From contig NZ_SMGG01000004.1 of NCBI RefSeq assembly GCF_004339245.1, forward strand, positions 496,001 through 560,000: a stretch of DNA of 64,000 nucleotides, read 5' to 3'. The notes beneath the pieces are model-generated. The model had not been told where the DNA came from. It saw only the letters and a program-made list of their open reading frames with translations, and ran no database searches. The stretch is from Seleniivibrio woodruffii (GTDB taxonomy: Bacteria > Chrysiogenota > Deferribacteres > Deferribacterales > Geovibrionaceae). Shown in pieces: positions 1 through 64,000 of the stretch. A program made the position numbers and the translations under genes. How positions within the stretch are numbered: the first letter of the stretch is position 1; each line of letters opens with the position of its first letter.

Positions 1-138
1 TTCGCTCTCTTCTTCGGTGGATTTCCAGTAGGAATCGGAGATGTCTTTAGGGTTCTCGTCGTTGTTCACAGAGAACCTGTACATCATTTCAAATGCGTAT
101 CTTCTTCCGGTTGTACGGTCTTTATAGAGTTTCTTCAT
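1..138 (-). CDS. nusB: transcription antitermination factor NusB (N-terminal part only)
   Basis: NusB binds boxA RNA with NusE (S10) in rRNA antitermination complexes. Only the first 46 codons are in the window; the rest lies beyond the left edge. Residues about 12-23 (RRYAFEMMYRFS) match the conserved first NusB helix, where Arg, Ala and a Leu/Met-Tyr pair recur. The ATG at 138 overlaps the ribH stop by one base (TAATG), so the two are probably translationally coupled. The ribH-nusB order is very common in bacteria and supports the call made from a short fragment. Confidence 0.8.
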   Translation of the reverse strand, partial: MKKLYKDRTTGRRYAFEMMYRFSVNNDENPKDISDSYWKSTEEESE

Positions 139-605
139 TATACCAGCTTCAGCACATTAACCATTTCAAGGGCGGACATTGCAGCCTCTGCGCCCTTATT
201 GCCATGTTTTGTTCCGGCTCTCTCCACAGCCTGCTCGATTGTGTCTGTGGTCAGAACGCCGAAAATAACGGGGATGCCTGTGTCCAGAGACACTTTCGCA
301 ACGCCCTTTGCCACTTCGGAGGAAACGTAGTCAAAGTGGGGAGTTGAACCTCTGATGACTGCGCCGAGAGTTATTACCGCATCATATTTGCCTGTGTCGG
401 CCAGTTTTTTCGCCATAAGCGGAATTTCGAATGCGCCGGGCACTTTGTATACCACAACGTCGCTTTCGGCCGCTTCGTGGCGGACAAGAGCATCAACTGC
501 TCCGCCTATTAGGCTTTTTGATATGAAATCGTTGAATCTGCCTGCAACGATGGCAAATTTAAACCCTTTACCGCTGTATATACCCTGAACGGTCTTAGTT
601 TCCAT
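138..605 (-). CDS. ribH: 6,7-dimethyl-8-ribityllumazine synthase
   Basis: Penultimate step of riboflavin synthesis: condenses 5-amino-6-ribitylaminouracil with 3,4-dihydroxy-2-butanone 4-phosphate in the cytoplasm. At 155 residues it has the normal length. Visible motifs are RFN near residue 23, VPGAFEIPL (55-63), [14 protein letters not shown] (81-94) with the catalytic His90, and FGVLTTDT (115-122). ATG start, 9 bp after the ribBA stop. It closes the rib block ribD-ribE-ribBA-ribH. No FMN riboswitch is present, because the block is fused to the genes upstream without a leader. Confidence 0.97.
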
Positions 606-614
606 CTTTATCTC

Positions 615-1838
615 CTATACGTCCAGATGGTGTCCCATCTTTTCTTTTTTGGTCTTCATGTAATATTCGTTGTGAGCGTTCACTCCGCATGTCATGCCCA
701 CACGCTCCACAACCTCAAGTCCGTAGCCCGAAAGACAGCGCATCTTCTTGGGGTTGTTGGTGATAAGTCTAAGATCCCTGATGCCCATATGTCTTATTAT
801 CTGTGCGCCGAACCCGTAGTCACGCATATCCTCTTCAAAGCCGAGCTGAATATTGGCCTGAATGGTGTCCATACCTTCATCCTGAAGGTGATACGCCTTT
901 ATCTTGTTCAGGATGCCGATTCCTCTGCCCTCCTGAAAAAGGTAGAGTATCACACCTCTGCCCTCTGCATCCACCATTTTCATGGCCTCGTGCAGCTGAG
1001 CCTGACAGTCGCATCTCTGCGAACCGAAAACGTCCCCTGTGAGGCACTGTGAGTGCACACGGAGCAGAACGGGGTCAGACGCTTTAATGTCACCTTTCCA
1101 GATAACGACAGCTTCCTGTCCGTCAACAAGGCTTTTAAAGCCTGTTATGTTGAAGTCGCCGAAGCTGGTGGGCAGCTGAGCGGCCTCCGTCTCCTCGATG
1201 AGCTGTTCGTGATCCATTCTGTATTTTATCATATCTGCGATGGTGAGCACTTTAAGATCGTGTTCTTTCGCAAACTCTGTCAGCTGGGGCATTCTGGCCA
1301 TTGAGCCGTCGTCGTTCATTATTTCGCAGATAACTGCGCCGTGGTTGGCAAGTCCCGCCATTCTGGCAAGGTCAACGGAGCCTTCGGTCTGTCCGGCACG
1401 GACAAGCACTCCGCCCTCTCTGGCACGCAGGGGGAATATATGACCGGGGCGTGCAAGGTCTGCCGCACCCTTTTTGGGGTCGTTGGCAACACGGATTGTC
1501 TGCGCCCTGTCGTGAGCCGATATTCCGGTGGTAACACCCTCTTTCGCCTCTATGGACACTGTGAAAGCTGTGCCGAAACGGGCTGAGTTTCTCTCCTCAC
1601 GCACCATAAGATCCAGCCCCAGTTCGTCGCATCTCTTTGAAGGCATGGCAAGGCAGATGAGTCCTCTGCCGTATTTCGCCATAAAGTTTATCTTCTCCGG
1701 AGTGACAAAATCAGCGGCAAAAACAAGGTCGCCCTCATTCTCCCTGTCCTCATCGTCCACCAGAATGACCATCTTTCCGTTTCTTATGTCCTCAAGCGCC
1801 TCTTCAACAGTGCAGAGGGCATTTCTGAATTCGCTCAT
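615..1838 (-). CDS. ribBA: bifunctional 3,4-dihydroxy-2-butanone-4-phosphate synthase / GTP cyclohydrolase II
   Basis: Makes both precursors of the riboflavin ring: DHBP from ribulose 5-phosphate and the pyrimidine from GTP. The N-terminal RibB half (about 1-205) has the acidic metal loop DDEDRENEGD (28-37). The C-terminal RibA half (about 206-407) has the zinc ligands Cys265, Cys276 and Cys278 in SQCLTGDVFGSQRCDCQ. The length of 407 is typical of the fusion. ATG start; 9 bp separate it from the ribE stop. Both domains look intact. Confidence 0.97.
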   Translation of the reverse strand: MSEFRNALCTVEEALEDIRNGKMVILVDDEDRENEGDLVFAADFVTPEKINFMAKYGRGLICLAMPSKRCDELGLDLMVREERNSARFGTAFTVSIEAKEGVTTGISAHDRAQTIRVANDPKKGAADLARPGHIFPLRAREGGVLVRAGQTEGSVDLARMAGLANHGAVICEIMNDDGSMARMPQLTEFAKEHDLKVLTIADMIKYRMDHEQLIEETEAAQLPTSFGDFNITGFKSLVDGQEAVVIWKGDIKASDPVLLRVHSQCLTGDVFGSQRCDCQAQLHEAMKMVDAEGRGVILYLFQEGRGIGILNKIKAYHLQDEGMDTIQANIQLGFEEDMRDYGFGAQIIRHMGIRDLRLITNNPKKMRCLSGYGLEVVERVGMTCGVNAHNEYYMKTKKEKMGHHLDV

Positions 1839-1847
1839 AAAAACTCC

Positions 1848-2483
1848 TTAACCCATAAGGTCATTGAGATCGTTTAAAAAATTTGCGGCATCCTTTTCCT
1901 TTTTCAGCAGTTTTTCCAGATACCTTGCGATAGCGTCCACCTCAAGGTTCACCTGCGAACCCTGCCTTTTGTCTGCAAGCGAGGTGTTTTCGTAGGTATG
2001 GGGGATAACCGCCACATCAAAAGTCAAACCGCCCACCCGTGCTGTGGTGAGGCTTATGCCGTCAACGCAGATTGAGCCTTTTTCGGCTATGTATCTGTCT
2101 ATATCCTGAGGATAGCGCACAGTAAGGATATATGCGCTGCTCTTTTTTTCCAGTTTTTCTATTGTGCCGACGGCGTCAACATGGCCGCTGACTATATGGC
2201 CGCCCAGACGGGTTGTCAGGGTCAAAGCCCTTTCCAGATTCACCTTTGAGCCGCCGGAGGCTGATGCGAAAGAGCTTTTTTTCAGGGTTTCATAGGAGAT
2301 ATCCGCCCTGAAGGTATCGCCTGTGAGGGATGTTACGGTGAGACAGGTGCCGTTCACTGCGATGGAGTCACCGATAACGGTTCCTTCCAGCACTTTTTTA
2401 CAGCCGACAGTTATGACCGCAAAGTCCCCTCTGCGCTCAACTGAAACAATCTTTCCGGTCTCCTCAATTATCCCTGTAAACAT
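1848..2483 (-). CDS. ribE: riboflavin synthase alpha subunit
   Basis: Dismutates two 6,7-dimethyl-8-ribityllumazine molecules into riboflavin and the pyrimidine precursor. It opens with the hallmark MFTGIIEETG and contains two lumazine-binding repeats (about 1-97 and 98-195). Each repeat has its substrate motif: GTCLTV in the first and ICVDGISLTT in the second. 211 residues, slightly longer than usual, with a charged tail (KKEKDAANFLNDLNDLMG). Its ATG directly abuts the ribD stop (TAAATG), so the junction has no gap. Confidence 0.96.
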   Translation of the reverse strand: MFTGIIEETGKIVSVERRGDFAVITVGCKKVLEGTVIGDSIAVNGTCLTVTSLTGDTFRADISYETLKKSSFASASGGSKVNLERALTLTTRLGGHIVSGHVDAVGTIEKLEKKSSAYILTVRYPQDIDRYIAEKGSICVDGISLTTARVGGLTFDVAVIPHTYENTSLADKRQGSQVNLEVDAIARYLEKLLKKEKDAANFLNDLNDLMG

Positions 2484-3647
2484 TTAGCCTCTGCCGCAGC
2501 CGCACGAGCCGCAGCCTCTCATTTTTTCAGTAAGCTCAAGCACAGGTTTCGCGTAGTCGGAAACCTTTCCGCTGTAAAGCAGATCGCTCTCGAACATTCT
2601 GGTCTGTACTTCTGTTAATTTATGCGCATCGGCGATAGATTCAACACCCTTTCCGCCAACGGAGGTTCTGTCTCCGCCGACTATGATGGGCGCAATGAAA
2701 ATATCCGCCTTATCAATCAGTCCAGCATCGAAAAATGCACCCGATGTCCTGCCGCCGCCCTCAATGAGAACATTGAGGATCTGTCTTTCTATCAGTCTCT
2801 TGGAAAGCCAGTGCAGGTCGAGCGAATCTCCGTTTAACGGAGCCTGTATTACATCTATGCCACATTTTTCATATTTATCAATATTTTTATTAAGGCCGGA
2901 CGTAACATATATCAGTTTGTCCGCAGAGTTCTTCACCAGTTTGCGGTCAAGGCTCATGCGGCCTTTGGGGTCAATAACGATCTTGTAAGGGTCACGGTCG
3001 GACTTTATAAGCCGGACAGTAAGCTCCGGATCATCCGCCTCAACAGTGCCCACGCCAACCAGAACCGCATCGGAAACCGCACGGAGATAGTGTGCATATG
3101 CCCTTGATGATTTAGACGTTATCCACTTCGAATCACCGTTATGAGCCGCTATCTTCCCGTCCAGCGACTGAGCCGCTTTCAGGGTATAGTAAGGCAGTCC
3201 GGTATAAATATATTTCGAGAAATCCTCGATTATGGAGGCGCAAAGCTCCTCCATATAGCCGATGAATACCTCGACACCGTTCTTTTTCAATATTTCAATT
3301 CCCTTTCCGGCGTTCACCGGATTAGGATCCACAACGCCTATGAAAACCCTTTTGATGCCTGACGCAACAATCTTTTCGGCACAGGGGGGCGTTTTCCCGT
3401 AGTGGGAGCAAGGCTCAAGGGTGACATAAAGGTCTGCACCGACAACGCTTTCGGGGCTGTTGTCAATTGAGTTCACCTCTGCGTGCGCCTCGCCGTATCT
3501 CTCGTGCCATCCACGGGAGATTATCCTGTTCTCCTTCGCCACAACCGCACCCACACAGGGATTTGTCCTTGTATATCCCTTGCCCATGAGAGCAAGCTGG
3601 ACACACTCCTGCATCACTTCAAGGGGATTAAGAAGTCCTTTCTCCAA
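2484..3647 (-). CDS. ribD: bifunctional diaminohydroxyphosphoribosylaminopyrimidine deaminase / 5-amino-6-(5-phosphoribosylamino)uracil reductase
   Basis: Second and third steps of riboflavin synthesis. The deaminase domain carries the zinc set HAEVNS (His55, Glu57) and TLEPCSHYGKTPPC (Cys80, Cys89). The reductase domain follows from about 150, with LIEGGGRTSGAF. The start is TTG at 3647, preceded by GAGGAG seven bases upstream; an ATG at 3614 has no comparable ribosome site. The TTG start overlaps the end of plsY by 20 bp. Unusual feature: the protein ends in a cysteine tail, CGSCGC (Cys379, Cys382, Cys384), beyond the normal domain end. Confidence 0.95.
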   Translation of the reverse strand: MEKGLLNPLEVMQECVQLALMGKGYTRTNPCVGAVVAKENRIISRGWHERYGEAHAEVNSIDNSPESVVGADLYVTLEPCSHYGKTPPCAEKIVASGIKRVFIGVVDPNPVNAGKGIEILKKNGVEVFIGYMEELCASIIEDFSKYIYTGLPYYTLKAAQSLDGKIAAHNGDSKWITSKSSRAYAHYLRAVSDAVLVGVGTVEADDPELTVRLIKSDRDPYKIVIDPKGRMSLDRKLVKNSADKLIYVTSGLNKNIDKYEKCGIDVIQAPLNGDSLDLHWLSKRLIERQILNVLIEGGGRTSGAFFDAGLIDKADIFIAPIIVGGDRTSVGGKGVESIADAHKLTEVQTRMFESDLLYSGKVSDYAKPVLELTEKMRGCGSCGCGRG

Positions 3648-4239
3648 CCTTTCTCTCCTCGCCTCTCACTATTCTGGCTATGTTGCCTCTGTGCAGCCAG
3701 ATAACAAGAACGGCAATGATAAGAGTCATATATCTGAGATAGTGCCACTCGGTGCCAAACCACACCATGGCCGCAAGGAAGGCGGCGGCGGTTATGGAGC
3801 CGAGGGATATCATGCGGAAAACAGCCAGCATAACGCCGAATATCACAGCGGCTATGAGAAGCTGAAAGGGAGCCAGCGCAAGGAAGATACCAAGCCCTGT
3901 GGCAACCCCTTTTCCGCCTTTGAATTTAAGAAAACATGTGAAACTGTGCCCCACAACAAGGGCAACCGCTCCGGCAAGCACCAGAGTATCCTCACCGTAA
4001 AGAGCTTTGAGAAGCATCACAGGCAAAAAACCTTTCATGGCATCGGCGAACAGAACGCCGATGAATCCCCATTTGCCAAGCACCCTTGCAGCGTTGCTTG
4101 CGCCAACGTTTCCGCTCCCCACTGTTCTGATGTCGATACCTTTAATCCTTTTGACCACAAGATATGCTGTCGGTATCGAGCCGATAAGGTAGCATAAAGC
4201 GATTACTAAAAAATAGATAAGAACCGAAACAAAACTCAT
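3628..4239 (-). CDS. plsY: acyl-phosphate:glycerol-3-phosphate acyltransferase
   Basis: Integral inner-membrane enzyme that transfers an acyl group from acyl phosphate to glycerol 3-phosphate, the first committed phospholipid step. 203 residues with about five to six hydrophobic segments. PlsY family motifs are visible: SIPTAYLV near the first loop, GSGNVGASNAARVLG (about 42-56) and the glycine-rich FKGGKGVATGLG (about 106-117). The ATG overlaps the DUF362 gene stop by four bases (ATGA). PgsA, another phospholipid enzyme, is encoded two genes upstream. Confidence 0.95.
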   Translation of the reverse strand: MSFVSVLIYFLVIALCYLIGSIPTAYLVVKRIKGIDIRTVGSGNVGASNAARVLGKWGFIGVLFADAMKGFLPVMLLKALYGEDTLVLAGAVALVVGHSFTCFLKFKGGKGVATGLGIFLALAPFQLLIAAVIFGVMLAVFRMISLGSITAAAFLAAMVWFGTEWHYLRYMTLIIAVLVIWLHRGNIARIVRGEERKVGERTS

Positions 4240-5318
4240 GATTTCACCATGCGCTTATGCAGCCATGACCTGTTCAGTCCGACGGCATCGGACTCGCAAA
4301 CCTCATGACAGCAGTAGCATTCGATACATTTGTTTTTATTTATGAAAGGATAAGAATCCACAATCGTGATTGCGTCCACAGGACAGCTCTTTTTACAGAG
4401 CATGCATTTTATGCATGGTTCGTTCAGGATAACAGGCTTTACATAGACCTGCTCCGCAACGAATTTCTTAAGAAAATCGGGAACGAAAAGTCTTTTTGAC
4501 ATAGGAACTTTCAGAACAGGCACGTTTGCCTTCGGAACATCGAGCCATGAAGGGTCGTAGCCCTGATTCAGTGCCTCAAGGCTGGTCAGACAGAAACCGT
4601 CTCTGAAGCCAAGCATGCGTGTGACGGCGATATCAAGCCCCACAGCATCGGAACATGCGGCGGCTATGCCAAGCTCAACGGGTGTTCCTCTGGATGGACC
4701 GTCCCCCTCATGGGCGAGGATTCCGTCCATTATGTTCATGGTTTTGTGCCCCAGTATTGTAAAGTACTGAAAGATCTTTGCTCCCAGCACTTTATCCGAA
4801 GGATAGGATCTGTGGAAGCCGACCTTTGTGTTGCCCGGAACAAGCCCGAACATGTTTTTCACCGCCAGAGTAAGCCCTGTCAGCGAGTGGGTCTTTATTT
4901 TGGGAAGATTGATTATCAGGTCAACCTCGTCCGCCAGTGAGGAATAGAGGAAACCGTCCTTCTGAACAGGCTCAAAAGCCTCCACACGGACAATCTTTAC
5001 CCCGTTCTCCTCCGCCGCTCTGCCGACACCTGTGACCTCAAGCACTTTTTCATACTTGCCGAAGTTGGCTCCGGGGCTGTCGCCCAGAAGTATCTCAGCG
5101 GATGTAAATTCCCGAATTGACGAAATGACCGCACGAACAAAGTCCGGATGCGTTGTCACAGCCCGCTCAGGGGGCGTTGCGGAGAGCAGATTGGGTTTAA
5201 GGAGGATTTTTGACGCAGATGCAAGCCTGTCCTTTTCGGAACAAAAGTAGTTGTCTATCAGCTCTTTCAGACTACCGTCATGGTAGTTTTCGCACCTTGC
5301 GGCAAACAATTCAGGCAT
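4236..5318 (-). CDS. DUF362 domain protein with C-terminal 2x[4Fe-4S] ferredoxin module
   Basis: Cytoplasmic iron-sulfur protein of unknown specific role. Residues about 1-290 form a DUF362 domain, with LLGDSPGANFG and INLPKIKTHSLTGLTLA visible. The end is a two-cluster ferredoxin: Cys302/305/308/312 (CIKCMLCKKSC) and Cys331/334/337/341 (CIECYCCHEVC). DUF362-ferredoxin fusions are common in anaerobes and are thought to act in electron transfer or metal-centre chemistry, but no reaction is established. ATG start. It overlaps both pgsA (8 bp) and plsY (4 bp), so it sits inside a phospholipid gene pair. Confidence 0.85.
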   Translation of the reverse strand: MPELFAARCENYHDGSLKELIDNYFCSEKDRLASASKILLKPNLLSATPPERAVTTHPDFVRAVISSIREFTSAEILLGDSPGANFGKYEKVLEVTGVGRAAEENGVKIVRVEAFEPVQKDGFLYSSLADEVDLIINLPKIKTHSLTGLTLAVKNMFGLVPGNTKVGFHRSYPSDKVLGAKIFQYFTILGHKTMNIMDGILAHEGDGPSRGTPVELGIAAACSDAVGLDIAVTRMLGFRDGFCLTSLEALNQGYDPSWLDVPKANVPVLKVPMSKRLFVPDFLKKFVAEQVYVKPVILNEPCIKCMLCKKSCPVDAITIVDSYPFINKNKCIECYCCHEVCESDAVGLNRSWLHKRMVKS

Positions 5319-5865
5319 TTTCTGACTTTATGAAGTTTCTGTAATATACCCATGCGGAGTGAAGTGAGAGTATCACCGACAGGTAAACAAGTATTTTTCC
5401 TATCATGAGGATATCGATTCCGAACAGCGGGTTGTAGAAGATTATACAGCCGACGCCAACCATCTGGAATGCGGTCTTTATCTTTCCGCCCATTCCGGCG
5501 GCTATGACCTGTCCTTTGCTGGCAGCAAAGCTGCGCAGAGCGTTTATGGCAAGGTCACGGGTGATGAGTACAATAACCACCGCCGCTTCGAGCCTCTGAA
5601 GATCAACAAACACTACCAGTGTTGCAGTTACAAGAACTTTATCAGCTATCGGATCAAGTATTTTACCTAAATCAGTAATAAGATTGTATTTTCTGGCAAT
5701 GTAGCCATCAACATAGTCTGTTGAGGCCGCAATTGTGTAGAGCACTGTAGCCAGCACGTCTATCCAGAATCCACCGACATACATAAGCCAGATAAAAACC
5801 GGAACCATGGCGATTCTGAATATTGTCAGCCAGTTTGCAATGTTCATTTGGGCGGATAAAGACAT
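5311..5865 (-). CDS. pgsA: CDP-diacylglycerol--glycerol-3-phosphate 3-phosphatidyltransferase
   Basis: Membrane enzyme making phosphatidylglycerol phosphate. The CDP-alcohol phosphotransferase signature DG-x2-AR-x8-G-x3-D-x3-D is complete (DGYIAR then GKILDPIADK, about residues 53-77). 184 residues with several hydrophobic helices. The ATG at 5865 has GGGAGAG upstream; a second ATG six codons later (MNIANWLTIFRI) is the usual family start and is possible. It is followed upstream by a 63-bp gap to ptsI, the largest gap in the whole leftward gene string. Confidence 0.93.
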   Translation of the reverse strand: MSLSAQMNIANWLTIFRIAMVPVFIWLMYVGGFWIDVLATVLYTIAASTDYVDGYIARKYNLITDLGKILDPIADKVLVTATLVVFVDLQRLEAAVVIVLITRDLAINALRSFAASKGQVIAAGMGGKIKTAFQMVGVGCIIFYNPLFGIDILMIGKILVYLSVILSLHSAWVYYRNFIKSENA

Positions 5866-5928
5866 ATACTCTCCCTTTTTCGGGTGTGATTATACAGATA
5901 ACGCAAGTATTTATCCAGTAAATTCTTT

Positions 5929-7671
5929 TTAATGGAAATATACATCCGTGGATTTGTTGCGGATAAACTCCATCAGTCTGTCCTCAGCATCCTTCGCATA
6001 GGGGCACGAGGTGAGATCACGCACAAGTTCCTCGCAGTCCGAGACATTCAGCGAGCGGATTATCATCCTCGCCCGAAGGATCGACGAAGGGCTCATGCTG
6101 AGCTGTCTGTACCCCATGCCTATCAGCAGAGGGATATATTTCGGTTCTCCGGCCATTTCGCCGCAGACGGTGCACTCTATCTTCGCCGTGTTGGCACTGG
6201 ATACTATTTTTTTAAGAAGCGACCGCACGGCAGGATGGCAAGGCTCGTACAGGTAGGCAACGTATTCGTTGTTGCGGTCAATCCCCAGAGCATATTGAAT
6301 GAGATCGTTTGTGCCTACGCTGAAGAAATCCACCTCAAGAGCCGCCATTTCGCTTATGACAGCAAGTGAAGGAAGCTCCATCATAACGCCTACCCTGATG
6401 TTCTCATTAAAAACAACGCCCTCATCCCGAAGCTGTCTTTTCGCTTCATTCAGGGCATTTTTGCAGTCTCTCAGTTCCTCCAGACCGGATATCATTGGGA
6501 ACATGAGCTTAACGTTGCCGAAGGCTGAAACCCTGAGTACTGCCCTAAGCTGTTTCATGAAAAAATGGCTGTATTTCAGGGAATAGCGGATGGCCCGCAG
6601 TCCCATTGCTGGATTCTGCTCTTTCGGATGGGGCATGTATTTCGAGAGCTTGTCGGAGCCGAGGTCGAAGGTGCGTATGGTCAGCGGACGGCCGTAGTTA
6701 AGCTCTGCCGCCTCTTTCAGAATGTTGAACTGGGTGTCCTCGTCAACGTCCCCATGCTCCATGTAGATATATTCCGTTCTGTAAAGCCCGACACCGTCAG
6801 ACTTATATTCGTTGACCTTACCGAACTCGTCGTTGGTCTCTATGTTACTGAAAAGCATGATATTAACGCCGTCTTTGGTCACCGACGGCTCACCCTGCAT
6901 CAGAGCCAGCTCGCAGACGTAGTCCGAGTATCTGTTTCCTTTCAGCTTATATGATTCGAGGGTTTCGTCATCCGGATTGATGACCACCAGCCCTTCAAAA
7001 CCGTCGATTATGATGAAATCACCCGTCTGGGCGACCTTTGCTATATCCGCAAGTCCCACAACGGCGGGAATGCCCAGTGAGCGGGCAAGAATGGACGTGT
7101 GGGAGGTTTTGCTTCCCAGATCGGTGGCAAAGCCTTTGATATTGTTCTTTTTCATGTGGGAGGTGTCGGCAGGGCTTAAATCGTGGGCTATGATTATCTC
7201 CGCATCCTCAACTTTAAGAATAGAATCGGGTCCGCCGCCCGCCATGAAGCGGAGAATTTTCTGAACAACATTGATAACGTCTGTCTTGCGCTCCCGCAGA
7301 TACTCGTTCTCAGACATGGAGAAACGCTCCACCAGACCCGCACAGGCGGTATCCAGAGCGTATTCCGCATTTATCAGCTTATCGGTTATCAGCCTTTCGG
7401 CCTCACCCGTAAGCATGGTGTCTTTCAGAAGCATAAGGTAGATGTCAAATATGAAGGTGTTCTCTTCGGACAGGGAATCTTTGCTGATGTTCTTCGACTG
7501 TTCAATGAACCATGCGGTCTTTTTTACCGCGGATTTCAGGCGTGCCGTTTCATACTGCGCCTCTTCCGGGGCAATACTATATTTTTTGACAGGAACCTTA
7601 GTTCTGTCAACAATATAGCATATACCATAAGAGATGCCGTCACTGGAAGCGATACCCTTTAATATTTTCAA
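5929..7671 (-). CDS. ptsI: phosphoenolpyruvate-protein phosphotransferase (PTS enzyme I)
   Basis: Takes phosphate from PEP and passes it to HPr. 580 residues, close to the usual 575. The active histidine is His191 in GSKTSHTSILARSLG. The PEP-binding half carries LYRTEYIYM, GVMMELPS, SVGTNDLIQY and CGEMAGEP, all typical. The start is a TTG overlapping the ptsH stop by four bases (TTGA); no in-frame ATG lies near. It ends the PTS gene run IIA-IIB-IIC-IID-HPr-EI. Its N-terminal domain diverges from enteric enzyme I but keeps the catalytic set. Confidence 0.96.
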   Translation of the reverse strand: MKILKGIASSDGISYGICYIVDRTKVPVKKYSIAPEEAQYETARLKSAVKKTAWFIEQSKNISKDSLSEENTFIFDIYLMLLKDTMLTGEAERLITDKLINAEYALDTACAGLVERFSMSENEYLRERKTDVINVVQKILRFMAGGGPDSILKVEDAEIIIAHDLSPADTSHMKKNNIKGFATDLGSKTSHTSILARSLGIPAVVGLADIAKVAQTGDFIIIDGFEGLVVINPDDETLESYKLKGNRYSDYVCELALMQGEPSVTKDGVNIMLFSNIETNDEFGKVNEYKSDGVGLYRTEYIYMEHGDVDEDTQFNILKEAAELNYGRPLTIRTFDLGSDKLSKYMPHPKEQNPAMGLRAIRYSLKYSHFFMKQLRAVLRVSAFGNVKLMFPMISGLEELRDCKNALNEAKRQLRDEGVVFNENIRVGVMMELPSLAVISEMAALEVDFFSVGTNDLIQYALGIDRNNEYVAYLYEPCHPAVRSLLKKIVSSANTAKIECTVCGEMAGEPKYIPLLIGMGYRQLSMSPSSILRARMIIRSLNVSDCEELVRDLTSCPYAKDAEDRLMEFIRNKSTDVYFH

Positions 7672-7940
7672 CGGCCCTCTCCGAACTTATTGCAGATAAG
7701 CTCCTCAAGTGCGCAGAATGCGGCGTCTTCGTCAGCTCCCGCGCAGCTTACCGTAATAACTGAGCCTTTGAACGCCGCAAGCATCATCAAACCCATAATG
7801 CTCTTTCCGTTCACTTCCATTCCGTCTCTGGCAACCTTAACTTCGCTGGAGAACTTCTCCGCAGTCTTAACGAATGCCCCTGCTGCCCTGGCATGCATGC
7901 CAAGTTCGTTCACGATTTCAAGTTCTTTCTTGATACTCAC
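7668..7940 (-). CDS. ptsH: phosphocarrier protein HPr
   Basis: Small phosphocarrier, 90 residues. His16 in GMHARAA is the enzyme I target. Ser47 in GKSIMGLMML is the regulatory site, equivalent to Ser46 of Firmicutes. An HPr kinase gene (hprK) lies 3 kb upstream in the same run, so both modifications are likely used. GTG start with AGGAG six bases upstream; no in-frame ATG exists near. It lies one base after the IID stop and overlaps ptsI. Confidence 0.96.
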   Translation of the reverse strand: MSIKKELEIVNELGMHARAAGAFVKTAEKFSSEVKVARDGMEVNGKSIMGLMMLAAFKGSVITVSCAGADEDAAFCALEELICNKFGEGR

Positions 7941-7941
7941 C

Positions 7942-8640
7942 CTAAACTCCTGTCATAAAAAGAAATAAGCCTGTTGTTATAATTATGATTGTAAGTCCCA
8001 GAACAATATCCAGCTTTTTGGCCAATGCCATTCCCAGCATTACATACACTGTGAGCGTTCCCAGCAGAACCGAGTTAAAGTCTGCGCAGGTCTTTGCCAT
8101 GTATGAAAGCAGTATTCCGAAGATCAGCGAAGACGCTATATCGAAATATGTCGACCAGTTGTTGAAGCGAATCCTGTTGAAAAACATGATCACATCCCTG
8201 CCCAGCTTATAGCCGATGTTGAATCCGGCAAAGCGGAAGGAGAGATGGAATATGTTGTAAAGCAGAAGATACGTCAAAATCCCTGCGAACGGGTCAAAAA
8301 GCCCTGCTATGGCCGCCGTTGCGAAACAAAGAGGGCGGAGGGAATGCCAGAAAAAGCTGTCACCGAGAGCACCGAAGGCCGAAGAATATATTTTTTTATG
8401 AAAATCCTCTTCGCCGTTCTGTTCAAACTCCCGTACCCACATACCCACGATAAAATTCACCAGATAAGGGTGGGTATGGAAATACGAAGTCTGTTCGTTA
8501 ACCTTTTTAACTTCAAGCTCGATGCCTTTAAGCCTCGCCGCACGGCGGATAAGATATGCAAAACCCGTTCCCTGCATATTTTCATGGTTAAGGTTGGCCT
8601 GATAAAAAAAACTCAGAAAACCTATTATTATGCTTCTCAT
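7942..8640 (-). CDS. PTS mannose/fructose/sorbose family IID component
   Basis: Membrane subunit of a mannose-class PTS permease. 232 residues. The N-terminal half has the IID-type stretch around HPYLVNFIVGMWVREFEQNG and the GALGDSFFWHSLRPL motif. The C-terminal part carries several hydrophobic segments. IID proteins are often nearer 270-280 residues, so this is a short form. ATG start, overlapping the IIC stop by four bases. No sugar-metabolism gene is attached, so the substrate cannot be inferred. Confidence 0.88.
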   Translation of the reverse strand: MRSIIIGFLSFFYQANLNHENMQGTGFAYLIRRAARLKGIELEVKKVNEQTSYFHTHPYLVNFIVGMWVREFEQNGEEDFHKKIYSSAFGALGDSFFWHSLRPLCFATAAIAGLFDPFAGILTYLLLYNIFHLSFRFAGFNIGYKLGRDVIMFFNRIRFNNWSTYFDIASSLIFGILLSYMAKTCADFNSVLLGTLTVYVMLGMALAKKLDIVLGLTIIIITTGLFLFMTGV

Positions 8641-9287
8641 AATATCACCCAGCCGATGAGAAGCCCCAGCATGAAGGCTGCATATTTAAGATAGGTTTTT
8701 GCTGAAAGAAAACGCAGAACATAACCTGAAAGAAAAGCAAAAGCCATCAGCGAGAACAGATAAAAATTGATATCGGTATTCCTGTTTCCGTGGAGAAAGG
8801 AATATACATGGAATATTATGAAAGTGCCGAGGGTATAAAACACAACCCCTCTGGCATAGGAAAAGCAGAAGCCTGTAACCAGAAGCCTCAGCGGATATAT
8901 CCGCCCGCTCCTCTGCTGTCTGAGATACAGCTTTTTATTGACCGCTCTGGTAATATGCAGAGACAGGGTCACCGGATACATCATCAGAAGAATCAGCAGG
9001 AACAGCAGAACGTAGTTAGGCTCGTGGGTATGGGGCAGAAAATAGAGCAGCGAACAGCCTGCGAATGCGCCGAAGCTGTCCTCTTTCGGAACCCTTGTGC
9101 CGAAAGGAACGTCCACAAGTCCGATTGCCTCAAAAATTATCCCCACAAAGAAACACTCAAGGCTGTTTCCGAACAGAAGACCCAGAACAAGGGAGACCAC
9201 AAGGGGTCTGGACAGCATCATATTGAATGCCGCAAACCTGTCCACGGATATCAGTCCCGAATAGAGTACAGCCAGAGCTACGTTCAC
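8637..9287 (-). CDS. PTS mannose/fructose/sorbose family IIC component
   Basis: Polytopic membrane subunit, 216 residues with about six hydrophobic stretches, forming the sugar path together with IID. Family features include the early LVLGLLFGNSLECFFVGIIFEAIGLVD-like region (residues about 34-60), where a conserved Gly/Glu loop sits. It is shorter than the enteric IIC (about 265). GTG start, overlapping the IIB stop by four bases (GTGA), as elsewhere in this block. Low similarity in the C-terminal half is expected for this fast-evolving subunit. Confidence 0.82.
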   Translation of the reverse strand: MNVALAVLYSGLISVDRFAAFNMMLSRPLVVSLVLGLLFGNSLECFFVGIIFEAIGLVDVPFGTRVPKEDSFGAFAGCSLLYFLPHTHEPNYVLLFLLILLMMYPVTLSLHITRAVNKKLYLRQQRSGRIYPLRLLVTGFCFSYARGVVFYTLGTFIIFHVYSFLHGNRNTDINFYLFSLMAFAFLSGYVLRFLSAKTYLKYAAFMLGLLIGWVIL

Positions 9288-9775
9288 AGATTGCCCTCCA
9301 GCACATCGTTAAAATTCTTTATCTCAACGCTGGGCTCCCATGAAACCTTATGGATAAACACTTCGTAGTCCTGCCGTATTTCGCATATTTTCCTAATCTC
9401 GTCAGGGTTCAGGAACACAGTGTTCGAAACTTCGATCTTGTGCTCACGGCAGGCCACGCAGCCTATATTCACATATGTCTCGTCGCTTATGAGAGAGCGG
9501 ATGGTGTAAAGGTCGTCCACACTCTCAAGCAGAACAAGCACATAATCTTTCTTATAACGTTCGGATTTAAAGGAATTCAGAAATTCGGCGAGCGACATTA
9601 TGGATATCTCCGTGCCGGGCGGAAGGGTGCTGGAATATATCATTTTCTGCAAAGGATTTCGGGACACTTTGTCATTGACGAGGATAACGTGATTTATCTT
9701 GAAATGCTTTATCCAGCCCTCAATGACCTGTCCGTGAATAAGTCTGTCGTCAACCCGAAAGATGATCTTTTTCAT
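9284..9775 (-). CDS. PTS mannose/fructose/sorbose family IIB component
   Basis: Cytoplasmic phosphotransfer subunit of a mannose-class PTS. 163 residues, the usual length for a separate IIB. It starts MKKIIFRVDDRLIHGQV; His14 in RLIHGQV is the phosphorylated residue. An upstream in-frame ATG at 9835 would add 20 residues but would run 64 bp into the IIA gene. The ATG at 9775 gives the standard start and a four-base overlap with IIA, so it was chosen. Confidence 0.92.
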   Translation of the reverse strand: MKKIIFRVDDRLIHGQVIEGWIKHFKINHVILVNDKVSRNPLQKMIYSSTLPPGTEISIMSLAEFLNSFKSERYKKDYVLVLLESVDDLYTIRSLISDETYVNIGCVACREHKIEVSNTVFLNPDEIRKICEIRQDYEVFIHKVSWEPSVEIKNFNDVLEGNL

Positions 9776-10176
9776 GACTTTCCTTTCAGAAGCTGTCCGG
9801 CAACTATAATGCTGTTCTTTCCTGATTCTGCGCAATCCTCACAGATAGCCGTGAGTGATTTATGCTCTTTTCTGGCGGAAAACGCCTTGATAAGCATGGG
9901 CAGATTAACTCCCGAGACCACCTCGACATTTTTGTCGCCCAGATATGCCATTGATATGTTTGAAGGGCTTCCGCCGAACATATCGGTGAACACTATGGCT
10001 CCGCTGGATTCATACTTTTCTATAGCCTTTTCGATATCGTCCGCAATGCCTGCAAGTGAGGAACCGTCCAGCATGGATATCGTCTCGATGCATTCCTGCT
10101 TGCCGACGATCATTTCCGCTGTTTTCACCAGTTCTTCACAAAAGAGTCCGTGTGTAACCAAGATTATTCCGATCAT
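9772..10176 (-). CDS. PTS mannose-family IIA component
   Basis: Soluble phosphocarrier, 134 residues. The start MIGIILVTHG places the active histidine at His9, equivalent to His10 of ManX-type IIA. The conserved TDMFGGSPSN (about 64-73) is also present. Separate IIA genes next to rapZ and hprK occur in many deltaproteobacteria and related groups, where this PTS is thought to be regulatory. ATG start, 4 bp after the rapZ stop. Confidence 0.94.
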   Translation of the reverse strand: MIGIILVTHGLFCEELVKTAEMIVGKQECIETISMLDGSSLAGIADDIEKAIEKYESSGAIVFTDMFGGSPSNISMAYLGDKNVEVVSGVNLPMLIKAFSARKEHKSLTAICEDCAESGKNSIIVAGQLLKGKS

Positions 10177-10180
10177 ATGA

Positions 10181-11035
10181 TCACCTGTTTACATCCCTAT
10201 GTCTGATATTTACCTTGATCTTAGCTTTATTTTCAAGGTATTTGGCAATAAATTCCGAAATGGCGACAGACCTGTGCCTGCCCCCTGTGCAGCCTATGGA
10301 AACAGTGAGAAACTTCTTCCCCTCCCGTATGTAATGGGGGATAAGAAATCCCAGAAGCCCCTTCAGCTTGAACAGAAACTGCTTTGTGGCGTGGTCGCTG
10401 AAAACATAATCGCTCACAGCCTGCTCAAGACCTGTTTTCTCTCTCAGCTCATCTACAAAATACGGATTCTTAAGGAAGCGAACGTCAAATACGAGGTCGG
10501 AATCCTGCGGCAGACCATATTTGAACCCGAACGACTGAACGGTGATTATCAGTCCGGACTGCATCTCAACAGAGAAAAAGTCCTCAACACGGCGTTTAAG
10601 CTCGTGGACGTTCAGCGTTGAAGTATCTATTACAAGGTCTGCGTAGTCTCTGATGGGACACAGTTTTTCCCTTTCGGAATGTATTGCGTCCGTCAGATTG
10701 TCACCCATAGGGTGCTTCCTTCTCGTCTCTTTGAACCGTCTTATTAGAACATCGTCTGCGGCATGAAGATAAACAACCTTTGCGGCATACTTCTCCTGAA
10801 GTATCTTTATCTTCTCAACGGCCGCCGCAATGTCCTTGCTTCTGCTGTCGATAACAAGGGCAACTTTATTCAGCTCATTTTCATACATCAGCATAAGCTC
10901 AACAAACTTGTCCAGAAGCCTGAGCGGCAGGTTGTCTATGGTATAAAAACCGAGATCCTCCAGAGTTGCGGCCGCAACGGACTTTCCTCCGCCGGAAAGA
11001 CCTGTCAGCACCACAAGTGACTTATCACCTTCCAT
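10181..11035 (-). CDS. rapZ: RNase adapter / nucleotide-binding protein RapZ
   Basis: P-loop protein. In Escherichia coli it binds small RNAs and steers RNase E to control GlmS, linking amino-sugar supply to envelope synthesis. It is 284 residues, the same as E. coli RapZ. Walker A is GLSGGGKS (12-19); the C-terminal RNA-binding part has SIGCTGGRHRSV. The ATG at 11035 overlaps the hprK stop by one base (TAATG); an ATG at 11050 would add five residues. glmM lies 10 kb upstream in the same gene string, fitting the envelope-precursor theme. Confidence 0.95.
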   Translation of the reverse strand: MEGDKSLVVLTGLSGGGKSVAAATLEDLGFYTIDNLPLRLLDKFVELMLMYENELNKVALVIDSRSKDIAAAVEKIKILQEKYAAKVVYLHAADDVLIRRFKETRRKHPMGDNLTDAIHSEREKLCPIRDYADLVIDTSTLNVHELKRRVEDFFSVEMQSGLIITVQSFGFKYGLPQDSDLVFDVRFLKNPYFVDELREKTGLEQAVSDYVFSDHATKQFLFKLKGLLGFLIPHYIREGKKFLTVSIGCTGGRHRSVAISEFIAKYLENKAKIKVNIRHRDVNR

Positions 11036-12027
11036 TACTCCACCCCCCATCTTCCCATGCGCTTATCAATCTCATCCGCCATAGGGTTGTGGATACCTCC
11101 GTCGCTTATGGCACTGGTAAGTTTCTCAGCAAACTGTTTTGCGGAGTCGTATCCCATTATTTTCAGCAGGTGGTTTCTGGCGGCTATTTCAACAATAACG
11201 GCCATGTTTCTTCCTGCGCTGATGGGAAGAACAATTTTGGGAATCCTATGCCTCAATATCTCCTGATAAACGTTGTCCAGACCAAGCCTGTCATAGGAGA
11301 TGTCCGGGTTCCAGTCGGTAAACTCTATCACAAGTTCCAGCTTTTTGCGGAGCCTGATGGCCGCAACGCCGAACATGTCTTTTATGTTGATTATCCCGAG
11401 GCCTCTGACCTCCATGTGATAGCGTAGAATGTCGGAGCTGGAGCCTTCCAGATAATCCTGAATGCGCTTGAAACGCACCGCATCATCCGCAACCAGTCTG
11501 TGTCCCCTTTTGATAAGCTCAACTGCACATTCGCTCTTACCTATTCCGCTTCGGCCTGTGATAAGGGTTCCTATGCCGAAAACGTCAAGAAAAACACCGT
11601 GGCAAACAGTGTCGGGAGCAAGCCTGTCCTCAAGATATACCGAGAGGTCTATTATCGTCTCGGAGCTGACCCTGTCGGTTTTGAAAAGGGGAATTGAAAA
11701 GACCTTGACCGTGTCGATGACTTCCTGAGGGAGATGCAGGTCTTTTGTTACGATGAAACAGCAGACACCCTTCTGACAGACCCCTGCCATTGCCTGCTTT
11801 CTCTGGTCGGGAGCCAGAGTCCAGAGGTAGGACACCTCAGTATTTCCAAGAATCTGTACGCGGCCGCTATGGATGTGGTCGCAGTATCCCGCAAGGGCAA
11901 GCCCCGGCTTCTGGATGCGAAAATGCGTAATGTGTTTATCATCAATAATTTTTTTGCCGTATATGAGTTTCAGTCCGAGATGTTCGGCATCATCGGACAG
12001 AAGCTCGGCAACGGGTACGCTTTTCAT
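11035..12027 (-). CDS. hprK: HPr kinase/phosphorylase
   Basis: Phosphorylates or dephosphorylates the regulatory serine of HPr according to energy state. 330 residues. Walker A GRSGIGKS is at 158-165, with His143 (CHGVFLDVFG) just before it. The HprK signature EVRGLGIINIKDMFG lies near 205-219. The N-terminal domain (about 1-130) is the receiver-like HprK domain. The ATG overlaps the rapZ and ptsN neighbours by 1 and 4 bases. Its target serine is conserved in the HPr encoded in this window (Ser47). Confidence 0.96.
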   Translation of the reverse strand: MKSVPVAELLSDDAEHLGLKLIYGKKIIDDKHITHFRIQKPGLALAGYCDHIHSGRVQILGNTEVSYLWTLAPDQRKQAMAGVCQKGVCCFIVTKDLHLPQEVIDTVKVFSIPLFKTDRVSSETIIDLSVYLEDRLAPDTVCHGVFLDVFGIGTLITGRSGIGKSECAVELIKRGHRLVADDAVRFKRIQDYLEGSSSDILRYHMEVRGLGIINIKDMFGVAAIRLRKKLELVIEFTDWNPDISYDRLGLDNVYQEILRHRIPKIVLPISAGRNMAVIVEIAARNHLLKIMGYDSAKQFAEKLTSAISDGGIHNPMADEIDKRMGRWGVE

Positions 12028-12485
12028 TCCAGCCGTGACTCCTCCTGCTGAAGTATAGCATAGATATCCGATGCGGACAGGCTTTCGGCCAGAATCCGCT
12101 CTTTAAAGTCAGTAAGCTTCACCAGCTTGCTTATGCGTGCCAGTGTTTTAAGGTGTCTGTTCATCTGTTTGTCGGGCGAGACAAGCATGAAAAGCAGCTT
12201 GACGGGGATTCCGTCAGCCGCTGAAAATTCTATCCCTTCCCTTTTCACAGCCACAGCAACGGCCACATCTTCGATGTCTGATACCTTGGCATGGGGAATG
12301 GCCACCTGCTCGCCCACACCTGTGCTGCCGAGGGCCTCCCTCTCCATTATTGCGGAGAGGGAAGCTTCGGCATCTATTCCTTTCTGCGCCAGCAGATTCA
12401 TCATCTCCTTAAGGACATCCTCTTTCGTTTCGCCCCTAAGTTCTGATATGATGAACTTTTCGCTGACAAGTTGCGTCAGTTCCAT
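12024..12485 (-). CDS. ptsN: PTS IIA-like nitrogen regulatory protein (EIIA-Ntr)
   Basis: Fructose-type IIA domain protein, 153 residues, a regulatory phosphoacceptor usually linked to sigma-54. The active histidine is His65 in VAIPHAKVSD. An rpoN gene two positions upstream and hpf directly upstream reproduce the classic rpoN-hpf-ptsN order. No gene for a dedicated EI-Ntr or NPr is seen here; EI and HPr at the end of the block are candidates for its phosphate donors. ATG start, 8 bp after hpf. Confidence 0.95.
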   Translation of the reverse strand: MELTQLVSEKFIISELRGETKEDVLKEMMNLLAQKGIDAEASLSAIMEREALGSTGVGEQVAIPHAKVSDIEDVAVAVAVKREGIEFSAADGIPVKLLFMLVSPDKQMNRHLKTLARISKLVKLTDFKERILAESLSASDIYAILQQEESRLE

Positions 12486-12493
12486 TTTTTGCG

Positions 12494-13033
12494 TTATGCC
12501 TCAATGAGTCCGATGTTGCCGTCGTCACGCTGATAAACAACGGATATCTGACCGTCTTCGGCATTACGGAACACAAAGAAAGCCTTGTTCAGAAGCTCCA
12601 TCTGCATGGCCGCTTCTTCAACGTCCATGGGTTTAACGGGAATTTCTTTTGAAATGATGAGTTTGTTGTCCTCATCAATGCTCTCAAGGCTTGCGGAGTC
12701 GAAAACGTTCAGCTTCAGGGGAGCTTCGAACTCTTTGTCCTGAAGTTTTTTGGTTTTCAGTTTTTCCTTATACTTTACAAGCTGTTTTTCGATCTTGTCA
12801 GTTGCAAGGTCGATGGACGCATAAAGGTCTTCCGACTTCTCAAGACCTTTCATAAACACGCCTTTGGCGGCTATGAGGACCTCAACGATGTGAAGGTTTT
12901 TCTGTACCTCAAGAACAACGGTAGCTTCCGTGATGCTGTCGAAGTACTTTTCGAGCCTGCCAACTTTCTTTTCTGCATAAGTTCTGATGGCATCGGTTAG
13001 AGCGATGTTTTTGGCAGTGATTAAGATTTGCAT
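12494..13033 (-). CDS. hpf: ribosome hibernation promoting factor, long form
   Basis: Binds 30S subunits and drives 100S ribosome dimers in stationary phase. The 179-residue length marks the long form: an S30AE/YfiA domain (about 1-100, starting MQILITAKNIALTDAIR) and a C-terminal dimerisation domain (about 125-179, KPMDVEEAAMQMELL then FFVFRNAEDG). ATG start, 2 bp after the rpoN stop. A long HPF suggests that no separate RMF is needed. Confidence 0.95.
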   Translation of the reverse strand: MQILITAKNIALTDAIRTYAEKKVGRLEKYFDSITEATVVLEVQKNLHIVEVLIAAKGVFMKGLEKSEDLYASIDLATDKIEKQLVKYKEKLKTKKLQDKEFEAPLKLNVFDSASLESIDEDNKLIISKEIPVKPMDVEEAAMQMELLNKAFFVFRNAEDGQISVVYQRDDGNIGLIEA

Positions 13034-13035
13034 AC

Positions 13036-14469
13036 TTACCTCCTGATACGTTTACGTTGTGATTTTGTCGGTATGCCCAGTTCGTCCCTGTATTTGGCAA
13101 CGGTCCTTCGGGCGATGTTTATGCCCTGACCATTCAAAAGTTCAACAATACGCTGGTCGCTGAAAGGTTTGTCGGAATTTTCACTGTCCACGATATCTTT
13201 GATCATGTTTTTGACCTTCTGAGTGGACATATCCCCCGTATCAGTATCCAGCCCCTTCACAAAGAAGGATTTCAGCTCAATGAGTCCCTGCTGGGTCATT
13301 GCATATTTTCCGGATGTAACACGGCTCACTGTGGATTCGTGCAGTCCGGTCTCGTCGGCAACATCTTTAAGTTTAAGGGGTTTCAGATAGTTGATGCCTT
13401 TTTCGAGGAAATCAGTCTGAACCTCGGTCAGAACTTTAACGACACGATAAATCGCTTTCTGACGCTTATTTAAACTTTTGATTAGCCAAAGAGCATTTTT
13501 GACCTTTTCTTCGATATACTCCTTCGTGTTGCCGTCCAGAGCTTTATTTTTCAGCAGGTTCAGATAATAAGTATTCATCCTGAGGGCGGGTATCCCCTCC
13601 TCATTAAGTATAATATCGTACTCATTCTCTTTTTTTACAATATAAACATCAGGTTTAATTGCCTGATTTCCTCTTCCGCCGAAATTTAATCCCGGTTTGG
13701 GGTCTGTCTTGCGCATGAGGAACATCATATATTCGAACGTGTCGTCCTCAATTCCCAGTGACGACTTTATCTCATCGTATCTGTATGCGATGAGGTCTTT
13801 TTCATGTTTCTCAAGCAGTTCGGCTATGAAGTCCACATAGACCTGCTCAACGTTGAACTGCGAAAGCTGAATATGGATGCACTCTTTCAGACTCCTGGCC
13901 GCAATGCCGGGAGGATCGAAAGTCTGAACCAGAAGCAGAGCCTTCTCAACGTCGGATTCCTCAACGTCCACATCCTGCGCCACTTCCCAGAACTCATCCA
14001 GAAAATACCCTTCGTCGGAAAGGTTTCCTATTATGTTCTCTGCGGCTGCGCCTATTTCTCCGGAGCATCCGGATGTTTTAAGCTGATACATCAGATGTTC
14101 GTAGATGGTCTTTTCACCCGAAACGAATTTTTCGAGGTCGTAGCCCTCCTCGTCTGTGGGAGTATATGTTATGTCGTTGTTGTCACGGTAAAATTCTTCC
14201 CAGTCGATCTTATCGATCTCGTCGCCGTCCGTATCCTCTTTAACAGGTTCTTCGTCACGGTCGTCGTCGGAAGATTTTGATGATTCCTCATTCTCTTTGT
14301 TCTCAGATTCTTCCAGAACGGGATTGTCCTCAAGGTAGCTGTTCAGTTCCTGAAGCAGCTCAGTGATCGGCATCTGAAGGATAGAAAGCGACTGCTTCAT
14401 CTGTGGGGTGATGTGCAGTTTTTGAGATAGTTTGCCGCTTATTTCAAGATTGAGCTTTCCGCCTTTCAC
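13036..14469 (-). CDS. rpoN: RNA polymerase sigma-54 factor
   Basis: Alternative sigma factor needing AAA+ activators. 477 residues. Region I is the Gln/Leu-rich activator region ([18 protein letters not shown], about 13-30). An acidic region II follows (about 55-85). The core-binding part is in the middle, and the RpoN box reads [15 protein letters not shown] near 456-470. GTG start overlapping the lptB stop (GTGA), with AAGGA about 8 bases upstream. The order lptB-rpoN-hpf-ptsN is conserved widely in Proteobacteria. Confidence 0.97.
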
Positions 14470-15185
14470 AATGAGAAGTCCTTGCCAAGGTATCTGTCGA
14501 TGACCTGCGGATCCTTTACTATCTCCTGCGGATTTCCGTGGGTCAGCACGCTTCCGTCGGCTATAATGTATGCTCTGTCAGTTATTTTCAGGGTCTCACG
14601 AACGTTGTGATCCGTTATAAGAACGCCTATTCCTTTGTTTTTGAGGTCGAAAACCATCTTCTGAATATCGCTGACCGAGATGGGATCGATTCCTGAAAAA
14701 GGTTCATCCAGAAGAATTATATCCGGCTCACCCGCCATGCATCTGGCGATTTCAACACGGCGACGCTCGCCGCCTGAAAGCGCATAACCCTGAGACTTTC
14801 TGACCTTTTCGAGGCCGAATTCCTGAATCAGGGTCTCGGTACGGTCTCGCATGTATTCCTTATCTTCGTATTTAAGCTCAAGAGCCGCATAAATGTTGTC
14901 ATAGACAGACATTTTGCGGAAGATGGATGCTTCCTGAGGCAGATATGCTATTCCGCTCAGACTGCGCCTGTGCATTGAGCTGCGGGTTATATCTTCATCG
15001 TTGAGAAAGACGTTTCCGGCATCCGGACGCACCAGACCGACTATCATATAGAAAGTGGTGGTTTTGCCCGCACCGTTAGGTCCCAAAAGCCCCACTATCT
15101 CCCCTTTGCTGACGGAGATACTGACGCCGTTGACAACGGCTCTTTTCTTATAAACTTTCTTCAGATTTTCAGCTTTAAGTCCCAA
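14466..15185 (-). CDS. lptB: LPS export ABC transporter ATP-binding protein LptB
   Basis: ATPase of the LptB2FGC machine that extracts LPS from the inner membrane. 239 residues. Walker [10 protein letters not shown] is near 34-42, the signature is [14 protein letters not shown], Walker B is [13 protein letters not shown] and the switch His is in LITDHNVRE. The start is TTG at 15185; no ATG lies near, and the next methionine is past Walker A. lptA and lptC lie directly upstream in the same string; lptF and lptG are not in the window. Confidence 0.96.
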
Positions 15186-15186
15186 T

Positions 15187-15702
15187 TTACTTCTTCGCCT
15201 CTTTCGGTGCTATGATGATTTTGACCCTGTTGTTCGTTCCGCGGTCGACAAATATCCTGTTGTTCTCATTATAGAGTGTAACCTTCTCACCCTCAAGATA
15301 ATTATCGCCCTGCCAGACTCTTACGTTGCTGCTGAGCACAGCCATCTCTTCAGCGGCGAACAACTTTGCCCTGTCCGAAAGAGCCAGCAGCCCTTCCTTT
15401 TCTATCTTAACGTTGCCCTGAGCGTTTATCTCTTTGACATTATTGCTTTTGTCAAAAGTAACGTCCATGTTGTCGGCTGAAACACGCATCTCGCCGTCTG
15501 TGACCACAACGTTGCCTGAAAATCTGGATGTATTGTCGCTGCCCGTATATTTCATATAGTCGGACAAAATCTTTATAGGTTTTTTACCCAGTCCGGGTTT
15601 AACAACCCCCTCTGCCGCAGAGGCGGTGAGAGCTGTTGCCAGAAGCAGAACCACAAGGCTATTTGTAATAAGTGACCTGAACATTTCCGATGAACTCCGC
15701 AT
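15187..15702 (-). CDS. lptA: LPS transport periplasmic protein LptA
   Basis: Periplasmic OstA-fold bridge protein for LPS. 171 residues with a signal peptide (core [13 protein letters not shown], cut near residue 29) and one OstA domain (about 35-160, with ADNMDVTFD and [14 protein letters not shown]). Two ATG starts fit. The one at 15702 has AGGA six bases upstream; the one at 15684 gives a shorter, more typical signal peptide. Either overlaps lptC (44 or 26 bp). Confidence 0.92.
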
Positions 15703-16195
15703 AGTTATTCCTGCTGAATACCATTATCTTATCGGCAGATACGCTTCCGTTGTTATGGGAAATCTCAAAGCGTCCCAAAAGCGTACCCACTCCCGTCAGA
15801 AAATCATAGTGAAATCTGCTTTGATCGGTGGATTTAAAATCAAACTCATTGAGCCTGCCGTTTACCGCACCGGTGACACTCACCATATATTCCTTTTCCA
15901 TATATCCTTTAGGAGCCAGAAGCTCCACGTCGATATCACCTTTCTTATAGACAGCCTTGAAGTCGGTAAGTTGCGCAGTTTCTTTTGCTTTGTTTATTCT
16001 GGCCTGTTTTGCAGTGACTTTATAAAAGTTATTCTGCTCGTCCAGAACCTTGCCCATCTCAAAGTTGTCTATGATGACCTCATTCTCTTTCAGGTTGAAC
16101 TTAATGTTGTTCTTGTCCTTTTTAAGCAGTGTCAGCGAGGCAAGTGCAAGCACCACCGCCGTTACTACGAGAATGATTTTAGTATATTTTCCCAT
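15659..16195 (-). CDS. lptC: LPS export protein LptC
   Basis: Inner-membrane-anchored OstA-like protein linking LptBFG to LptA. 178 residues. A single N-terminal membrane helix (about 6-23, IILVVTAVVLALASLTLL) is followed by a periplasmic beta domain. Sequence conservation in LptC is weak; position between kdsC and lptA and the fold pattern carry the call. ATG start; overlaps kdsC by 31 bp and lptA by up to 44 bp, an unusually deep pair of overlaps. Confidence 0.9.
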   Translation of the reverse strand: MGKYTKIILVVTAVVLALASLTLLKKDKNNIKFNLKENEVIIDNFEMGKVLDEQNNFYKVTAKQARINKAKETAQLTDFKAVYKKGDIDVELLAPKGYMEKEYMVSVTGAVNGRLNEFDFKSTDQSRFHYDFLTGVGTLLGRFEISHNNGSVSADKIMVFSRNNYAEFIGNVQVTYYK

Positions 16196-16659
16196 ACGCC
16201 GTTCTTTTCCAGAATCTTTTCTATGAACTCCCGCACAGCGCCCCTTCCGCCCTGACGCACCGTCACATAATTCACCTGAGACTTAATATAGTCAAATGAA
16301 TCGGAAAGTGTTGCGGAAAAACCCACACGCTTTAAAAGAGCAAGATCGTTTATGTCGTCGCCGATGAAAGCCGTCTCTTCGTATCCGACACCCAGTTCAT
16401 CCCTGACCGACTCGAAACACTCGACCTTATTTTTAACCCCTGTGAAACAGCGGCGTATTCCAAGTTCCCTGCATCTAAGCTCTGTTACCTTCGACTTGCG
16501 TCCGGATATGACAGCAATCTCAAGCCCTGCGTTCTGCGCAAGTTTGATACCCAGTCCGTCCTTAACGTCAAAGCGTTTGATCTCGACCCCGTTATCATCA
16601 TAGATGATCCCGCCGTCGGTAAGCACCCCGTCAACATCCAGCACAAGGAGCTTTATCAT
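16165..16659 (-). CDS. kdsC: 3-deoxy-D-manno-octulosonate 8-phosphate phosphatase
   Basis: HAD phosphatase that releases KDO from KDO 8-phosphate. 164 residues. Motif I LDVDGVLTDG (7-16) holds both aspartates; motif II is the VISGRKS segment; motif IV is FIGDDINDLALL. No cap domain, as expected for the KdsC tetramer type. ATG start overlapping kdsD by four bases. Together with kdsD and kdsB nearby it forms most of the KDO pathway; kdsA is not in the window. Confidence 0.95.
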   Translation of the reverse strand: MIKLLVLDVDGVLTDGGIIYDDNGVEIKRFDVKDGLGIKLAQNAGLEIAVISGRKSKVTELRCRELGIRRCFTGVKNKVECFESVRDELGVGYEETAFIGDDINDLALLKRVGFSATLSDSFDYIKSQVNYVTVRQGGRGAVREFIEKILEKNGVWENILKSFS

Positions 16660-17627
16660 ACGATACCCTCTTTCAGAAGGTCGTGCAGATGGATTATTCC
16701 GTCCGGTCTGCCTTCTTCGTCAACTGTGAAAAGGGAGGTAATGGAGAACTCCTCCATTATCTGCAAAGCCTTTGCGGCCAGCGCCTTTCTTTCAACCGTT
16801 CGGGGATATTTCAATGGTAAATCTTTTATATCCATGGAGAAAATATTATTATACTTTTCAAGCCCACGTCTGAGGTCGCCATCAGTTATGATTCCTGCCA
16901 GTCTGCCTGAATCGTCAACAACAGCAGTACAGCCGAAGCCCTTTGCGCTCATGACGAACACGGCATCGGAAACCTTTTTGTCCTGTCCTATAACGGGAAC
17001 TCTGTCCTGTCCGTGGGCAAGATCGTTTACCCTTGTGAGCAGTCTTTTGCCCAGTGCGCCGGAGGGATGGTACAGAGCGAAATCGTCTGCCCCGAATCCT
17101 CGCTTTTCAAGGAGAGCAACGCTGAGAGCGTCCCCCATTGCCAGCGCCGCAGTTGTGCTTGCCGTGGGAGCGAGGTTCAGCGAACAGGCCTCTTTTGCTA
17201 CTGATGCATCCAGAACGCAGTCGCTGCGCTCCGCAAGTGTTGAGGGTATTCTGCCGACGATTGATATCAGCGGAATTTTGAATCTTTTTATCAGCGGCAG
17301 AAGTTTAATAACTTCGGCAGTCTCGCCGCTGTTTGACAGAGCGATGCATACGTCACCCTTGACTATCATGCCGAGGTCTCCGTGAACCCCTTCTGCGGGA
17401 TGCAGAAAAAGGGACGGCGTGCCTGTGCTGGAGAGGGTTGCGGCTATCTTTCTGCCGATTATGCCGCTTTTGCCCATTCCGGTGATGACCACTCTGCCCC
17501 TGCACGCGAGGATTATTTCCACCGCACGGACAAAATTGTCGTCCAGCCTGTCTTTCATGACGTTCAGTGCGTCAATCTCTGTCTGTATTGTCTCCCTGCC
17601 TATGGACAGGATGTCTTTATCAGTCAA
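16656..17627 (-). CDS. kdsD: D-arabinose 5-phosphate isomerase
   Basis: Converts ribulose 5-phosphate to arabinose 5-phosphate, the entry to KDO. 323 residues. A SIS domain (about 35-170) has TGMGKSGIIGRKIAATLSSTG and ALSNSGET. A CBS pair (about 205-320) follows, with ITDGDLRRGLEK in the first repeat. The start is TTG at 17627 with AGGCG about 6 bases upstream. The next methionine would remove the N-terminal helix that the family normally has. One base separates it from the pyrG stop. Confidence 0.95.
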   Translation of the reverse strand: MTDKDILSIGRETIQTEIDALNVMKDRLDDNFVRAVEIILACRGRVVITGMGKSGIIGRKIAATLSSTGTPSLFLHPAEGVHGDLGMIVKGDVCIALSNSGETAEVIKLLPLIKRFKIPLISIVGRIPSTLAERSDCVLDASVAKEACSLNLAPTASTTAALAMGDALSVALLEKRGFGADDFALYHPSGALGKRLLTRVNDLAHGQDRVPVIGQDKKVSDAVFVMSAKGFGCTAVVDDSGRLAGIITDGDLRRGLEKYNNIFSMDIKDLPLKYPRTVERKALAAKALQIMEEFSITSLFTVDEEGRPDGIIHLHDLLKEGIV

Positions 17628-17628
17628 A

Positions 17629-19248
17629 TTATTCGCCTTGATTTTCTCTTTCTTTTTTGTAAGCGTATGCCGCTTTTATGAAGCTTGCAAACAGAGGGTG
17701 CGGTTTAGAGGGTTTGGATTTAAATTCCGGGTGGAACTGACATCCGAGGAACCATCTGTGAGATTTTGATTCGAAAATCTCCGCAAGTCCCCTCTCCTCG
17801 TTAACACCTGTCATCTGCAGACCGTTCTTTATCATGTCTTCTTTGAAATCGTTGTTGAACTCAAGTCTGTGTCTGTGACGCTCGGAGATGTGCTTCGCTC
17901 CGTATGCCCTGAAAGCGGTGCTGTCCTCATCCAGAGTACAGTCGTATGCACCCAGACGCATTGTTCCGCCCATCTGCTTGATGTTCTTCTGCTCGTTCAT
18001 GTAATCTATCACAGGGTAAGGAGTTTTGGGATTGAACTCCACGCTGTGGGCGTTCTCCATCTTCAGAACGTTCCTTGCGAACTCAATAAGGATACACTGA
18101 AGTCCCAGACAGATACCGAAGAAAGGAATATCCTTGGTACGGCCGAAGTTGACCGCAACTATCTTGCCTTCCACGCCTCTTTCGCCGAAGCCGCCGGGGA
18201 TAAGGATTCCGTCAACGTCAGAAAGGTATGCGTCGGGTTTTGCGCCGTTTTCAAGTTTTTCCGCATCGATACGCTTGATGTTCACCTTCACCCTGTTTGC
18301 GATACCGCCGTGGATGAGGGCTTCATTGATACTGATGTAAGCATCTTTCAGATCAATATATTTACCGACAAGACCGATTGTCACCTCATCATCGGGCTGT
18401 TTAAGCCTGTGGACGATGTCTTCCCATACTTTAGTATCGGATTCACGCTCATCCATTCTGAATTTCTTCAGAACCAGCTTGTCGATGCCCTCTTTTCTCA
18501 TGGTGAGGGGTGACTCGTAGATGGTGCTCACGTCTATTGCATTGATAACGTATTCTTTTGATACATTGCAGAAAAGACCTATCTTGCTTCTGATGGACTC
18601 ATCAAGGGGATATTCGGAGCGGCATACGAGGATGTCCGGCTGAATACCGATCTCACGCAGAGCCTTAACTGAGTGCTGAGTGGGCTTCGTCTTAAGCTCG
18701 CCCGCACTTTTGATGTAGGGAACGAGTGTCAGGTGGACGTAGCACACGTTGTCTTCGCCGGCATCAAACTTGAACTGTCTGATGGCCTCAAGGAAGGGCA
18801 GAGACTCGATGTCGCCAACGGTTCCGCCGATTTCGATAATGATTATGTCATATTTATCAGCATCTTTATAGATGTTGTTCTTAATCTCGTCAGTGATGTG
18901 GGGGATAACCTGAACTGTGCCGCCCAGATAGTCGCCGTTTCTCTCTTTGTCGATGACGGTCTTATATATTTTTCCGGTCGTAACGTTGCTCACTTTGGAG
19001 GTGTTGAAGTTAAGGAACCTCTCATAGTGTCCGAGGTCGAGGTCGGCCTCTGCTCCGTCTTCGGTAACGAAAACCTCACCATGCTGAAAGGGGCTCATTG
19101 TGCCCGGGTCAACGTTGAGGTAGGGGTCGTATTTTTTAATAGCTACTTTGTAGCCTCTGGATTCCAGCAGCGCACCGAGAGATGCCGCTGTAATCCCCTT
19201 TCCAAGTGATGATAGAACTCCGCCGGTAGTAAAAACAAACTTAGCCAT
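17629..19248 (-). CDS. pyrG: CTP synthase
   Basis: Aminates UTP to CTP with glutamine. 539 residues, normal length. The synthetase domain (about 1-265) starts [16 protein letters not shown] and has the P-loop-like [11 protein letters not shown]. The class I glutamine amidotransferase domain (about 290-535) has the nucleophile Cys in FFGICLGLQ and the His/Glu pair in [14 protein letters not shown] start with a one-base overlap with kdsB (TGATG). CTP is the co-substrate of KdsB next door. Confidence 0.97.
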
Positions 19249-19976
19249 CAGTTATTCCTGCCCATAATTTCTTCTGCTTTAATTAGGTCTTCTTCGGTGT
19301 CCACTGACACCGGCTTGTAATCGGTCTTTATCACTTTTATGCTCACGCCGTTTTCCAGCGCCCTGAGCTGTTCCAGCTTTTCAATGTTTTCAAGCGTGGT
19401 CTGCTCCAGAGAGGCGAACTTTATAAGCCAGCTCTTTCTGAAACCGTAAATACCGATGTGTTTATAATATGTTACATTGCCCGAACCGTCTCTGTCATAT
19501 GGAATGGGCAACCTAGAAAAGTACAGTGCAAATCCGTTTTTGTCCAGTACAACCTTAACGCAGTTAGGGTCTTTTACATCCTCACCCTCGTCAAATGCGC
19601 ATGCCGCAGTGTTCATAAGCACCTGAGGATTATCACGCAGATCCTTTATCAGTTCATTGATAAGGTTGGGGTCGATAAAGGGTTCGTCGCCCTGAACATT
19701 TATAATTATGTCGTCCTCAACGAATTTGGCCACACGGGCAACCCTGTCTGTTCCGGACTGGATATCGTCAGCGGTCATTGTGGACTCAATCCCCTCAACG
19801 CCCTCGCAGGCCTCAAGAATCTCCTGGGAGTCCGTAGCCACGATAACCCTGCCTGCAACTGATTTTTTGCAGTTCTCAGCAACCCTGAGAATCATAGGTA
19901 CGCCCGCTATCTTTCTGAGCGGTTTTCCCGGCAGTCTGGTGGATGCCATTCTGGCAGGAATGACGACAACACTCAT
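19248..19976 (-). CDS. kdsB: 3-deoxy-manno-octulosonate cytidylyltransferase
   Basis: Activates KDO with CTP to CMP-KDO for lipid A decoration. 242 residues, typical. N-terminal nucleotide motif [15 protein letters not shown] (about 6-20), then [18 protein letters not shown] (about 93-101) and the conserved HIGIYGFR (about 172-179). ATG start, 4 bp after the acpS stop. Sits between pyrG, which makes its substrate CTP, and acpS. Confidence 0.96.
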
Positions 19977-19980
19977 AATA

Positions 19981-20325
19981 TTACCTCTTAATAAGACTTA
20001 CAGCCATTGCATAATGCCTGTCGTGGGAGATGCTGACCTCTATGTCCGAACGCAGAACACCCTTGATGTACACAAGGGGCGCACCGGACTCTTCATTCAG
20101 TATCTCTATATCAGTAAACGAGTAATCGCCTCCGATACCCGTTTTGAAACTCTTTGCTATGGATTCCTTTGCGGCGAACCTGCCTGCAAGAAATTGCAGT
20201 TTAGAGCCTTTTTTCTCAAAAAGCTCCTGTTCACGCTCACTAAGAATTCTGTCTAAAAACTTCTTCCCATACCTTTCGTATGAATCTTTCAGCCGTCCGG
20301 TTTCGACTATATCACAGCCCAGCAT
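19981..20325 (-). CDS. acpS: holo-[acyl-carrier-protein] synthase
   Basis: Transfers 4'-phosphopantetheine from CoA to acyl carrier protein. 114 residues. The metal-binding Asp is in [11 protein letters not shown] (about 2-12) and the Glu in [13 protein letters not shown] (about 48-60). Full length for the AcpS type. ATG start overlapping the pdxJ end by 14 bp. The pdxJ-acpS pair is a familiar neighbourhood. Confidence 0.95.
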
Positions 20326-21046
20326 CCATCAATGCCCTGTGGATAGTCTCTTTCATCTCACGAACCGCCCTCTCGACACCGACGAAGATCGAACGGGCGA
20401 TAATGGAGTGACCTATGTTCACCTCGTTCATACCGGGGATGGTCACTATTTCGCCTACGTTGTGATAGTTCAGCCCGTGTCCGGAGTTGAGCACCAGACC
20501 AAGCTCACGGCATTTCTGCCCTGCGAAGATTATTCTGGAAAGCTCTTCTCTCTGCTGTGCGCCTTTGGTGTCAGCATAGCGTCCTGTGTGTATCTCCACA
20601 GCATCCGCACCCATCTCTGCGCATTTTTCCATCTGGTCTGCGTCCGCATCCACAAAAAGGCTGACGAATATTCCGCCGTCCTTAAGCCTCTGCACGCTGT
20701 CTGCGAGGCTGTCATAATTGCCCAGCACGTTCAGACCGCCCTCTGTGGTCAGCTCCTGTCTCTTTTCAGGGACAAGTGTCACCATGTCGGGCTTTGTTTC
20801 AAGTGCGATGCGCACCATCTCCTCTGTGCTTGCCATCTCAAGGTTCAGCCTTGTTTTCACCGTCTGGCGAAGTATCGCAAGGTCACGGTCGCATATGTGG
20901 CGTCTGTCCTCACGCAGATGTATCGTAATCTGATCCGCACCGCCAAGCTCAGCCAGAACCGCCGCATGGACAGGGTCCGGCTCTGCCGCCAGTCTCGCCT
21001 GACGAACAGTGGCAACGTGATCGATGTTTACTCCGAGTCTTACCAT
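20312..21046 (-). CDS. pdxJ: pyridoxine 5'-phosphate synthase
   Basis: TIM-barrel enzyme condensing 1-deoxyxylulose 5-phosphate with aminoacetone 3-phosphate to pyridoxine phosphate. 244 residues. It starts [17 protein letters not shown], the family hallmark. It contains HLREDRRHI (about 42-50), [15 protein letters not shown] and the closing [17 protein letters not shown] start, 1 bp after the glmM stop. All catalytic segments look intact. Confidence 0.97.
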
Positions 21047-21047
21047 C

Positions 21048-22412
21048 TTATGAAAGCTCCTCTATCTCTTTCAGAGCAACAGCGCCGATGTTCTCGGCGT
21101 ATTCCTCTATCTGTTTCAGGTCAGCACCCTCCAGCATCACACGTATCTTGTTCTCTGTGCCGGAATATCTGACAAAAACCCTGCCCGACTTGCCGAGAAC
21201 CTTTTCAACAGAGGCAATTTCAGCCGTGGTCTTCGGAAGTTCGGAAAGGGGTATCTTTTTATTAACTTTATAGTTTTTAAGCGTCTGGGGATACAGTTCT
21301 ATCATATTTTTAAGGTCTTTCAGGCTCTTGCCCGATTTCACAAGCACCTTGAGCAGCTGCATTGCGCTCACCAGACCATCGCCAGTGGTGTTATAGTCGC
21401 TGAAAATTATGTGTCCGGACTGTTCGCCGCCAAGGTTGTATCCGCTTTTCAGCATCTCAGCCATAACGTATCTGTCGCCGACTTCAGTGCGCACCACCTC
21501 TATACCTGCGTTGTTCATTGATCGTTCGAAACCGAGGTTGCTCATTACGGTGCTCACCATTGTGTCGCCGTTGAGAAGTCCCAGCTCTTTCATATGCTTT
21601 GCGCAGATACCCATGATGATATCGCCGTCAACCACCTCTCCGTCACCGTCGGAGAAAATCACCCTGTCGCCGTCGCCGTCGAAAGCGATGCCAATGTCGG
21701 CTTTCTTCTCTTTAACAGCCTCACACATAAGTTCAGGATAAACCGAGCCGCATTTATCGTTAATGTTTGTTCCGTTGGGCTGGTTGCCGATAACAGTTAT
21801 CTTGGCTCCAAGTTCCTCAAGAGCCAGCGGCCCAACCTTATAAGTTGCGCCGTTTGAGCAGTCCACAACTATCTTAAGCCCCACAAGGTCAACGTCCCTG
21901 TCGAAGGTGTTCTTCGCAAACTCAACGTATCTCCCGATCGCCGTGTCTATTCTGTATGCTTTGCCGACCTTGTCAGCAGAAAGCGGAACGTCGCCCGTTT
22001 CTATCATCTGGTCGGTGAACTGTTCTATCTGAAGCTCCACTTGGTCGGGGAGCTTGTGTCCTGTACCGGAGAAAAACTTTATGCCGTTATCGTAATAAGG
22101 ATTATGTGATGCGGATATTACAACTCCGGCATCCGCCCTGAGGCTTCTGGTAATAAAAGCTATCGCAGGGGTGGGGAGAACTCCCACCATAACCGCATCC
22201 ATTCCCATGGAGGTTATTCCGGCGACCAGAGCCGATTCGAACATATATCCCGAAATACGGGTATCTTTTCCTATAACTATTCTATGAGTTTTCTTTCCGT
22301 CGGTGTAAAACTGTCGGGCTGCCGCCTGACCAAGACGCAGCGCAAAAGTGGCTGTCATAGGGAATTGGTTCGCAAGGCCTCTTACACCGTCTGTTCCGAA
22401 ATACTTACGCAT
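21048..22412 (-). CDS. glmM: phosphoglucosamine mutase
   Basis: Interconverts glucosamine 6- and 1-phosphate for UDP-GlcNAc, peptidoglycan and LPS. 454 residues. The phosphorylated serine is Ser102 in [12 protein letters not shown]; the magnesium loop is FDGDGDR (about 243-249); the sugar loop is GGEQSGH; the phosphate loop is [14 protein letters not shown] start with a one-base overlap with the ybbR-type gene (TAATG). In Firmicutes GlmM, CdaR and CdaA form a complex; the same gene trio is present here. Confidence 0.97.
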
Positions 22413-23314
22413 TAATAAACCTCAACACGCACTCTGCTTGGTTTTACATTGAGCACATTAATTATTTTTGAATCATTGAAAACAATACTGCGCTTGTAAA
22501 CTCCTGGCGCATTCACATCGGAAAGATCCACACGGGGATTAAGAACGTTTGCAATGGTCTGCTCGTTCAGCAGATCCACCCTTCCGTTCACCCTCAGGGT
22601 GACATCATCCGTCAGCACCCTTGCTTTCAGCCCCACAGGAAGCCCTATAGGGTTGACATCAAGCTGATGTATTGTTTTGTCCTGAATATCTTCTTTAAAA
22701 ACAACAAAAACTTCCACCGCTTCGGGGGTGGTCTTCTGAACGCCCTCATAAAACTTCAGACCGATGCTGTAGGTTATGGGGTCTTTCTTGCCGGAAAGGT
22801 TAACAGGCATGGTTTCAAGGGATTTTATTCCCTTTATTTTCGATGTGGCGGCGTTGACCTCCACAATTTCCGGCTTAACCATTACCGAGCCTATCTTGTA
22901 ACCCGGCTGAGGCTCACCGACAAACGTAGGCGACACCTTGAGAGGTTTTTTAACCAGAGAGTCCACCGTAACGTCTATCGACTTGGGATTAATGTTCGTA
23001 ACTTCAATTCCGGCGGGCATTTGAACGTCCTCAGGATTGATATAGACGCTCTTTGTGCCGGATTCTATCTTTGAAACGTCCAGACTTATCTGAACCTTGT
23101 TAAACTGCTTGTTATTAACGAGAAACTTGGGGCCTTTGGCCATAACGTTTATCAGGTTCTCATCGGTAACGGCTACGGATCCTTCGGGGATATTAGTAAG
23201 TTTCACAGGCACATAGAGCGATATTTCCTGAAACTCCCCCGTAACTATATACAACCAGAGGCAAACGGCCAGAATGACGCTGATAATTCTTAAGTGTGTG
23301 TTAGTTATTATCAT
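22412..23314 (-). CDS. YbbR/CdaR-like protein, likely regulator of the diadenylate cyclase
   Basis: 300 residues with one N-terminal membrane helix (about 8-25, LRIISVILAVCLWLYIV) and then about three YbbR repeats outside the membrane. Repeat features include VPVKLTNIPEG, then two further PVNLSGKK-like strands. YbbR proteins (CdaR) bind and tune CdaA in Firmicutes. Here the gene sits between cdaA (14-bp overlap) and glmM (1-bp overlap), the same order. Role in this organism is inferred from that context. Confidence 0.88.
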   Translation of the reverse strand: MIITNTHLRIISVILAVCLWLYIVTGEFQEISLYVPVKLTNIPEGSVAVTDENLINVMAKGPKFLVNNKQFNKVQISLDVSKIESGTKSVYINPEDVQMPAGIEVTNINPKSIDVTVDSLVKKPLKVSPTFVGEPQPGYKIGSVMVKPEIVEVNAATSKIKGIKSLETMPVNLSGKKDPITYSIGLKFYEGVQKTTPEAVEVFVVFKEDIQDKTIHQLDVNPIGLPVGLKARVLTDDVTLRVNGRVDLLNEQTIANVLNPRVDLSDVNAPGVYKRSIVFNDSKIINVLNVKPSRVRVEVY

Positions 23315-24086
23315 TTTTCGCTACGCCCTTTGCAGGTTGATTAAATATGGAATCGAGCATCTTACGGAGTTTATCCGCATTAAGTTCCTCGCTGAGCTGT
23401 CCGTTCTGCGCCACAGTGATGGAACCCTTCTCCTCACTGACAGTGATGGCGATCGCATCCGTCTCCTCAGTAACGCCTACAGCCGCTCTGTGGCGTGTTC
23501 CGTAGTTTTTTCCGAGGTCTGTTTTGCGTGTAAGGGGCAGGATGCTCCCTGCAGTTGTTATGCGGCCGTTCGAAATTATCACCGCACCGTCGTGGAGCGG
23601 AGAATAAGGGATAAAAAGACTTATAAGTATCTCTTTTGATATCATACAGTCGAGCTTCTGGCCTGTGTCGTCCAGAAAGTGCTCAAGGTCGGTGTTGCGC
23701 TGGAGAACGATAAGTGCGCCTATCTGCCTGTTGGCAAGGACTGTTGCGGCCTTTACTATCTCGTCCAGAATGACGGATTTCGCCTTGGCCTGTGTGCCGA
23801 ACACCTTGGTTTCGCCGATGAATGCCAGAGCACGGCGTATCTCCTGCTGAAAGAGAACGACTATGATTATGAACAGATAACCTGTGAAGTTGTCCAGAAC
23901 CCAGCTTGTGGTCTTAAGCCCCAGATATCTGGCGGCGAAAGATACAAAAACAATGAGCAGGATGCCCATGAGCATGGGAAGTGCCCTCGTGCCCTTGATG
24001 AGCAGAAGGAGATTATACGCCACAACGGCGATTATCGCCATGTCGATGATGTCGAATAATCCTATGGATTTGATTATCTCAAACAC
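23301..24086 (-). CDS. cdaA: diadenylate cyclase CdaA
   Basis: Makes the second messenger c-di-AMP from two ATP. 261 residues: three N-terminal membrane helices (about 10-80) and a DAC domain (about 95-225). Both active-site motifs are present: DGAVII with the catalytic Asp, and GTRHRAAVG. A C-terminal tail continues for about 35 residues. GTG start with GGTGG about 6 bases upstream; overlaps folP by 13 bp. The presence of CdaA implies c-di-AMP signalling, which often controls potassium and cell-wall turgor. Confidence 0.95.
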   Translation of the reverse strand: MFEIIKSIGLFDIIDMAIIAVVAYNLLLLIKGTRALPMLMGILLIVFVSFAARYLGLKTTSWVLDNFTGYLFIIIVVLFQQEIRRALAFIGETKVFGTQAKAKSVILDEIVKAATVLANRQIGALIVLQRNTDLEHFLDDTGQKLDCMISKEILISLFIPYSPLHDGAVIISNGRITTAGSILPLTRKTDLGKNYGTRHRAAVGVTEETDAIAITVSEEKGSITVAQNGQLSEELNADKLRKMLDSIFNQPAKGVAKNDNN

Positions 24087-24922
24087 TTGCCACCCGCAAT
24101 TTTCAGCATTCTGAGCACTTTCAGCATGTCGGAGGTCTCCTCGATATCATGTGCTCTGATGATATCGGCTCCGTTGAGAACAGCCGCCGTGTGGGCAGCC
24201 AGAGTTCCTGCAAGACGCTTGACAGGAGGTTTGTTAACAACATTTCCTATCATGGACTTACGGGACATTCCCGCAAGAACGGGAAAGCCGGCAGATCTGA
24301 TGTTTTCCAGACCTGCCAGCAGTTTATAATTATCTTCAAGTGTCTTCCCGAAGCCGAAGCCCGGGTCGATACAGATTGACGATTCCTTAATGCCAGCCCT
24401 GATGCACCTTTCGGCCGCATCCAGCAGATATTTTTTCACGTCCTCCACCACGTCGCCGTAAACAGGGTTATCCTGCATACTTCTTGGCTCGCCCAGCATA
24501 TGCATGATGCACACCGAACAGCCGAACTCGGCACAGACAGCGACCATATCAGGATCACGAAACCCCGACACATCGTTTATCATTGCCGCACCGGCCGCCA
24601 GTGACTCATAGGCCACCTGCGGCTTCATGGTGTCCACAGAAACGTAAAGCCCGTTTGCGGCAGAGAGCATCACCGCCGGAACAACTCTTTTCAGTTCCTC
24701 CTCGGTGCTGACCCCATCGGAACCGGGTCTGGTGGATTCTCCGCCGATATCGGCTATATCCACCTTATGGAACAGAAATTCGTCCACCCTGCTGATCAGT
24801 CCGTCGGCACTGTTGAAACTGCCGCCGTCGCTGAAAGAGTCGGGGGTCACATTCAGTATCCCCATCAGAAGAGGAAACTCAAGCGACAGATCCCCGCGGG
24901 ACGAAGTTAATATCTTAGACAA
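24074..24922 (-). CDS. folP: dihydropteroate synthase
   Basis: Joins p-aminobenzoate to the pterin pyrophosphate in folate synthesis; target of sulfonamides. 282 residues, TIM barrel. Visible motifs are [15 protein letters not shown] (20-34), [19 protein letters not shown] and [10 protein letters not shown]. The start is TTG at 24922; the ATG at codon 20 would cut into the first strand. The ftsH-folP order is common. It overlaps ftsH by 8 bp and cdaA by 13 bp. Confidence 0.96.
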
Positions 24923-26750
24923 GCGTCTCTTCCGCTTTGGCTTCGGGTTCGCTTTCAGCTTCCCCGCTCATAAGCTTGTCGATCTCGTGTCCGTCGATGG
25001 TCTCCTTTTCAAGGAGGAGTTTGGCAACACTGTGCAAAAGCTCTGTATTGTCTTCAAGTATTCTTCTGGCTCTGTTATAGCCATCCATTACTAAAGCCTT
25101 AACCTCATCGTCAATGGCGATTGCAGTTGTTTCGCTGTAGTCCTTCGCATGGCCTATCTCTTTGCCGAGGAAAACCTGCTCGTCCTTCTTGCCGTATGCA
25201 AGGGGGCCCATCTTCTTGCTCATACCCCATGAGCAGACCATTTTTCTGGCGATGCCCGTGGCTCTTTCTATGTCATTGCCTGCGCCTGTGGACAGCCTGT
25301 CAAAGATAACCTCTTCGGCAACACGTCCGCCCATAAGCACTGCAAGCATGCTCTCCATGTAGTCTTTGGTATACATGTGTCTGTCATCAACAGGGAGCTG
25401 CATTGTAACACCAAGCGCCATCCCCCTGGGGATGATACTGACTTTGTGAACGGGGTCGGCCTCAGGAATAAGCTTCGCAACGATTGCGTGTCCCGCCTCG
25501 TGGTATGCGGTGTTCTCCTTCTCTTTGTCGCTGATGACCATGCTTCTGCGTTCCTTACCCATGATAACTTTGTCTTTGGCCTCTTCAAAGTCTATCATCT
25601 GAACCGCTTCCTTGTTCTTGCGGGCAGCTATCAGAGCCGCTTCGTTAACAAGGTTCGCAAGCTCGGCTCCGGCAAAACCGGGGGTACCTTTCGCTATAAC
25701 TTCGAGGTCGATACCCTCTTCCATTTTCACTTTAGACGAGTGAACGGTGAGAATTTCAAGTCGGCCGTTCATGTCGGGTCTGGGAACAACCACCTGACGG
25801 TCGAAACGTCCCGGGCGCAGAAGCGCAGGGTCGAGAACGTCGGGTCTGTTGGTCGCCGCTATCATAATTACGCCTTCGTTTGACTCGAAGCCGTCCATCT
25901 CAACCAGCATCTGGTTAAGCGTCTGCTCCCTTTCGTCGTGGCCGCCGCCGAGGCCTGCGCCTCTGTGTCTGCCCACGGCATCTATTTCGTCAACGAAGAT
26001 TATACAGGGAGCATTCTTCTTGCCCTGCTCGAAAAGGTCACGCACACGGGCCGCACCAACACCGACGAACATCTCAACGAAGTCCGAACCGGATATGGAG
26101 AAGAAAGGAACTCCGGCCTCGCCTGCAACGGCTCTTGCCAGCAGTGTTTTACCTGTTCCGGGAGGGCCCACAAGCAGAACACCCTTAGGGATCTTTCCGC
26201 CGAGCTTCTGGAACTTCTGGGGGTCTTTCAGGAAATCTATGATCTCCTCAAGCTCCTCTTTCGCCTCTTCAATACCTGCAACGTCCTTGAACGTAACTTT
26301 GTGCTGATCCTGAGTGAGTAGCTTTGCCTTTGATTTGCCGAAGCTGAAGGCTTTGCCGCCGGCTCCGCCCTGCATCTGGCGCATGAAGAAAATCCATATA
26401 CCGATGAGGATTATCATAGGCAGCCACGAAACGAGAACCTGCATATACCAGGGGCTCTTGTCGGGCGGCTGAGCTGTGATCTCAACCTTGTGTTCTCTCA
26501 GCATCTTTATGAGTTCAATATCGTCGGGGGAATAGGACTCGAACTGTCCGCCCTCAACGAAAACTCCGTCGATTTTATTCTGCTTTATGGTCACAGACTT
26601 AACCTTATTCGCCATCACCTGTGTGGTGAACTCGGAATAGCTTATGTTCTTTTTGACCGCCTGAGTCCCGCTTATCACGTTGAACAGAAACACCATGATA
26701 AAAGCGATGACCAGCCATAAAGCCAGATTTTTGTAAAATCCGTTATTCAT
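24915..26750 (-). CDS. ftsH: ATP-dependent zinc metalloprotease FtsH
   Basis: Membrane-bound AAA+ protease for quality control and, in LPS bacteria, often control of lipid A synthesis. 611 residues. Two N-terminal membrane helices (about 8-26 and 104-124) flank a periplasmic segment. Walker A GPPGTGKT is at 195-202, the SRH region is [19 protein letters not shown], and the zinc motif HEAGH begins at His417. The ATG at 26750 was chosen (AGG five bases upstream); a GTG two codons earlier is also possible. Confidence 0.97.
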
Positions 26751-26768
26751 AATCACCTTTCTCCAACA

Positions 26769-27299
26769 TCAGTCGGTAAATTCGACCGTGCATATATTTT
26801 TTAAATTGCGGTAATATCCGTCGTAATCAAGTCCGTAGCCAACCACGAACCTGTCGGGAATCTGGAATCCTCTGTAGTCCAGATTTATCTGCGCTTTGCG
26901 TCTTTCTGGCTTGTCCAGCAGAGCAACAAGCTTCATGGATGCCGGATTACGCAGAGAAAGCATATTGGTAAGATATGACAATGTGTTTCCGGTATCCAGT
27001 ATATCTTCAACGATGAGAACATGGGTATCCTCCAGCGGCCTGTCCAGATCGAACAGAAGCCTTACGGAACCGGATGAATCAGTACCTTCGTAGCTTGACA
27101 CAGCCAGAAAGCCTATCTCAACGTTTGAACCTTCCATCTCTCTGACAAGGTCGGCCATAAATATCACCGAACCTTTCAGAACGCCCACTGCAAGCACGTT
27201 CTTATCTGCATAGTCTGCGCTTATCTGTTTGCCCAGCTCTTTCACTCTCTTCTGAATCTCTTCTTCGCTCAGCATTTCTTTAAGAATATGCGGTCTCAA
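26769..27299 (-). CDS. hpt: hypoxanthine phosphoribosyltransferase
   Basis: Purine salvage: converts hypoxanthine or guanine with PRPP to the nucleotide. About 176 residues. The PRPP motif is VLIVEDILDTGNTL. The base-side loop is VGYGLDYDGYYRNL near the C-terminus. The start is uncertain. GGGGAG lies six bases before a TTG at 27299, directly before a TTG at 27305, and an ATG at 27275 opens at MLSEEEIQKRVKEL, a common family start. The tilS-hpt-ftsH order is widespread. Confidence 0.94.
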   Translation of the reverse strand: MRPHILKEMLSEEEIQKRVKELGKQISADYADKNVLAVGVLKGSVIFMADLVREMEGSNVEIGFLAVSSYEGTDSSGSVRLLFDLDRPLEDTHVLIVEDILDTGNTLSYLTNMLSLRNPASMKLVALLDKPERRKAQINLDYRGFQIPDRFVVGYGLDYDGYYRNLKNICTVEFTD

Positions 27300-27315
27300 A
27301 TTCAACTCCCCGGTT

Positions 27316-28551
27316 TTATTTCACATAAAGGGTTATACTAGCATCATGTGAGATATTTTCAACCCATACGATGACATTTTTTTCAAGAATTATTAATGCG
27401 GTATCCCTTGTGTATAGGTCAAGTTTCCTGTCTATGAAGACATCTTTGACCTTTTTCATCTTTATTCTGTCTCCCGGACGCCTGTTGCGCACGGTTAGTT
27501 CCTCATCCTTCCATCCGCCTTTGAACCGCAAGGTCTTCCCTGTCTGAGGAACATAAAGGCTGTCGGCTCCGGCCGGTTTTGTCAGTTCGAAATATGCGAT
27601 ATTCCTGCCGTGATAAAGCCTTATGAACTTATCGCTCTTCTCGAATTTGTATCCGTCGGGCATATCCGCCCTTACCGAAAACTCGTTATCCAGAATTTTC
27701 TGCATCTCAGCCAGATGTCTGCGTTCGAAACGAAAACAGGCGGAACCCATCCTGTGGAGGATGTATTCCTGCTCCAGTTCGTTCAGCGATTCGAAAACAT
27801 CGGTTTTAACAGCCAGAACGTCCGCCTGATGATTCTCAATCATCGGTTCAAGTTTTTCTGCTAAATAACTATCAAACCTGACGCTGTCTTTCAGATAAGA
27901 TATAATGTTCTCTTCATATCCTTTTCTGAACTCCGCCAGTTTCGCCGTGACGTTTTTGCGGATGAAGTTTCTCAGAAAGTTTTCGTCATTGTTGGTCTCA
28001 TCAATGACATAGGATACGTTGTATTTGTTCAGGTATTCGTAAATTTCTTCGGAAGTAATATCCAGCATCAGCCTGCAAAGCATTCCGTCCTGCTCTCTGA
28101 TGCCTTTCAGCGAAAACGGCGAAGCCCCCTGAACGGCCTGAATGAAAAAGGTCTCCACAAGGTCGTCTCTGGTGTGCGCCGTGAGTATCATATCGGCGTT
28201 AAACCCTGCCGCAGCGTCGTTCAGCGCACGATAGCGTATCACCCTCGCCCCGTGCTCGAAGCTCATTTTCTTCACAGCACAGTATCTGGGCACATCGCAC
28301 CGGAACGAAACAAAAGGTATCGAATATTTTTCGCAGAAATCGGAACAGAACTTCTCATCCCACCATGCGGTTTTGCGGTACATATGGTTCACATGGCAGG
28401 CGGAAAGTTGATAACCTTTTATCCCTTCATTCTTTTTTAAGAAATGCAGCAGCGACACAGAGTCTTTGCCGCCGGAAAAAGCAACCAGCAGTCGTTTACC
28501 GTTCAGTTCACCAAGTCTTGCCGACAGTTTCTTCTCAAACGATAAAGTCAT
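27316..28551 (-). CDS. tilS: tRNA(Ile)-lysidine synthase
   Basis: Converts C34 of the CAU isoleucine tRNA to lysidine so that it reads AUA. 411 residues. The N-type ATP pyrophosphatase P-loop is SGGKDS (26-31), followed by SACHVNHMYRK and TAHTRDDLVETF, family hallmarks. The C-terminal domains are less conserved, with LTVRNRRPGDRI near residue 355-366. ATG start, overlapping pgi by 17 bp. Confidence 0.94.
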   Translation of the reverse strand: MTLSFEKKLSARLGELNGKRLLVAFSGGKDSVSLLHFLKKNEGIKGYQLSACHVNHMYRKTAWWDEKFCSDFCEKYSIPFVSFRCDVPRYCAVKKMSFEHGARVIRYRALNDAAAGFNADMILTAHTRDDLVETFFIQAVQGASPFSLKGIREQDGMLCRLMLDITSEEIYEYLNKYNVSYVIDETNNDENFLRNFIRKNVTAKLAEFRKGYEENIISYLKDSVRFDSYLAEKLEPMIENHQADVLAVKTDVFESLNELEQEYILHRMGSACFRFERRHLAEMQKILDNEFSVRADMPDGYKFEKSDKFIRLYHGRNIAYFELTKPAGADSLYVPQTGKTLRFKGGWKDEELTVRNRRPGDRIKMKKVKDVFIDRKLDLYTRDTALIILEKNVIVWVENISHDASITLYVK

Positions 28552-29893
28552 TCTGCTTCTTGTATATCTCCGTCAGTATATCTTTCGTGGAGTCATAACC
28601 CTTTCTGCCGAGCATTGAATAGGCGTAGTCTTTGCCCTCTTCAACACCTGGCTGGTCGAACGGATCGATGTCGTATGCAAGGCCTATCACCGGAACTATG
28701 TACTGCCAAAGCATGAACAGTGCGCCGATGGTGTATTCGTCAACTATATCAAGGGATATCTTGACCGAGGGTCTGTCGGCGGTCTTAAGGGCGGCTTCCG
28801 TTCCCATCAGCTCGATGTTGCAGAGCTTACCCAGTGTGTGACCGTTCAGATAGTCATATGCCTCATAGGGCGAAACTATCTTCTTGTCCTTGTCATGGTT
28901 CAGAACCTCTATGAATGTAAATACTTTATCGTTAGGTCCCTCTTTGTACAGCTGAACCTGAGAATGCTGATCTATGGTTCCTGTGGCACGCACAGGGGTT
29001 GTTCCGAAAGAGATATGCTGACCGTTCTTAGTTTTGCTCTTGCCGAGGCTCTCGCCCCAGAGCTGACAGAACCAGTCCGCAAAGGATATCAGCCTTGAGG
29101 AATAAGGCATCATTACGTTTATGTTTTTACCCTTATCCATGAAATACATATAGATTGCGGACAGGGTGAGTATCTGCTCATATCCGTCCTTGTTGGCCGA
29201 CATTGCCCCCTGAAGCAGCTTGTCTATATCAAGCCCCAGAATGGCCGCAGGAACAAGCCCGACGGGAGAAAGAACGCTGAAGCGTCCGCCCACGTTCGGC
29301 TGAACATCGAACGAAACAAAGCCTTTGTCGTTAGCCATAGCCCTCAGCGAGCCCTTTTCAGGATCGGTGATTGCGCATATCTGTTTTTTCGGATTTTTAA
29401 CTTTAGTTGTAAGCCATTCGTAGATAACCCCGAAGTTTGCGGCTGTCTCAACCGTGCTTCCGGATTTTGTGATGATGCAGACGAAGGTATCCTCCGGCTG
29501 ACATTCTGACAGAATGGAGTTTATCTTGCTGGGGTCAACGTTGTCCGCCACCCACACACGGGGAAAGCATCCCCTCTCTGCGAACGAGCGGGCGTTATAG
29601 CCGAAGGGCAGCATTGCGTTGCAAACGGTTTCCACTCCAAGAGAGCTGCCGCCTATGCCAACAACTATCAGGTCGTTGAACTTGCCGTTTATCTCTTTGG
29701 CAAATTTTTTCAGCGGTGCGGTGCTCTGGGAAGGAAGCCCGATGAACCCTGCGTCTCCGTTGTCATACATTCGAAGCAGACGGGACAGCCCCAGCTTTGC
29801 CTTCTCTTTGTATTCTTCAAGCTGTTCCTCGCTGAGACCGCCGGCGATGTACTTGTCCATCACATAATTGTAATCGACTCTAATCCGCTTCAT
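28535..29893 (-). CDS. pgi: glucose-6-phosphate isomerase
   Basis: Glycolysis and gluconeogenesis: glucose 6-phosphate to fructose 6-phosphate. 452 residues, the shorter bacterial form. Visible are GIGGSSLG (about 79-86), the phosphate loop ITKSGSTVET, NVGGRFSVLSPVGL (about 199-212) and GQHISFGTTP. ATG start, overlapping the helicase gene by 14 bp. It could feed fructose 6-phosphate to GlmS/GlmM, fitting the envelope-precursor theme. Confidence 0.95.
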   Translation of the reverse strand: MKRIRVDYNYVMDKYIAGGLSEEQLEEYKEKAKLGLSRLLRMYDNGDAGFIGLPSQSTAPLKKFAKEINGKFNDLIVVGIGGSSLGVETVCNAMLPFGYNARSFAERGCFPRVWVADNVDPSKINSILSECQPEDTFVCIITKSGSTVETAANFGVIYEWLTTKVKNPKKQICAITDPEKGSLRAMANDKGFVSFDVQPNVGGRFSVLSPVGLVPAAILGLDIDKLLQGAMSANKDGYEQILTLSAIYMYFMDKGKNINVMMPYSSRLISFADWFCQLWGESLGKSKTKNGQHISFGTTPVRATGTIDQHSQVQLYKEGPNDKVFTFIEVLNHDKDKKIVSPYEAYDYLNGHTLGKLCNIELMGTEAALKTADRPSVKISLDIVDEYTIGALFMLWQYIVPVIGLAYDIDPFDQPGVEEGKDYAYSMLGRKGYDSTKDILTEIYKKQNDFIV

Positions 29894-31655
29894 CAGTTAC
29901 CTCCAGAAAACGAACCGCATCATCAATGGAATCTATCTTCGGTACATTATTTAACACATCACGGAAATACTTTCCATAACTTTTGGTCTCCATTCTGGTG
30001 TCCAGAACAGCCCAAATGCCGTGGTCGTCCTCGTGTCTGAGGAGCCTTCCCACTGCCTGTCGATAGTATATCACAGCACGGGGCAAAAAATAGTCTTTAA
30101 AAGGGTCAAGTCCTTTATTTTTCAAAGAAGATGCACGCTCTTTCAAAACTATATCCTCGAAATATTCGAAAGGGAGCTTATCGAGCACCACATAGGAAAT
30201 ACCCGTATGTGCAAAATCCATCCCCTCCCGAAACACTGCACAGCCCACAAAAAACGTATCGATCAGCCCCTCTGTGTCGCTTATGTCTATTTCACTCTGA
30301 GCAAACACCCTGTCGGGGATTATCTGCTTAAGAAGCTTTGTGACCCTGTTCATTCGGGACACACTGTTGCAGATTATCAGCACCGAGCCTTTCGCTTTGA
30401 GAGCAAGCTCTTCATAAAAGGCATCGTCACAGTCCTTGACCATCAGCCTGCCCTGTTCTTCCATATTGAATACAGGTTCAAGGCTTTTCGAGGACACCTC
30501 ATCCTCTTTATATCCGGTTTCATTCAGAAAATAGTCGAATGTTCCTTTAACCGAAAGGGTTGCACTGATGAACACAGGAGACAGGCAGGAATTTTTCAGC
30601 CCTTCCCTCAGTTTCTCCGATGCGTCAAACGGTATATACTGGAGCGTTATGTCGCCCCGCTCAACCTCCGCAAACCGCACGCCCTCGCTGTCGCCCATGA
30701 CGCTCTCGGCCTTGTCGTTCAGCCGCTTGTGCATCTGCTTAAGGTCGTCAACGTCCTTTTCGCCTATGGCCTTGTTAACAAAGGATATATATCCGAGAAG
30801 CCGTTCCTTTATCTCGGAAGTGTATCTGCGCTCGGTGATATCCTCCAGAAGACCTGACAGAAGACCAGCGGCGATCTCTATCTCTCTGGGGTCAAAAACG
30901 GGTCTGTTCTCGTTCATCACCCGCAGAAAACTGCGCAGAGACAGTTCTGTTCCTGCAAAACGGGGGAAAATATCGGGAATTGAATGTGCCTCGTCCATTA
31001 TTATATGGTCGGCAAAATCAAATATACTTGCGTGCTCGCTCTCCGCTTTCAGGGCAAAATCGCTCATCAGCAGGTAGTGATTTGTTATTACTATGTCAGC
31101 ATCGTTGGCGTTCTGCTTGGCTCTGTAAAAAGAGCAGATATCATAGAACTCGCATTTGGATGCTGGACACATCCACGAATCCGTGGTGATGTTCTCAATC
31201 TCTCCCATATTGAATGCGCCAACGGGCATCTCTATTATCTCTTCTCTGGCAACCGTTTCGTACCACTGGATAACGTTCTCGTATCTGCCGGGGTGCGGAT
31301 ATACCAGTTTGAAGAACCTAAGGTGACAGAAATAGTTCTTTCTGCCCTTTAGTACGGCAACGTATTTATCCTTGCCGAATATCTTTCTGGCGGATTTTAT
31401 GTCTTTGCCCGCAATCTGGGACATAAGCTGTTTTGTTTTGGTGGATATTATGATGCGGCGGTTAAGCTCGAAGGACGGCACAAGGTATGCCATTGTCTTT
31501 CCGGAGCCTGTGGGAGCCTCAAGAACAGCAGGCGTGTGGCTCTGCATGGACTCATAGATGAACTCCGCAGCATCTATCTGCGCCTGCCTTTTGCGATATC
31601 TCGGCAGAGCATCGGACATTGCCCCGCCGTCTTCAAAATAATGTTTAACGGACAT
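29880..31655 (-). CDS. DinG-like ATP-dependent DNA helicase with Fe-S cluster
   Basis: Superfamily 2 XPD/DinG-type helicase, 591 residues. Walker A APTGSGKT is at 47-54 and the DEAH box at 221-224. Four cysteines between them (Cys110, Cys163, Cys168, Cys174) fit the 4Fe-4S site of XPD-like helicases. The C-terminal helicase motif VI is YYRQAVGRLLRHEDD. Two starts are possible: ATG 31655, with no clear ribosome site, and ATG 31619, preceded by a G-rich stretch. It is the first gene of the long leftward string and is divergent from the HtrA-like gene. Confidence 0.92.
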   Translation of the reverse strand: MSVKHYFEDGGAMSDALPRYRKRQAQIDAAEFIYESMQSHTPAVLEAPTGSGKTMAYLVPSFELNRRIIISTKTKQLMSQIAGKDIKSARKIFGKDKYVAVLKGRKNYFCHLRFFKLVYPHPGRYENVIQWYETVAREEIIEMPVGAFNMGEIENITTDSWMCPASKCEFYDICSFYRAKQNANDADIVITNHYLLMSDFALKAESEHASIFDFADHIIMDEAHSIPDIFPRFAGTELSLRSFLRVMNENRPVFDPREIEIAAGLLSGLLEDITERRYTSEIKERLLGYISFVNKAIGEKDVDDLKQMHKRLNDKAESVMGDSEGVRFAEVERGDITLQYIPFDASEKLREGLKNSCLSPVFISATLSVKGTFDYFLNETGYKEDEVSSKSLEPVFNMEEQGRLMVKDCDDAFYEELALKAKGSVLIICNSVSRMNRVTKLLKQIIPDRVFAQSEIDISDTEGLIDTFFVGCAVFREGMDFAHTGISYVVLDKLPFEYFEDIVLKERASSLKNKGLDPFKDYFLPRAVIYYRQAVGRLLRHEDDHGIWAVLDTRMETKSYGKYFRDVLNNVPKIDSIDDAVRFLEVTDEAD

Positions 31656-31669
31656 TAAAACAGAATACT

Positions 31670-31697
31670 TGAATTAATCGGGGGGTTCAAATATATT
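31670..31697 (+). promoter_or_regulatory. candidate sigma-70 promoter for the HtrA-like gene
   Basis: TTGAAT at 31670-31675 and TATATT at 31692-31697 with a 16-base spacer. The 73-bp divergent region between the helicase and the protease holds no gene. An AGGGTGG ribosome site lies at 31719-31725, just before the ATG. TTGAA (31670) and TTCAA (31686) also form a short inverted pair around the GC-rich spacer. This is a reading of consensus boxes only. Confidence 0.4.
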
Positions 31698-31728
31698 CTT
31701 AAAATAACTTAAATTTATAGGGTGGCTG

Positions 31729-33063
31729 ATGAAAAAATTACTGTTGCTGATAACTGTGATGCTTATGATCTTCGGCTGCGGAAAAGAGAAGCCTGAGGAA
31801 ATAAAAACTCCCGAACAGAGTCAATCCTCCGCACCGGCCGCACCCCCGCAGGGCAGCAACAGATATTCTCCGGTGGTCAACGCCATCAAACTTATAGAAA
31901 ACTCGGTTGTCAATATCCGTACTGAAAAACTCATCCGCACTTCAGTAGGCCCCTTCGGGCAGGAAACTCTCCACGGAGAGAACTACATAAACGACTTTTT
32001 CGGGCAGGACAGGGTATACAAGACCCAGAGTCTTGGATCGGGCTTCATTGTTAAACCGGACGGAACCATAATCACCAACTACCACGTTATCGAATCAGCC
32101 ACAAAAATATACGTTATCACAACCGACAACAAAAGCTATGAAGCAAGGCTTGTTGGCGGCGACAAGATTCTCGACATTGCTGTGCTCAAGATAATTCAGG
32201 CGGGAGAATATCCGGCCGCCAAAGTCGGCAACAGCGACAACGCCATGCTGGGCGAAACAGTCATTGCCATGGGAAACCCGCTGGGGCTGAACAGCTCCAT
32301 CACAACAGGCGTCATAAGCTCGGTTAAAAGGGTTATAAACATCGGCAACGGCTACGCAATGTACATCCAGACCGACGCACTCATAAACCCCGGAAACTCC
32401 GGAGGCCCGCTGATAAACCTCGACGGCGAGGTTGTGGGAATAAACTCCGCTATGGTTCAGGAGGCTCAGGGAATCGGATTCTCAATCCCCATCAATACCG
32501 CAATGCGTGTTCTGCCGGAAATACTTAAAAACGGCAAGGTGACCGCCGGACACATGGGATTCGCAGCCAGAGAACAGAAAGAGCCTGATGGTGTCAGCCT
32601 CGTTGTCACCAGAGTTGAAAAAGGTTCCAATGCTGAAAAGATTGATATGAAGGTCGGCGACAGAATATTGCAGATAAACGGATATCCGGTTTCGTCACTG
32701 CTGGCCATGAGCAACATGCTGAGAAGTTATCCCCCCGGTTCCGCCATTGAGCTGATAGTGGGCAGAGGTTCAAAGACCTTCAAAGGTCAGATACTTCTGA
32801 CGGAATATCCCGAAAACTACGGCATAGATTCCCTCAAAAACACCTACGGGCTGATCTTCGGCAAAAAGGGCAACCACCTGATAATCGAATCCAGAGGGAT
32901 CTCCACCACTGTTCAGGAGGGGGATGTTCTGATGGCAATGAACGACAGCGAAATCAATGATATAAAACAGCTGAACACTTACATAATAGACAATATGGGC
33001 AGGGAGATAGTCATGACCCTGTTCCGTTACGGTCAGCTTTTCAGAGTTAAATTTCAGCTTTGA
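31729..33063 (+). CDS. lipid-anchored HtrA/DegP-type serine protease with two PDZ-like regions
   Basis: Envelope protease or chaperone of the S1C family, 444 residues. A lipoprotein signal peptide ends in MIFGC (Cys17), then comes a Pro/Ser-rich linker (about 20-45). The catalytic triad is complete: His119 (TNYHVIES), Asp149 (ILDIAVLK) and Ser224 (GNSGGPL). A PDZ domain follows (about 275-355), and a second, weaker PDZ-like region ends the protein. Most HtrA proteins are soluble periplasmic or helix-anchored; a lipobox is less usual. A single gene, not in an operon. Confidence 0.92.
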   Translation: MKKLLLLITVMLMIFGCGKEKPEEIKTPEQSQSSAPAAPPQGSNRYSPVVNAIKLIENSVVNIRTEKLIRTSVGPFGQETLHGENYINDFFGQDRVYKTQSLGSGFIVKPDGTIITNYHVIESATKIYVITTDNKSYEARLVGGDKILDIAVLKIIQAGEYPAAKVGNSDNAMLGETVIAMGNPLGLNSSITTGVISSVKRVINIGNGYAMYIQTDALINPGNSGGPLINLDGEVVGINSAMVQEAQGIGFSIPINTAMRVLPEILKNGKVTAGHMGFAAREQKEPDGVSLVVTRVEKGSNAEKIDMKVGDRILQINGYPVSSLLAMSNMLRSYPPGSAIELIVGRGSKTFKGQILLTEYPENYGIDSLKNTYGLIFGKKGNHLIIESRGISTTVQEGDVLMAMNDSEINDIKQLNTYIIDNMGREIVMTLFRYGQLFRVKFQL

Positions 33064-33070
33064 TGTTTTT

Positions 33071-33100
33071 TTTGACTTAGCTCAATTTAATTGAGTCAAA
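33071..33100. promoter_or_regulatory. palindromic operator candidate upstream of hcp
   Basis: CTCAATT-T-AATTGAG at 33081-33095 is a perfect 7-1-7 inverted repeat. It overlaps an outer pair, TTTGACT (33071-33077) and AGTCAAA (33094-33100). It lies 46 bp before the hcp start. Hcp genes are commonly controlled by Crp/Fnr-family regulators (HcpR, NnrR, FNR type) that bind TTGA-type half sites; the regulator is not in the window. The ribosome site AGGAGG is at 33133-33138. Confidence 0.5.
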
Positions 33101-33145
33101 ATTACTCTATTGTCCTTCATGAACCAAAACATAGGAGGACACCAA

Positions 33146-34765
33146 ATGAGTATGTTCTGTTTTCAATGTCAGGAAGCAGCCAAAGGAACAGGCTGTACCG
33201 TTAAAGGCGTATGCGGTAAAACCGATACTTGCGCCGCTCTTCAGGATGCACTTGTCCACACGCTGAAAGGCATCTCTCTTTATGCAGAAAACACAAACGC
33301 CGACAAAAAATACGGCCGTTTTGTATCACAGGCGCTTTTCGCCACAATAACCAACGCAAACTTCGACGATGCCCGTATCTACGAGCTTATCCTTGAAGGC
33401 GTTAAACTCCGCAACGAACTCAAAGCGATCTCCGGCGCAAACGTCACCTGCGACTGCGCAAACTGGATCCCCTCAAGCATGGCTGATGCAATCGCAAAAG
33501 GCAACTCCTTCGGCGTTCTCTCTCAGGAAAACGAAGACATCCGCTCTCTGCGCGAACTGCTCATCTACGGTCTGAAAGGCATCGCAGCCTACGCTGACCA
33601 CGCATATGTTCTCGGCTATGAAGACACAGCAATCTACAACCACATGTTCAAAGCTCTGGCAGCAACAACAAAAGACCTGTCCGCTGATGAACTGGTGGCT
33701 ATGATAATGAAAACAGGCGAATCCGCAGTAACCACTATGGCTCTGCTGGACAAAGCCAACACATCCACATACGGCAACCCCGAAGTTACTGAAGTTAACA
33801 TCGGTGTCGGCGCAAGACCCGGCATCCTTATCTCCGGTCACGACCTGAGAGACCTTAAAGACCTGCTTGAGCAGACTAAAGGCACAGGCGTGGATGTATA
33901 TACCCACAGCGAAATGCTCCCCGCTCACTACTACCCCGAATTCAAAAAATACGAAAACTTCGTGGGCAACTACGGAAACGCATGGTGGAAACAGGACAAG
34001 GAATTCGAATCCTTCAACGGTCCTATCCTTATGACAACTAACTGTATCGTGCCCGTGAGAGAATCTTACAAGAACAGAATGTTCACAACAGGCATGGCAG
34101 GCTACCCCGGTCTTAAACACATCGCCGACAGAAAAGAAGGCGGTCAGAAAGACTTCAGCGAAGTTATCGCTCTGGCTAAAACATGTCCCGCTCCTACTCA
34201 GATCGAAACAGGCAAGATCGTCGGCGGTTTCGCACACGCTCAGGTCATGGCTGTTGCAGACAAAGTGGTTGAGGCTGTTAAAGCAGGCGCAATCAAAAGA
34301 TTCGTTGTTATGGCAGGATGCGACGGCCGCCACAAGGAAAGAAGCTACTTCACAGAAGTTGCCGAAAACCTTCCCCAGGATGCAGTCATCCTTACGGCAG
34401 GCTGTGCAAAATACCGCTACAACAAGCTGAATCTCGGCGACATCGGCGGTATCCCCAGAGTGCTTGACGCAGGTCAGTGCAACGACAGCTACTCGCTGGC
34501 AGTCATCGCCCTTAAACTGAAAGAAGTATTCGGTCTGGACGACATCAACAAACTTCCTCTGTCATTCGATATCGCATGGTACGAGCAGAAGGCAGTTGCG
34601 GTGCTCCTCGCCCTGCTCTTCCTCGGTGTTAAAGGCGTACGCCTCGGACCGACCCTTCCCGCTTTCCTCTCACCCAACGTGGCAAAAGTCCTCGTTGACA
34701 ACTTCGACATCAAGCCCATCGGCGATGTTGAAGGCGACGTAGCCAAAATAATGGTCGGTGCATAA
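33146..34765 (+). CDS. hcp: hybrid cluster protein (hydroxylamine / NO reductase)
   Basis: Redox enzyme with a 4Fe-4S and a 4Fe-2S-2O hybrid cluster; reduces hydroxylamine and, in E. coli, nitric oxide. 539 residues from the ATG at 33146, which has AGGAGG eight bases upstream; an in-frame ATG at 33110 lies upstream of that ribosome site and was rejected. The N-terminal cysteines are C-x2-C-x8-C-x5-C (Cys5, 8, 17, 23), the Desulfovibrio-type spacing rather than the enteric one. No NADH-Hcp reductase (hcr) gene is adjacent. Confidence 0.96.
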
Positions 34766-34781
34766 TCGATTATATACCATC

Positions 34782-34829
34782 GTCATAATGAGGTAGAGAA
34801 GAGAGATTCTTCATTTCATTCAGAATGAC
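34782..34829. repeat. degenerate copy of a GTCAT...ATGAC inverted repeat
   Basis: 48-bp imperfect palindrome between hcp and its terminator, starting GTCATAATGAG and ending TTCAGAATGAC. Its minus strand matches the left arm of the inner repeat at 56831-56857 at 22 of 27 positions (GTCATTCTGAATGAAATGAA against GTCATGCTGAACGCAGTGAA). The same short repeat family therefore occurs at least twice in the window. Confidence 0.6.
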
Positions 34830-34837
34830 AAAATATA

Positions 34838-34865
34838 AAAGCCCGGGAATACCCGGGCTTTTTTT
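34838..34865. terminator. bidirectional Rho-independent terminator between hcp and flavodoxin
   Basis: GCCCGGG-AATA-CCCGGGC (34841-34858) is a perfect 7-bp stem with a tetraloop, with A's before it and seven T's after it. It can serve hcp from the left and the flavodoxin gene from the right. Confidence 0.9.
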
Positions 34866-34917
34866 GGCTTACGATGTTATCAAATATTCTAAGCTCAGAA
34901 GCTGTTTCTGAAAAATT

Positions 34918-35430
34918 CTACGCCATCTGACCTGTCAGCATATCTGCCCAGTCAGCTATGCGCTTTTTTGTCATGGAAGCCTGATTATCATCGTCAATGG
35001 CAAGCCCTATGAACTCGCCGTCGATAACAGCCTTAGAATCGCTGAAATTATATCCGTCAACAGGCCATGTGCCCACTATGTTCACTTTGCTGTCCACCAC
35101 CTTCTCATAAAGGATTCCCATTGCATCGAGGAAGGTATCCGAATATGTGTCCTGATCTCCTGTGCCGAAAAAGGCAACAGTCTTACCGTTGAAATCTATC
35201 TCCTCCAGTTCGCCCATGAAGTTTTCCCAGTCATCCTGAAGGTCGCCCATGCCCCATGTGGAAGAGCCGAGGATCAATTTGTCATACTTTTCAAAAACGG
35301 CCTTGTTTGCGTTAGCAATGTTGATGACATCCACCACAAAGCCTTTTGCATTAAGAGCCGCAGCTATTTTCTGTGCTACGCCCTCTGTCGTTCCGCCGCT
35401 GGATCCGTAAAAAAGTCCGATGCTGCCCAT
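34918..35430 (-). CDS. flavodoxin (long-chain type)
   Basis: FMN electron carrier that replaces ferredoxin under iron limitation. 170 residues, the long-chain length. The phosphate loop GSSGGTTEGVAQ (about 9-20) and the SSTWGMGDLQDDWENF segment (about 56-71) bind FMN; FFGTGDQDTYSDTF is also typical. ATG start with AAGGAG upstream. A strong -35 with an overlapping Fur box lies 50 bp upstream, so iron repression is likely. A hairpin shared with hcp ends it. Confidence 0.95.
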   Translation of the reverse strand: MGSIGLFYGSSGGTTEGVAQKIAAALNAKGFVVDVINIANANKAVFEKYDKLILGSSTWGMGDLQDDWENFMGELEEIDFNGKTVAFFGTGDQDTYSDTFLDAMGILYEKVVDSKVNIVGTWPVDGYNFSDSKAVIDGEFIGLAIDDDNQASMTKKRIADWADMLTGQMA

Positions 35431-35466
35431 ACAATTTCTCCTTAGGGTTAATATTGTGACAGGCTC

Positions 35467-35498
35467 ATCTTACATAATTGATAATGATTGTCAATATC
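35467..35498 (-). promoter_or_regulatory. Fur box overlapping the flavodoxin promoter
   Basis: GATAATGATTGTCAATATC (35480-35498) matches the 19-bp Fur consensus GATAATGATAATCATTATC at 16 positions. On the minus strand a perfect TTGACA (35494-35489) lies inside it, and TAAGAT (35472-35467) follows after 16 bases as the -10. Fur binding would block the -35. Flavodoxin is a classic Fur-repressed gene. Confidence 0.8.
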
Positions 35499-35514
35499 GT
35501 TTTATGAATGGGCA

Positions 35515-35539
35515 CAAAAAAAGCGGAGCATCGCCCCGC
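35515..35539 (-). terminator. Rho-independent terminator of the 71-aa gene
   Basis: On the minus strand GCGGGGC-GAT-GCTCCGC forms a 7-bp stem with one G-U pair (35539-35523), followed by a run of seven or more U's. It lies 25 bp beyond the stop of the small gene at 35564 and also separates it from the flavodoxin promoter. Confidence 0.8.
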
Positions 35540-35563
35540 CTCTGAAAATGCCTGTTTAAAGGC

Positions 35564-35779
35564 TTATTGCTCTTCCTCTATCAGTGCGCCGACAATCTGC
35601 GCCTTGAAATCGCTGTATGATTTTTTGTTGTCAAAGTCCACGCTTCTCTCTGAAGTTCCGTGGTCTATCATAACGGAAAGCTTGGTGTCGTCAAACTCTA
35701 TAGTGTTGAAATTATTCAGGTTTATCACCAGAGCGTTCTTTCCGTTCTCAAGAATGAATACCAGTTCCTTGTTAAGCAT
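35564..35779 (-). CDS. small conserved-looking hypothetical protein (71 aa)
   Basis: Not recognised. 71 residues, acidic, with no membrane segment and no cysteine. It starts MLNKELVFILENGKNALVIN, which looks like two beta strands, then an FDDTKLSVMID strand and an acidic end (GALIEEEQ). ATG start. A real gene is suggested by the good terminator just downstream and by the position as a separate unit between malic enzyme and flavodoxin. Its stop-to-terminator distance is 25 bp. Confidence 0.6.
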   Translation of the reverse strand: MLNKELVFILENGKNALVINLNNFNTIEFDDTKLSVMIDHGTSERSVDFDNKKSYSDFKAQIVGALIEEEQ

Positions 35780-35853
35780 CTATGCCCCCTTCTGTTTCGG
35801 ATACACTATTCATCTTTTGCTTTTTTAGCAACAGGAAACCCGTATAAAGCACA

Positions 35854-37194
35854 TTATTCCTCTGTGTATCTGGCAGAGCCGGATCTGTAGGCCGCTGTCT
35901 CAACCTCTTTCGCCACCGCATTGTGGACGTTCTTGTCGAGAATATTCGGCACAAGGTCGCCGTCCAGAGCGAAGGAAGCGATTGCCTTTGCCGCTGCGAT
36001 CTTCATCTGGTCGTTTATAGTTCTGGCGTTTGAAATCAGAGCACCCTTGAAAAGTCCGGGAAACGCAAGTGCGTTGTTAACCGATTTACCGTCTGCGGCG
36101 AATATTGCTCCGCTCTTAACGGCAAGGTCAGGATCTATTTCGGGATTAGGGTTAGAGAGCGCAAGGATAACCTGCCCCTCCTGAATCATATCCGGTGTTA
36201 TGAGGTTCGGACAGCCTGTGGTTGCGATAACAATTCTGGATTCCGACACAACCCCTCTCAGGTCTTTTCTGGTTCCGCCAAGGCTTTCGAAACGCTCCAT
36301 GGCGGACACATCAAGGTCCACACCGTTAAACGTCTTAACTCCGTAGGCCTTAAGGAGCTTCATTATTCCCGTTCCTGCGGCTCCGAGGCCGATTATGCCA
36401 ACACTGGACTCACGGAGGTTAAGGAACGTATATTTGGCAATGTTTATGAGTGCCGCCAGAACAACAACCGCTGTTCCGTGCTGATCATCGTGCAGAACCG
36501 GAATATCAAGCATTGCATCCAGCTTCTCCTCAATCTCGAAGCACTCCGGAGCCTTTATGTCTTCCAGCTTGATTGCTCCGAATGTTGGAGCTATATGCTT
36601 TATGGTGTTGATTATCTCTTCAGGGTCTTTGGTATCAAGAAGTATCGGGATGCCGTTGATATCCGCCAGAATCTTGAACAGCATGCCTTTGCCCTCCATA
36701 ACGGGCATTCCGGCAACTGCACCTATGTCGCCAAGGCCGAGGACAGCCGTTCCGTTGGTGACTATCGCAACGTTGTTGCTGATAGTTGTAAATTTTCTGG
36801 CAAGTTCGGGGTTTTGCTGAATCTTGTGGCAGATTGAGGCCACACCGGGCGTGTAGACTATGCGGAGGTCGTCCAGAGAATTGATATCCACAGTGGGGCG
36901 TATCTCGATCTTTCCACCCATGTGATTCTCCTCAACAACATCCGTTACCGAAACAAGCTCGCTGCCTTCAATGTTTTTAAGCGCAAGGAGCATTTCGTTG
37001 AGGTTGTTCTCATCTTCAGCGTAGACGTCCAGAGCACGGATCTTATATCCCTTTCCGACGTGGGTTGTGGAAATTTCACCTATCAGTCCGCCGCATTCGC
37101 CTATGGCGGTGGTTATTTTTCCGAGGAATCCCGGTTTATCGGTAACTTTGACAGTCAGAGTCCTTATGACCTTGTTGGAATATTCAATCCTCAT
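35854..37194 (-). CDS. NAD(P)-dependent malic enzyme with N-terminal ACT domain
   Basis: Oxidative decarboxylation of malate to pyruvate. 446 residues from the ATG at 37194. An ACT domain (about 1-80, with VTDKPGFLGKITTAIGECGG) precedes the malic N-domain (YTPGVASICHKI, about 105-116; VLDEDQ-type metal site as VLHDDQHGTAVV) and the Rossmann domain (GLGAAGTGIMKLL). ACT domains bind amino acids, so allosteric control is likely. An upstream in-frame ATG at 37290 would run through the small cysteine gene and was rejected. It overlaps that gene by 11 bp. Confidence 0.93.
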   Translation of the reverse strand: MRIEYSNKVIRTLTVKVTDKPGFLGKITTAIGECGGLIGEISTTHVGKGYKIRALDVYAEDENNLNEMLLALKNIEGSELVSVTDVVEENHMGGKIEIRPTVDINSLDDLRIVYTPGVASICHKIQQNPELARKFTTISNNVAIVTNGTAVLGLGDIGAVAGMPVMEGKGMLFKILADINGIPILLDTKDPEEIINTIKHIAPTFGAIKLEDIKAPECFEIEEKLDAMLDIPVLHDDQHGTAVVVLAALINIAKYTFLNLRESSVGIIGLGAAGTGIMKLLKAYGVKTFNGVDLDVSAMERFESLGGTRKDLRGVVSESRIVIATTGCPNLITPDMIQEGQVILALSNPNPEIDPDLAVKSGAIFAADGKSVNNALAFPGLFKGALISNARTINDQMKIAAAKAIASFALDGDLVPNILDKNVHNAVAKEVETAAYRSGSARYTEE

Positions 37195-37405
37195 CTTCGT
37201 CTCCAATATCGAGAAATTTCTCCCAGGTTTCCGGCTGGAACATTGAGCAGGTTTTCTTGGGAGATTTAATATACCTGTCCTCAGCCGCACATTTGAGGCT
37301 GAAGCAGGTCTTCATTTCGGGGATGAGAAGACGTCTGAAATGCACACACTGGGCGCATTTCGAGTCCTCTACTATGATATTTGTATTCTTTGATGGTTTT
37401 GCCAT
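37184..37405 (-). CDS. small cysteine-containing protein upstream of malic enzyme
   Basis: 73 residues from the ATG at 37405, with AAAGGCGG upstream. Six cysteines are visible. CAQC is followed by C-F-S-L-K-C and C-S-M-F, a pattern that could bind zinc or an Fe-S cluster; the family is not recognised. The C-terminus is very acidic (LDIGDEDED). It overlaps the malic enzyme start by 11 bp, so the two are probably translated together. An in-frame ATG at 37495 would overlap the EAL-HDOD gene and was not used. Confidence 0.65.
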   Translation of the reverse strand: MAKPSKNTNIIVEDSKCAQCVHFRRLLIPEMKTCFSLKCAAEDRYIKSPKKTCSMFQPETWEKFLDIGDEDED

Positions 37406-37433
37406 ATCCGCCTTTAAGCACAATATAGTAGTT

Positions 37434-38690
37434 TCAGATGCTGTTGTAAACGGATTGCTGTTCCGCCAGCCAGTCAAGCCCCCGGAATTTAACATCGCTG
37501 ATGTCCTCTTCGGTGAGCCTCAGCGCAGCCAGTTTGTTCCGTTTTATCTCGGAATTAGCATCGTCCACATCTTCGAGTATTGCAAGAAGATTTCCCAGCT
37601 CGCCCTTTCTCTCCAGCACAGCCTCTCTTATCAGCGGCTTAACGTTGATGGATTCCATAAGATCCTCTTTCGATACTCCGAGAACCACATCAACATAGGA
37701 CAAAAGCCCTATGAAAAAGGCATCCGCCCTTCCGGTGTAGTTCTCTCCGAAAACCTTTATGGATAAAAGTTCCAGAGTGTGGGCACGAAGCATGGCCGTT
37801 TCCAGCAGTGTGGACTTGAATATTTTTCCGCCTGTACTGGCATAGAGCATTATGGTGAGCCATTTGCGCATATTTTCACGGCCTATGAGGGTCAGCGCAT
37901 GGCGTATACTGTTTATTTCTGTCCGCAGACAATACTGGCAGGCGTTTATGAGCTTAAGAAGTTTGAGCGAAAGCTCCGGCTGAATGCGAAACTCAGCTTC
38001 CAGCTTGTCCAGTTCGGCATTCTGGGAAAGATGTGACAGAAGCCGCAGAATGACAGCTTTGCCCGGTTCGACGTTTCGCTTGTTCATAACTGTGGGTTTT
38101 TCGAAAAAGAACCCCTGAAAAAGCTCGAATCCACAGTCTCTGGAGAAATCGAAATCCCCTCTGGTCTCAACCTTTTCAGCCAGCAGCATCATATGCCGCC
38201 CGCTGAATATCTTCTCCACCCGCTCCATCTTAACCAGACAGTTCTCCTTCATGTCAACTTTGAGGTATTCAACGTAGGGGAACAGCGGCATGAACATTGC
38301 AAAATATTCGGAGCTTAGAACAAAATCATCCAGAGCGAACATATAGCCGTCTCTGTGGTAGGCGGCCACCTTCTCCACCACCTCTTTCTTGACGTTAGTG
38401 GTCTCCACTATCTCAAAAACGACCTTATCTTTGGGAAGAACGTCCAGAACGTCCTGCTCGATTATCTCTTCATCTATGTTTATGAATGCGTATTTACCGT
38501 TGGTGAGGCTTTTTATGCCGAAATTCTGAAAGATATTTACAAGCACACGGGAGGTGGCGACAACTGAATCGAATATTTCCGCTTTGTTTTCGACGTCGCC
38601 GGCCTTTCTGAACAAAAATTCATAACCAAAGACCTCTTCGTTTCTGTCCAGAATAGGTTGACGTCCCACAAGGAAATTATCAAATATCAT
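37434..38690 (-). CDS. EAL-HDOD signalling protein (YuxH/CdgJ type)
   Basis: 418 residues from the ATG at 38690. An EAL-like domain (about 1-205) begins FLVGRQPILDRNEEVFGYEF and is followed by an HDOD domain (about 210-400, with LLKLINACQYCL and ALTLIGRENMRKWL). In this family the EAL part is usually inactive. Here many catalytic positions survive (Glu in YEFL, Asn in FINID, FEIVE, ALDDF, LKVD, AEKVE, FQGFF), but the DDFGTGYSSL loop is lost. The frame runs on upstream to 39266, but that part is antisense to the HD gene and is spurious. Confidence 0.88.
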   Translation of the reverse strand: MIFDNFLVGRQPILDRNEEVFGYEFLFRKAGDVENKAEIFDSVVATSRVLVNIFQNFGIKSLTNGKYAFINIDEEIIEQDVLDVLPKDKVVFEIVETTNVKKEVVEKVAAYHRDGYMFALDDFVLSSEYFAMFMPLFPYVEYLKVDMKENCLVKMERVEKIFSGRHMMLLAEKVETRGDFDFSRDCGFELFQGFFFEKPTVMNKRNVEPGKAVILRLLSHLSQNAELDKLEAEFRIQPELSLKLLKLINACQYCLRTEINSIRHALTLIGRENMRKWLTIMLYASTGGKIFKSTLLETAMLRAHTLELLSIKVFGENYTGRADAFFIGLLSYVDVVLGVSKEDLMESINVKPLIREAVLERKGELGNLLAILEDVDDANSEIKRNKLAALRLTEEDISDVKFRGLDWLAEQQSVYNSI

Positions 38691-38789
38691 ATTCCTGCAC
38701 ACTTGTTTTTCTTTAATATAACATCCGGTAAACAAAAAATCACTATTAAACATATATATTTTTTTTCCGATACTAAAAGAGGAGGCGTT

Positions 38790-39365
38790 ATGGGACTCGG
38801 ACAATATCTTCATGCAGCCAGAAGGCTGAACCACATCAGCAGATGGGCGAGCGATTTCATGCACGTCCGTTCTTCCGTTTCGGAACACTCGTTCCTTGTC
38901 ACCCAGATCGCCCAGATGCTGGGCATCATCGAAGAGGAACACGGAAACAGCGTCAACTGGGAGATACTCTATAAAAAAGCCCTGAACCACGACGTTATAG
39001 AGGCTTTCACAGGGGACATACTCAGTCATGTTAAGAACAAAACTCCCAAGATGAAAGCCGCCGTTGCCGACATTGAAAATATGATAGTCGACGAACTGCT
39101 CTTCACAGAACTTGAGGAACCGTATAAGAAAATATACAAGAACATGCTTTTCAGCGGGAAGGACGAAACCCTTGAAGGACGCATTCTGAAATATGCCGAC
39201 TACATTGACGCAATGCTTGAATGTCTGACCGAGGTTAAGCTGGGCAACAACTCGCCGTTCAAACACAAATATCAGGAAATAAAAGAAAAATGCTCAAGAA
39301 GCGATCTGGTGAGCGTTAAATATTTTCTGGATGTTATCCTGCCGGAGATTGACGCTATAATTTAA
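38790..39365 (+). CDS. HD domain protein, YfbR-like 5'-deoxynucleotidase
   Basis: 191 residues. HD metal ligands are visible: SVSEHSFLVTQIAQ (first His), NHDVIEAFTGDI (His-Asp) and a later Asp in KYADYIDAMLE. It starts MGLGQYLHAARRLNHISRW, as in the YfbR nucleotidases that remove phosphate from dNMPs. ATG at 38790 with GAGGAGG seven bases upstream. It is divergent from the EAL-HDOD gene, with 99 bp between the starts. Confidence 0.9.
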   Translation: MGLGQYLHAARRLNHISRWASDFMHVRSSVSEHSFLVTQIAQMLGIIEEEHGNSVNWEILYKKALNHDVIEAFTGDILSHVKNKTPKMKAAVADIENMIVDELLFTELEEPYKKIYKNMLFSGKDETLEGRILKYADYIDAMLECLTEVKLGNNSPFKHKYQEIKEKCSRSDLVSVKYFLDVILPEIDAII

Positions 39366-39467
39366 CATGTGATTTTCTTCCGGTTTTTTTGTTTCAAACA
39401 CAGGTTTAATGGACTTTTGTAAAAAATAGTTATAAACTTATGTATGAAATAAGAACAGGAGGACACC

Positions 39468-40169
39468 ATGTCAGCAGCAACAGCAGAAGCAGACGTTCGC
39501 CGCTATGAATCAGTGCCCGCCAGAGGTTTTGTTTATGTGTGGCAGGCCGCAGTGCGCATAACTCACTGGGTCAATGTCCTGTGCATAATCATCCTCGTAA
39601 TGACTGGGCTCTACATGCACTATCCTTTTCTGAAACCCAATCCTGTTGACTTCCCCTATATGATGGGATACGCACGCTATATTCACTATCTGACAGGGAT
39701 AATTTTCTCCATAAGCGTATTATCCAGAATCTGGTGGGGTGTCGTTGGCAACAAATACGCCAGTTTCAGAACATTTTATAACCCGTTCAACAAAGAAGAC
39801 AGAAAGATGATAATAACCTTTGCAAAATATTACACCTTTCTTGAGCACAAACCGCCCCATCTGCTGACGCACAACCCTATGGCACAGTATGCATACATAG
39901 GTATTTTCCTGGTGTTCATGTTTCAGATGTTCTCCGGCTATGCCCTCTGGACACAGATTCACCCCGACGGTGCGTTCTATGCCTTTTTCGGTTCAATTTT
40001 CGGCATCATGTCAAACCAGTGGGTTCGCTATCTGCACTATTTCATGGTGTATATTATAGCCAGCTTCCTGATTGTTCACCTTTATGCGGCAGTTCTGGTT
40101 GACTTCAGAACCCATTCAGGCGACATAAGCTCGATTTTCAGCGGATGGAAAACGGATATTAAAGACTAG
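39468..40169 (+). CDS. hydrogenase-type di-haem cytochrome b subunit (HyaC/HupC family), orphan
   Basis: Membrane cytochrome b561-like protein that in known systems passes electrons between a periplasmic hydrogenase and quinone. 233 residues with about four membrane helices. Likely haem histidines are in RITHWVN, YIHYLTG, LHYFMVY and IVHLYAA. The residue pattern matches the Ni,Fe-hydrogenase cytochrome family, but no hydrogenase gene is adjacent, so the partner is unknown. ATG start with AGGAGG upstream. A strong hairpin follows it. Confidence 0.88.
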   Translation: MSAATAEADVRRYESVPARGFVYVWQAAVRITHWVNVLCIIILVMTGLYMHYPFLKPNPVDFPYMMGYARYIHYLTGIIFSISVLSRIWWGVVGNKYASFRTFYNPFNKEDRKMIITFAKYYTFLEHKPPHLLTHNPMAQYAYIGIFLVFMFQMFSGYALWTQIHPDGAFYAFFGSIFGIMSNQWVRYLHYFMVYIIASFLIVHLYAAVLVDFRTHSGDISSIFSGWKTDIKD

Positions 40170-40174
40170 AAACA

Positions 40175-40203
40175 AAAAGGCCCGCTTTTAAGCGGGCTTT
40201 TTT
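40175..40203. terminator. bidirectional terminator between cytochrome b and STAS genes
   Basis: GCCCGCTT-TT-AAGCGGGC (40180-40197) is a perfect 8-bp stem with a two-base centre, preceded by five A's and followed by T's. It lies between convergent genes and only 2 bp from the STAS stop. Confidence 0.9.
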
Positions 40204-40204
40204 A

Positions 40205-40522
40205 TCAGAGAGTATCGTCCTGAATTATATCGAAAATGAGATCCAGCTTCATAAGCGAAAGAACCTTCAGAATCCTTTCGGGAACGTTCGCCAGCTGCAT
40301 CTTGCCTTCGTATTCTTTAAGGTTTTTAAGAGACTCCAACAGGGTTGCCAGACCGGACGAATCCAGATAGGTCACCTGAGCAAGGTCTACTATGATCTTC
40401 ATGACCTTTTTCTTCGTCAGTTCGCCCAGAGTCGAGCGAAGTTCGGATGAGGTCAGGATGTCAATTTTGCCGTAAGGTCTGATGACCTTTGCCGTTCCTT
40501 TATCTTCTACAGTGATTTTCAT
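40205..40522 (-). CDS. STAS-domain anti-sigma factor antagonist
   Basis: 105 residues, the length of SpoIIAA/RsbV-type proteins. The phospho-serine motif is YLDSSGLATLL. These proteins bind an anti-sigma kinase or act as switch partners in other signalling chains. The ATG at 40522 has AAAGG six bases upstream; a TTG two codons earlier is possible. No kinase or phosphatase gene is adjacent, so the partner is unknown. Confidence 0.9.
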   Translation of the reverse strand: MKITVEDKGTAKVIRPYGKIDILTSSELRSTLGELTKKKVMKIIVDLAQVTYLDSSGLATLLESLKNLKEYEGKMQLANVPERILKVLSLMKLDLIFDIIQDDTL

Positions 40523-40620
40523 GACCAACCTTTGCTAATTTAAGATTGTTTAGATACATTTAAGTGTATTCTGTCAAAAAAAGCAAGCCCAATATAATTA
40601 TCATTCTGTTTAATATTATA

Positions 40621-41259
40621 CTATTTTGACAGAACCATCCATATGTAATACTCACCGGTGCGCTCGTCCAGCCATTCGTCCTGAACTTTAAAATCGGTCA
40701 GAAACTGATCTGTATTTTCTCTGGTGAGACTGCTGAGCTTCTCTCTGTAGTATTTCACCGTAGGTCTGTCAACGTTCAGCGTTTCAAGCGTAAGTTCTGA
40801 TGTAACAAGCACTTCCACCTGTTTTGCCAGATCTTTCTGAGCCATGGATCTGGCTACCCTCTTCTGAGCAGACATGCCGCCGGAGGGCTGTTTTTTGGCT
40901 ATGCCCACAGCGCCGATATAGCCGTCGTAAACAGGAGTGTAGAACCATTCCGGATAGCCGTTTTTCATGGGATATTTTGAAACCGGCTTAAGCGAGCTTA
41001 CTGTTGCGACTGTCTTTTCGGGCAGGGGCACTTTCGGTTCCTCTTTTGGGCGTATAACCGCCTGAGGTGCCGCTATCACAGGTTCACGGAGGGTCGGCAC
41101 ACCTGATTTTATATCCTCGTCCATCTCCTGCTGGGCGGCTTCGGCGTTTGCTCTCTGAACAGCTGCCGAGCTTTGCTTAACAGGGGTAACAGGTTTTTTT
41201 TCTGCCGCACAGCCGAATGCCACTGCGGCGGCTATAACTGGAATTATCAGTGCTTTCAT
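40621..41259 (-). CDS. LPP20-like lipoprotein C
   Basis: 212 residues from the ATG at 41259. A lipoprotein signal peptide ends AVAFGC (Cys17 from this start), then a low-complexity linker rich in Pro and Ala (about 20-90). The LPP20-type domain starts NGYPEWFYTPVYDGYIGAVG and ends GEYYIWMVLSK. It is clearly related to the two lipoproteins at 42448 and 42932. Its start lies 4 bp after the transglycosylase stop, so the two are in one operon. Function unknown; LPP20/FlgP-type proteins occur in outer-membrane and flagellar-disk structures. Confidence 0.82.
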   Translation of the reverse strand: MKALIIPVIAAAVAFGCAAEKKPVTPVKQSSAAVQRANAEAAQQEMDEDIKSGVPTLREPVIAAPQAVIRPKEEPKVPLPEKTVATVSSLKPVSKYPMKNGYPEWFYTPVYDGYIGAVGIAKKQPSGGMSAQKRVARSMAQKDLAKQVEVLVTSELTLETLNVDRPTVKYYREKLSSLTRENTDQFLTDFKVQDEWLDERTGEYYIWMVLSK

Positions 41260-41263
41260 ATGC

Positions 41264-42451
41264 TTACTCCGTATAATCCTTGATTTTACCGTAGACCCTA
41301 ACAATATAGTTTCTGGCCTCTTCATATCTCAGGTTGTTTCTAAGGTGATTATACACCTGATCCGGAGACATTGCATTTATGGCCGGAAGAGCTGTGTTGA
41401 CGTTATATTTATTTTTCAGATTCGGGTCGTTAAATGCATAGGCAACGTTGCCCGCCCCTGTGTTGTATGCGGCAATTGCACAGTAGAGGCGGCTTTTCGG
41501 ATCGGTTATGCCTTTGAGGTATTTGTTATAAAGGAGATAAAAGTATGCTGTGCCAACTTTGACGTTGTTTTCGGGGTTATAAAGGTATGAAGGCGCAAGG
41601 ATACGCTTTTCGCCCTCCATAAACTCCGTGGCATCAAGCCCCGCCGACTGAGGAACTATCTGCATCAGTCCGTAAGCGGGAACATATGATTTCGCCATGG
41701 GGTTAAACCTGCTCTCAGTGTATATCACAGCCATAACCAGAGCGGGATCGAGCTGGAACTGTTTCGAATAGGTCTGAACATGCGGCCTGACCTCTTCCGC
41801 TCCCTTCTTATAGATATCTTCAGGGAGTTTCACTGTCATGCTGTATACGGTTCCGCCCGTTTTTTCAGACGGCTTCTGTGAATAGTCCGCACCAGAAACA
41901 AGCTGCTTGGCCAAACCGTTCACCTGATTGTCGTTCATGGGTTTGTCCGAGTAAAGATTCTGCATTATGGGCAGAGGTTTGACTTTATCAGAGACTGTGC
42001 CGGGCACCTGTTCTTTAAGCTGTTTATCGGTGTTCACCGAAACAGGGTCACGCCCGAAGGCCGTTGCGGAATCCTCGGTTAGCAGGTCTTTGACCACAGG
42101 GGTGAAGTCGGGCTTTTTGCCGTCGGAAACCACCTGAACAGTTACGGTTCCCTTTTCAAAATCCACTATCTTCTTTATCTTATAATTATTCAGATATTCG
42201 ACCCATCTGTAGTTGTCCGAAACCTCCGCAACATCCCAAACCTTGAGAATATCACTTTTGTATTTGGCAAACTCTTTATCCATAATGTTCTTATAGGCTT
42301 CAAAGCCTTTCTGGATATCCGCCTTATAGGCTGTCCATTCGTTTTTGCTGCCCTGAAAACCGCCGTCCTGCATCTTTTTATAATCTTCAAAGCTGTCGGC
42401 AAATGCCGAAAAGGAAACCAGAAGCAGAACAGACAGAAAGAGTTTTATCAT
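41264..42451 (-). CDS. MltC-like lytic murein transglycosylase
   Basis: 395 residues. A Sec signal peptide (cut near residue 18-19) is followed by a helical region and an MltC-type N-domain (DUF3393 about 60-115, with FAKYKSDILKVW and KIVDFEKGTVTV). The SLT domain is about 220-390. The catalytic Glu is in VIYTESRFNPMAKS; YGLMQIVPQSAG and AAYNTGAGNVA are typical. Unlike E. coli MltC it has no lipobox. Residues 21-75 hold 11-residue repeats headed by aromatic residues (Phe21, Phe32, Trp39, Phe50, Phe61, Trp72). It overlaps the upstream lipoprotein gene by four bases. Confidence 0.9.
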   Translation of the reverse strand: MIKLFLSVLLLVSFSAFADSFEDYKKMQDGGFQGSKNEWTAYKADIQKGFEAYKNIMDKEFAKYKSDILKVWDVAEVSDNYRWVEYLNNYKIKKIVDFEKGTVTVQVVSDGKKPDFTPVVKDLLTEDSATAFGRDPVSVNTDKQLKEQVPGTVSDKVKPLPIMQNLYSDKPMNDNQVNGLAKQLVSGADYSQKPSEKTGGTVYSMTVKLPEDIYKKGAEEVRPHVQTYSKQFQLDPALVMAVIYTESRFNPMAKSYVPAYGLMQIVPQSAGLDATEFMEGEKRILAPSYLYNPENNVKVGTAYFYLLYNKYLKGITDPKSRLYCAIAAYNTGAGNVAYAFNDPNLKNKYNVNTALPAINAMSPDQVYNHLRNNLRYEEARNYIVRVYGKIKDYTE

Positions 42452-42867
42452 TGTGCCACCATCCAGATATAAAGCTCCTGAGTATAGGGATCTTCCCAGA
42501 TCGCCTCTATTCTGGCTCTGACCTCGGTTCCGTCAACGGTGAAAAAGGAGCTGGTCTCACCGCTGGTTGTTGTTCCTGAGGAAGTGTCGGAAACCGATTT
42601 CAGAGAAGAAAAACTCTGAACCTTAACTCCCATCTGCCTTGCAATCTCCTCCAGTGCTCTCTGAGTGGCCAGCGACTTCTGACCTGTCTTACCGTCAACA
42701 TGCACTCCGCTGACACCCACTCCGCCTATTCTGCCCTCTTTTGAAGGCGCAAAGAACCACTCCGGTTTTCCGTTTATAAGATTTATGCCGGAAGATTTTT
42801 CGGCCTGACATCCGGCAAAGACGAGGAGAAGAAGCATGGAAAGAATGGAAATGAGGATTCGTTTCAT
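42448..42867 (-). CDS. LPP20-like lipoprotein B
   Basis: 139 residues. The signal peptide ends LLVFAGC (Cys19). The LPP20-type domain fills the rest: NGKPEWFFAPSKEGRIGGVG, then QRALEEIARQMGVKVQS and the end ELYIWMVAQ, all mirrored in the lipoprotein at 40621. A Ser/Thr/Gly-rich insert (about 95-110) replaces part of the helix. ATG start; a four-base overlap with the transglycosylase gene shows co-translation. Confidence 0.82.
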   Translation of the reverse strand: MKRILISILSMLLLLVFAGCQAEKSSGINLINGKPEWFFAPSKEGRIGGVGVSGVHVDGKTGQKSLATQRALEEIARQMGVKVQSFSSLKSVSDTSSGTTTSGETSSFFTVDGTEVRARIEAIWEDPYTQELYIWMVAQ

Positions 42868-42880
42868 AAAGTTACCTATA

Positions 42881-42908
42881 AAAAAAGGGCAGTGACGAGC
42901 TGCCCTTT
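42881..42908 (-). terminator. terminator between LPP20-like lipoproteins A and B
   Basis: On the minus strand AAAGGGCAG-CTCGTCA-CTGCCCTTT (42908-42884) is a perfect 9-bp stem ending in a U run. It follows the lipoprotein at 42932 and precedes the one at 42448. It may let the first gene be made in excess, with read-through into the rest. Confidence 0.85.
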
Positions 42909-42931
42909 ATCAGTGTTAAGATTTTGATATC

Positions 42932-43498
42932 TTACTTTGCAAATTCTTTGTTGATGGCCGCATCAAGCTCGTCCTGAGCTTTCTGTGCCTGGAACTGCTG
43001 CCACAGAGCGGCATCGTTTTTCAGGCTGGATGTAACCTGCTGTTTAGTCAGGTCAGCAACTTTTTTGGCATCAAGCACAACCAGAACATACATTTCGCCG
43101 CAAGGAGACATCCAGATGTCTTTCTGGGTTGAGCCTTGCAGAGACTGGCTTGCGATCTGCTTGGAAACTGAAGAGGTCACTTTGTCGACTGTCTGAGCAT
43201 CGCCCACGCCTGTCACCTGAGTGAAATCCTTCATCATTGTATTGACTTTAACATCTATCATTCTGGCAAGTTCGCTTCTGGCGTTAGCCATTGCAGAATC
43301 TCTGGTGAACTGCATTCCGGCAGCTGATTTAGCAGCAGAGCCTACAGCGGCGATAGTGCCTTCAACATTAGGCATAAGAACCCATGAAGGAGCGCCTACA
43401 AAACAGGGATCTGCCAGTTTTTGAGGGGGTTGGGGTTTGTCGCCGCAGCCCACAAGCGCAAAAGCAAGCACAGACATTAACAGGATGAGTTTTTTCAT
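42932..43498 (-). CDS. LPP20-like lipoprotein A
   Basis: 188 residues. The signal peptide ends FALVGC (Cys18). The LPP20-like domain starts GAPSWVLMPNVEGTIAAVG and includes NARSELARMIDVKV and MYVLVVLD, which align with the two downstream lipoproteins. An extra C-terminal helix (about 140-188, rich in Gln, Lys and Ala) is probably coiled coil. ATG start with GGAGGT upstream. It is divergent from the FecR-domain gene across 164 bp. Confidence 0.82.
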   Translation of the reverse strand: MKKLILLMSVLAFALVGCGDKPQPPQKLADPCFVGAPSWVLMPNVEGTIAAVGSAAKSAAGMQFTRDSAMANARSELARMIDVKVNTMMKDFTQVTGVGDAQTVDKVTSSVSKQIASQSLQGSTQKDIWMSPCGEMYVLVVLDAKKVADLTKQQVTSSLKNDAALWQQFQAQKAQDELDAAINKEFAK

Positions 43499-43518
43499 AA
43501 GATTACCTCCGACTATCC

Positions 43519-43555
43519 TTTGACTCTTATGTAGAATTTAACACACGGAGTCAAA
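43519..43555. promoter_or_regulatory. inverted repeat in the LPP20/FecR divergent region
   Basis: TTTGACTC (43519-43526) and GAGTCAAA (43548-43555) are perfect 8-bp arms 21 bases apart. The right arm gives TTGACT on the minus strand, a possible -35 for lipoprotein A, with CATAAG as a weak -10 after 17 bases. The arms resemble the outer arms upstream of hcp. Promoter or regulator site, not decided. Confidence 0.4.
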
Positions 43556-43662
43556 TGTTTCCATATAATTTTGCGCAGAATGATATATAATAACATTGAT
43601 TATGAGGTATTTTTCACTTATCTATGAATGTGGAATACGCTAATATCGGATAGGAGATTCAT

Positions 43663-44358
43663 ATGAAAAACATCACACTCATCATTATTTGCTTATTAAT
43701 CCCCTGCTCGCTCCTTGCCGCAGAAGGCATAGGCACAGTGAAGAAATATACAGGACGCATCGAAGTATTCGACGGATCCTCACCCCGTCCGGTTATGCTT
43801 AACGCTCCCGACACTGCACTGAACATAAAAAACAAGGTTGCCTCCAAAAGAGCCTCTACAGCTCTGGTTGTGCTTAATTCAGGCGACAAAATAGCCCTTT
43901 CCGAAAATGCAGTGGTATCCTTCTCGGAAAACAACAAATATTCACCGGAAAGCGGCAGGGTGGTTTTCAGCATTAAAAAGAGAGGTGCTGAAACCGGAAC
44001 CGTTATAGTGGGGCTTAAAACCGCAGTTATCGGAGTTAAAGGAACCGAGTTCCTTATCGACGTGGCAGAAGACGGCAAAGCGAAAGTCTATCTGAAAGAC
44101 GGAGAGATATCCGTTGATTCCGTTGAAGGCGAGTTCCGCAAGCACGGCAAGGTTGTAATGGACGAATACGAGGCCTATGTCCGCAAGATGATGGGCGAAT
44201 ATGACAAATATGTTACTGAGCTTCAGAAGCAGTACACTGAATATGTTAAAACCTTTACAATGAAGCCCGGTCAGGCAATCAGCATCGACGGGCAGGATGT
44301 TAACACTCTGGACTTTGACGAGAAGACTTTAAAAGAGTTTGAACTGCTTGATATGTAA
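43663..44358 (+). CDS. exported FecR-domain protein with 11-residue aromatic repeats
   Basis: 231 residues. A signal peptide (core ITLIIICLLIPCSLLA, cut near residue 20) is followed by a FecR domain (about 50-150, with NSGDKIALSENAVVSF and TAVIGVKGTEFLIDV). A helical stretch follows, with Phe158, Tyr169, Tyr180 and Tyr191 at exact 11-residue spacing (YEAYV, YDKYV, YTEYV). No sigma factor or TonB receptor gene is adjacent, so it is not a FecI-FecR system; such exported FecR domains often act in surface or wall binding. ATG with AGGAG upstream. Ended by a hairpin. Confidence 0.85.
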   Translation: MKNITLIIICLLIPCSLLAAEGIGTVKKYTGRIEVFDGSSPRPVMLNAPDTALNIKNKVASKRASTALVVLNSGDKIALSENAVVSFSENNKYSPESGRVVFSIKKRGAETGTVIVGLKTAVIGVKGTEFLIDVAEDGKAKVYLKDGEISVDSVEGEFRKHGKVVMDEYEAYVRKMMGEYDKYVTELQKQYTEYVKTFTMKPGQAISIDGQDVNTLDFDEKTLKEFELLDM

Positions 44359-44364
44359 ATGAAA

Positions 44365-44387
44365 AAGGCGGGGCAAAACCCCGCCTT
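44365..44387. terminator. bidirectional terminator after the FecR-domain gene
   Basis: AAGGCGGGG-CAAAA-CCCCGCCTT is a perfect 9-bp stem between convergent genes, with A's before it and an AT-rich run after it. It lies 7 bp from the stop of the exported protein at 44394. Confidence 0.85.
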
Positions 44388-44393
44388 AATTAT

Positions 44394-44786
44394 TTATTTC
44401 TGAGTTACGAAAGGTCCCATCACGTTGCCCCAGGGGTTGACTCTGAGGATGAACTGGTTGCCGGAAGCATCCTTCACGAAGAAGTTATACATAGTATGCA
44501 TGCGGCCTTGGAATTCCTGAGTCTTTTCTACCTTGTAGCCTTTCAGGTTCGAAGCGATATATGCATCCACTTTTTTCTGAGCCTCTTCCTTGGTGATCGC
44601 TTTCACAGCAGGCTGACCGGGCTGTCCGGGCTGTCCGGGCTGACCGAACTGCTGACACTGACCGCATCCGCCGCCCATCATTCCATAACCTCCCATCATT
44701 CCGTTGCCTCTTCCCATGCCGCCGTATGCAAATGCCATTGTGGCTGCCAGCATCAGTGCTAAAGTAAAAATTACTGTACGTTTCAT
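44394..44786 (-). CDS. exported Met/Gly/Cys-rich protein with GQP repeats
   Basis: 130 residues from the ATG at 44786. A signal peptide (cut near residue 20, AFA) is followed by a Gly/Met/Cys-rich segment (GMGRGNGMMGGYGMMGG, then GCGQCQQ), then four GQP units and a folded domain of about 70 residues (ITKEEAQKKVDAYIASNL to NPWGNVMGPF). The Met and Cys clusters suggest a copper or other soft metal, by inference. The family is not identified; the last domain resembles PepSY-like envelope proteins. Confidence 0.75.
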   Translation of the reverse strand: MKRTVIFTLALMLAATMAFAYGGMGRGNGMMGGYGMMGGGCGQCQQFGQPGQPGQPGQPAVKAITKEEAQKKVDAYIASNLKGYKVEKTQEFQGRMHTMYNFFVKDASGNQFILRVNPWGNVMGPFVTQK

Positions 44787-45003
44787 CGTTCTTTTCCTCC
44801 TGAACGTGTCTTGATGCCATTTATAATACCAATATGCATGCCAAGATTTATATTTATGCAAAGCATTTGTAATAAAGTATTAACTTGATAATATACAAAA
44901 ACAGGGAGTATAATCATTTCTCAACAGTGTGCAGGATTTGCACAAAAACAAGTTAAAGGTTATGGTAATATTAAAAATAAGGCATGATTCAGGAAAAAAC
45001 TTA

Positions 45004-46833
45004 ATGAAAACAAAGACCGTAATAATAATCATTACTCTGATTGCGTGCGAACTCATATTCTTTTTCGGACTGGGAAAAGCACGGGATATATTTCTGAATC
45101 AGCATCTGAAAGATGAGACAGCTCTGCTTTCATCATCATATACATCCGGCATAACCAACGCCAGAAACATTTCAAACGCATTTTACAACGTAATTATAAA
45201 CAGCGACCACGGTATTCTTCAGCTTTTTGCGGAGGCTGACAAAGCATCACCAGAGCGGAAAGAAGAAATAAAGAGACTGATGCAGCAGAAGCTCCGCTCC
45301 ATTTACGAACAGCAGGTTAAACTGGGGCTGAAACAGCTGCAATTCCACACCAGAGATTCGGACAACTTTCTTCTGATGAGCGTTGATGTGAACGGAAGCG
45401 GTCCTGTGATCTCTTCCAAGCTGACTGTTGAAACAGCAAACCGTATGGTGCGCTACACAGAAGCTTTTGAAGAGGGAGGCACTTTCAACGGGGTCAGGTT
45501 TGTCTATCCTCTGGTTTACAACTCTGTTCACATCGGCAGTCTGGAGCTTGGGGTATCAGCCGTTTACCTTGCTGAGAACATGAACTCCTTCGGCTCCGGA
45601 ACATATGATTTCATCGTTAAAAAGACAGCCGTTGGAGCAGACTCATCACGCAAACCCGGATTCAGCTACGCCCAGTCGGAACTGGCGGAAAACTATCTGA
45701 GAGAGAATGTGAGCTATGAATACCTTCAGGATAATGCGGCGGTTTTCGGCAGCATTGAGGAATATCTTTACGCTTGTGAGATATTCAAACCCATAATTCA
45801 GAACCGCCTCACCTCCGGAGAGCCCTTTTCTGAGCACACCGTCATAAACGGCAAAGAGATAACGGCGTCATTTCTTCCCATAAGTAATATTCTCGACCAG
45901 CAGGTCGCATATTTCATAAAAATGTCACGTGACAACAAGTTCAGCTATATAGTCCGGCTGTATCAGCTCGCACTTTTCATAGGTTCGGTGACAATTCTTC
46001 TGATATTCGGAACAGTCTTTCTTGCGATGCAGAACAGCTATAAGTCGGAAATGCTCCGAATTGTTCTGGATGAAAAACTGAAAGAGCACGAAAACAGGCT
46101 GTATATAAAAGAGCAGATGCTGTTTCAGCAGTCAAAGCTGGCCACTCTGGGCGAAATGTTCAGCGCACTGGCACACCAGTGGAAACAGCCGCTTAACATC
46201 CTTGCCATGTACGTTCAGAACATGACGGATGAAGAAGTTGACGAAAAAGAGAAGGCCCGCCGAGAAGACATAGTCGAAAAATGTATGGCTCAGATAACAT
46301 TCATGAGCGAAACCATAAACGATTTCATGGATTTCATTCAACCTTCCAACAGTCTTGACATGAAAATGGATATGGTGCGCACTGCGGACGAGGTTCTTAA
46401 ACTGCTCCAGCCGGCACTGCAAAAGAAAAAAATAGAAATATCAGTGGATTCCGGAGGGAAAAAGAGCGTGTTTGCATCCGCAAATCCCAACGAGTTCAAA
46501 CATGTGATGGTCAACCTGCTGAACAACGCCAAAGATGCAATCATGGAAGTTAAGGAAAAGGATAAGATGTTTGTGGGCAGGATATCCATCGAGATGGAGG
46601 AGAAGGACGGTGCATGCTATATGCGCATCGGGGATAACGCAGGCGGCATAAGCCCTGAGATAGTGGAAAAGATTTTCACCCCCTATTTCACTACCAAAAA
46701 GAAGAAAGAGGGTTCGGGACTCGGACTCTATATGTGTAAAAAAATTATTCAGAAACACAGCGGTGATTTCACCGTCCGCAACGAAAACGGCGGTGCGGTG
46801 TTCGAAATAAAGCTGCCGTCAGTTAAAAGCTAG
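45004..46833 (+). CDS. orphan sensor histidine kinase with Cache-type periplasmic domain
   Basis: 609 residues from the ATG at 45004. Membrane helices at about 5-24 and 327-351 enclose a double-Cache-like sensor (LGLKQLQFHTRDSDNFLLM is typical of dCache_3). No HAMP domain is clear; a helix leads to the dimerisation domain with His391 in ALAHQWKQPLN. The ATPase domain has NNAKDA, DNAGG and GSGLGLYM. No response regulator is adjacent. A 9-bp gap links it to the isochorismatase-like gene, so the two are probably one unit. Confidence 0.9.
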   Translation: MKTKTVIIIITLIACELIFFFGLGKARDIFLNQHLKDETALLSSSYTSGITNARNISNAFYNVIINSDHGILQLFAEADKASPERKEEIKRLMQQKLRSIYEQQVKLGLKQLQFHTRDSDNFLLMSVDVNGSGPVISSKLTVETANRMVRYTEAFEEGGTFNGVRFVYPLVYNSVHIGSLELGVSAVYLAENMNSFGSGTYDFIVKKTAVGADSSRKPGFSYAQSELAENYLRENVSYEYLQDNAAVFGSIEEYLYACEIFKPIIQNRLTSGEPFSEHTVINGKEITASFLPISNILDQQVAYFIKMSRDNKFSYIVRLYQLALFIGSVTILLIFGTVFLAMQNSYKSEMLRIVLDEKLKEHENRLYIKEQMLFQQSKLATLGEMFSALAHQWKQPLNILAMYVQNMTDEEVDEKEKARREDIVEKCMAQITFMSETINDFMDFIQPSNSLDMKMDMVRTADEVLKLLQPALQKKKIEISVDSGGKKSVFASANPNEFKHVMVNLLNNAKDAIMEVKEKDKMFVGRISIEMEEKDGACYMRIGDNAGGISPEIVEKIFTPYFTTKKKKEGSGLGLYMCKKIIQKHSGDFTVRNENGGAVFEIKLPSVKS

Positions 46834-46842
46834 GGAGGAAAC

Positions 46843-47379
46843 ATGAAACAGGCTCTTTTGGTGATCGATATTCAGAACGACTATTTCAAAGGCGGGCTTA
46901 TGGAGCTTGTCGGCGCAGAAAAAGCCGCCGACAACGCAAAGACGGTCATAAGCAAGTTCCGCAGAGAGAAGCTTCCCGTTATCTATATTCAGCACGTTGC
47001 ATCCAGACCCGAGGCCGGATTTTTTCTGCCGGATACAGAGGGAGTGAAAATAAACGAGCGTGTAAAGCCCCTTGAAGATGAGAAAGTCATCGTAAAGCAC
47101 TTTCCCAACAGCTTCATAAGAACAGGCCTTCAGGAGCATCTGGACAGTATGGGAATAACTGATATCACGATAGTCGGCATGATGACCCATATGTGTGTGG
47201 ATGCCACTGTCAGAGCCGCAAGGGATATGGGCTACAACACGGTTGTGGTCGGGGATGCATGCGCCACAAGAGACCTTATAATAGACGGCGACACAGTTAA
47301 GGCCGAAGAGGTGCAGAAGTCTTTCCTCGCCGCTCTGAACCACTTTTACAGCACAGTGAAAAGCACGAACGAAATATAG
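46843..47379 (+). CDS. isochorismatase-family cysteine hydrolase
   Basis: 178 residues. The catalytic triad is visible: Asp8 (VIDIQNDYF), a Lys in VIVKHFPNSF and the nucleophile Cys in MMTHMCVDATVRAA. Relatives include nicotinamidases, ureidoacrylate and carbamoyl hydrolases; substrate cannot be read from sequence. ATG start with AGGGAGG five bases upstream. Co-transcribed with the sensor kinase by position; a hairpin ends it. Confidence 0.9.
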   Translation: MKQALLVIDIQNDYFKGGLMELVGAEKAADNAKTVISKFRREKLPVIYIQHVASRPEAGFFLPDTEGVKINERVKPLEDEKVIVKHFPNSFIRTGLQEHLDSMGITDITIVGMMTHMCVDATVRAARDMGYNTVVVGDACATRDLIIDGDTVKAEEVQKSFLAALNHFYSTVKSTNEI

Positions 47380-47385
47380 AGCATT

Positions 47386-47416
47386 AAAAAAGGCTTCCTT
47401 CCGGAAGCCTTTATCT
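47386..47416. terminator. bidirectional terminator between hydrolase and tolC-like gene
   Basis: AGGCTTCC-TTCC-GGAAGCCT (47391-47410) is a perfect 8-bp stem with a tetraloop, flanked by A's and T's. It lies between convergent genes, 8 bp from the stop of the outer-membrane factor. Confidence 0.9.
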
Positions 47417-47417
47417 T

Positions 47418-48701
47418 TTACATATCTTTTTTCTCGCCTATTATGCCCGCCGACCAGAGCAGGTTCGCATACTGAACCCTGTAGTCACGCCAGGCCTGCG
47501 CAAGCCGCACACGGGAGCTTCTGAGGTTATATTCGGCATCGTCAACGTCCAGTTTGGTCTTAACTCCGAATCTGTAGCCCTTTTCGGCCATATCCAGCAG
47601 TTTTTCCGCTTCTGAAACCGTACCTTCTGAAGCCTCTATGACCTCCACAGCCTCTTTAACACGGCTGACGGCCTGTCTTACATCCAGAGAGACCGAATCC
47701 TCCGCCTGAAGCTGCTGAAGTTTAGTCCTTCTCAGGTCGCTCTCCGCCTGAATTATTTTGCCCTTTGTGGCCATTCCGTCGAAGAAAGGAAAGCTGAGGT
47801 TAACCCCTGCGCTCCAGTTTGTGAGGTTCTTTTCGTCTTCGCCGTCCAGTTTTATCCTGTCAAATGAACCTGAAAAATCCACTCTGGGCTTGTCCCCTGC
47901 CTTGCTGACCTGAACAAGCTCTCTGTTGAAATCCACCATAAGCTTCTTGTCCAGTATCTCAGGCCTGTTCGCCAGTGCCGATTTAAGGGCGGAATCATAG
48001 TCTGCGGGTTTGATATCCGCAGGTTTCAGCTCACCCTGAACCTCAACCTCATAATCCACCCCAAGGATGAATTTCAGGTTGTCTCTGGCAACCGTAAGGC
48101 TGTTTCTATATGAGATAACATCCGGCTGTGCGTTTTTAAGTGCAACTCTGGCTGACAGCACATCATAATCGGTTGCCGTTCCCAGCTTATATTTTTTCTC
48201 CGCCTCGTCCAGATGTCTCTGACGCTGTTTTACGTTCTCTTCTGCTATGAAAAGCAGCTGTTTTGTAAGCAGGATATCGGTGAAAGCAACGTTTACGTCA
48301 CGCACCGCCGCCTGCCTGTAAAGCCTGAGCTGTTCGTCACCCGTGCGCAGGCCTATCTTTGCCGCACGAATGGCCGCACCGACCTGTCCCCATGTAAAAA
48401 GAGCCTGCTTAACTGAGACTCCGGCGTTATAGGAGTTATAAACGTCGGAGTTGACAGCCGACCCCGTGGATGCGTCCCTGTTTCTGGATACACCGCCGTA
48501 AAGGGTTGCCTTGGGCAGTGCCGCCGAACGCTCCTCAACGTAGATACCCTGCAGATAGGTCATATATTCTTTCGCCTGCTCAATGCTTTTGTTCTTTTCC
48601 ATTGCAATGGCCACCGCCTCGTCAAGGGTCAGAACTCTGGCATCCTGCGCAAATACCGCCGCAGGGAGCATCAGTGCGAGTATTATCAGAAGTTTTCTCA
48701 T
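47418..48701 (-). CDS. TolC-family outer membrane efflux protein
   Basis: 427 residues. A signal peptide (cut near residue 18, VFA) precedes two OEP repeats forming the trimeric beta-barrel and helical tunnel. It starts RVLTLDEAVAIAMEKNKSI, as in the family. The repeat ends with YRFGVKTKLDVDDAEYNLRS, a typical second-repeat motif. ATG start overlapping the RND pump gene by four bases. Third component of the tetR-MFP-RND-tolC operon. Confidence 0.93.
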   Translation of the reverse strand: MRKLLIILALMLPAAVFAQDARVLTLDEAVAIAMEKNKSIEQAKEYMTYLQGIYVEERSAALPKATLYGGVSRNRDASTGSAVNSDVYNSYNAGVSVKQALFTWGQVGAAIRAAKIGLRTGDEQLRLYRQAAVRDVNVAFTDILLTKQLLFIAEENVKQRQRHLDEAEKKYKLGTATDYDVLSARVALKNAQPDVISYRNSLTVARDNLKFILGVDYEVEVQGELKPADIKPADYDSALKSALANRPEILDKKLMVDFNRELVQVSKAGDKPRVDFSGSFDRIKLDGEDEKNLTNWSAGVNLSFPFFDGMATKGKIIQAESDLRRTKLQQLQAEDSVSLDVRQAVSRVKEAVEVIEASEGTVSEAEKLLDMAEKGYRFGVKTKLDVDDAEYNLRSSRVRLAQAWRDYRVQYANLLWSAGIIGEKKDM

Positions 48702-51700
48702 GCATGACCTCCGAAAATCCTTTTCACTTTCACAGCCATATCATCCAGAATGGTGTACATGACCGGAACCACCACCAGCGTAAGTACGGTGGCCGTGATA
48801 AGTCCGCCCACAACGGCTCTCGCCATGGGGGCTCTCATCTCCGCACCCGCACCGATTGCCAGTGCCAGCGGGAGCATACCGAATATCATTGCCAGCGTGG
48901 TCATCATGATGGGGCGGAACCTTGTGCGTCCGGCCTGAACCAGTGCTTCGGTTCTCTCCATTCCGGTTCCCCGAAGATGCTTGGCATAGTCTATCAGCAG
49001 GATTGCGTTCTTGGTCACCAATCCCATCAGCATTATCAACCCTATGAGCGACATGATGTTTATGGTGTCGCCTGTAAGGTGAAGCATGCCCGCCATACCC
49101 ACGATTGAAAGGGGCAGAGAGAACATGATCGCAAACGGTTCGATGAAGGATTCGAACTGTGCCGCAAGCACCAGATAAACCATCAGAACGGCCAGAATCA
49201 GAGCCTCGGCCATATATCCGAAAGATTCGGCCATATCCTCGCCCTCGCCTGCGAACGAAAATGTGTAGCCGGGAGGCGTTTTTATTGTCTCGATCTCTTT
49301 TTTAACAAGGTTCACAGCTGTGCCTATGGGCAGATTGTCGAGGTTCGCAGTCACGTCCACCTTGCGGGAAAGGGACTGTCTGTTTATCTGTGAAGGGGTG
49401 TTGTCCACCTCATATGTGGCAACGTTTCTCAGCGGAACCAGAACGTTTCCGCCGTTCTGGCTCTGAACCACAAGTTTCAGATTCATAAGCTGTTCGGGGT
49501 TCTGTCTGTATTTTTCGTCCAGTCTGACCCTGATATCAACTGCGTCTCCATCCTTCTCTTCAAATGTGGATGCCAGATTGCCGCCGAAAAGTATACCGAC
49601 GGTATTCACAACATCCTGAGAGTTAAGCCCCAGAGCGGCGGCTTTGTCCCTGTCCACTTTAATTCTGTATTCAGGGGTATCGTCCTCAAGAGAAGTATCT
49701 ATATCCACGATCCCCTTCACTTCACGCATTTTTGCTTTCAGTTCTGCGGAGGTCTTTTTAAGCTGTTCGATATCATCACCCTGCAGAGTGACCACCAGAG
49801 GCTTGTTTGAGCTGTTGAGACCGCCCGCCTCCTCTATTGAGGTTCTCACACCCGCAACGGTTTTGAATCGCTCACGGAATATCTGCTCCACTTCCTTCTG
49901 GGTCTTCTCCCGTTTGTCCATATCCACAAGTTTGACATACAGAACACCCTTGCGGACAACTCCGTTGTCGCCTGAGCCTATGGTTCCGTAGGTGTGCTCA
50001 ACCTCCGGAATATTCTTTATGGAATCAAGCATGGCTTTCAGCCTGTTCTCACTCTCATAAATCGATGCATCGGGGGCGGTTGTAAAGCTGACCTGAAACT
50101 CGCCCTTGTCATAGTCCGCCATGAAGGAGGCCTGAAGGGTTCCGAACAGGAATATTCCGAAGAAGAATGACACCGTTGTCACCACAGATATGGTTATCCT
50201 GTGCTGAAGCGCCCAACGTATTATCCCCTTGTAACTTTCGGCTATTCTGTCGAATAACTGGTTAAATTTATGGATTCGCCTGCCGAGCCAAGTTCCCTGC
50301 GGGTTTTCTATTGCGGGGTCGTGCCATCGTGACGACATCATGGGGTCAAGGGTGAAGGAGACCAGAAGGGAGACTGCAACGGCAAATGCCACTGTCATTC
50401 CGAATGAGAAGAAGAATCTTCCCACTATACCCTTCATGAAAGCCACGGGAACAAAAACCGCCATGACCGAAAGGGTTGTAGCCATGACCGCAAGGCCGAT
50501 CTCCGCCGTACCCTCACGGGCGGCCGTCATGTGATCCTTGCCCATCTCAACGTGCCGGACGATATTCTCCCGCACAACGATTGCATCGTCAATAAGCATA
50601 CCTATGGCTAGGGATAGCGCCATGAGCGTCATAACGTTAAGGCTCATCCCCAGAGCGTAGATTATTATGAAGGCGGATATAACGGATATGGGGAGGGTAA
50701 GTCCCGTGATAACCGTTGAACGCCATGAGTTTATGAAAAGAAATACTATAAGCACGGTGAGAAAGCCGCCTATGATAAGCGTGTGCTCAACGTCTGTGAG
50801 CGAGTCACGGATCTGCTGGGATGCATCACGCACAACAGTAACACGAACGTCCGCAGGCAGTTCCGTCTTTATCTTCTCCACACGGGCGAGAACATCGTCC
50901 ACCACCTGAACAACGTTTGCGCCGGACTGTTTAAGAATATCCAGAGATATCGCAGGTTTGCCGTTATAGAGCGATGTGGTGCGCTTCTCCTCTATGCCGT
51001 CAACGATGGCGGCAACTTCCGACAGCCTGACGGGTCTGCCGTCCAGAGCCGTCACTGTCAGCCTGTTCAGCTGATCCACATATTCACTCTTACCGGAAAC
51101 CCTGACGCTGTATTCTCCGTCCTGCTTTGTCATACGGCCGAGGGGAGTGTTTATGTTCTCCTGCTTTATACCGTTCATAACGGCGGCGGCAGAAACTCCG
51201 AGGCTTTCAAGTTTCAAAGGGTCGATGACTATGTTGACCTCTTTTTCAGCCGCACCGACAATATCCACCTTACCCACGCCCTGAATGGATTCGAGGCGTT
51301 TTTTGATGGTCTTGTCCACCACGTCCGTCAACTCCCTTGAGGAGAGCACGTCGGACTCAGCCGCAATTGACACAACAGGCATTGCGTTGAAGTCCAGCTT
51401 CTGGATAATGGGTTCCTCAATGTCAGACGGCAGATCGCCCCTTATGGTGCCTATCTTCGCCCTGACCTCCGGGTTAACCGAGTCGATATCCACCTCAAGC
51501 TCGAACTCCACAACCACCGTGGAAACTCCCTCTGATGAATATGAAAAAACTTTTTTAACGCCCGCAATGGGGTTAACGGCCTCTTCTATCTTCTTGCTGA
51601 CCTCTGTTTCCACAGACTGAGCGGATGCGCCTTCGTATTTGGTTACGATGGATACAACGGGAATTTCAACGTTCGGAAACTCCTCCACCGAAAGCCTTTT

Positions 51701-51787
51701 GTATGAAAATATACCCAGAACCACCAGAGTCAGCATTATGACCGTGGCGAATACCGGACGTTTTATCGATAAGTCGGAGAGAAACAT
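48698..51787 (-). CDS. RND efflux pump, inner membrane transporter (HAE1 family)
   Basis: 1029 residues, full length for hydrophobe/amphiphile RND exporters. It starts [17 protein letters not shown], the usual first helix. Two sets of membrane helices surround two large periplasmic loops. Proton-relay acids are in [19 protein letters not shown]. Subtype signs such as [18 protein letters not shown] are present. Substrate is unknown. ATG start, 9 bp after the adaptor stop. Coupling with adaptor and TolC genes gives a complete tripartite pump. Confidence 0.96.
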
Positions 51788-51796
51788 TCATTCCCC

Positions 51797-52942
51797 CTAT
51801 TTTCCAACGGAGACTTTATCCCCGTCCTTGATTGTGAAACCGCCCCTTACAACCACCTGTTCGCCGTCTTTCAGACCGTCGGTGATCTCTATCAGACCGT
51901 TATATGTGTTACCTGTGTAAACCTCTTTCAGCTTCGCCGCACCGTTTTCAACAACATATACCTTGGCTTTGCGCTCCGCAGTGTTTGTTCCGAAAACAGC
52001 CGACTGAGGCAGAAGAACAGCCTTGATCCTGTTTCCTGTGTAAATTCTGGCTTTGACGAAGAAACCGGATTTAAGCAGGTTCTCCTCGTTTTTAACCTCT
52101 ATATTCACCTTGACCGACCTGTCGGCGGAATCCACCTGCGGGTTGACGTGCGCCACCTTTGCGTCAAAGATTTTCGACGGGAAAGCGTCCACCGTAAACT
52201 CAACCCTGCTGCCGACACCCACTCCGGCTATGTCCACCGAGGGGATGCTTACGTTCAGGTCGAATATGGAATCATCAACTATAATGAACAGCGCAGGGCT
52301 GTTGTCACCGCCGGGCATATCGCCCACGTTTGCGTTGCGGGCAGCCAGTGTGCCCGATATGGGAGCAGTTATCGCAGTTTTACCCAGACGGACGGAAGCC
52401 TGTCTGTAGTCCTCTTCCGCAGCTCTAACCTGTGCCAGTGCGGAGGCAACTCTTGCCTTTGCAGCCGCTCTGTCAGTAGTGGCGTCATCCATCTGCTGAC
52501 GTGTGGCAAGCCCTGACTGGCTGAGGTTCTGCATCCTCTCATATTCACGCTCGGCACGGTTCTGATATGTCTGCGATTCCAGATATGCCGCCTTTGCAGT
52601 CTCTGCCGCCGCTTTTGCCTTCGCCGCAACAGCCGCAACCTCTTCCGAATCTATTCTGGCGAGCATATCGCCCTTCTTGACCTTGACCCAGTCATGAACA
52701 TAGACCTCTCTGATAACAGAAGAGACCTCGGAACGAACCTCGGCACGGTTTTTCGCCGTGAGGTTTCCTGTGGCATCTATGAAACTCTCAACGTCCTGAG
52801 CCTGAACTGTCTGCGTCTGAACGGAAATACCCTCGTCAGGCTTTGCAGCCTCCTCGGGCTTGGTTTTCTTTTTTCCTGCGGCGGCAGCAATGACCAGCAC
52901 CACCACCAGCGCAACCGCTATATAGATCAGTTTTTTCTTCAT
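51797..52942 (-). CDS. RND efflux pump periplasmic adaptor (membrane fusion protein)
   Basis: 381 residues. An N-terminal helix (about 4-22) with no lipobox anchors it. A split biotinyl-lipoyl domain (VYVHDWVKVKKGDMLARID and ITAPISGTLAARNANVGDM) surrounds an alpha-hairpin (about 105-175). Beta-barrel and membrane-proximal domains follow. ATG start, 12 bp after the tetR stop. Acts between the RND pump and TolC. Confidence 0.94.
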   Translation of the reverse strand: MKKKLIYIAVALVVVLVIAAAAGKKKTKPEEAAKPDEGISVQTQTVQAQDVESFIDATGNLTAKNRAEVRSEVSSVIREVYVHDWVKVKKGDMLARIDSEEVAAVAAKAKAAAETAKAAYLESQTYQNRAEREYERMQNLSQSGLATRQQMDDATTDRAAAKARVASALAQVRAAEEDYRQASVRLGKTAITAPISGTLAARNANVGDMPGGDNSPALFIIVDDSIFDLNVSIPSVDIAGVGVGSRVEFTVDAFPSKIFDAKVAHVNPQVDSADRSVKVNIEVKNEENLLKSGFFVKARIYTGNRIKAVLLPQSAVFGTNTAERKAKVYVVENGAAKLKEVYTGNTYNGLIEITDGLKDGEQVVVRGGFTIKDGDKVSVGK

Positions 52943-52954
52943 AAAAATAACCCT

Positions 52955-53542
52955 CTATTTTATCAATATTTTACTGAATACTTTTCCGATAATCCGGCTC
53001 ATGTCCTCCGCCGACATTGACACGGCGCAGTCTATCACCCTTGAATCCATACAGAAAAAAAGCACGGATATAAGCAGTGTAGAAAAATCCGCAACATCCA
53101 CCGGCTCAAATTCGCCTCTTTCGATACCCGCCTGAATCATTTCAGCTATTTTGGCGGCCATTCTGGTGTGGAACACCTCAAAATCAACAGCGGGAGCACC
53201 CTGCGCAGGACCGTATACCATGGCATAGATAAGCCGTACATAATCCATGCGCTCGTCCTGAAGAACCATCAGTTCGTTGAACATATTCATAAGGGTGTCT
53301 TTTATAGGGCTTTTCGGTTCGGAATATCTGGCGAGCATTGCATCGAACTCTCTGAAAGAGAGCATCATAAGCTCGGTGTATATTCCCTCTTTGTTCTTGA
53401 AATAATAATAGAGCATGGGCTTTGTGACCCCTGCCGCCTGAACAATCTCACTGACGGAAGCGGCCGCATAGCCCTTTGTCATAAAGATTTTCAGCGCCGC
53501 ATCCAAAAGCCTCTGCCTTGCGTCGTCCTGTTTTATATCCAT
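52955..53542 (-). CDS. TetR-family transcriptional regulator
   Basis: 195 residues from the ATG at 53542. The N-terminal helix-turn-helix is DAALKIFMTKGYAAASVSEI with TKPMLYYYFKNKEGIY; the C-terminal ligand domain is family-specific. First gene of the efflux operon, so probably its repressor. A GTG at 53554 could also start it, but AGGTGAG fits the ATG better. The operator candidate at 53554-53569 overlaps the ribosome site, which suggests autoregulation. Confidence 0.93.
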   Translation of the reverse strand: MDIKQDDARQRLLDAALKIFMTKGYAAASVSEIVQAAGVTKPMLYYYFKNKEGIYTELMMLSFREFDAMLARYSEPKSPIKDTLMNMFNELMVLQDERMDYVRLIYAMVYGPAQGAPAVDFEVFHTRMAAKIAEMIQAGIERGEFEPVDVADFSTLLISVLFFCMDSRVIDCAVSMSAEDMSRIIGKVFSKILIK

Positions 53543-53553
53543 TTTCCGGCTCA

Positions 53554-53569
53554 CCTACCTATCGGTAAG
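53554..53569. promoter_or_regulatory. TetR operator candidate
   Basis: CCTACC-TATC-GGTAAG is an imperfect inverted repeat (5 of 6 pairs), of the TTACCGATAGGTA type that TetR-family efflux regulators often bind. It lies directly before the tetR start, and TTGACA on the minus strand (53596-53591) upstream is a possible -35. Binding would block transcription of the whole operon. Confidence 0.65.
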
Positions 53570-53627
53570 TAAATAATAAAAATAAACGGATGTCAAGGTT
53601 GAAATTGTCATGGAAATTATTATGCTG

Positions 53628-55067
53628 TCAAAGGGTGCGGATGGTATTGCTGCCTATTTCCTTTGCGTCTGAAAGAGCGGTTTCGGCACGGTAGGTTATG
53701 CTGGCTTCGTTGTCGTCCTCGGCCAGAACGGAAATGCCCACGGAAACTGAAACAGTCTCTTTTTCCGTGAGTTTAAGAATGTCCTTGTCGTTGTTTATCC
53801 TGTCCTGAATCCTCATTGCAAGATGGTTCGCCTCTTCTGCGGAACATGCGGTGAGAACGATGAACTCGTCTCCTCCCCATCTGGTCATAATGTCATTCTG
53901 CCTCAGTTCGGCGGCTATCACAAGGGAAACACGCTCAAGGACGTTATCGGCACAGATGTGGCCGAAACGGTCGTTTATTCCTCTGAAATCATCGATATCC
54001 ATTATAACAACAGACAGACTGCTCCTGTTCCTTTTTGCTTCCCCGGCTTTTGTTTCAAAGGTTCGCACAAAATCGCTCCGGTTGTAGCTTCCGGTAACAA
54101 GGTTTGTCTCAGTGATACACTCCAGCCTGTTCTGATAGTAATTAAGCATGGAGATTATCACTCCCAGAATGAGCAGGGTCAGCACAAAACCTATCATCGT
54201 GTTTTTCACAAAGTTCTGCCAGATGCTCTTAAGGGCGGCGTTCTGGTTCTGAACCACCAGAAGATACCAGTCCAGTTCGGGTATATATCTGGATGTGAGG
54301 AGCATGTGCTCCCCTTTGTAGTCATATTCGAAATTGCCGGATACGTAGTTCACCTGCAAAATCTGCGGGGCTATCTCGGCTATCCCTTCGGCTTTTTTTA
54401 TGTTTGCTTCGGTTATCCCCCCGCTGCGGGCTCCGACCTGAATGTTTCCTTTGGTATCAACAAGGTATATGTCACGATCATATCTGACACGATATTCGGA
54501 AAGCATGTTTTTTATACGGTCAAACTCCAGCCCCACACCTGTAACACCGATAAGTTTATGGTCATAGTCCAGCACACGGTGGTTTATGAAGATGGTCATG
54601 GTGTTTCTGGCGGCCTGATTCGTATCCACTGTGACCTCATAGGGTTCAGGTTTTGCAGTAAATTTGTAATACCACCTGTCACGGGGAACGTCTTCAGATA
54701 TCTTTTTGAGTATTCCGTTGTAATAGTAATAGTTTCCGGTGGATTCGGAAACAAAGAAAGAAGCAAAGAACTTGTATTTCTCCATTATATGAAGGAGGTA
54801 TCTTTTCACCCTCTCAACATCGTGTTCGCCGTCGATGGCCCAGTCCTTCAGAAAGGTATCGTTTGCCATGAGCGAAGAGATGAAAATGGGGCGCATAAGG
54901 TCACGCTGGATCTCGGAGTAGATGTTGTCACGGGTGAGAGGCAGAGAGGTATTGATGATACTGCTGCGCAGACTTTCCTTTGCGGCCTGATAACTGACTA
55001 TATTTGTCGTCACATAGCCGGAAAACAGCAAGATACTGATAAATACAAAAAGTTTAATCCTTGGCAT
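53628..55067 (-). CDS. membrane diguanylate cyclase with Cache sensor
   Basis: 479 residues from the ATG at 55067. A first membrane helix (about 5-22), a periplasmic dCache-type domain (about 30-280) and a second helix (about 290-312) precede a GGDEF domain. The active motif GGDEF is at 398-402 and the inhibitory I-site RxxD is present (Arg389 to Asp392), five residues before it. It should therefore be an active, feedback-inhibited c-di-GMP synthase. TTG starts at 55091 or 55085 are also possible. Stands alone. Confidence 0.93.
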   Translation of the reverse strand: MPRIKLFVFISILLFSGYVTTNIVSYQAAKESLRSSIINTSLPLTRDNIYSEIQRDLMRPIFISSLMANDTFLKDWAIDGEHDVERVKRYLLHIMEKYKFFASFFVSESTGNYYYYNGILKKISEDVPRDRWYYKFTAKPEPYEVTVDTNQAARNTMTIFINHRVLDYDHKLIGVTGVGLEFDRIKNMLSEYRVRYDRDIYLVDTKGNIQVGARSGGITEANIKKAEGIAEIAPQILQVNYVSGNFEYDYKGEHMLLTSRYIPELDWYLLVVQNQNAALKSIWQNFVKNTMIGFVLTLLILGVIISMLNYYQNRLECITETNLVTGSYNRSDFVRTFETKAGEAKRNRSSLSVVIMDIDDFRGINDRFGHICADNVLERVSLVIAAELRQNDIMTRWGGDEFIVLTACSAEEANHLAMRIQDRINNDKDILKLTEKETVSVSVGISVLAEDDNEASITYRAETALSDAKEIGSNTIRTL

Positions 55068-55204
55068 ATACCTTCTTATCTTCAACAGCAAATACTCCGG
55101 GCTAGGATAAAAATAATATTGGGACTGTCTTTATTGAAACAATTATATATTAAATTTTAAGTCAGAGATAGAATTAAATGCTAAGGATTTTGTGAAATAA
55201 ATTA

Positions 55205-55238
55205 AAAAAGCCTGCACCGTTCATTGACAATGCAGGCT
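55205..55238 (-). terminator. terminator of the SDR-DUF1330 operon
   Basis: On the minus strand AGCCTGCA (55238-55231) pairs with TGCAGGCT (55217-55210) across a 13-base loop, followed by a U run. It lies 9 bp beyond the DUF1330 stop. Confidence 0.8.
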
Positions 55239-55246
55239 GATATTTT

Positions 55247-55534
55247 TTATGCGCCTTCGAACATAACAACTCTATAATCCGCACCTAAGAATCTGTGGGC
55301 ACGGGCTTTTTTGTATTCATCGCTGTTATACCAGTCAAGAGCCTCCTCTTTGGTCTTAAACTCAAGAAGAACAACCCCCTTGGCTTCCGGCCCTTCCAGA
55401 GTCTCTATATCCCCGTAAAGGGCAAGCCTCTTCATGTCTCTGCCTTCGGCCGCCGCAGGAACCAGCTTTCTGTATTCCTCAATCTCGGCCTCGTCTCTGA
55501 GCCTTTCTTTGATAAATATAATGTAGTATGACAT
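55247..55534 (-). CDS. DUF1330 family protein
   Basis: 95 residues, a ferredoxin-like dimeric alpha-beta fold typical of DUF1330. It starts MSYYIIFIKERLRD and contains LYGDIETLEGPEAKGVVLLE and ALDWYNSDEYKKARAHR, the family core. Function is not established; members often sit beside oxidoreductases. ATG start, 8 bp after the SDR stop, so it is in one operon with it. Confidence 0.88.
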   Translation of the reverse strand: MSYYIIFIKERLRDEAEIEEYRKLVPAAAEGRDMKRLALYGDIETLEGPEAKGVVLLEFKTKEEALDWYNSDEYKKARAHRFLGADYRVVMFEGA

Positions 55535-55542
55535 ACTGCCTC

Positions 55543-56310
55543 CTATAATGTCTGTATGGTTCCGCCGTCAATGCGGTATTCAACCCCTGTTATCCATTTC
55601 GCACTGTCCGAAGCCAGAAACACAGCCAGCTCGGCCACATCTTCCGGACTGCCTGTTCTGCCGAGAGGAATCCCGCCGATGAAATCCACAATCTGCTGTC
55701 TGGCCTCAGATTCGGTTATGTTTTTATCTTGCGCTATCTGATTTATATATGTTCCGGCGGATTCTGTCTCTATGAAACCGGGGGATATCACATTAACCCG
55801 CAACCCGTGTCTGCCAACTTCCAGAGAAAGCGCTTTACTGTAGTTGTTCAGGGCGGCCTTTGCCGCCGCATAGGCCAGAGTGGATTCGTATATGGGTTTG
55901 TGACTCTGGATTGACGAGATATGGATTATGACCCCGCTGCCCTTTTTTATCATGTCCGGCAGCAAAGCCCTGTCCAGCCTGACTGCGCCGAAAAGATTGA
56001 ACTCGAACATCCTCTGCCATTCATCATCCGTCTGGGCGGCAAACCCTCCCATCGGAGATTTTGACCCTCCGGCATTATTCACCAGAATATCCACTGAGCC
56101 GAACTCACTCTTCACATATTCAGTTATTTTCAATGCCCCTTCCCGCTCCGAAATATCGGCAGAAACACCCTTCAGCGGAAAATCCGCAGGGATCTCTCTG
56201 GCAGTAACAGCAACAACAGCCCCAAGCTCCGCCAGACGCATAGCTATAGCCCTGCCCATGCCTTTTGTGCCTCCGGTTACGAACGCTTTTTTACCTTCAA
56301 AATTATACAT
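55543..56310 (-). CDS. short-chain dehydrogenase/reductase
   Basis: 255 residues. The nucleotide motif is TGGTKGMGRAIA (about 13-24), NNAGG lies near 78, the catalytic Ser is in ISSIQSHK and the Tyr-Lys pair in YAAAKAAL. It is in the classical 3-oxoacyl-ACP-reductase-like group, but substrate cannot be told. ATG with GGAGAG upstream. It is divergent from an HxlR regulator, which probably controls the SDR-DUF1330 pair, as HxlR regulators often do with redox enzymes. Confidence 0.92.
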   Translation of the reverse strand: MYNFEGKKAFVTGGTKGMGRAIAMRLAELGAVVAVTAREIPADFPLKGVSADISEREGALKITEYVKSEFGSVDILVNNAGGSKSPMGGFAAQTDDEWQRMFEFNLFGAVRLDRALLPDMIKKGSGVIIHISSIQSHKPIYESTLAYAAAKAALNNYSKALSLEVGRHGLRVNVISPGFIETESAGTYINQIAQDKNITESEARQQIVDFIGGIPLGRTGSPEDVAELAVFLASDSAKWITGVEYRIDGGTIQTL

Positions 56311-56383
56311 GAAAGTCTCTCCTTTAAATTGTTCACCGAGGCCTGCGGTTGATTTTTTCTAAGATACAGATTACACTGAGATT

Positions 56384-56773
56384 ATGTCAAGTACACACGA
56401 TAAAGTAGGGTACTTACCCGAAAGTAAGTATGTTAAGATAACACCCGATGCAGCGGCTACAGGTATTCAGGATGCCATCCGGATTCTGGAAGGAAGATGG
56501 AAACTGCTGATAATAATGAATCTGTTCGCATATGGAACACTAAGGTTCTCTCAGCTTGAAAAATCCATTCCGGATGTGACACAGAAAATGCTGATTCAGC
56601 AGCTGAGGGCTCTGGAAAACGACGGTATCGTCAGCAGAATAGTTTACCCGCAGGTTCCGCCGAAGGTTGAGTATTCGCTCACGGAAACAGGAAAAGAACT
56701 GTGTCCTGCACTGGATGCACTCCTGAAGTGGGCGGCACAGAGAAACCCAAAGTCGGAATACGGCCACTATTAG
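56384..56773 (+). CDS. HxlR-family transcriptional regulator
   Basis: 129 residues. The winged helix-turn-helix is ILEGRWKLLIIMNLFAYG, then FSQLEKSIPDVTQKMLIQQLRALE and SLTETGKEL. No N-terminal cysteine of the YodB redox type is present. ATG at 56384; no other in-frame start fits. A perfect 20-bp inverted repeat lies inside codons 10-16. The TAG stop is supplied by the end of the MITE-like element at 56772, so the C-terminus may have been altered by insertion. Divergent from the SDR gene. Confidence 0.9.
   Translation: MSSTHDKVGYLPESKYVKITPDAAATGIQDAIRILEGRWKLLIIMNLFAYGTLRFSQLEKSIPDVTQKMLIQQLRALENDGIVSRIVYPQVPPKVEYSLTETGKELCPALDALLKWAAQRNPKSEYGHY
56411..56430. promoter_or_regulatory. perfect inverted repeat inside the hxlR coding region
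   Basis: TACTTAC-N6-GTAAGTA (7-6-7, no mismatch), 27 bases downstream of the hxlR start. The spacing suits a winged-helix dimer, so it could be the HxlR operator. If so, it lies within the gene and would act as a roadblock or on the divergent promoter, whose start region is about 100 bp away. Confidence 0.5.
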
Positions 56774-56940
56774 AGGATTTAACGAAATATTTATCGTACA
56801 CTGCTTAATCCCATTCGAGGTATTAAGTTTGTCATGCTGAACGCAGTGAAGCATCTCAGTTTGAGCAGAGACCCTTCACTCCGTTCAGGGTGACGTTTTG
56901 CGCATACAACTAATACGTTAATAATTTCGTTAAACGCTCT
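56772..56940. mobile_element. MITE-like element with nested inverted repeats
   Basis: 169 bp without coding capacity. The ends are AGAGGATTTAACGAAAT (56772-56788) and, inverted, AGAGCGTTTAACGAAAT (56940-56924): 15 of 17 match, with a perfect 11-bp core. TA directly adjoins both ends, compatible with a TA target duplication as in IS630/mariner-type elements. Inside, GTCATGCTGAACGCAGTGAA... (56831-56857) pairs with 56868-56894 at 22 of 27 positions. A degenerate relative of the inner repeat is at 34782. Both flanking genes stop in its ends. Confidence 0.7.
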
Positions 56941-57928
56941 AGAGGATATCTTTCCGCAGGTCAAAATCTTCGTGACTCATCCACTCGCCGTTGCGCATAA
57001 CCGCAATGAAGTTGCGCCTGTCCATGAGCATCTTAAGATTGGAGAGCGAAAGCCCCAGTCCGAAACGCCCCAGCGGTTTCAGCTTATAACTCTTCTTAGC
57101 TTCCAGAAGTCGGCACAGGTACATATCCAGACTTTCGCAGACAAGCTCCGCAAAAAGCGAGGTCATCTTTTCCGAAACAATCTCCGTCAGCTTGTCGGGG
57201 ATATTGTGGTATGACTGAGGCAGAGTGAGGGTGAACCCCATCTGCTCTTTAAACTCTTTGATAGCAGAGAAATAATGCTCACTGCTGTCCTCTTCGCCTT
57301 TCATTATGATAGGCGGGAGTCCGCTGGCGATAAGAATGTAATTCGTGAGTATCCTGCCTGAACGGCCGTTTCCATCCTCAAACGGATGAACGGACTCGAA
57401 ATAGCCGTGCTGTTTTGCCAGAAATCCTATGAAATCTTTCAGGTTTATCCGTCCGGTGCGGTAGGCATCCACACGGGAATTGATGTACACCAGATATATA
57501 TCCAGCAGCTGAGGAAGTTCCGCAAAATCAGGAAGATCCCCATATTCCGGATTAGTTGCATTGTTATCCCTTCTCAGGCCGGGATAGGTCATTTCATCCA
57601 GCACCAGAAGGCCGTTCAGTTTGCGGAAGTCCTCAAAACGGAATCCGATGCTGAAATTGCTTCTGTTGGCATATGCCTGCTCATAATACGTTATCGATGC
57701 ATTATGATAGCTCTGCACCTTCGGAGCATAAGGATTTTTCACCTGCTCCTTGTGCACCAGCACCGCTTCGGCATCCCTGGCAGGGATATAAACGCCCTCA
57801 ATCATCACCGAGTTGCGGGCTTCTTCGGTCAGGATATCCGTCCACTCGGAACTGTATATGGCAGGTTTTGTCAGCCCGCCGAGTTTTTTCAGAATTTTTA
57901 TTCGTTTTTCAAGTAATACATAGAGCAT
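56939..57928 (-). CDS. Fic family protein
   Basis: 329 residues. Fic motif HPFEDGNGRSGR starts at His181, so the AMP-transferase site is complete. The N-terminal inhibitory motif S-x3-E-G is present (Ser40, Glu44, Gly45, in SVMIEG), which marks a self-inhibited class II Fic protein. A winged-helix-like C-terminal region (about 265-329) follows, but it ends at a TAG given by the MITE-like element, so a few original residues may be missing. ATG start; stand-alone gene. Targets are unknown. Confidence 0.9.
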   Translation of the reverse strand: MLYVLLEKRIKILKKLGGLTKPAIYSSEWTDILTEEARNSVMIEGVYIPARDAEAVLVHKEQVKNPYAPKVQSYHNASITYYEQAYANRSNFSIGFRFEDFRKLNGLLVLDEMTYPGLRRDNNATNPEYGDLPDFAELPQLLDIYLVYINSRVDAYRTGRINLKDFIGFLAKQHGYFESVHPFEDGNGRSGRILTNYILIASGLPPIIMKGEEDSSEHYFSAIKEFKEQMGFTLTLPQSYHNIPDKLTEIVSEKMTSLFAELVCESLDMYLCRLLEAKKSYKLKPLGRFGLGLSLSNLKMLMDRRNFIAVMRNGEWMSHEDFDLRKDIL

Positions 57929-58034
57929 AGTTCACCGCTAAAATTAATAATCGGCCGTTCGTCTGCGAACTCAACCTAATAAAGTCCATAATCCTCACGA
58001 CACATTTCATCCTCATATTTAACACAATAATACC

Positions 58035-58052
58035 AACACATTCCAGTGTGTT
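58035..58052. promoter_or_regulatory. inverted repeat upstream of the DUF1566 lipoprotein
   Basis: AACACA-TTCCAG-TGTGTT is a perfect 6-6-6 inverted repeat, 44 bp before the start. TATTAT at 58060-58065 could be a -10, but no matching -35 is seen. An activator-type site is possible; this is weak evidence. Confidence 0.35.
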
Positions 58053-58096
58053 TATACCGTATTATGCACTTAATGAATTATGAGGGGAATATGGTC

Positions 58097-59308
58097 ATGA
58101 AACATATGATTTTATCACTGCTGGTGCTGGTTTCTGTTGCCGCATGCGGTGGCGGATCGTCCTCAAAGGACAGCGACAAGGACACAAACAACCCGCCGCA
58201 GATATCAGGCTCGCCGGAAACCTTTCTGAAAGCCGGAACAGCATACACTTTCACACCTGCCGCAACAGACACCGACGGGGATACTGTAACATTCAGCATA
58301 ACCAATAAGCCTGACTGGGCATCGTTCGACACCTCAACGGGAACCTTATCAGGAACTCCCGCACAAGGCTTTTACAGAGACATAATAATAACCGCTTCCG
58401 ACGGAGAGGACACGGCATCACTTCCTGCGTTCGAAATTGCCGCCGCCGAACTGCTCCTGCTTAAAACAGGACAGACCGGATGCTGGAACTCCGCAGGAAC
58501 GTCCGTCTCCTGCGCAAGCACCTATCAGGACGGTGAAAGTCAAACCGGAGCCGCACCCGATTTTGTAACCAACACATCCGACAGCACCGTCACCGACAAT
58601 GTTAACGGAATGATCTGGCACAACCTCGCCACCCCCACAACACAGACATACGCAGCGGCTAACACCCTCTGCGAAAACTCCGCCATAGGCAGTAATACAT
58701 GGAGACTGCCCGACATCAGCGACATTGAGATGACCGCCGATTACGGAAAATCCTCCGCACCCTACCTCAACAACTCTTTCACAAACTACGCTTCGGGTTC
58801 ATACTGGACATCCAGAGAGTCATACGGCACAACGGGCTATTTCTGGGTGCTTAACTTCGGAACAGGAGTACAGAATACCGATATCAAAGATAATTACAAC
58901 TATTACAGATGTGTTTCAGGCAGTAATTCCACTCTGGGTTCATTCACCAGAGACTCTTCCAACGGAATAGTCTACGACTCCAGAACCGGGCTTGAATGGG
59001 CGGATCAGTCGCTGGTTTCAAAAACATGGACAGACGCACTTACATACTGCGGAAGTCTGACATACGGCGGTTATTCCGACTGGCGGCTTCCGAACGTAAG
59101 AGAGCTGAACTCGATATCATACAGAGCAAGCGCATCTCCCGCAATCAGCACGGCATTTCAGTATCCGGCAAACAGCTTTTTCTGGTCTTCAACAACTTAT
59201 CAGATAACAAAAACGTCTGCATGGGGAGTTGATTTCACTACAGGAAAGGGAATGACCTCGGCCAAAACCGGCTCGGGCTATCTGAAGTGTGTCAGAGGCG
59301 GACAATAA
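58097..59308 (+). CDS. DUF1566 (Lcl C-terminal domain) surface lipoprotein with Ig-like domain
   Basis: 403 residues from the ATG at 58097; AGGGG lies nine bases upstream, and an ATG at 58091 is possible. The lipoprotein signal ends SVAAC (Cys17). A cadherin/Ig-like domain (about 35-115, with ATDTDGDTVTFSI and GTLSGTP) is followed by two DUF1566-type domains (about 125-285 and 290-400, each with a WRLP motif and a terminal C-x-R/S-G). Likely exported to the outer surface. Ligand unknown. No reverse transcriptase is nearby, so it is not a diversity-generating target. Confidence 0.87.
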   Translation: MKHMILSLLVLVSVAACGGGSSSKDSDKDTNNPPQISGSPETFLKAGTAYTFTPAATDTDGDTVTFSITNKPDWASFDTSTGTLSGTPAQGFYRDIIITASDGEDTASLPAFEIAAAELLLLKTGQTGCWNSAGTSVSCASTYQDGESQTGAAPDFVTNTSDSTVTDNVNGMIWHNLATPTTQTYAAANTLCENSAIGSNTWRLPDISDIEMTADYGKSSAPYLNNSFTNYASGSYWTSRESYGTTGYFWVLNFGTGVQNTDIKDNYNYYRCVSGSNSTLGSFTRDSSNGIVYDSRTGLEWADQSLVSKTWTDALTYCGSLTYGGYSDWRLPNVRELNSISYRASASPAISTAFQYPANSFFWSSTTYQITKTSAWGVDFTTGKGMTSAKTGSGYLKCVRGGQ

Positions 59309-59349
59309 GACTTTCTTCAACATCTCATAATCCTCGGGACAGTAGGAGA

Positions 59350-59386
59350 AAAGGCCGTACTCCATTTGGGGCACGGCCTTTTTTAT
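59350..59386. terminator. bidirectional terminator between DUF1566 gene and fabF
   Basis: AAGGCCGT (59351-59358) pairs with ACGGCCTT (59373-59380) across a 14-base loop, with A's before it and six T's after it. It serves the convergent genes on each side; the fabF stop is 9 bp beyond its stem. Confidence 0.85.
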
Positions 59387-59388
59387 GA

Positions 59389-60660
59389 TTAATCTCTGAG
59401 TTTTCCGAATGCCGCAATGGCGCAGTGACCGCCGAAACCGAAAGTGTTGCTCATCGCAACGTTGACAGTCTTCTTTCTGGCCTTGCCAAGTGTCAGGTCG
59501 ATGCCTTTTGCTATCTCATCCCCGACATTCACAGTGTTTATGGTGGGGGGGATTATGTCGTCCTTCACAGCCATAACGCATATCAGCGATTCTATTGCTC
59601 CCGCCGCACCCAGCAGGTGACCTGTCATGGATTTTGTTGCGCTAACAGACAGTTTTTTGGGAGTTTCACCAAAAAGTTTTACGATGGATTTTATCTCACT
59701 GTCGTCACCAACGGGAGTGGAGGTGGCGTGCATGTTTATATAGTCAACGTCGTCAACAGTCAGACCCGCATCCTCAAGGGCACCTGTCATTGCGAGGTAC
59801 GCCCCCAGACCTTCGGGGTGTGTGGCTGTCAGGTGGTATGCATCCGCACCGAAACCAACGCCAAGAACCTCAGCGTAGATCTTCGCACCTCTGGCCTTTG
59901 CGTGCTCGTATTCTTCAAGAATAAGCCCTGCGGCGCCCTCACCCATAACGAAACCGTCTCTGTCCCTGTCGAAAGGACGTGAGGCTGTCTCAGGGGAATC
60001 GTTCCTCTCGGAAAGAGCTTTCATTGCGCTGAAACCGCCCACGGATGATTCGCATATTGCGCCTTCGGCTCCGCCCGCAACGATTATATCTGCCACACCA
60101 AGCCTGATGTAGTTGAATGCATCGGCGATGGCGTTTGTTGATGATGCGCATGCGGATACGGGGCAGAAGTTGACCCCGTGCAGGCCGAATCTTATAGAGA
60201 TATGTCCGGCGGCTATATCGGTGATTATTTTAGGAACAAGAAAAGGAGAAAACTTGGGTTTGCCCCTGTGCTCTGCATAGTCTATAAGCTGTTCGTCCAT
60301 TGTAGACATCCCGCCCACTGCCGACGACCAGATCACGCCCGCACGGTTTTTGTTGAACTCTGCGTTGTCAAGTCCGGCGTCTTTATATGCCTCGTCTGCT
60401 GCGGCGATGCTGTATTGAGAGAAAAGATCCAGTCTGCGAGCCTCTTTGGCATCAAAATACTGAAGAGGATCAAATCCTTTGACTTCGCATGCAAAGCGGG
60501 TCTTAAAGCCTGATGCGTCAAACTTCGTGATAGGTCCCGCACCGCTGACACCGTTCACAAGGTTTTTCCATGTGTCGGCAACATTGTTTCCCAGAGGGGT
60601 TACAGCTCCAAGTCCGGTTACAACAACTCTTTTTAAAGTAATAGTTTTCTGTTTAGCCAT
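59389..60660 (-). CDS. fabF: beta-ketoacyl-ACP synthase II
   Basis: Condensing enzyme of fatty acid elongation. 423 residues from the ATG at 60660. The Cys-His-His triad is present: Cys171 (PVSACASS), His in NMHATSTPVGD and His in MTGHLLGAAG. The C-terminus has SNTFGFGGHCA. An ATG at 60684 would add eight residues without a better ribosome site. No acpP, fabG or fabD is adjacent, so this is a separated copy; acpS is 40 kb away. Confidence 0.94.
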   Translation of the reverse strand: MAKQKTITLKRVVVTGLGAVTPLGNNVADTWKNLVNGVSGAGPITKFDASGFKTRFACEVKGFDPLQYFDAKEARRLDLFSQYSIAAADEAYKDAGLDNAEFNKNRAGVIWSSAVGGMSTMDEQLIDYAEHRGKPKFSPFLVPKIITDIAAGHISIRFGLHGVNFCPVSACASSTNAIADAFNYIRLGVADIIVAGGAEGAICESSVGGFSAMKALSERNDSPETASRPFDRDRDGFVMGEGAAGLILEEYEHAKARGAKIYAEVLGVGFGADAYHLTATHPEGLGAYLAMTGALEDAGLTVDDVDYINMHATSTPVGDDSEIKSIVKLFGETPKKLSVSATKSMTGHLLGAAGAIESLICVMAVKDDIIPPTINTVNVGDEIAKGIDLTLGKARKKTVNVAMSNTFGFGGHCAIAAFGKLRD

Positions 60661-60715
60661 ATATTCCTCGTTTGTATTTTTCATTAAAATAGAACATCAC
60701 ATACTGATGGTTACA

Positions 60716-60744
60716 AATTTAGGAATAATATTTAATCTAGTCAA
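60716..60744 (-). promoter_or_regulatory. candidate sigma-70 promoter of fabF
   Basis: Minus strand TTGACT (60744-60739) and TAAATT (60721-60716) with a 17-base spacer; four of six -10 positions match. It would place the start about 50 bp before the fabF ATG. The left part is inside the CTAGTC/GACTAG inverted repeat. Confidence 0.4.
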
Positions 60745-61166
60745 CTAAAAAGAAATAAAAGACTAGTATATATGATCTTATAAAAGAGGACATGTAACTT
60801 ATTTCAGTCTGATCGCCGTGATATGAAAACCGCCTCTGTCCGTTATTCAAATTTGCGAAATATATTTTACTTTATCGACCTTCCGTTTCGTATAAAAAAC
60901 AAAAGGATTCAATTTTTTCACTATTTCCGGCGGCAATCTTCTGCTTCAAAAATACCCTTTGTAACATGGCTGACAATAAACAGCGTTTTGGAAAAACATG
61001 AGTTTAAGTTTTCACAATCGATAAAATGCTAAGATTTTTTTATTTCCGATATCCCGAAAAACTGTGTAAAAAGCGGCATTTGTTCAATATACACTATCCT
61101 TTTTTTATTATTTAAAATACAGCCGCCAGTATCATTTGTTATCTTACAAACAGAAAAAAATACACT

Positions 61167-61184
61167 TTGTAATAAATATTACAA
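61167..61184. promoter_or_regulatory. perfect palindrome upstream of the proline operon
   Basis: TTGTAATA-AA-TATTACAA, 8-2-8 with no mismatch, 57 bases before the -35 of the regulator promoter. A related weaker pair (TTTGT/ACAAA) lies just before it at 61135-61150. Position upstream of the -35 suits an activator site. Confidence 0.5.
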
Positions 61185-61240
61185 TGGCAATGCGGCATTG
61201 ATCTATCCCCCTCAGTTAACTTTTGCATCATCCAAATCCA

Positions 61241-61273
61241 TTGACATCTTATCAATGTTCAGTATAATGAACA
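61241..61273 (+). promoter_or_regulatory. sigma-70 promoter with operator over the -10
   Basis: TTGACA (61241-61246) and TATAAT (61263-61268), both perfect, with a 16-base spacer. TGTTCA-N6-TGAACA (61256-61273) is a perfect inverted repeat covering the -10. A single TGTTCA half site is at 61081. A strong promoter blocked by its own regulator is the simplest reading; the next gene is an XRE regulator. Confidence 0.8.
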
Positions 61274-61301
61274 GCATGATTAAATAAAAAAGAGGTATAT
61301 T

Positions 61302-61850
61302 TTGGACTTCGGCAAGAAAATGAGGGACCTGAGACAGGAACGCAAAATGTCTCTCCGTGACTTAGCTAAAGTCAGCGGATGCAGCATATCTTTTCTTTCA
61401 CAGGTTGAGCGTAACCTTGTTTCGCCCACTGTTGCCAGCCTGCGCAAAATATCGGAAGCGCTGGGAGTTACCATCACCTCTTTCTTTGATGTTGCCAAAG
61501 GGGAAAAAGACTCTGTAGTCGTTCGAAAAAACGAACGGGTTACGTTAACTTCCAAGGCATCCAAAGTTGTTTATGAATCCCTTAAACCTAAGGGAGCCAA
61601 CTCTGTTCTCGAACCGCTTTACCACATCCTTGAAAAAGGTGCGTACAGCGGGAGCGACTACAATCTGCATGTTGGGGAGGAGTTTGTATACGTACTCCAC
61701 GGTCAGGTGGAGATAACGCTGGACAATAAGACAATGCTTCTTAACGAGGGGGACAGCGCAGTATACAATTCCAACATTCCACATAGATGGAGAAACACTT
61801 ATGACGGTGAGACCACACTCCTATGGGTCAATACTCCGCCGACTTTTTAA
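61302..61850 (+). CDS. XRE-family regulator with C-terminal cupin domain
   Basis: 182 residues. A helix-turn-helix (about 5-60, with SLRDLAKVSGCSISFLSQVE and SPTVASLRKISEALGV) is followed by a cupin domain (about 105-180, with HVGEEFVYVLHGQVEI and GDSAVYNSNIPHRW) likely to bind a small ligand or metal. TTG start with AGAGG six bases upstream. First gene of the proline catabolic unit, so probably its ligand-responsive controller, with proline or a derivative as likely ligand. The operator candidate overlaps its own -10. Confidence 0.9.
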   Translation: MDFGKKMRDLRQERKMSLRDLAKVSGCSISFLSQVERNLVSPTVASLRKISEALGVTITSFFDVAKGEKDSVVVRKNERVTLTSKASKVVYESLKPKGANSVLEPLYHILEKGAYSGSDYNLHVGEEFVYVLHGQVEITLDNKTMLLNEGDSAVYNSNIPHRWRNTYDGETTLLWVNTPPTF

Positions 61851-61865
61851 AAATCGGAGAAAAAA

Positions 61866-62771
61866 ATGTTTAACACATTCATTGCCAACTCCATGCCTTA
61901 CATGCCGAAAGCTATGGTCGGGTTCTTTGCGAAAAGATACGTCGCAGGAGCACTGCCTGAGGACGCTTTCAGCATGACCAAAGCTCTCAACGCTGAAGGG
62001 GCCATGGGAACTATTGATTTACTCGGGGAGTTTACTGACGACATCAACAAGGCCAAACAAACGGTCGAAATGTACAAGCTTGTACTCGACAACATCGAGA
62101 AGCAGAAACTTAACACAAACATATCCATTAAGCCCTCTGCATTCGGAATCCTCTTTAACGAGGAAACATCCACCAAGTTCATGACGGAAGTTATAAGCTA
62201 TGCACACAGCAAAGGCATCTTTGTCCGCATAGACATGGAAAACCACCCCTACACGGACTACACGATCGATCTTTACCTCACACTCAGCAGGGAAATGCCC
62301 AAAAGCTGCGGAACTGTTCTCCAGGCGTGCCTCAAGCGCACCATTGACGATATCAAGCACATCGCAGATTCAACAGAGCAGGCAAACATCCGTCTCTGCA
62401 AAGGCATTTACAAAGAGCCAGATGAGATAGCATACAACAACAGAAAGAAAGTTCAGGACAACTTCCTTGAGTGCCTTGAGCTTCTTTTCCAGAAAAAGGC
62501 ATATGTAGGCATAGCCACACACGACGATGTTCTTGTGAACGGCGCCATGGAACTGATCAAAAAATATAAGCTCGAAAAACACGAATACGAATTCCAGATG
62601 CTTCTGGGAGTGCGTTCCGAGCTTCGCAAAAGACTTCTTGCCGATGGACACAGGCTCCGCATCTATACTCCTTTCGGAGAAGACTGGCTGCCTTACAGCA
62701 TCCGTAGACTGAAAGAAAACCCCGCCATAGTCGGTTCGGCTATCAAAGGCATCCTCACTGGCGGAAGATAA
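61866..62771 (+). CDS. proline dehydrogenase (monofunctional)
   Basis: FAD enzyme oxidising proline to pyrroline-5-carboxylate and feeding electrons to quinone. 301 residues, the short single-function form as in Thermus and Bacillus. Barrel motifs are visible: NTNISIKPSAFG, FVRIDMENHPYTD, RLCKGIYKEPDEIAYNN and the closing RIYTPFGEDWLPYSIRRL, which holds the substrate-binding Tyr and Arg pair. ATG start with AGAAAAA upstream, 15 bp after the regulator stop. It is followed 30 bp later by the P5C dehydrogenase gene. Confidence 0.95.
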   Translation: MFNTFIANSMPYMPKAMVGFFAKRYVAGALPEDAFSMTKALNAEGAMGTIDLLGEFTDDINKAKQTVEMYKLVLDNIEKQKLNTNISIKPSAFGILFNEETSTKFMTEVISYAHSKGIFVRIDMENHPYTDYTIDLYLTLSREMPKSCGTVLQACLKRTIDDIKHIADSTEQANIRLCKGIYKEPDEIAYNNRKKVQDNFLECLELLFQKKAYVGIATHDDVLVNGAMELIKKYKLEKHEYEFQMLLGVRSELRKRLLADGHRLRIYTPFGEDWLPYSIRRLKENPAIVGSAIKGILTGGR

Positions 62772-62801
62772 CATATAATACAAGACATATAGGAGGAGAA
62801 A

Positions 62802-64000
62802 ATGAATAACAGCATTTTTAAAGTGCCATTTCCCCAGAACGAACCGGTATTCGAATACCGTGAAGGCAGTAAAGAGAAAAAAGAGCTCAAAGCAGCCCTT
62901 AAGGAACTTTCTGAAAAATACATAGAAATACCTGTTGTTATTGGCGGCAAAGAAGTTAAAACAGGAGATACTGTTGAAATAACCGCTCCCTTTGACCACT
63001 CAATAAGACTCGGCAAATACCATAAAGCAGGCCAGCCCGAAATACAGCAGGCAATAGACGCCGCAATGGCAGCCAGAGAAGCATGGGGCAAAATGCCCTG
63101 GTTTCACAGAGCAGGCATTTTCCTCAAAATCGCAGAGCTGATCTCCACCAAATACCGTGCGCAGATGAATGCGGCAACCATGCTTTCCATAGGCAAAACC
63201 GCTGTTCAGGCTGAGATCGACTCCGCATGTGAGCTTATCGACTTCCTCCGCTTCAACGTTCACTTTATGCAGCAGATATACGGAGAGCAGCCCATGCATA
63301 ACTCAAAAGGCGTGTGGAACTCTCTTCAGTACCGCCCTCTTGAAGGCTTCATACTCGCTGTTACGCCTTTCAACTTCACGGCGATTTCCGGCAACCTGCC
63401 CCTCGCCCCTGCGATGATGGGCAATGTGGTTCTCTGGAAACCATCAGGCGACGCCGCTTATGTTCCGAATCTTCTTATGAAGATATTCAAGGAAGCGGGA
63501 CTGCCTGACGGCGTTGTCAACTATGTACCTTCCGATGCGAAGGACATATCAGCGGCAACATTCTCCAGCCCCGACTTCGGCGGTATCCACTTCACAGGCA
63601 GCACAGGCGTATTCAAAAATATCTGGGAAACAATCGGCAAAAACATCTACACATACAAATCATATCCGAGAATTGTCGGCGAAACCGGAGGCAAGGACTT
63701 CATCTTCGCTCACAAATCTGCCGACCTTGATGAACTGGCTGTAGCTTCAGTCAGAGGTGCTTTTGAGTATCAGGGACAGAAATGCTCCGCCGCTTCAAGA
63801 GCATACATTCCCATGAGCATGAAAGACGCTTACCTCAAAAGAATGAAGGAGCTTGTCGGCGAAATCAAAATGGGTTCACCCATGGATTTCAGAAACTTCA
63901 TGACAGCAGTTGTCTCCAAAAGAGCCTATAAGTCAATCACAGCCTTCATCGACTATGCTAAACAGGCATCAGACGCCGAGATAGTGATAGGCGGAGGATA
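62802..64000 (+). CDS. L-glutamate gamma-semialdehyde (P5C) dehydrogenase, 3' end outside the window
   Basis: Oxidises the P5C product of the previous gene to glutamate with NAD. The first 399 codons are visible and the frame is open to the right edge. The aldehyde dehydrogenase fold has GVTPFNFTAISGNLPLAP-like residues (185-203), the base Glu294 in VGETGGKDF and the nucleophile Cys328 in YQGQKCSAASRAY. An extra N-terminal 50 residues resemble the eukaryote/Bacteroidetes-type enzyme (ALDH4A1-like) rather than PutA. ATG start with AGGAGGAG upstream. Confidence 0.93.
   Translation, partial: MNNSIFKVPFPQNEPVFEYREGSKEKKELKAALKELSEKYIEIPVVIGGKEVKTGDTVEITAPFDHSIRLGKYHKAGQPEIQQAIDAAMAAREAWGKMPWFHRAGIFLKIAELISTKYRAQMNAATMLSIGKTAVQAEIDSACELIDFLRFNVHFMQQIYGEQPMHNSKGVWNSLQYRPLEGFILAVTPFNFTAISGNLPLAPAMMGNVVLWKPSGDAAYVPNLLMKIFKEAGLPDGVVNYVPSDAKDISAATFSSPDFGGIHFTGSTGVFKNIWETIGKNIYTYKSYPRIVGETGGKDFIFAHKSADLDELAVASVRGAFEYQGQKCSAASRAYIPMSMKDAYLKRMKELVGEIKMGSPMDFRNFMTAVVSKRAYKSITAFIDYAKQASDAEIVIGGG

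What the first reader, a model, noticed from the sequence alone, without database searches (positions are those of the whole stretch)
56772..56940. MITE-like element that gives both flanking convergent genes their stop codons
Seen: 17-bp terminal repeats with 15 matches, TA at both ends, and nested inner arms. The TAG stop of hxlR (56771-56773) and the TAG stop of fic (56939-56941) both fall in the element ends, since each end carries TAG when read outward to inward. Insertion of such an element into a short convergent gap would truncate or re-end both proteins. The TAG-bearing end may make these elements tolerable when they land in coding ends.
Basis: seen in the sequence. Interest (0 to 1): 0.55.

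Follow-up and report, generated by a model that had tools for sequence, protein, structure and literature searches.

The report
Mobile element sitting on stop codons
A small parasitic DNA element of a Seleniivibrio-like bacterium lands on the TA inside stop codons, sometimes on one TA shared by two facing genes, and because its own ends read TAG or TAA both genes keep a stop where they had one.

Summary
The element spans 56771-56941 (TA included at both ends) and supplies the TAG stops of hxlR and fic. It belongs to a diverse, non-autonomous family (132-282 bp over 23 two-ended copies) with 28-nt ends TAGAGCAT...CGTA, found in four of five Seleniivibrio-type genomes searched. It inserts at YTAR (16 of 23) and duplicates TA. 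In 15 of 38 independent insertions the first codon of the element is the stop of a Pfam-recognised gene; crude background is 8-13%. In 5 of 38, including this one, both ends are stops of two convergent genes. At five other sites a related species lacks the element: all 8 genes compared end at the same residue, and at two of these sites the empty locus has two convergent stops sharing a single TA. So the element does not truncate proteins there: it regenerates the stop on both strands. At hxlR/fic itself no empty relative exists; the genes are shorter than orthologues (10 and 2 residues), best explained by a local rearrangement that joined them. Repeats that supply TAG stops are known (GTAG REPs, pneumococcal BOX), so this is a new family of a known kind, with an unusually clean shared-stop insertion mechanism.

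The parts
56771..56941 (.). whole element with the duplicated TA at both ends (171 bp)
   Evidence: arms, full copy C3:1127177-1127368 at 81% and partial copies, shared ends
56771..56772 (.). left copy of the TA target; first two bases of the hxlR stop
   Evidence: sequence; TA duplication shown at sister sites
56940..56941 (.). right copy of the TA target; first two bases of the fic stop on the - strand
   Evidence: sequence
56771..56798 (+). left terminal inverted repeat
   Evidence: PWM score 31.9 (locus L178)
56914..56941 (-). right terminal inverted repeat
   Evidence: PWM score 35.7
56831..56894 (.). inner palindrome, a unit of a common dispersed repeat of this genome (27-nt arms, 10-nt loop)
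   Evidence: further matches to this part elsewhere in the genome
56384..56773 (+). hxlR, HxlR-type regulator, 129 aa, stop TAG in the element
   Evidence: PF01638 E 3.8e-34
56939..57928 (-). fic, Fic/DOC family protein, 329 aa, stop TAG in the element
   Evidence: PF02661 E 2.1e-09
55543..56310 (-). short-chain dehydrogenase, divergent partner of hxlR, kept next to hxlR in G001 and G004
   Evidence: Pfam; neighbours
55247..55534 (-). DUF1330 gene, directly downstream of fic in G001, G003, G004 but separated from it here by hxlR and the dehydrogenase

Best explanation
The feature is one copy of a non-autonomous transposable element (MITE) family of Seleniivibrio-type bacteria. A transposase acting in trans cuts at YTAR and duplicates the central TA (shown: TA once in the relative, at both ends in the carrier; the transposase itself is inferred). 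The element proper begins GAGC (or AAGT/AAGC), so each end restores TA+G or TA+A. If the target TA is the TA of a TAA or TAG stop, the gene keeps a stop codon and loses no residue (shown). If two convergent genes overlap by 4 nt so that their stops share one TA, one insertion separates them and gives each its own stop (shown at two sites; inferred for hxlR/fic). Copies survive mainly between convergent genes and in stop codons because that is where insertion harms neither a protein nor a promoter (inferred). hxlR and fic were brought together by a G000-specific rearrangement, and the element then landed in the TA shared by their stops (inferred).
For: Family. Stop coincidence in 15 of 38 events with Pfam-supported genes; background 94/1136 TA sites (8.3%) or 28/222 YTAR sites (12.6%), binomial P 1.4e-7 and 2.8e-5. 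Dual stops in 5 of 38 (cbiJ/124-aa gene, DUF2023/TP_methylase, NlpC-P60/Mem_trans, AFG1/HTH-cupin, hxlR/fic) against 3 shared-stop sites among 355 background YTAR sites. Empty sites: glyA (SHMT) and cbiJ in G003, DUF2023 in G000, NlpC/P60 and GGDEF in G003. Target YTAR 16 of 23 against 20% background, P 5e-7. 22 of 38 events lie between convergent genes.
Against: No autonomous partner was found: no DDE_3 in G000, no DDE_Tnp_1 in G000-G006. At hxlR/fic there is no empty relative, and both proteins are shorter than orthologues. The histidine-kinase site (L176) is not clean: relatives end 1-2 residues later. Ends are very diverse in the subterminal part and many second ends are degenerate, so the 38 events include weak members. 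Gene calls for the background are crude. At one site (L174) a gene reads 17 nt into the element, so not every insertion is silent.
Confidence: 0.85

Rival explanations
1. The element truncated both proteins: it inserted inside longer hxlR and fic genes and its TAG ends re-ended them.
For: HxlR orthologues of G001 and G004 run 10 residues further and Fic orthologues of G001, G003, G004 2 residues further.
Against: With one TA and no element, the site still has in-frame stops for both genes (read from the flanks). At five comparable sites 8 of 8 genes are unchanged. Gene order differs in the relatives, so they are not the pre-insertion state.
Confidence: 0.12
2. Stop codons are an active target: the transposase, or the state of DNA at translation and transcription ends, steers insertion to stop codons and convergent junctions beyond the YTAR preference.
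For: Stop coincidence exceeds the YTAR background (15/38 v 12.6%) and shared stops are about 15-fold over-represented (5/38 v 3/355).
Against: Selection against insertions in promoters and coding regions predicts the same: among background YTAR sites at gene 3' ends (39 stop or shared, 17 convergent intergenic) most are stop codons anyway.
Confidence: 0.2
3. Not a transposon but a host-maintained 3'-end hairpin (bidirectional terminator or mRNA-stabilising structure) that carries stop codons.
For: Strong foldback (z -6.0); 22 of 38 events between convergent genes.
Against: Sites differ between closely related species with a clean TA duplication. No terminator-like site was found in 56700-57000. 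Gene pairs keep their ends with or without it.
Confidence: 0.07

Closest known systems
GTAG-tagged REPs (PMC3733652, passages read)
   Same: Small palindromic repeats mostly at gene 3' ends, often between convergent genes; the paper says their termini often provide the TAG stop to flanking ORFs.
   Different: 20-40 bp, GTAG tag, tied to RAYT tyrosine transposases; here 132-282 bp with 28-nt inverted ends, TA duplication and YTAR target.
BOX, RUP and SPRITE repeats of Streptococcus pneumoniae (PMC3049150, passages read)
   Same: BOX encodes the stop codon of 36 genes without strong evidence of truncation; RUP, SPRITE and IS elements are over-represented between convergent genes.
   Different: No report in the passages read of insertion into one TA shared by two stops; sequences not compared here.
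RUP / IS630-Spn1 and Correia-type MITEs (PMC2229807, passages read)
   Same: Short, non-autonomous, terminal inverted repeats ending in TA, insertion at TA.
   Different: Ends differ (recalled, not compared here); no IS630-type transposase (DDE_3) in this genome.
QMITE2 of Coxiella burnetii (PMC5896051, passages read)
   Same: MITE at the 3' end of a gene affecting the stop codon.
   Different: There an in-frame insertion extends the protein by 33 residues; here the stop is kept at the same residue.

Membership tests
MITE (non-autonomous class II element) | short, no transposase gene, terminal inverted repeats | tested here: met
   132-282 bp over 23 two-ended copies, 28-nt ends; no long ORF inside the window copy
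MITE (non-autonomous class II element) | several copies at unrelated sites in one genome | tested here: met
MITE (non-autonomous class II element) | target duplication shown by empty sites | tested here: met
   TA, three clean sites: glyA, cbiJ, NlpC/P60
MITE (non-autonomous class II element) | autonomous partner with the same ends (helps to name the parent; orphan MITEs exist) | tested here: inconclusive
   none found: no DDE_3 in G000, no DDE_Tnp_1 in G000-G006; other transposase families not searched
IS630/Tc1-mariner-derived MITE | TA target duplication | tested here: met
IS630/Tc1-mariner-derived MITE | ends shared with a DDE_3-type transposon | tested here: inconclusive
   no DDE_3 in the own genome; not searched in the sister species
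GTAG REP | 20-40 bp palindrome tagged GTAG, RAYT-linked | tested here: not met
   element is 171 bp and starts TAGAG with TA duplication; RAYT not searched

The most novel reading that the evidence does not exclude
The family is adapted to stop codons as safe harbours: a YTAR-cutting transposase plus ends that read TAG/TAA lets it hit overlapping convergent stops without cost to either protein, and its preference for such sites is partly built into the insertion reaction rather than left by selection alone.
Probability: 0.2. Interest if true: 0.65.

Novelty: new member of a known kind. Interest (0 to 1): 0.45.

Why it matters
It gives a clear, base-level account of how a mobile element can enter a compact genome without damaging a gene: the target dinucleotide lies in the stop codon and the element's ends rebuild it on both strands. 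It turns the loose remark that repeats 'often provide stop codons' into a testable rule (TA in stop, YTAR, shared stops of convergent genes) with before-and-after sites, and it warns annotators that a stop codon inside a repeat is not evidence of truncation.

Tried and rejected
Arms alone as proof: rejected, the 15/17 match is expected about once per window. Rfam: only a sub-threshold plant miRNA-type match over the inner palindrome (24.7 bits against a cut-off of 69), taken as the hairpin. Parent transposon: PF13358 in G000, PF01609 in 12 genomes (only in G007, G012, G013, G014), end pattern in genome contigs (15 loci; one, L131, is the Seleniivibrio copy, the rest were judged chance matches because the likeness to the family ends stopped after the 18-nt pattern) and in viral contigs (none). 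Not found. hxlR/fic as an element-free site in relatives: not available, because gene order differs. Published sequences of the inner repeat: five strings recalled by me, 0 papers. Print search for insertion into stop codons: (listings) and passages of PMC5896051, PMC2759123, PMC2229807, PMC3733652, PMC3049150, PMC3189936; no account of a shared-stop TA target was seen, but only open-licence papers are searchable.

Rows dropped before counts: of 43 loci L136-L178, L150 (a weak match inside a 663-aa reading frame) was dropped, and four were merged as the same site in another species (L149 with L143, L164 with L140, L173 with L158, L170 with L161), leaving 38. Of 78 same-genus rows at E<=1, those at about E<=0.12 were fetched; weaker ones were not. 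L165 (a stop at a weak end, score 7), L177 (83-aa ORF, no Pfam, negative coding score) and L157's second gene (no Pfam) were not counted as stop coincidences. The test used 39 events before the L161/L170 merge; one search repeats it with 38. One of the three background shared-stop sites is the element-free cbiJ site itself. The two-ended set of 23 includes second ends that I placed by eye, some of them weak. The orientation count (22 of 38 convergent) was made by eye from the listing.

Full report
Observation. The window element runs from 56771 to 56941. Its arms match 15 of 17 at the tips and 23 of 28 over 28 nt, it begins and ends with TA, and it holds an inner palindrome. The TAG stops of hxlR and fic are its first codons read from either side. 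Both genes are real: HxlR PF01638 and Fic PF02661. The arm match alone is no more than chance in 64 kb; copies decide.

Family. In the own genome a full copy (81% over 171 nt) and several partial copies exist; five copies, the window's included, were aligned. Ends matching TAGAGCRTTTAACGAAATWWTTAWCGTA with up to 3 mismatches occur 5 times in G000 and twice in G003, in 2 of 31 genomes, with none for the reversed control pattern. A looser pattern and a 30-position model built from 30 ends show the same ends in G004, G003, G001 and G000. With the model, rows at E<=1 were 14 (G000), 7 (G001), 1 (G002), 13 (G003), 43 (G004) and 24 in all over the eight other genomes; only 150 of about 800-2,500 candidates per genome were scored, and the model was trained on ends from four of these genomes, so the figures are rough. 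One record holding a copy is titled Seleniivibrio woodruffii, which names the genus. The core of each element is made of dispersed palindromic repeats that also occur alone.

Stop codons. 43 loci were fetched, giving 38 independent events after one drop and four merges. In 15 of 38 the first codon of the element is the stop (TAG or TAA) of a gene with a Pfam match: SHMT, FlK thioesterase, DUF2023, a cytochrome c-type protein, ThrE, DinB-type polymerase, GGDEF, CbiJ, AzlD, ABC ATPase, NlpC/P60, AFG1 ATPase, SspB, histidine kinase, HxlR/Fic. In background DNA stop-codon TAs make up 94 of 1,136 stop-or-intergenic TAs and 28 of 222 YTARs, giving P 1.4e-7 and 2.8e-5 for 15 of 38. The gene caller is a home-made codon score, so these are estimates. 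In 5 of 38 events both ends are stops of two convergent genes; 22 of 38 lie between convergent genes.

Empty sites. glyA: G003 ends AAATAC TAA and G004 has AAATAC TA[element]TA AGCC; the relatives G000-G003 all end at the same tyrosine. cbiJ and a facing 124-aa gene: in G003 the stops TAG and TAA share one TA; in G004 the element sits in that TA and both proteins end unchanged. NlpC/P60 and a facing membrane transporter: the same, with stops TAA and TAG sharing one TA in G003. DUF2023 and a tetrapyrrole methylase: in G000 the element is absent and the two stops lie 4 nt apart; in G004 both stops are element ends and the C-termini correspond. GGDEF: same last residue, TAA in G003 and TAG in G004. 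That is 8 genes of 8 at five sites; the TA duplication itself is clean at three of them (glyA, cbiJ, NlpC/P60). Of 22 G004 elements compared with seven G003 stretches, four gave both flanks; the AFG1 site carries an insertion in G000, G003 and G004, so it gives no empty state, and L162 lies away from a stop and is not clean. At the histidine-kinase site the relatives end 1-2 residues later.

The hxlR/fic site. Relatives have HxlR 10 residues longer (2 of 2) and Fic 2 residues longer (3 of 3). But in G001, G003 and G004 fic is followed directly by the DUF1330 gene, and in G001 and G004 hxlR stands beside the dehydrogenase elsewhere; in G000 the dehydrogenase-hxlR pair lies between fic and DUF1330. 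The simplest history is that the rearrangement set the new ends, producing two convergent stops sharing TTAG, and the element entered that TA. This order is inferred.

Mechanism. Target YTAR in 16 of 23 two-ended copies (background 20%), TA duplicated, element ends mostly beginning with G or A after TA. This rebuilds TAG or TAA whichever strand is read. Ends away from stop codons have often lost the TA (TGG, CAG, AAG, CGG); those serving as stops by definition have not. No transposase source was found. Whether selection alone or also the insertion reaction produces the excess at stop codons is open: among background YTAR sites at gene 3' ends most are stop codons anyway (39 stop or shared against 17 convergent intergenic).

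Known work. GTAG REPs are said to provide TAG stops to flanking ORFs (PMC3733652, passage), BOX elements encode 36 stop codons in pneumococcus and RUP/SPRITE/IS elements favour convergent junctions (PMC3049150, passages). So the phenomenon has precedents; the family, the shared-TA target and the before-and-after sites are what is added.

Noticed in passing
window 56771-56778 and 56940-56947: An exact 8-nt direct repeat TAGAGGAT lies at the left end of the element and across its right edge; the left end reads GAGG where the family has GAGC. Chance, conversion or microhomology; unexplained.
   Followed up: partly
window 55247-57928: The dehydrogenase-hxlR pair lies between fic and the DUF1330 gene, which are adjacent in three sister genomes: a G000-specific rearrangement.
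   Followed up: partly
window 56831-56894 and many loci (e.g. L006, L012, L016, L017): The inner palindrome (GTCATTCTGAACGCAGTGAAGAATCTC type, and GAGATCGCTTCG...CGTCTC type in G004) is a dispersed repeat of its own in these genomes, often without the terminal repeats; the MITEs seem to have captured it as their core.
   Followed up: partly
L143 about 2144-2290 / L149: A second, tandemly repeated unit (..GGCGGTTAGATGCAAGCAG..) follows the element in G003 and G004; similar pieces occur in G000 (L006, L017).
   Followed up: no
L174 2179-2195: At this site a DUF4143 ATPase gene reads 17 nt into the element and gains a few element-coded residues, an exception to the silent-stop rule.
   Followed up: partly
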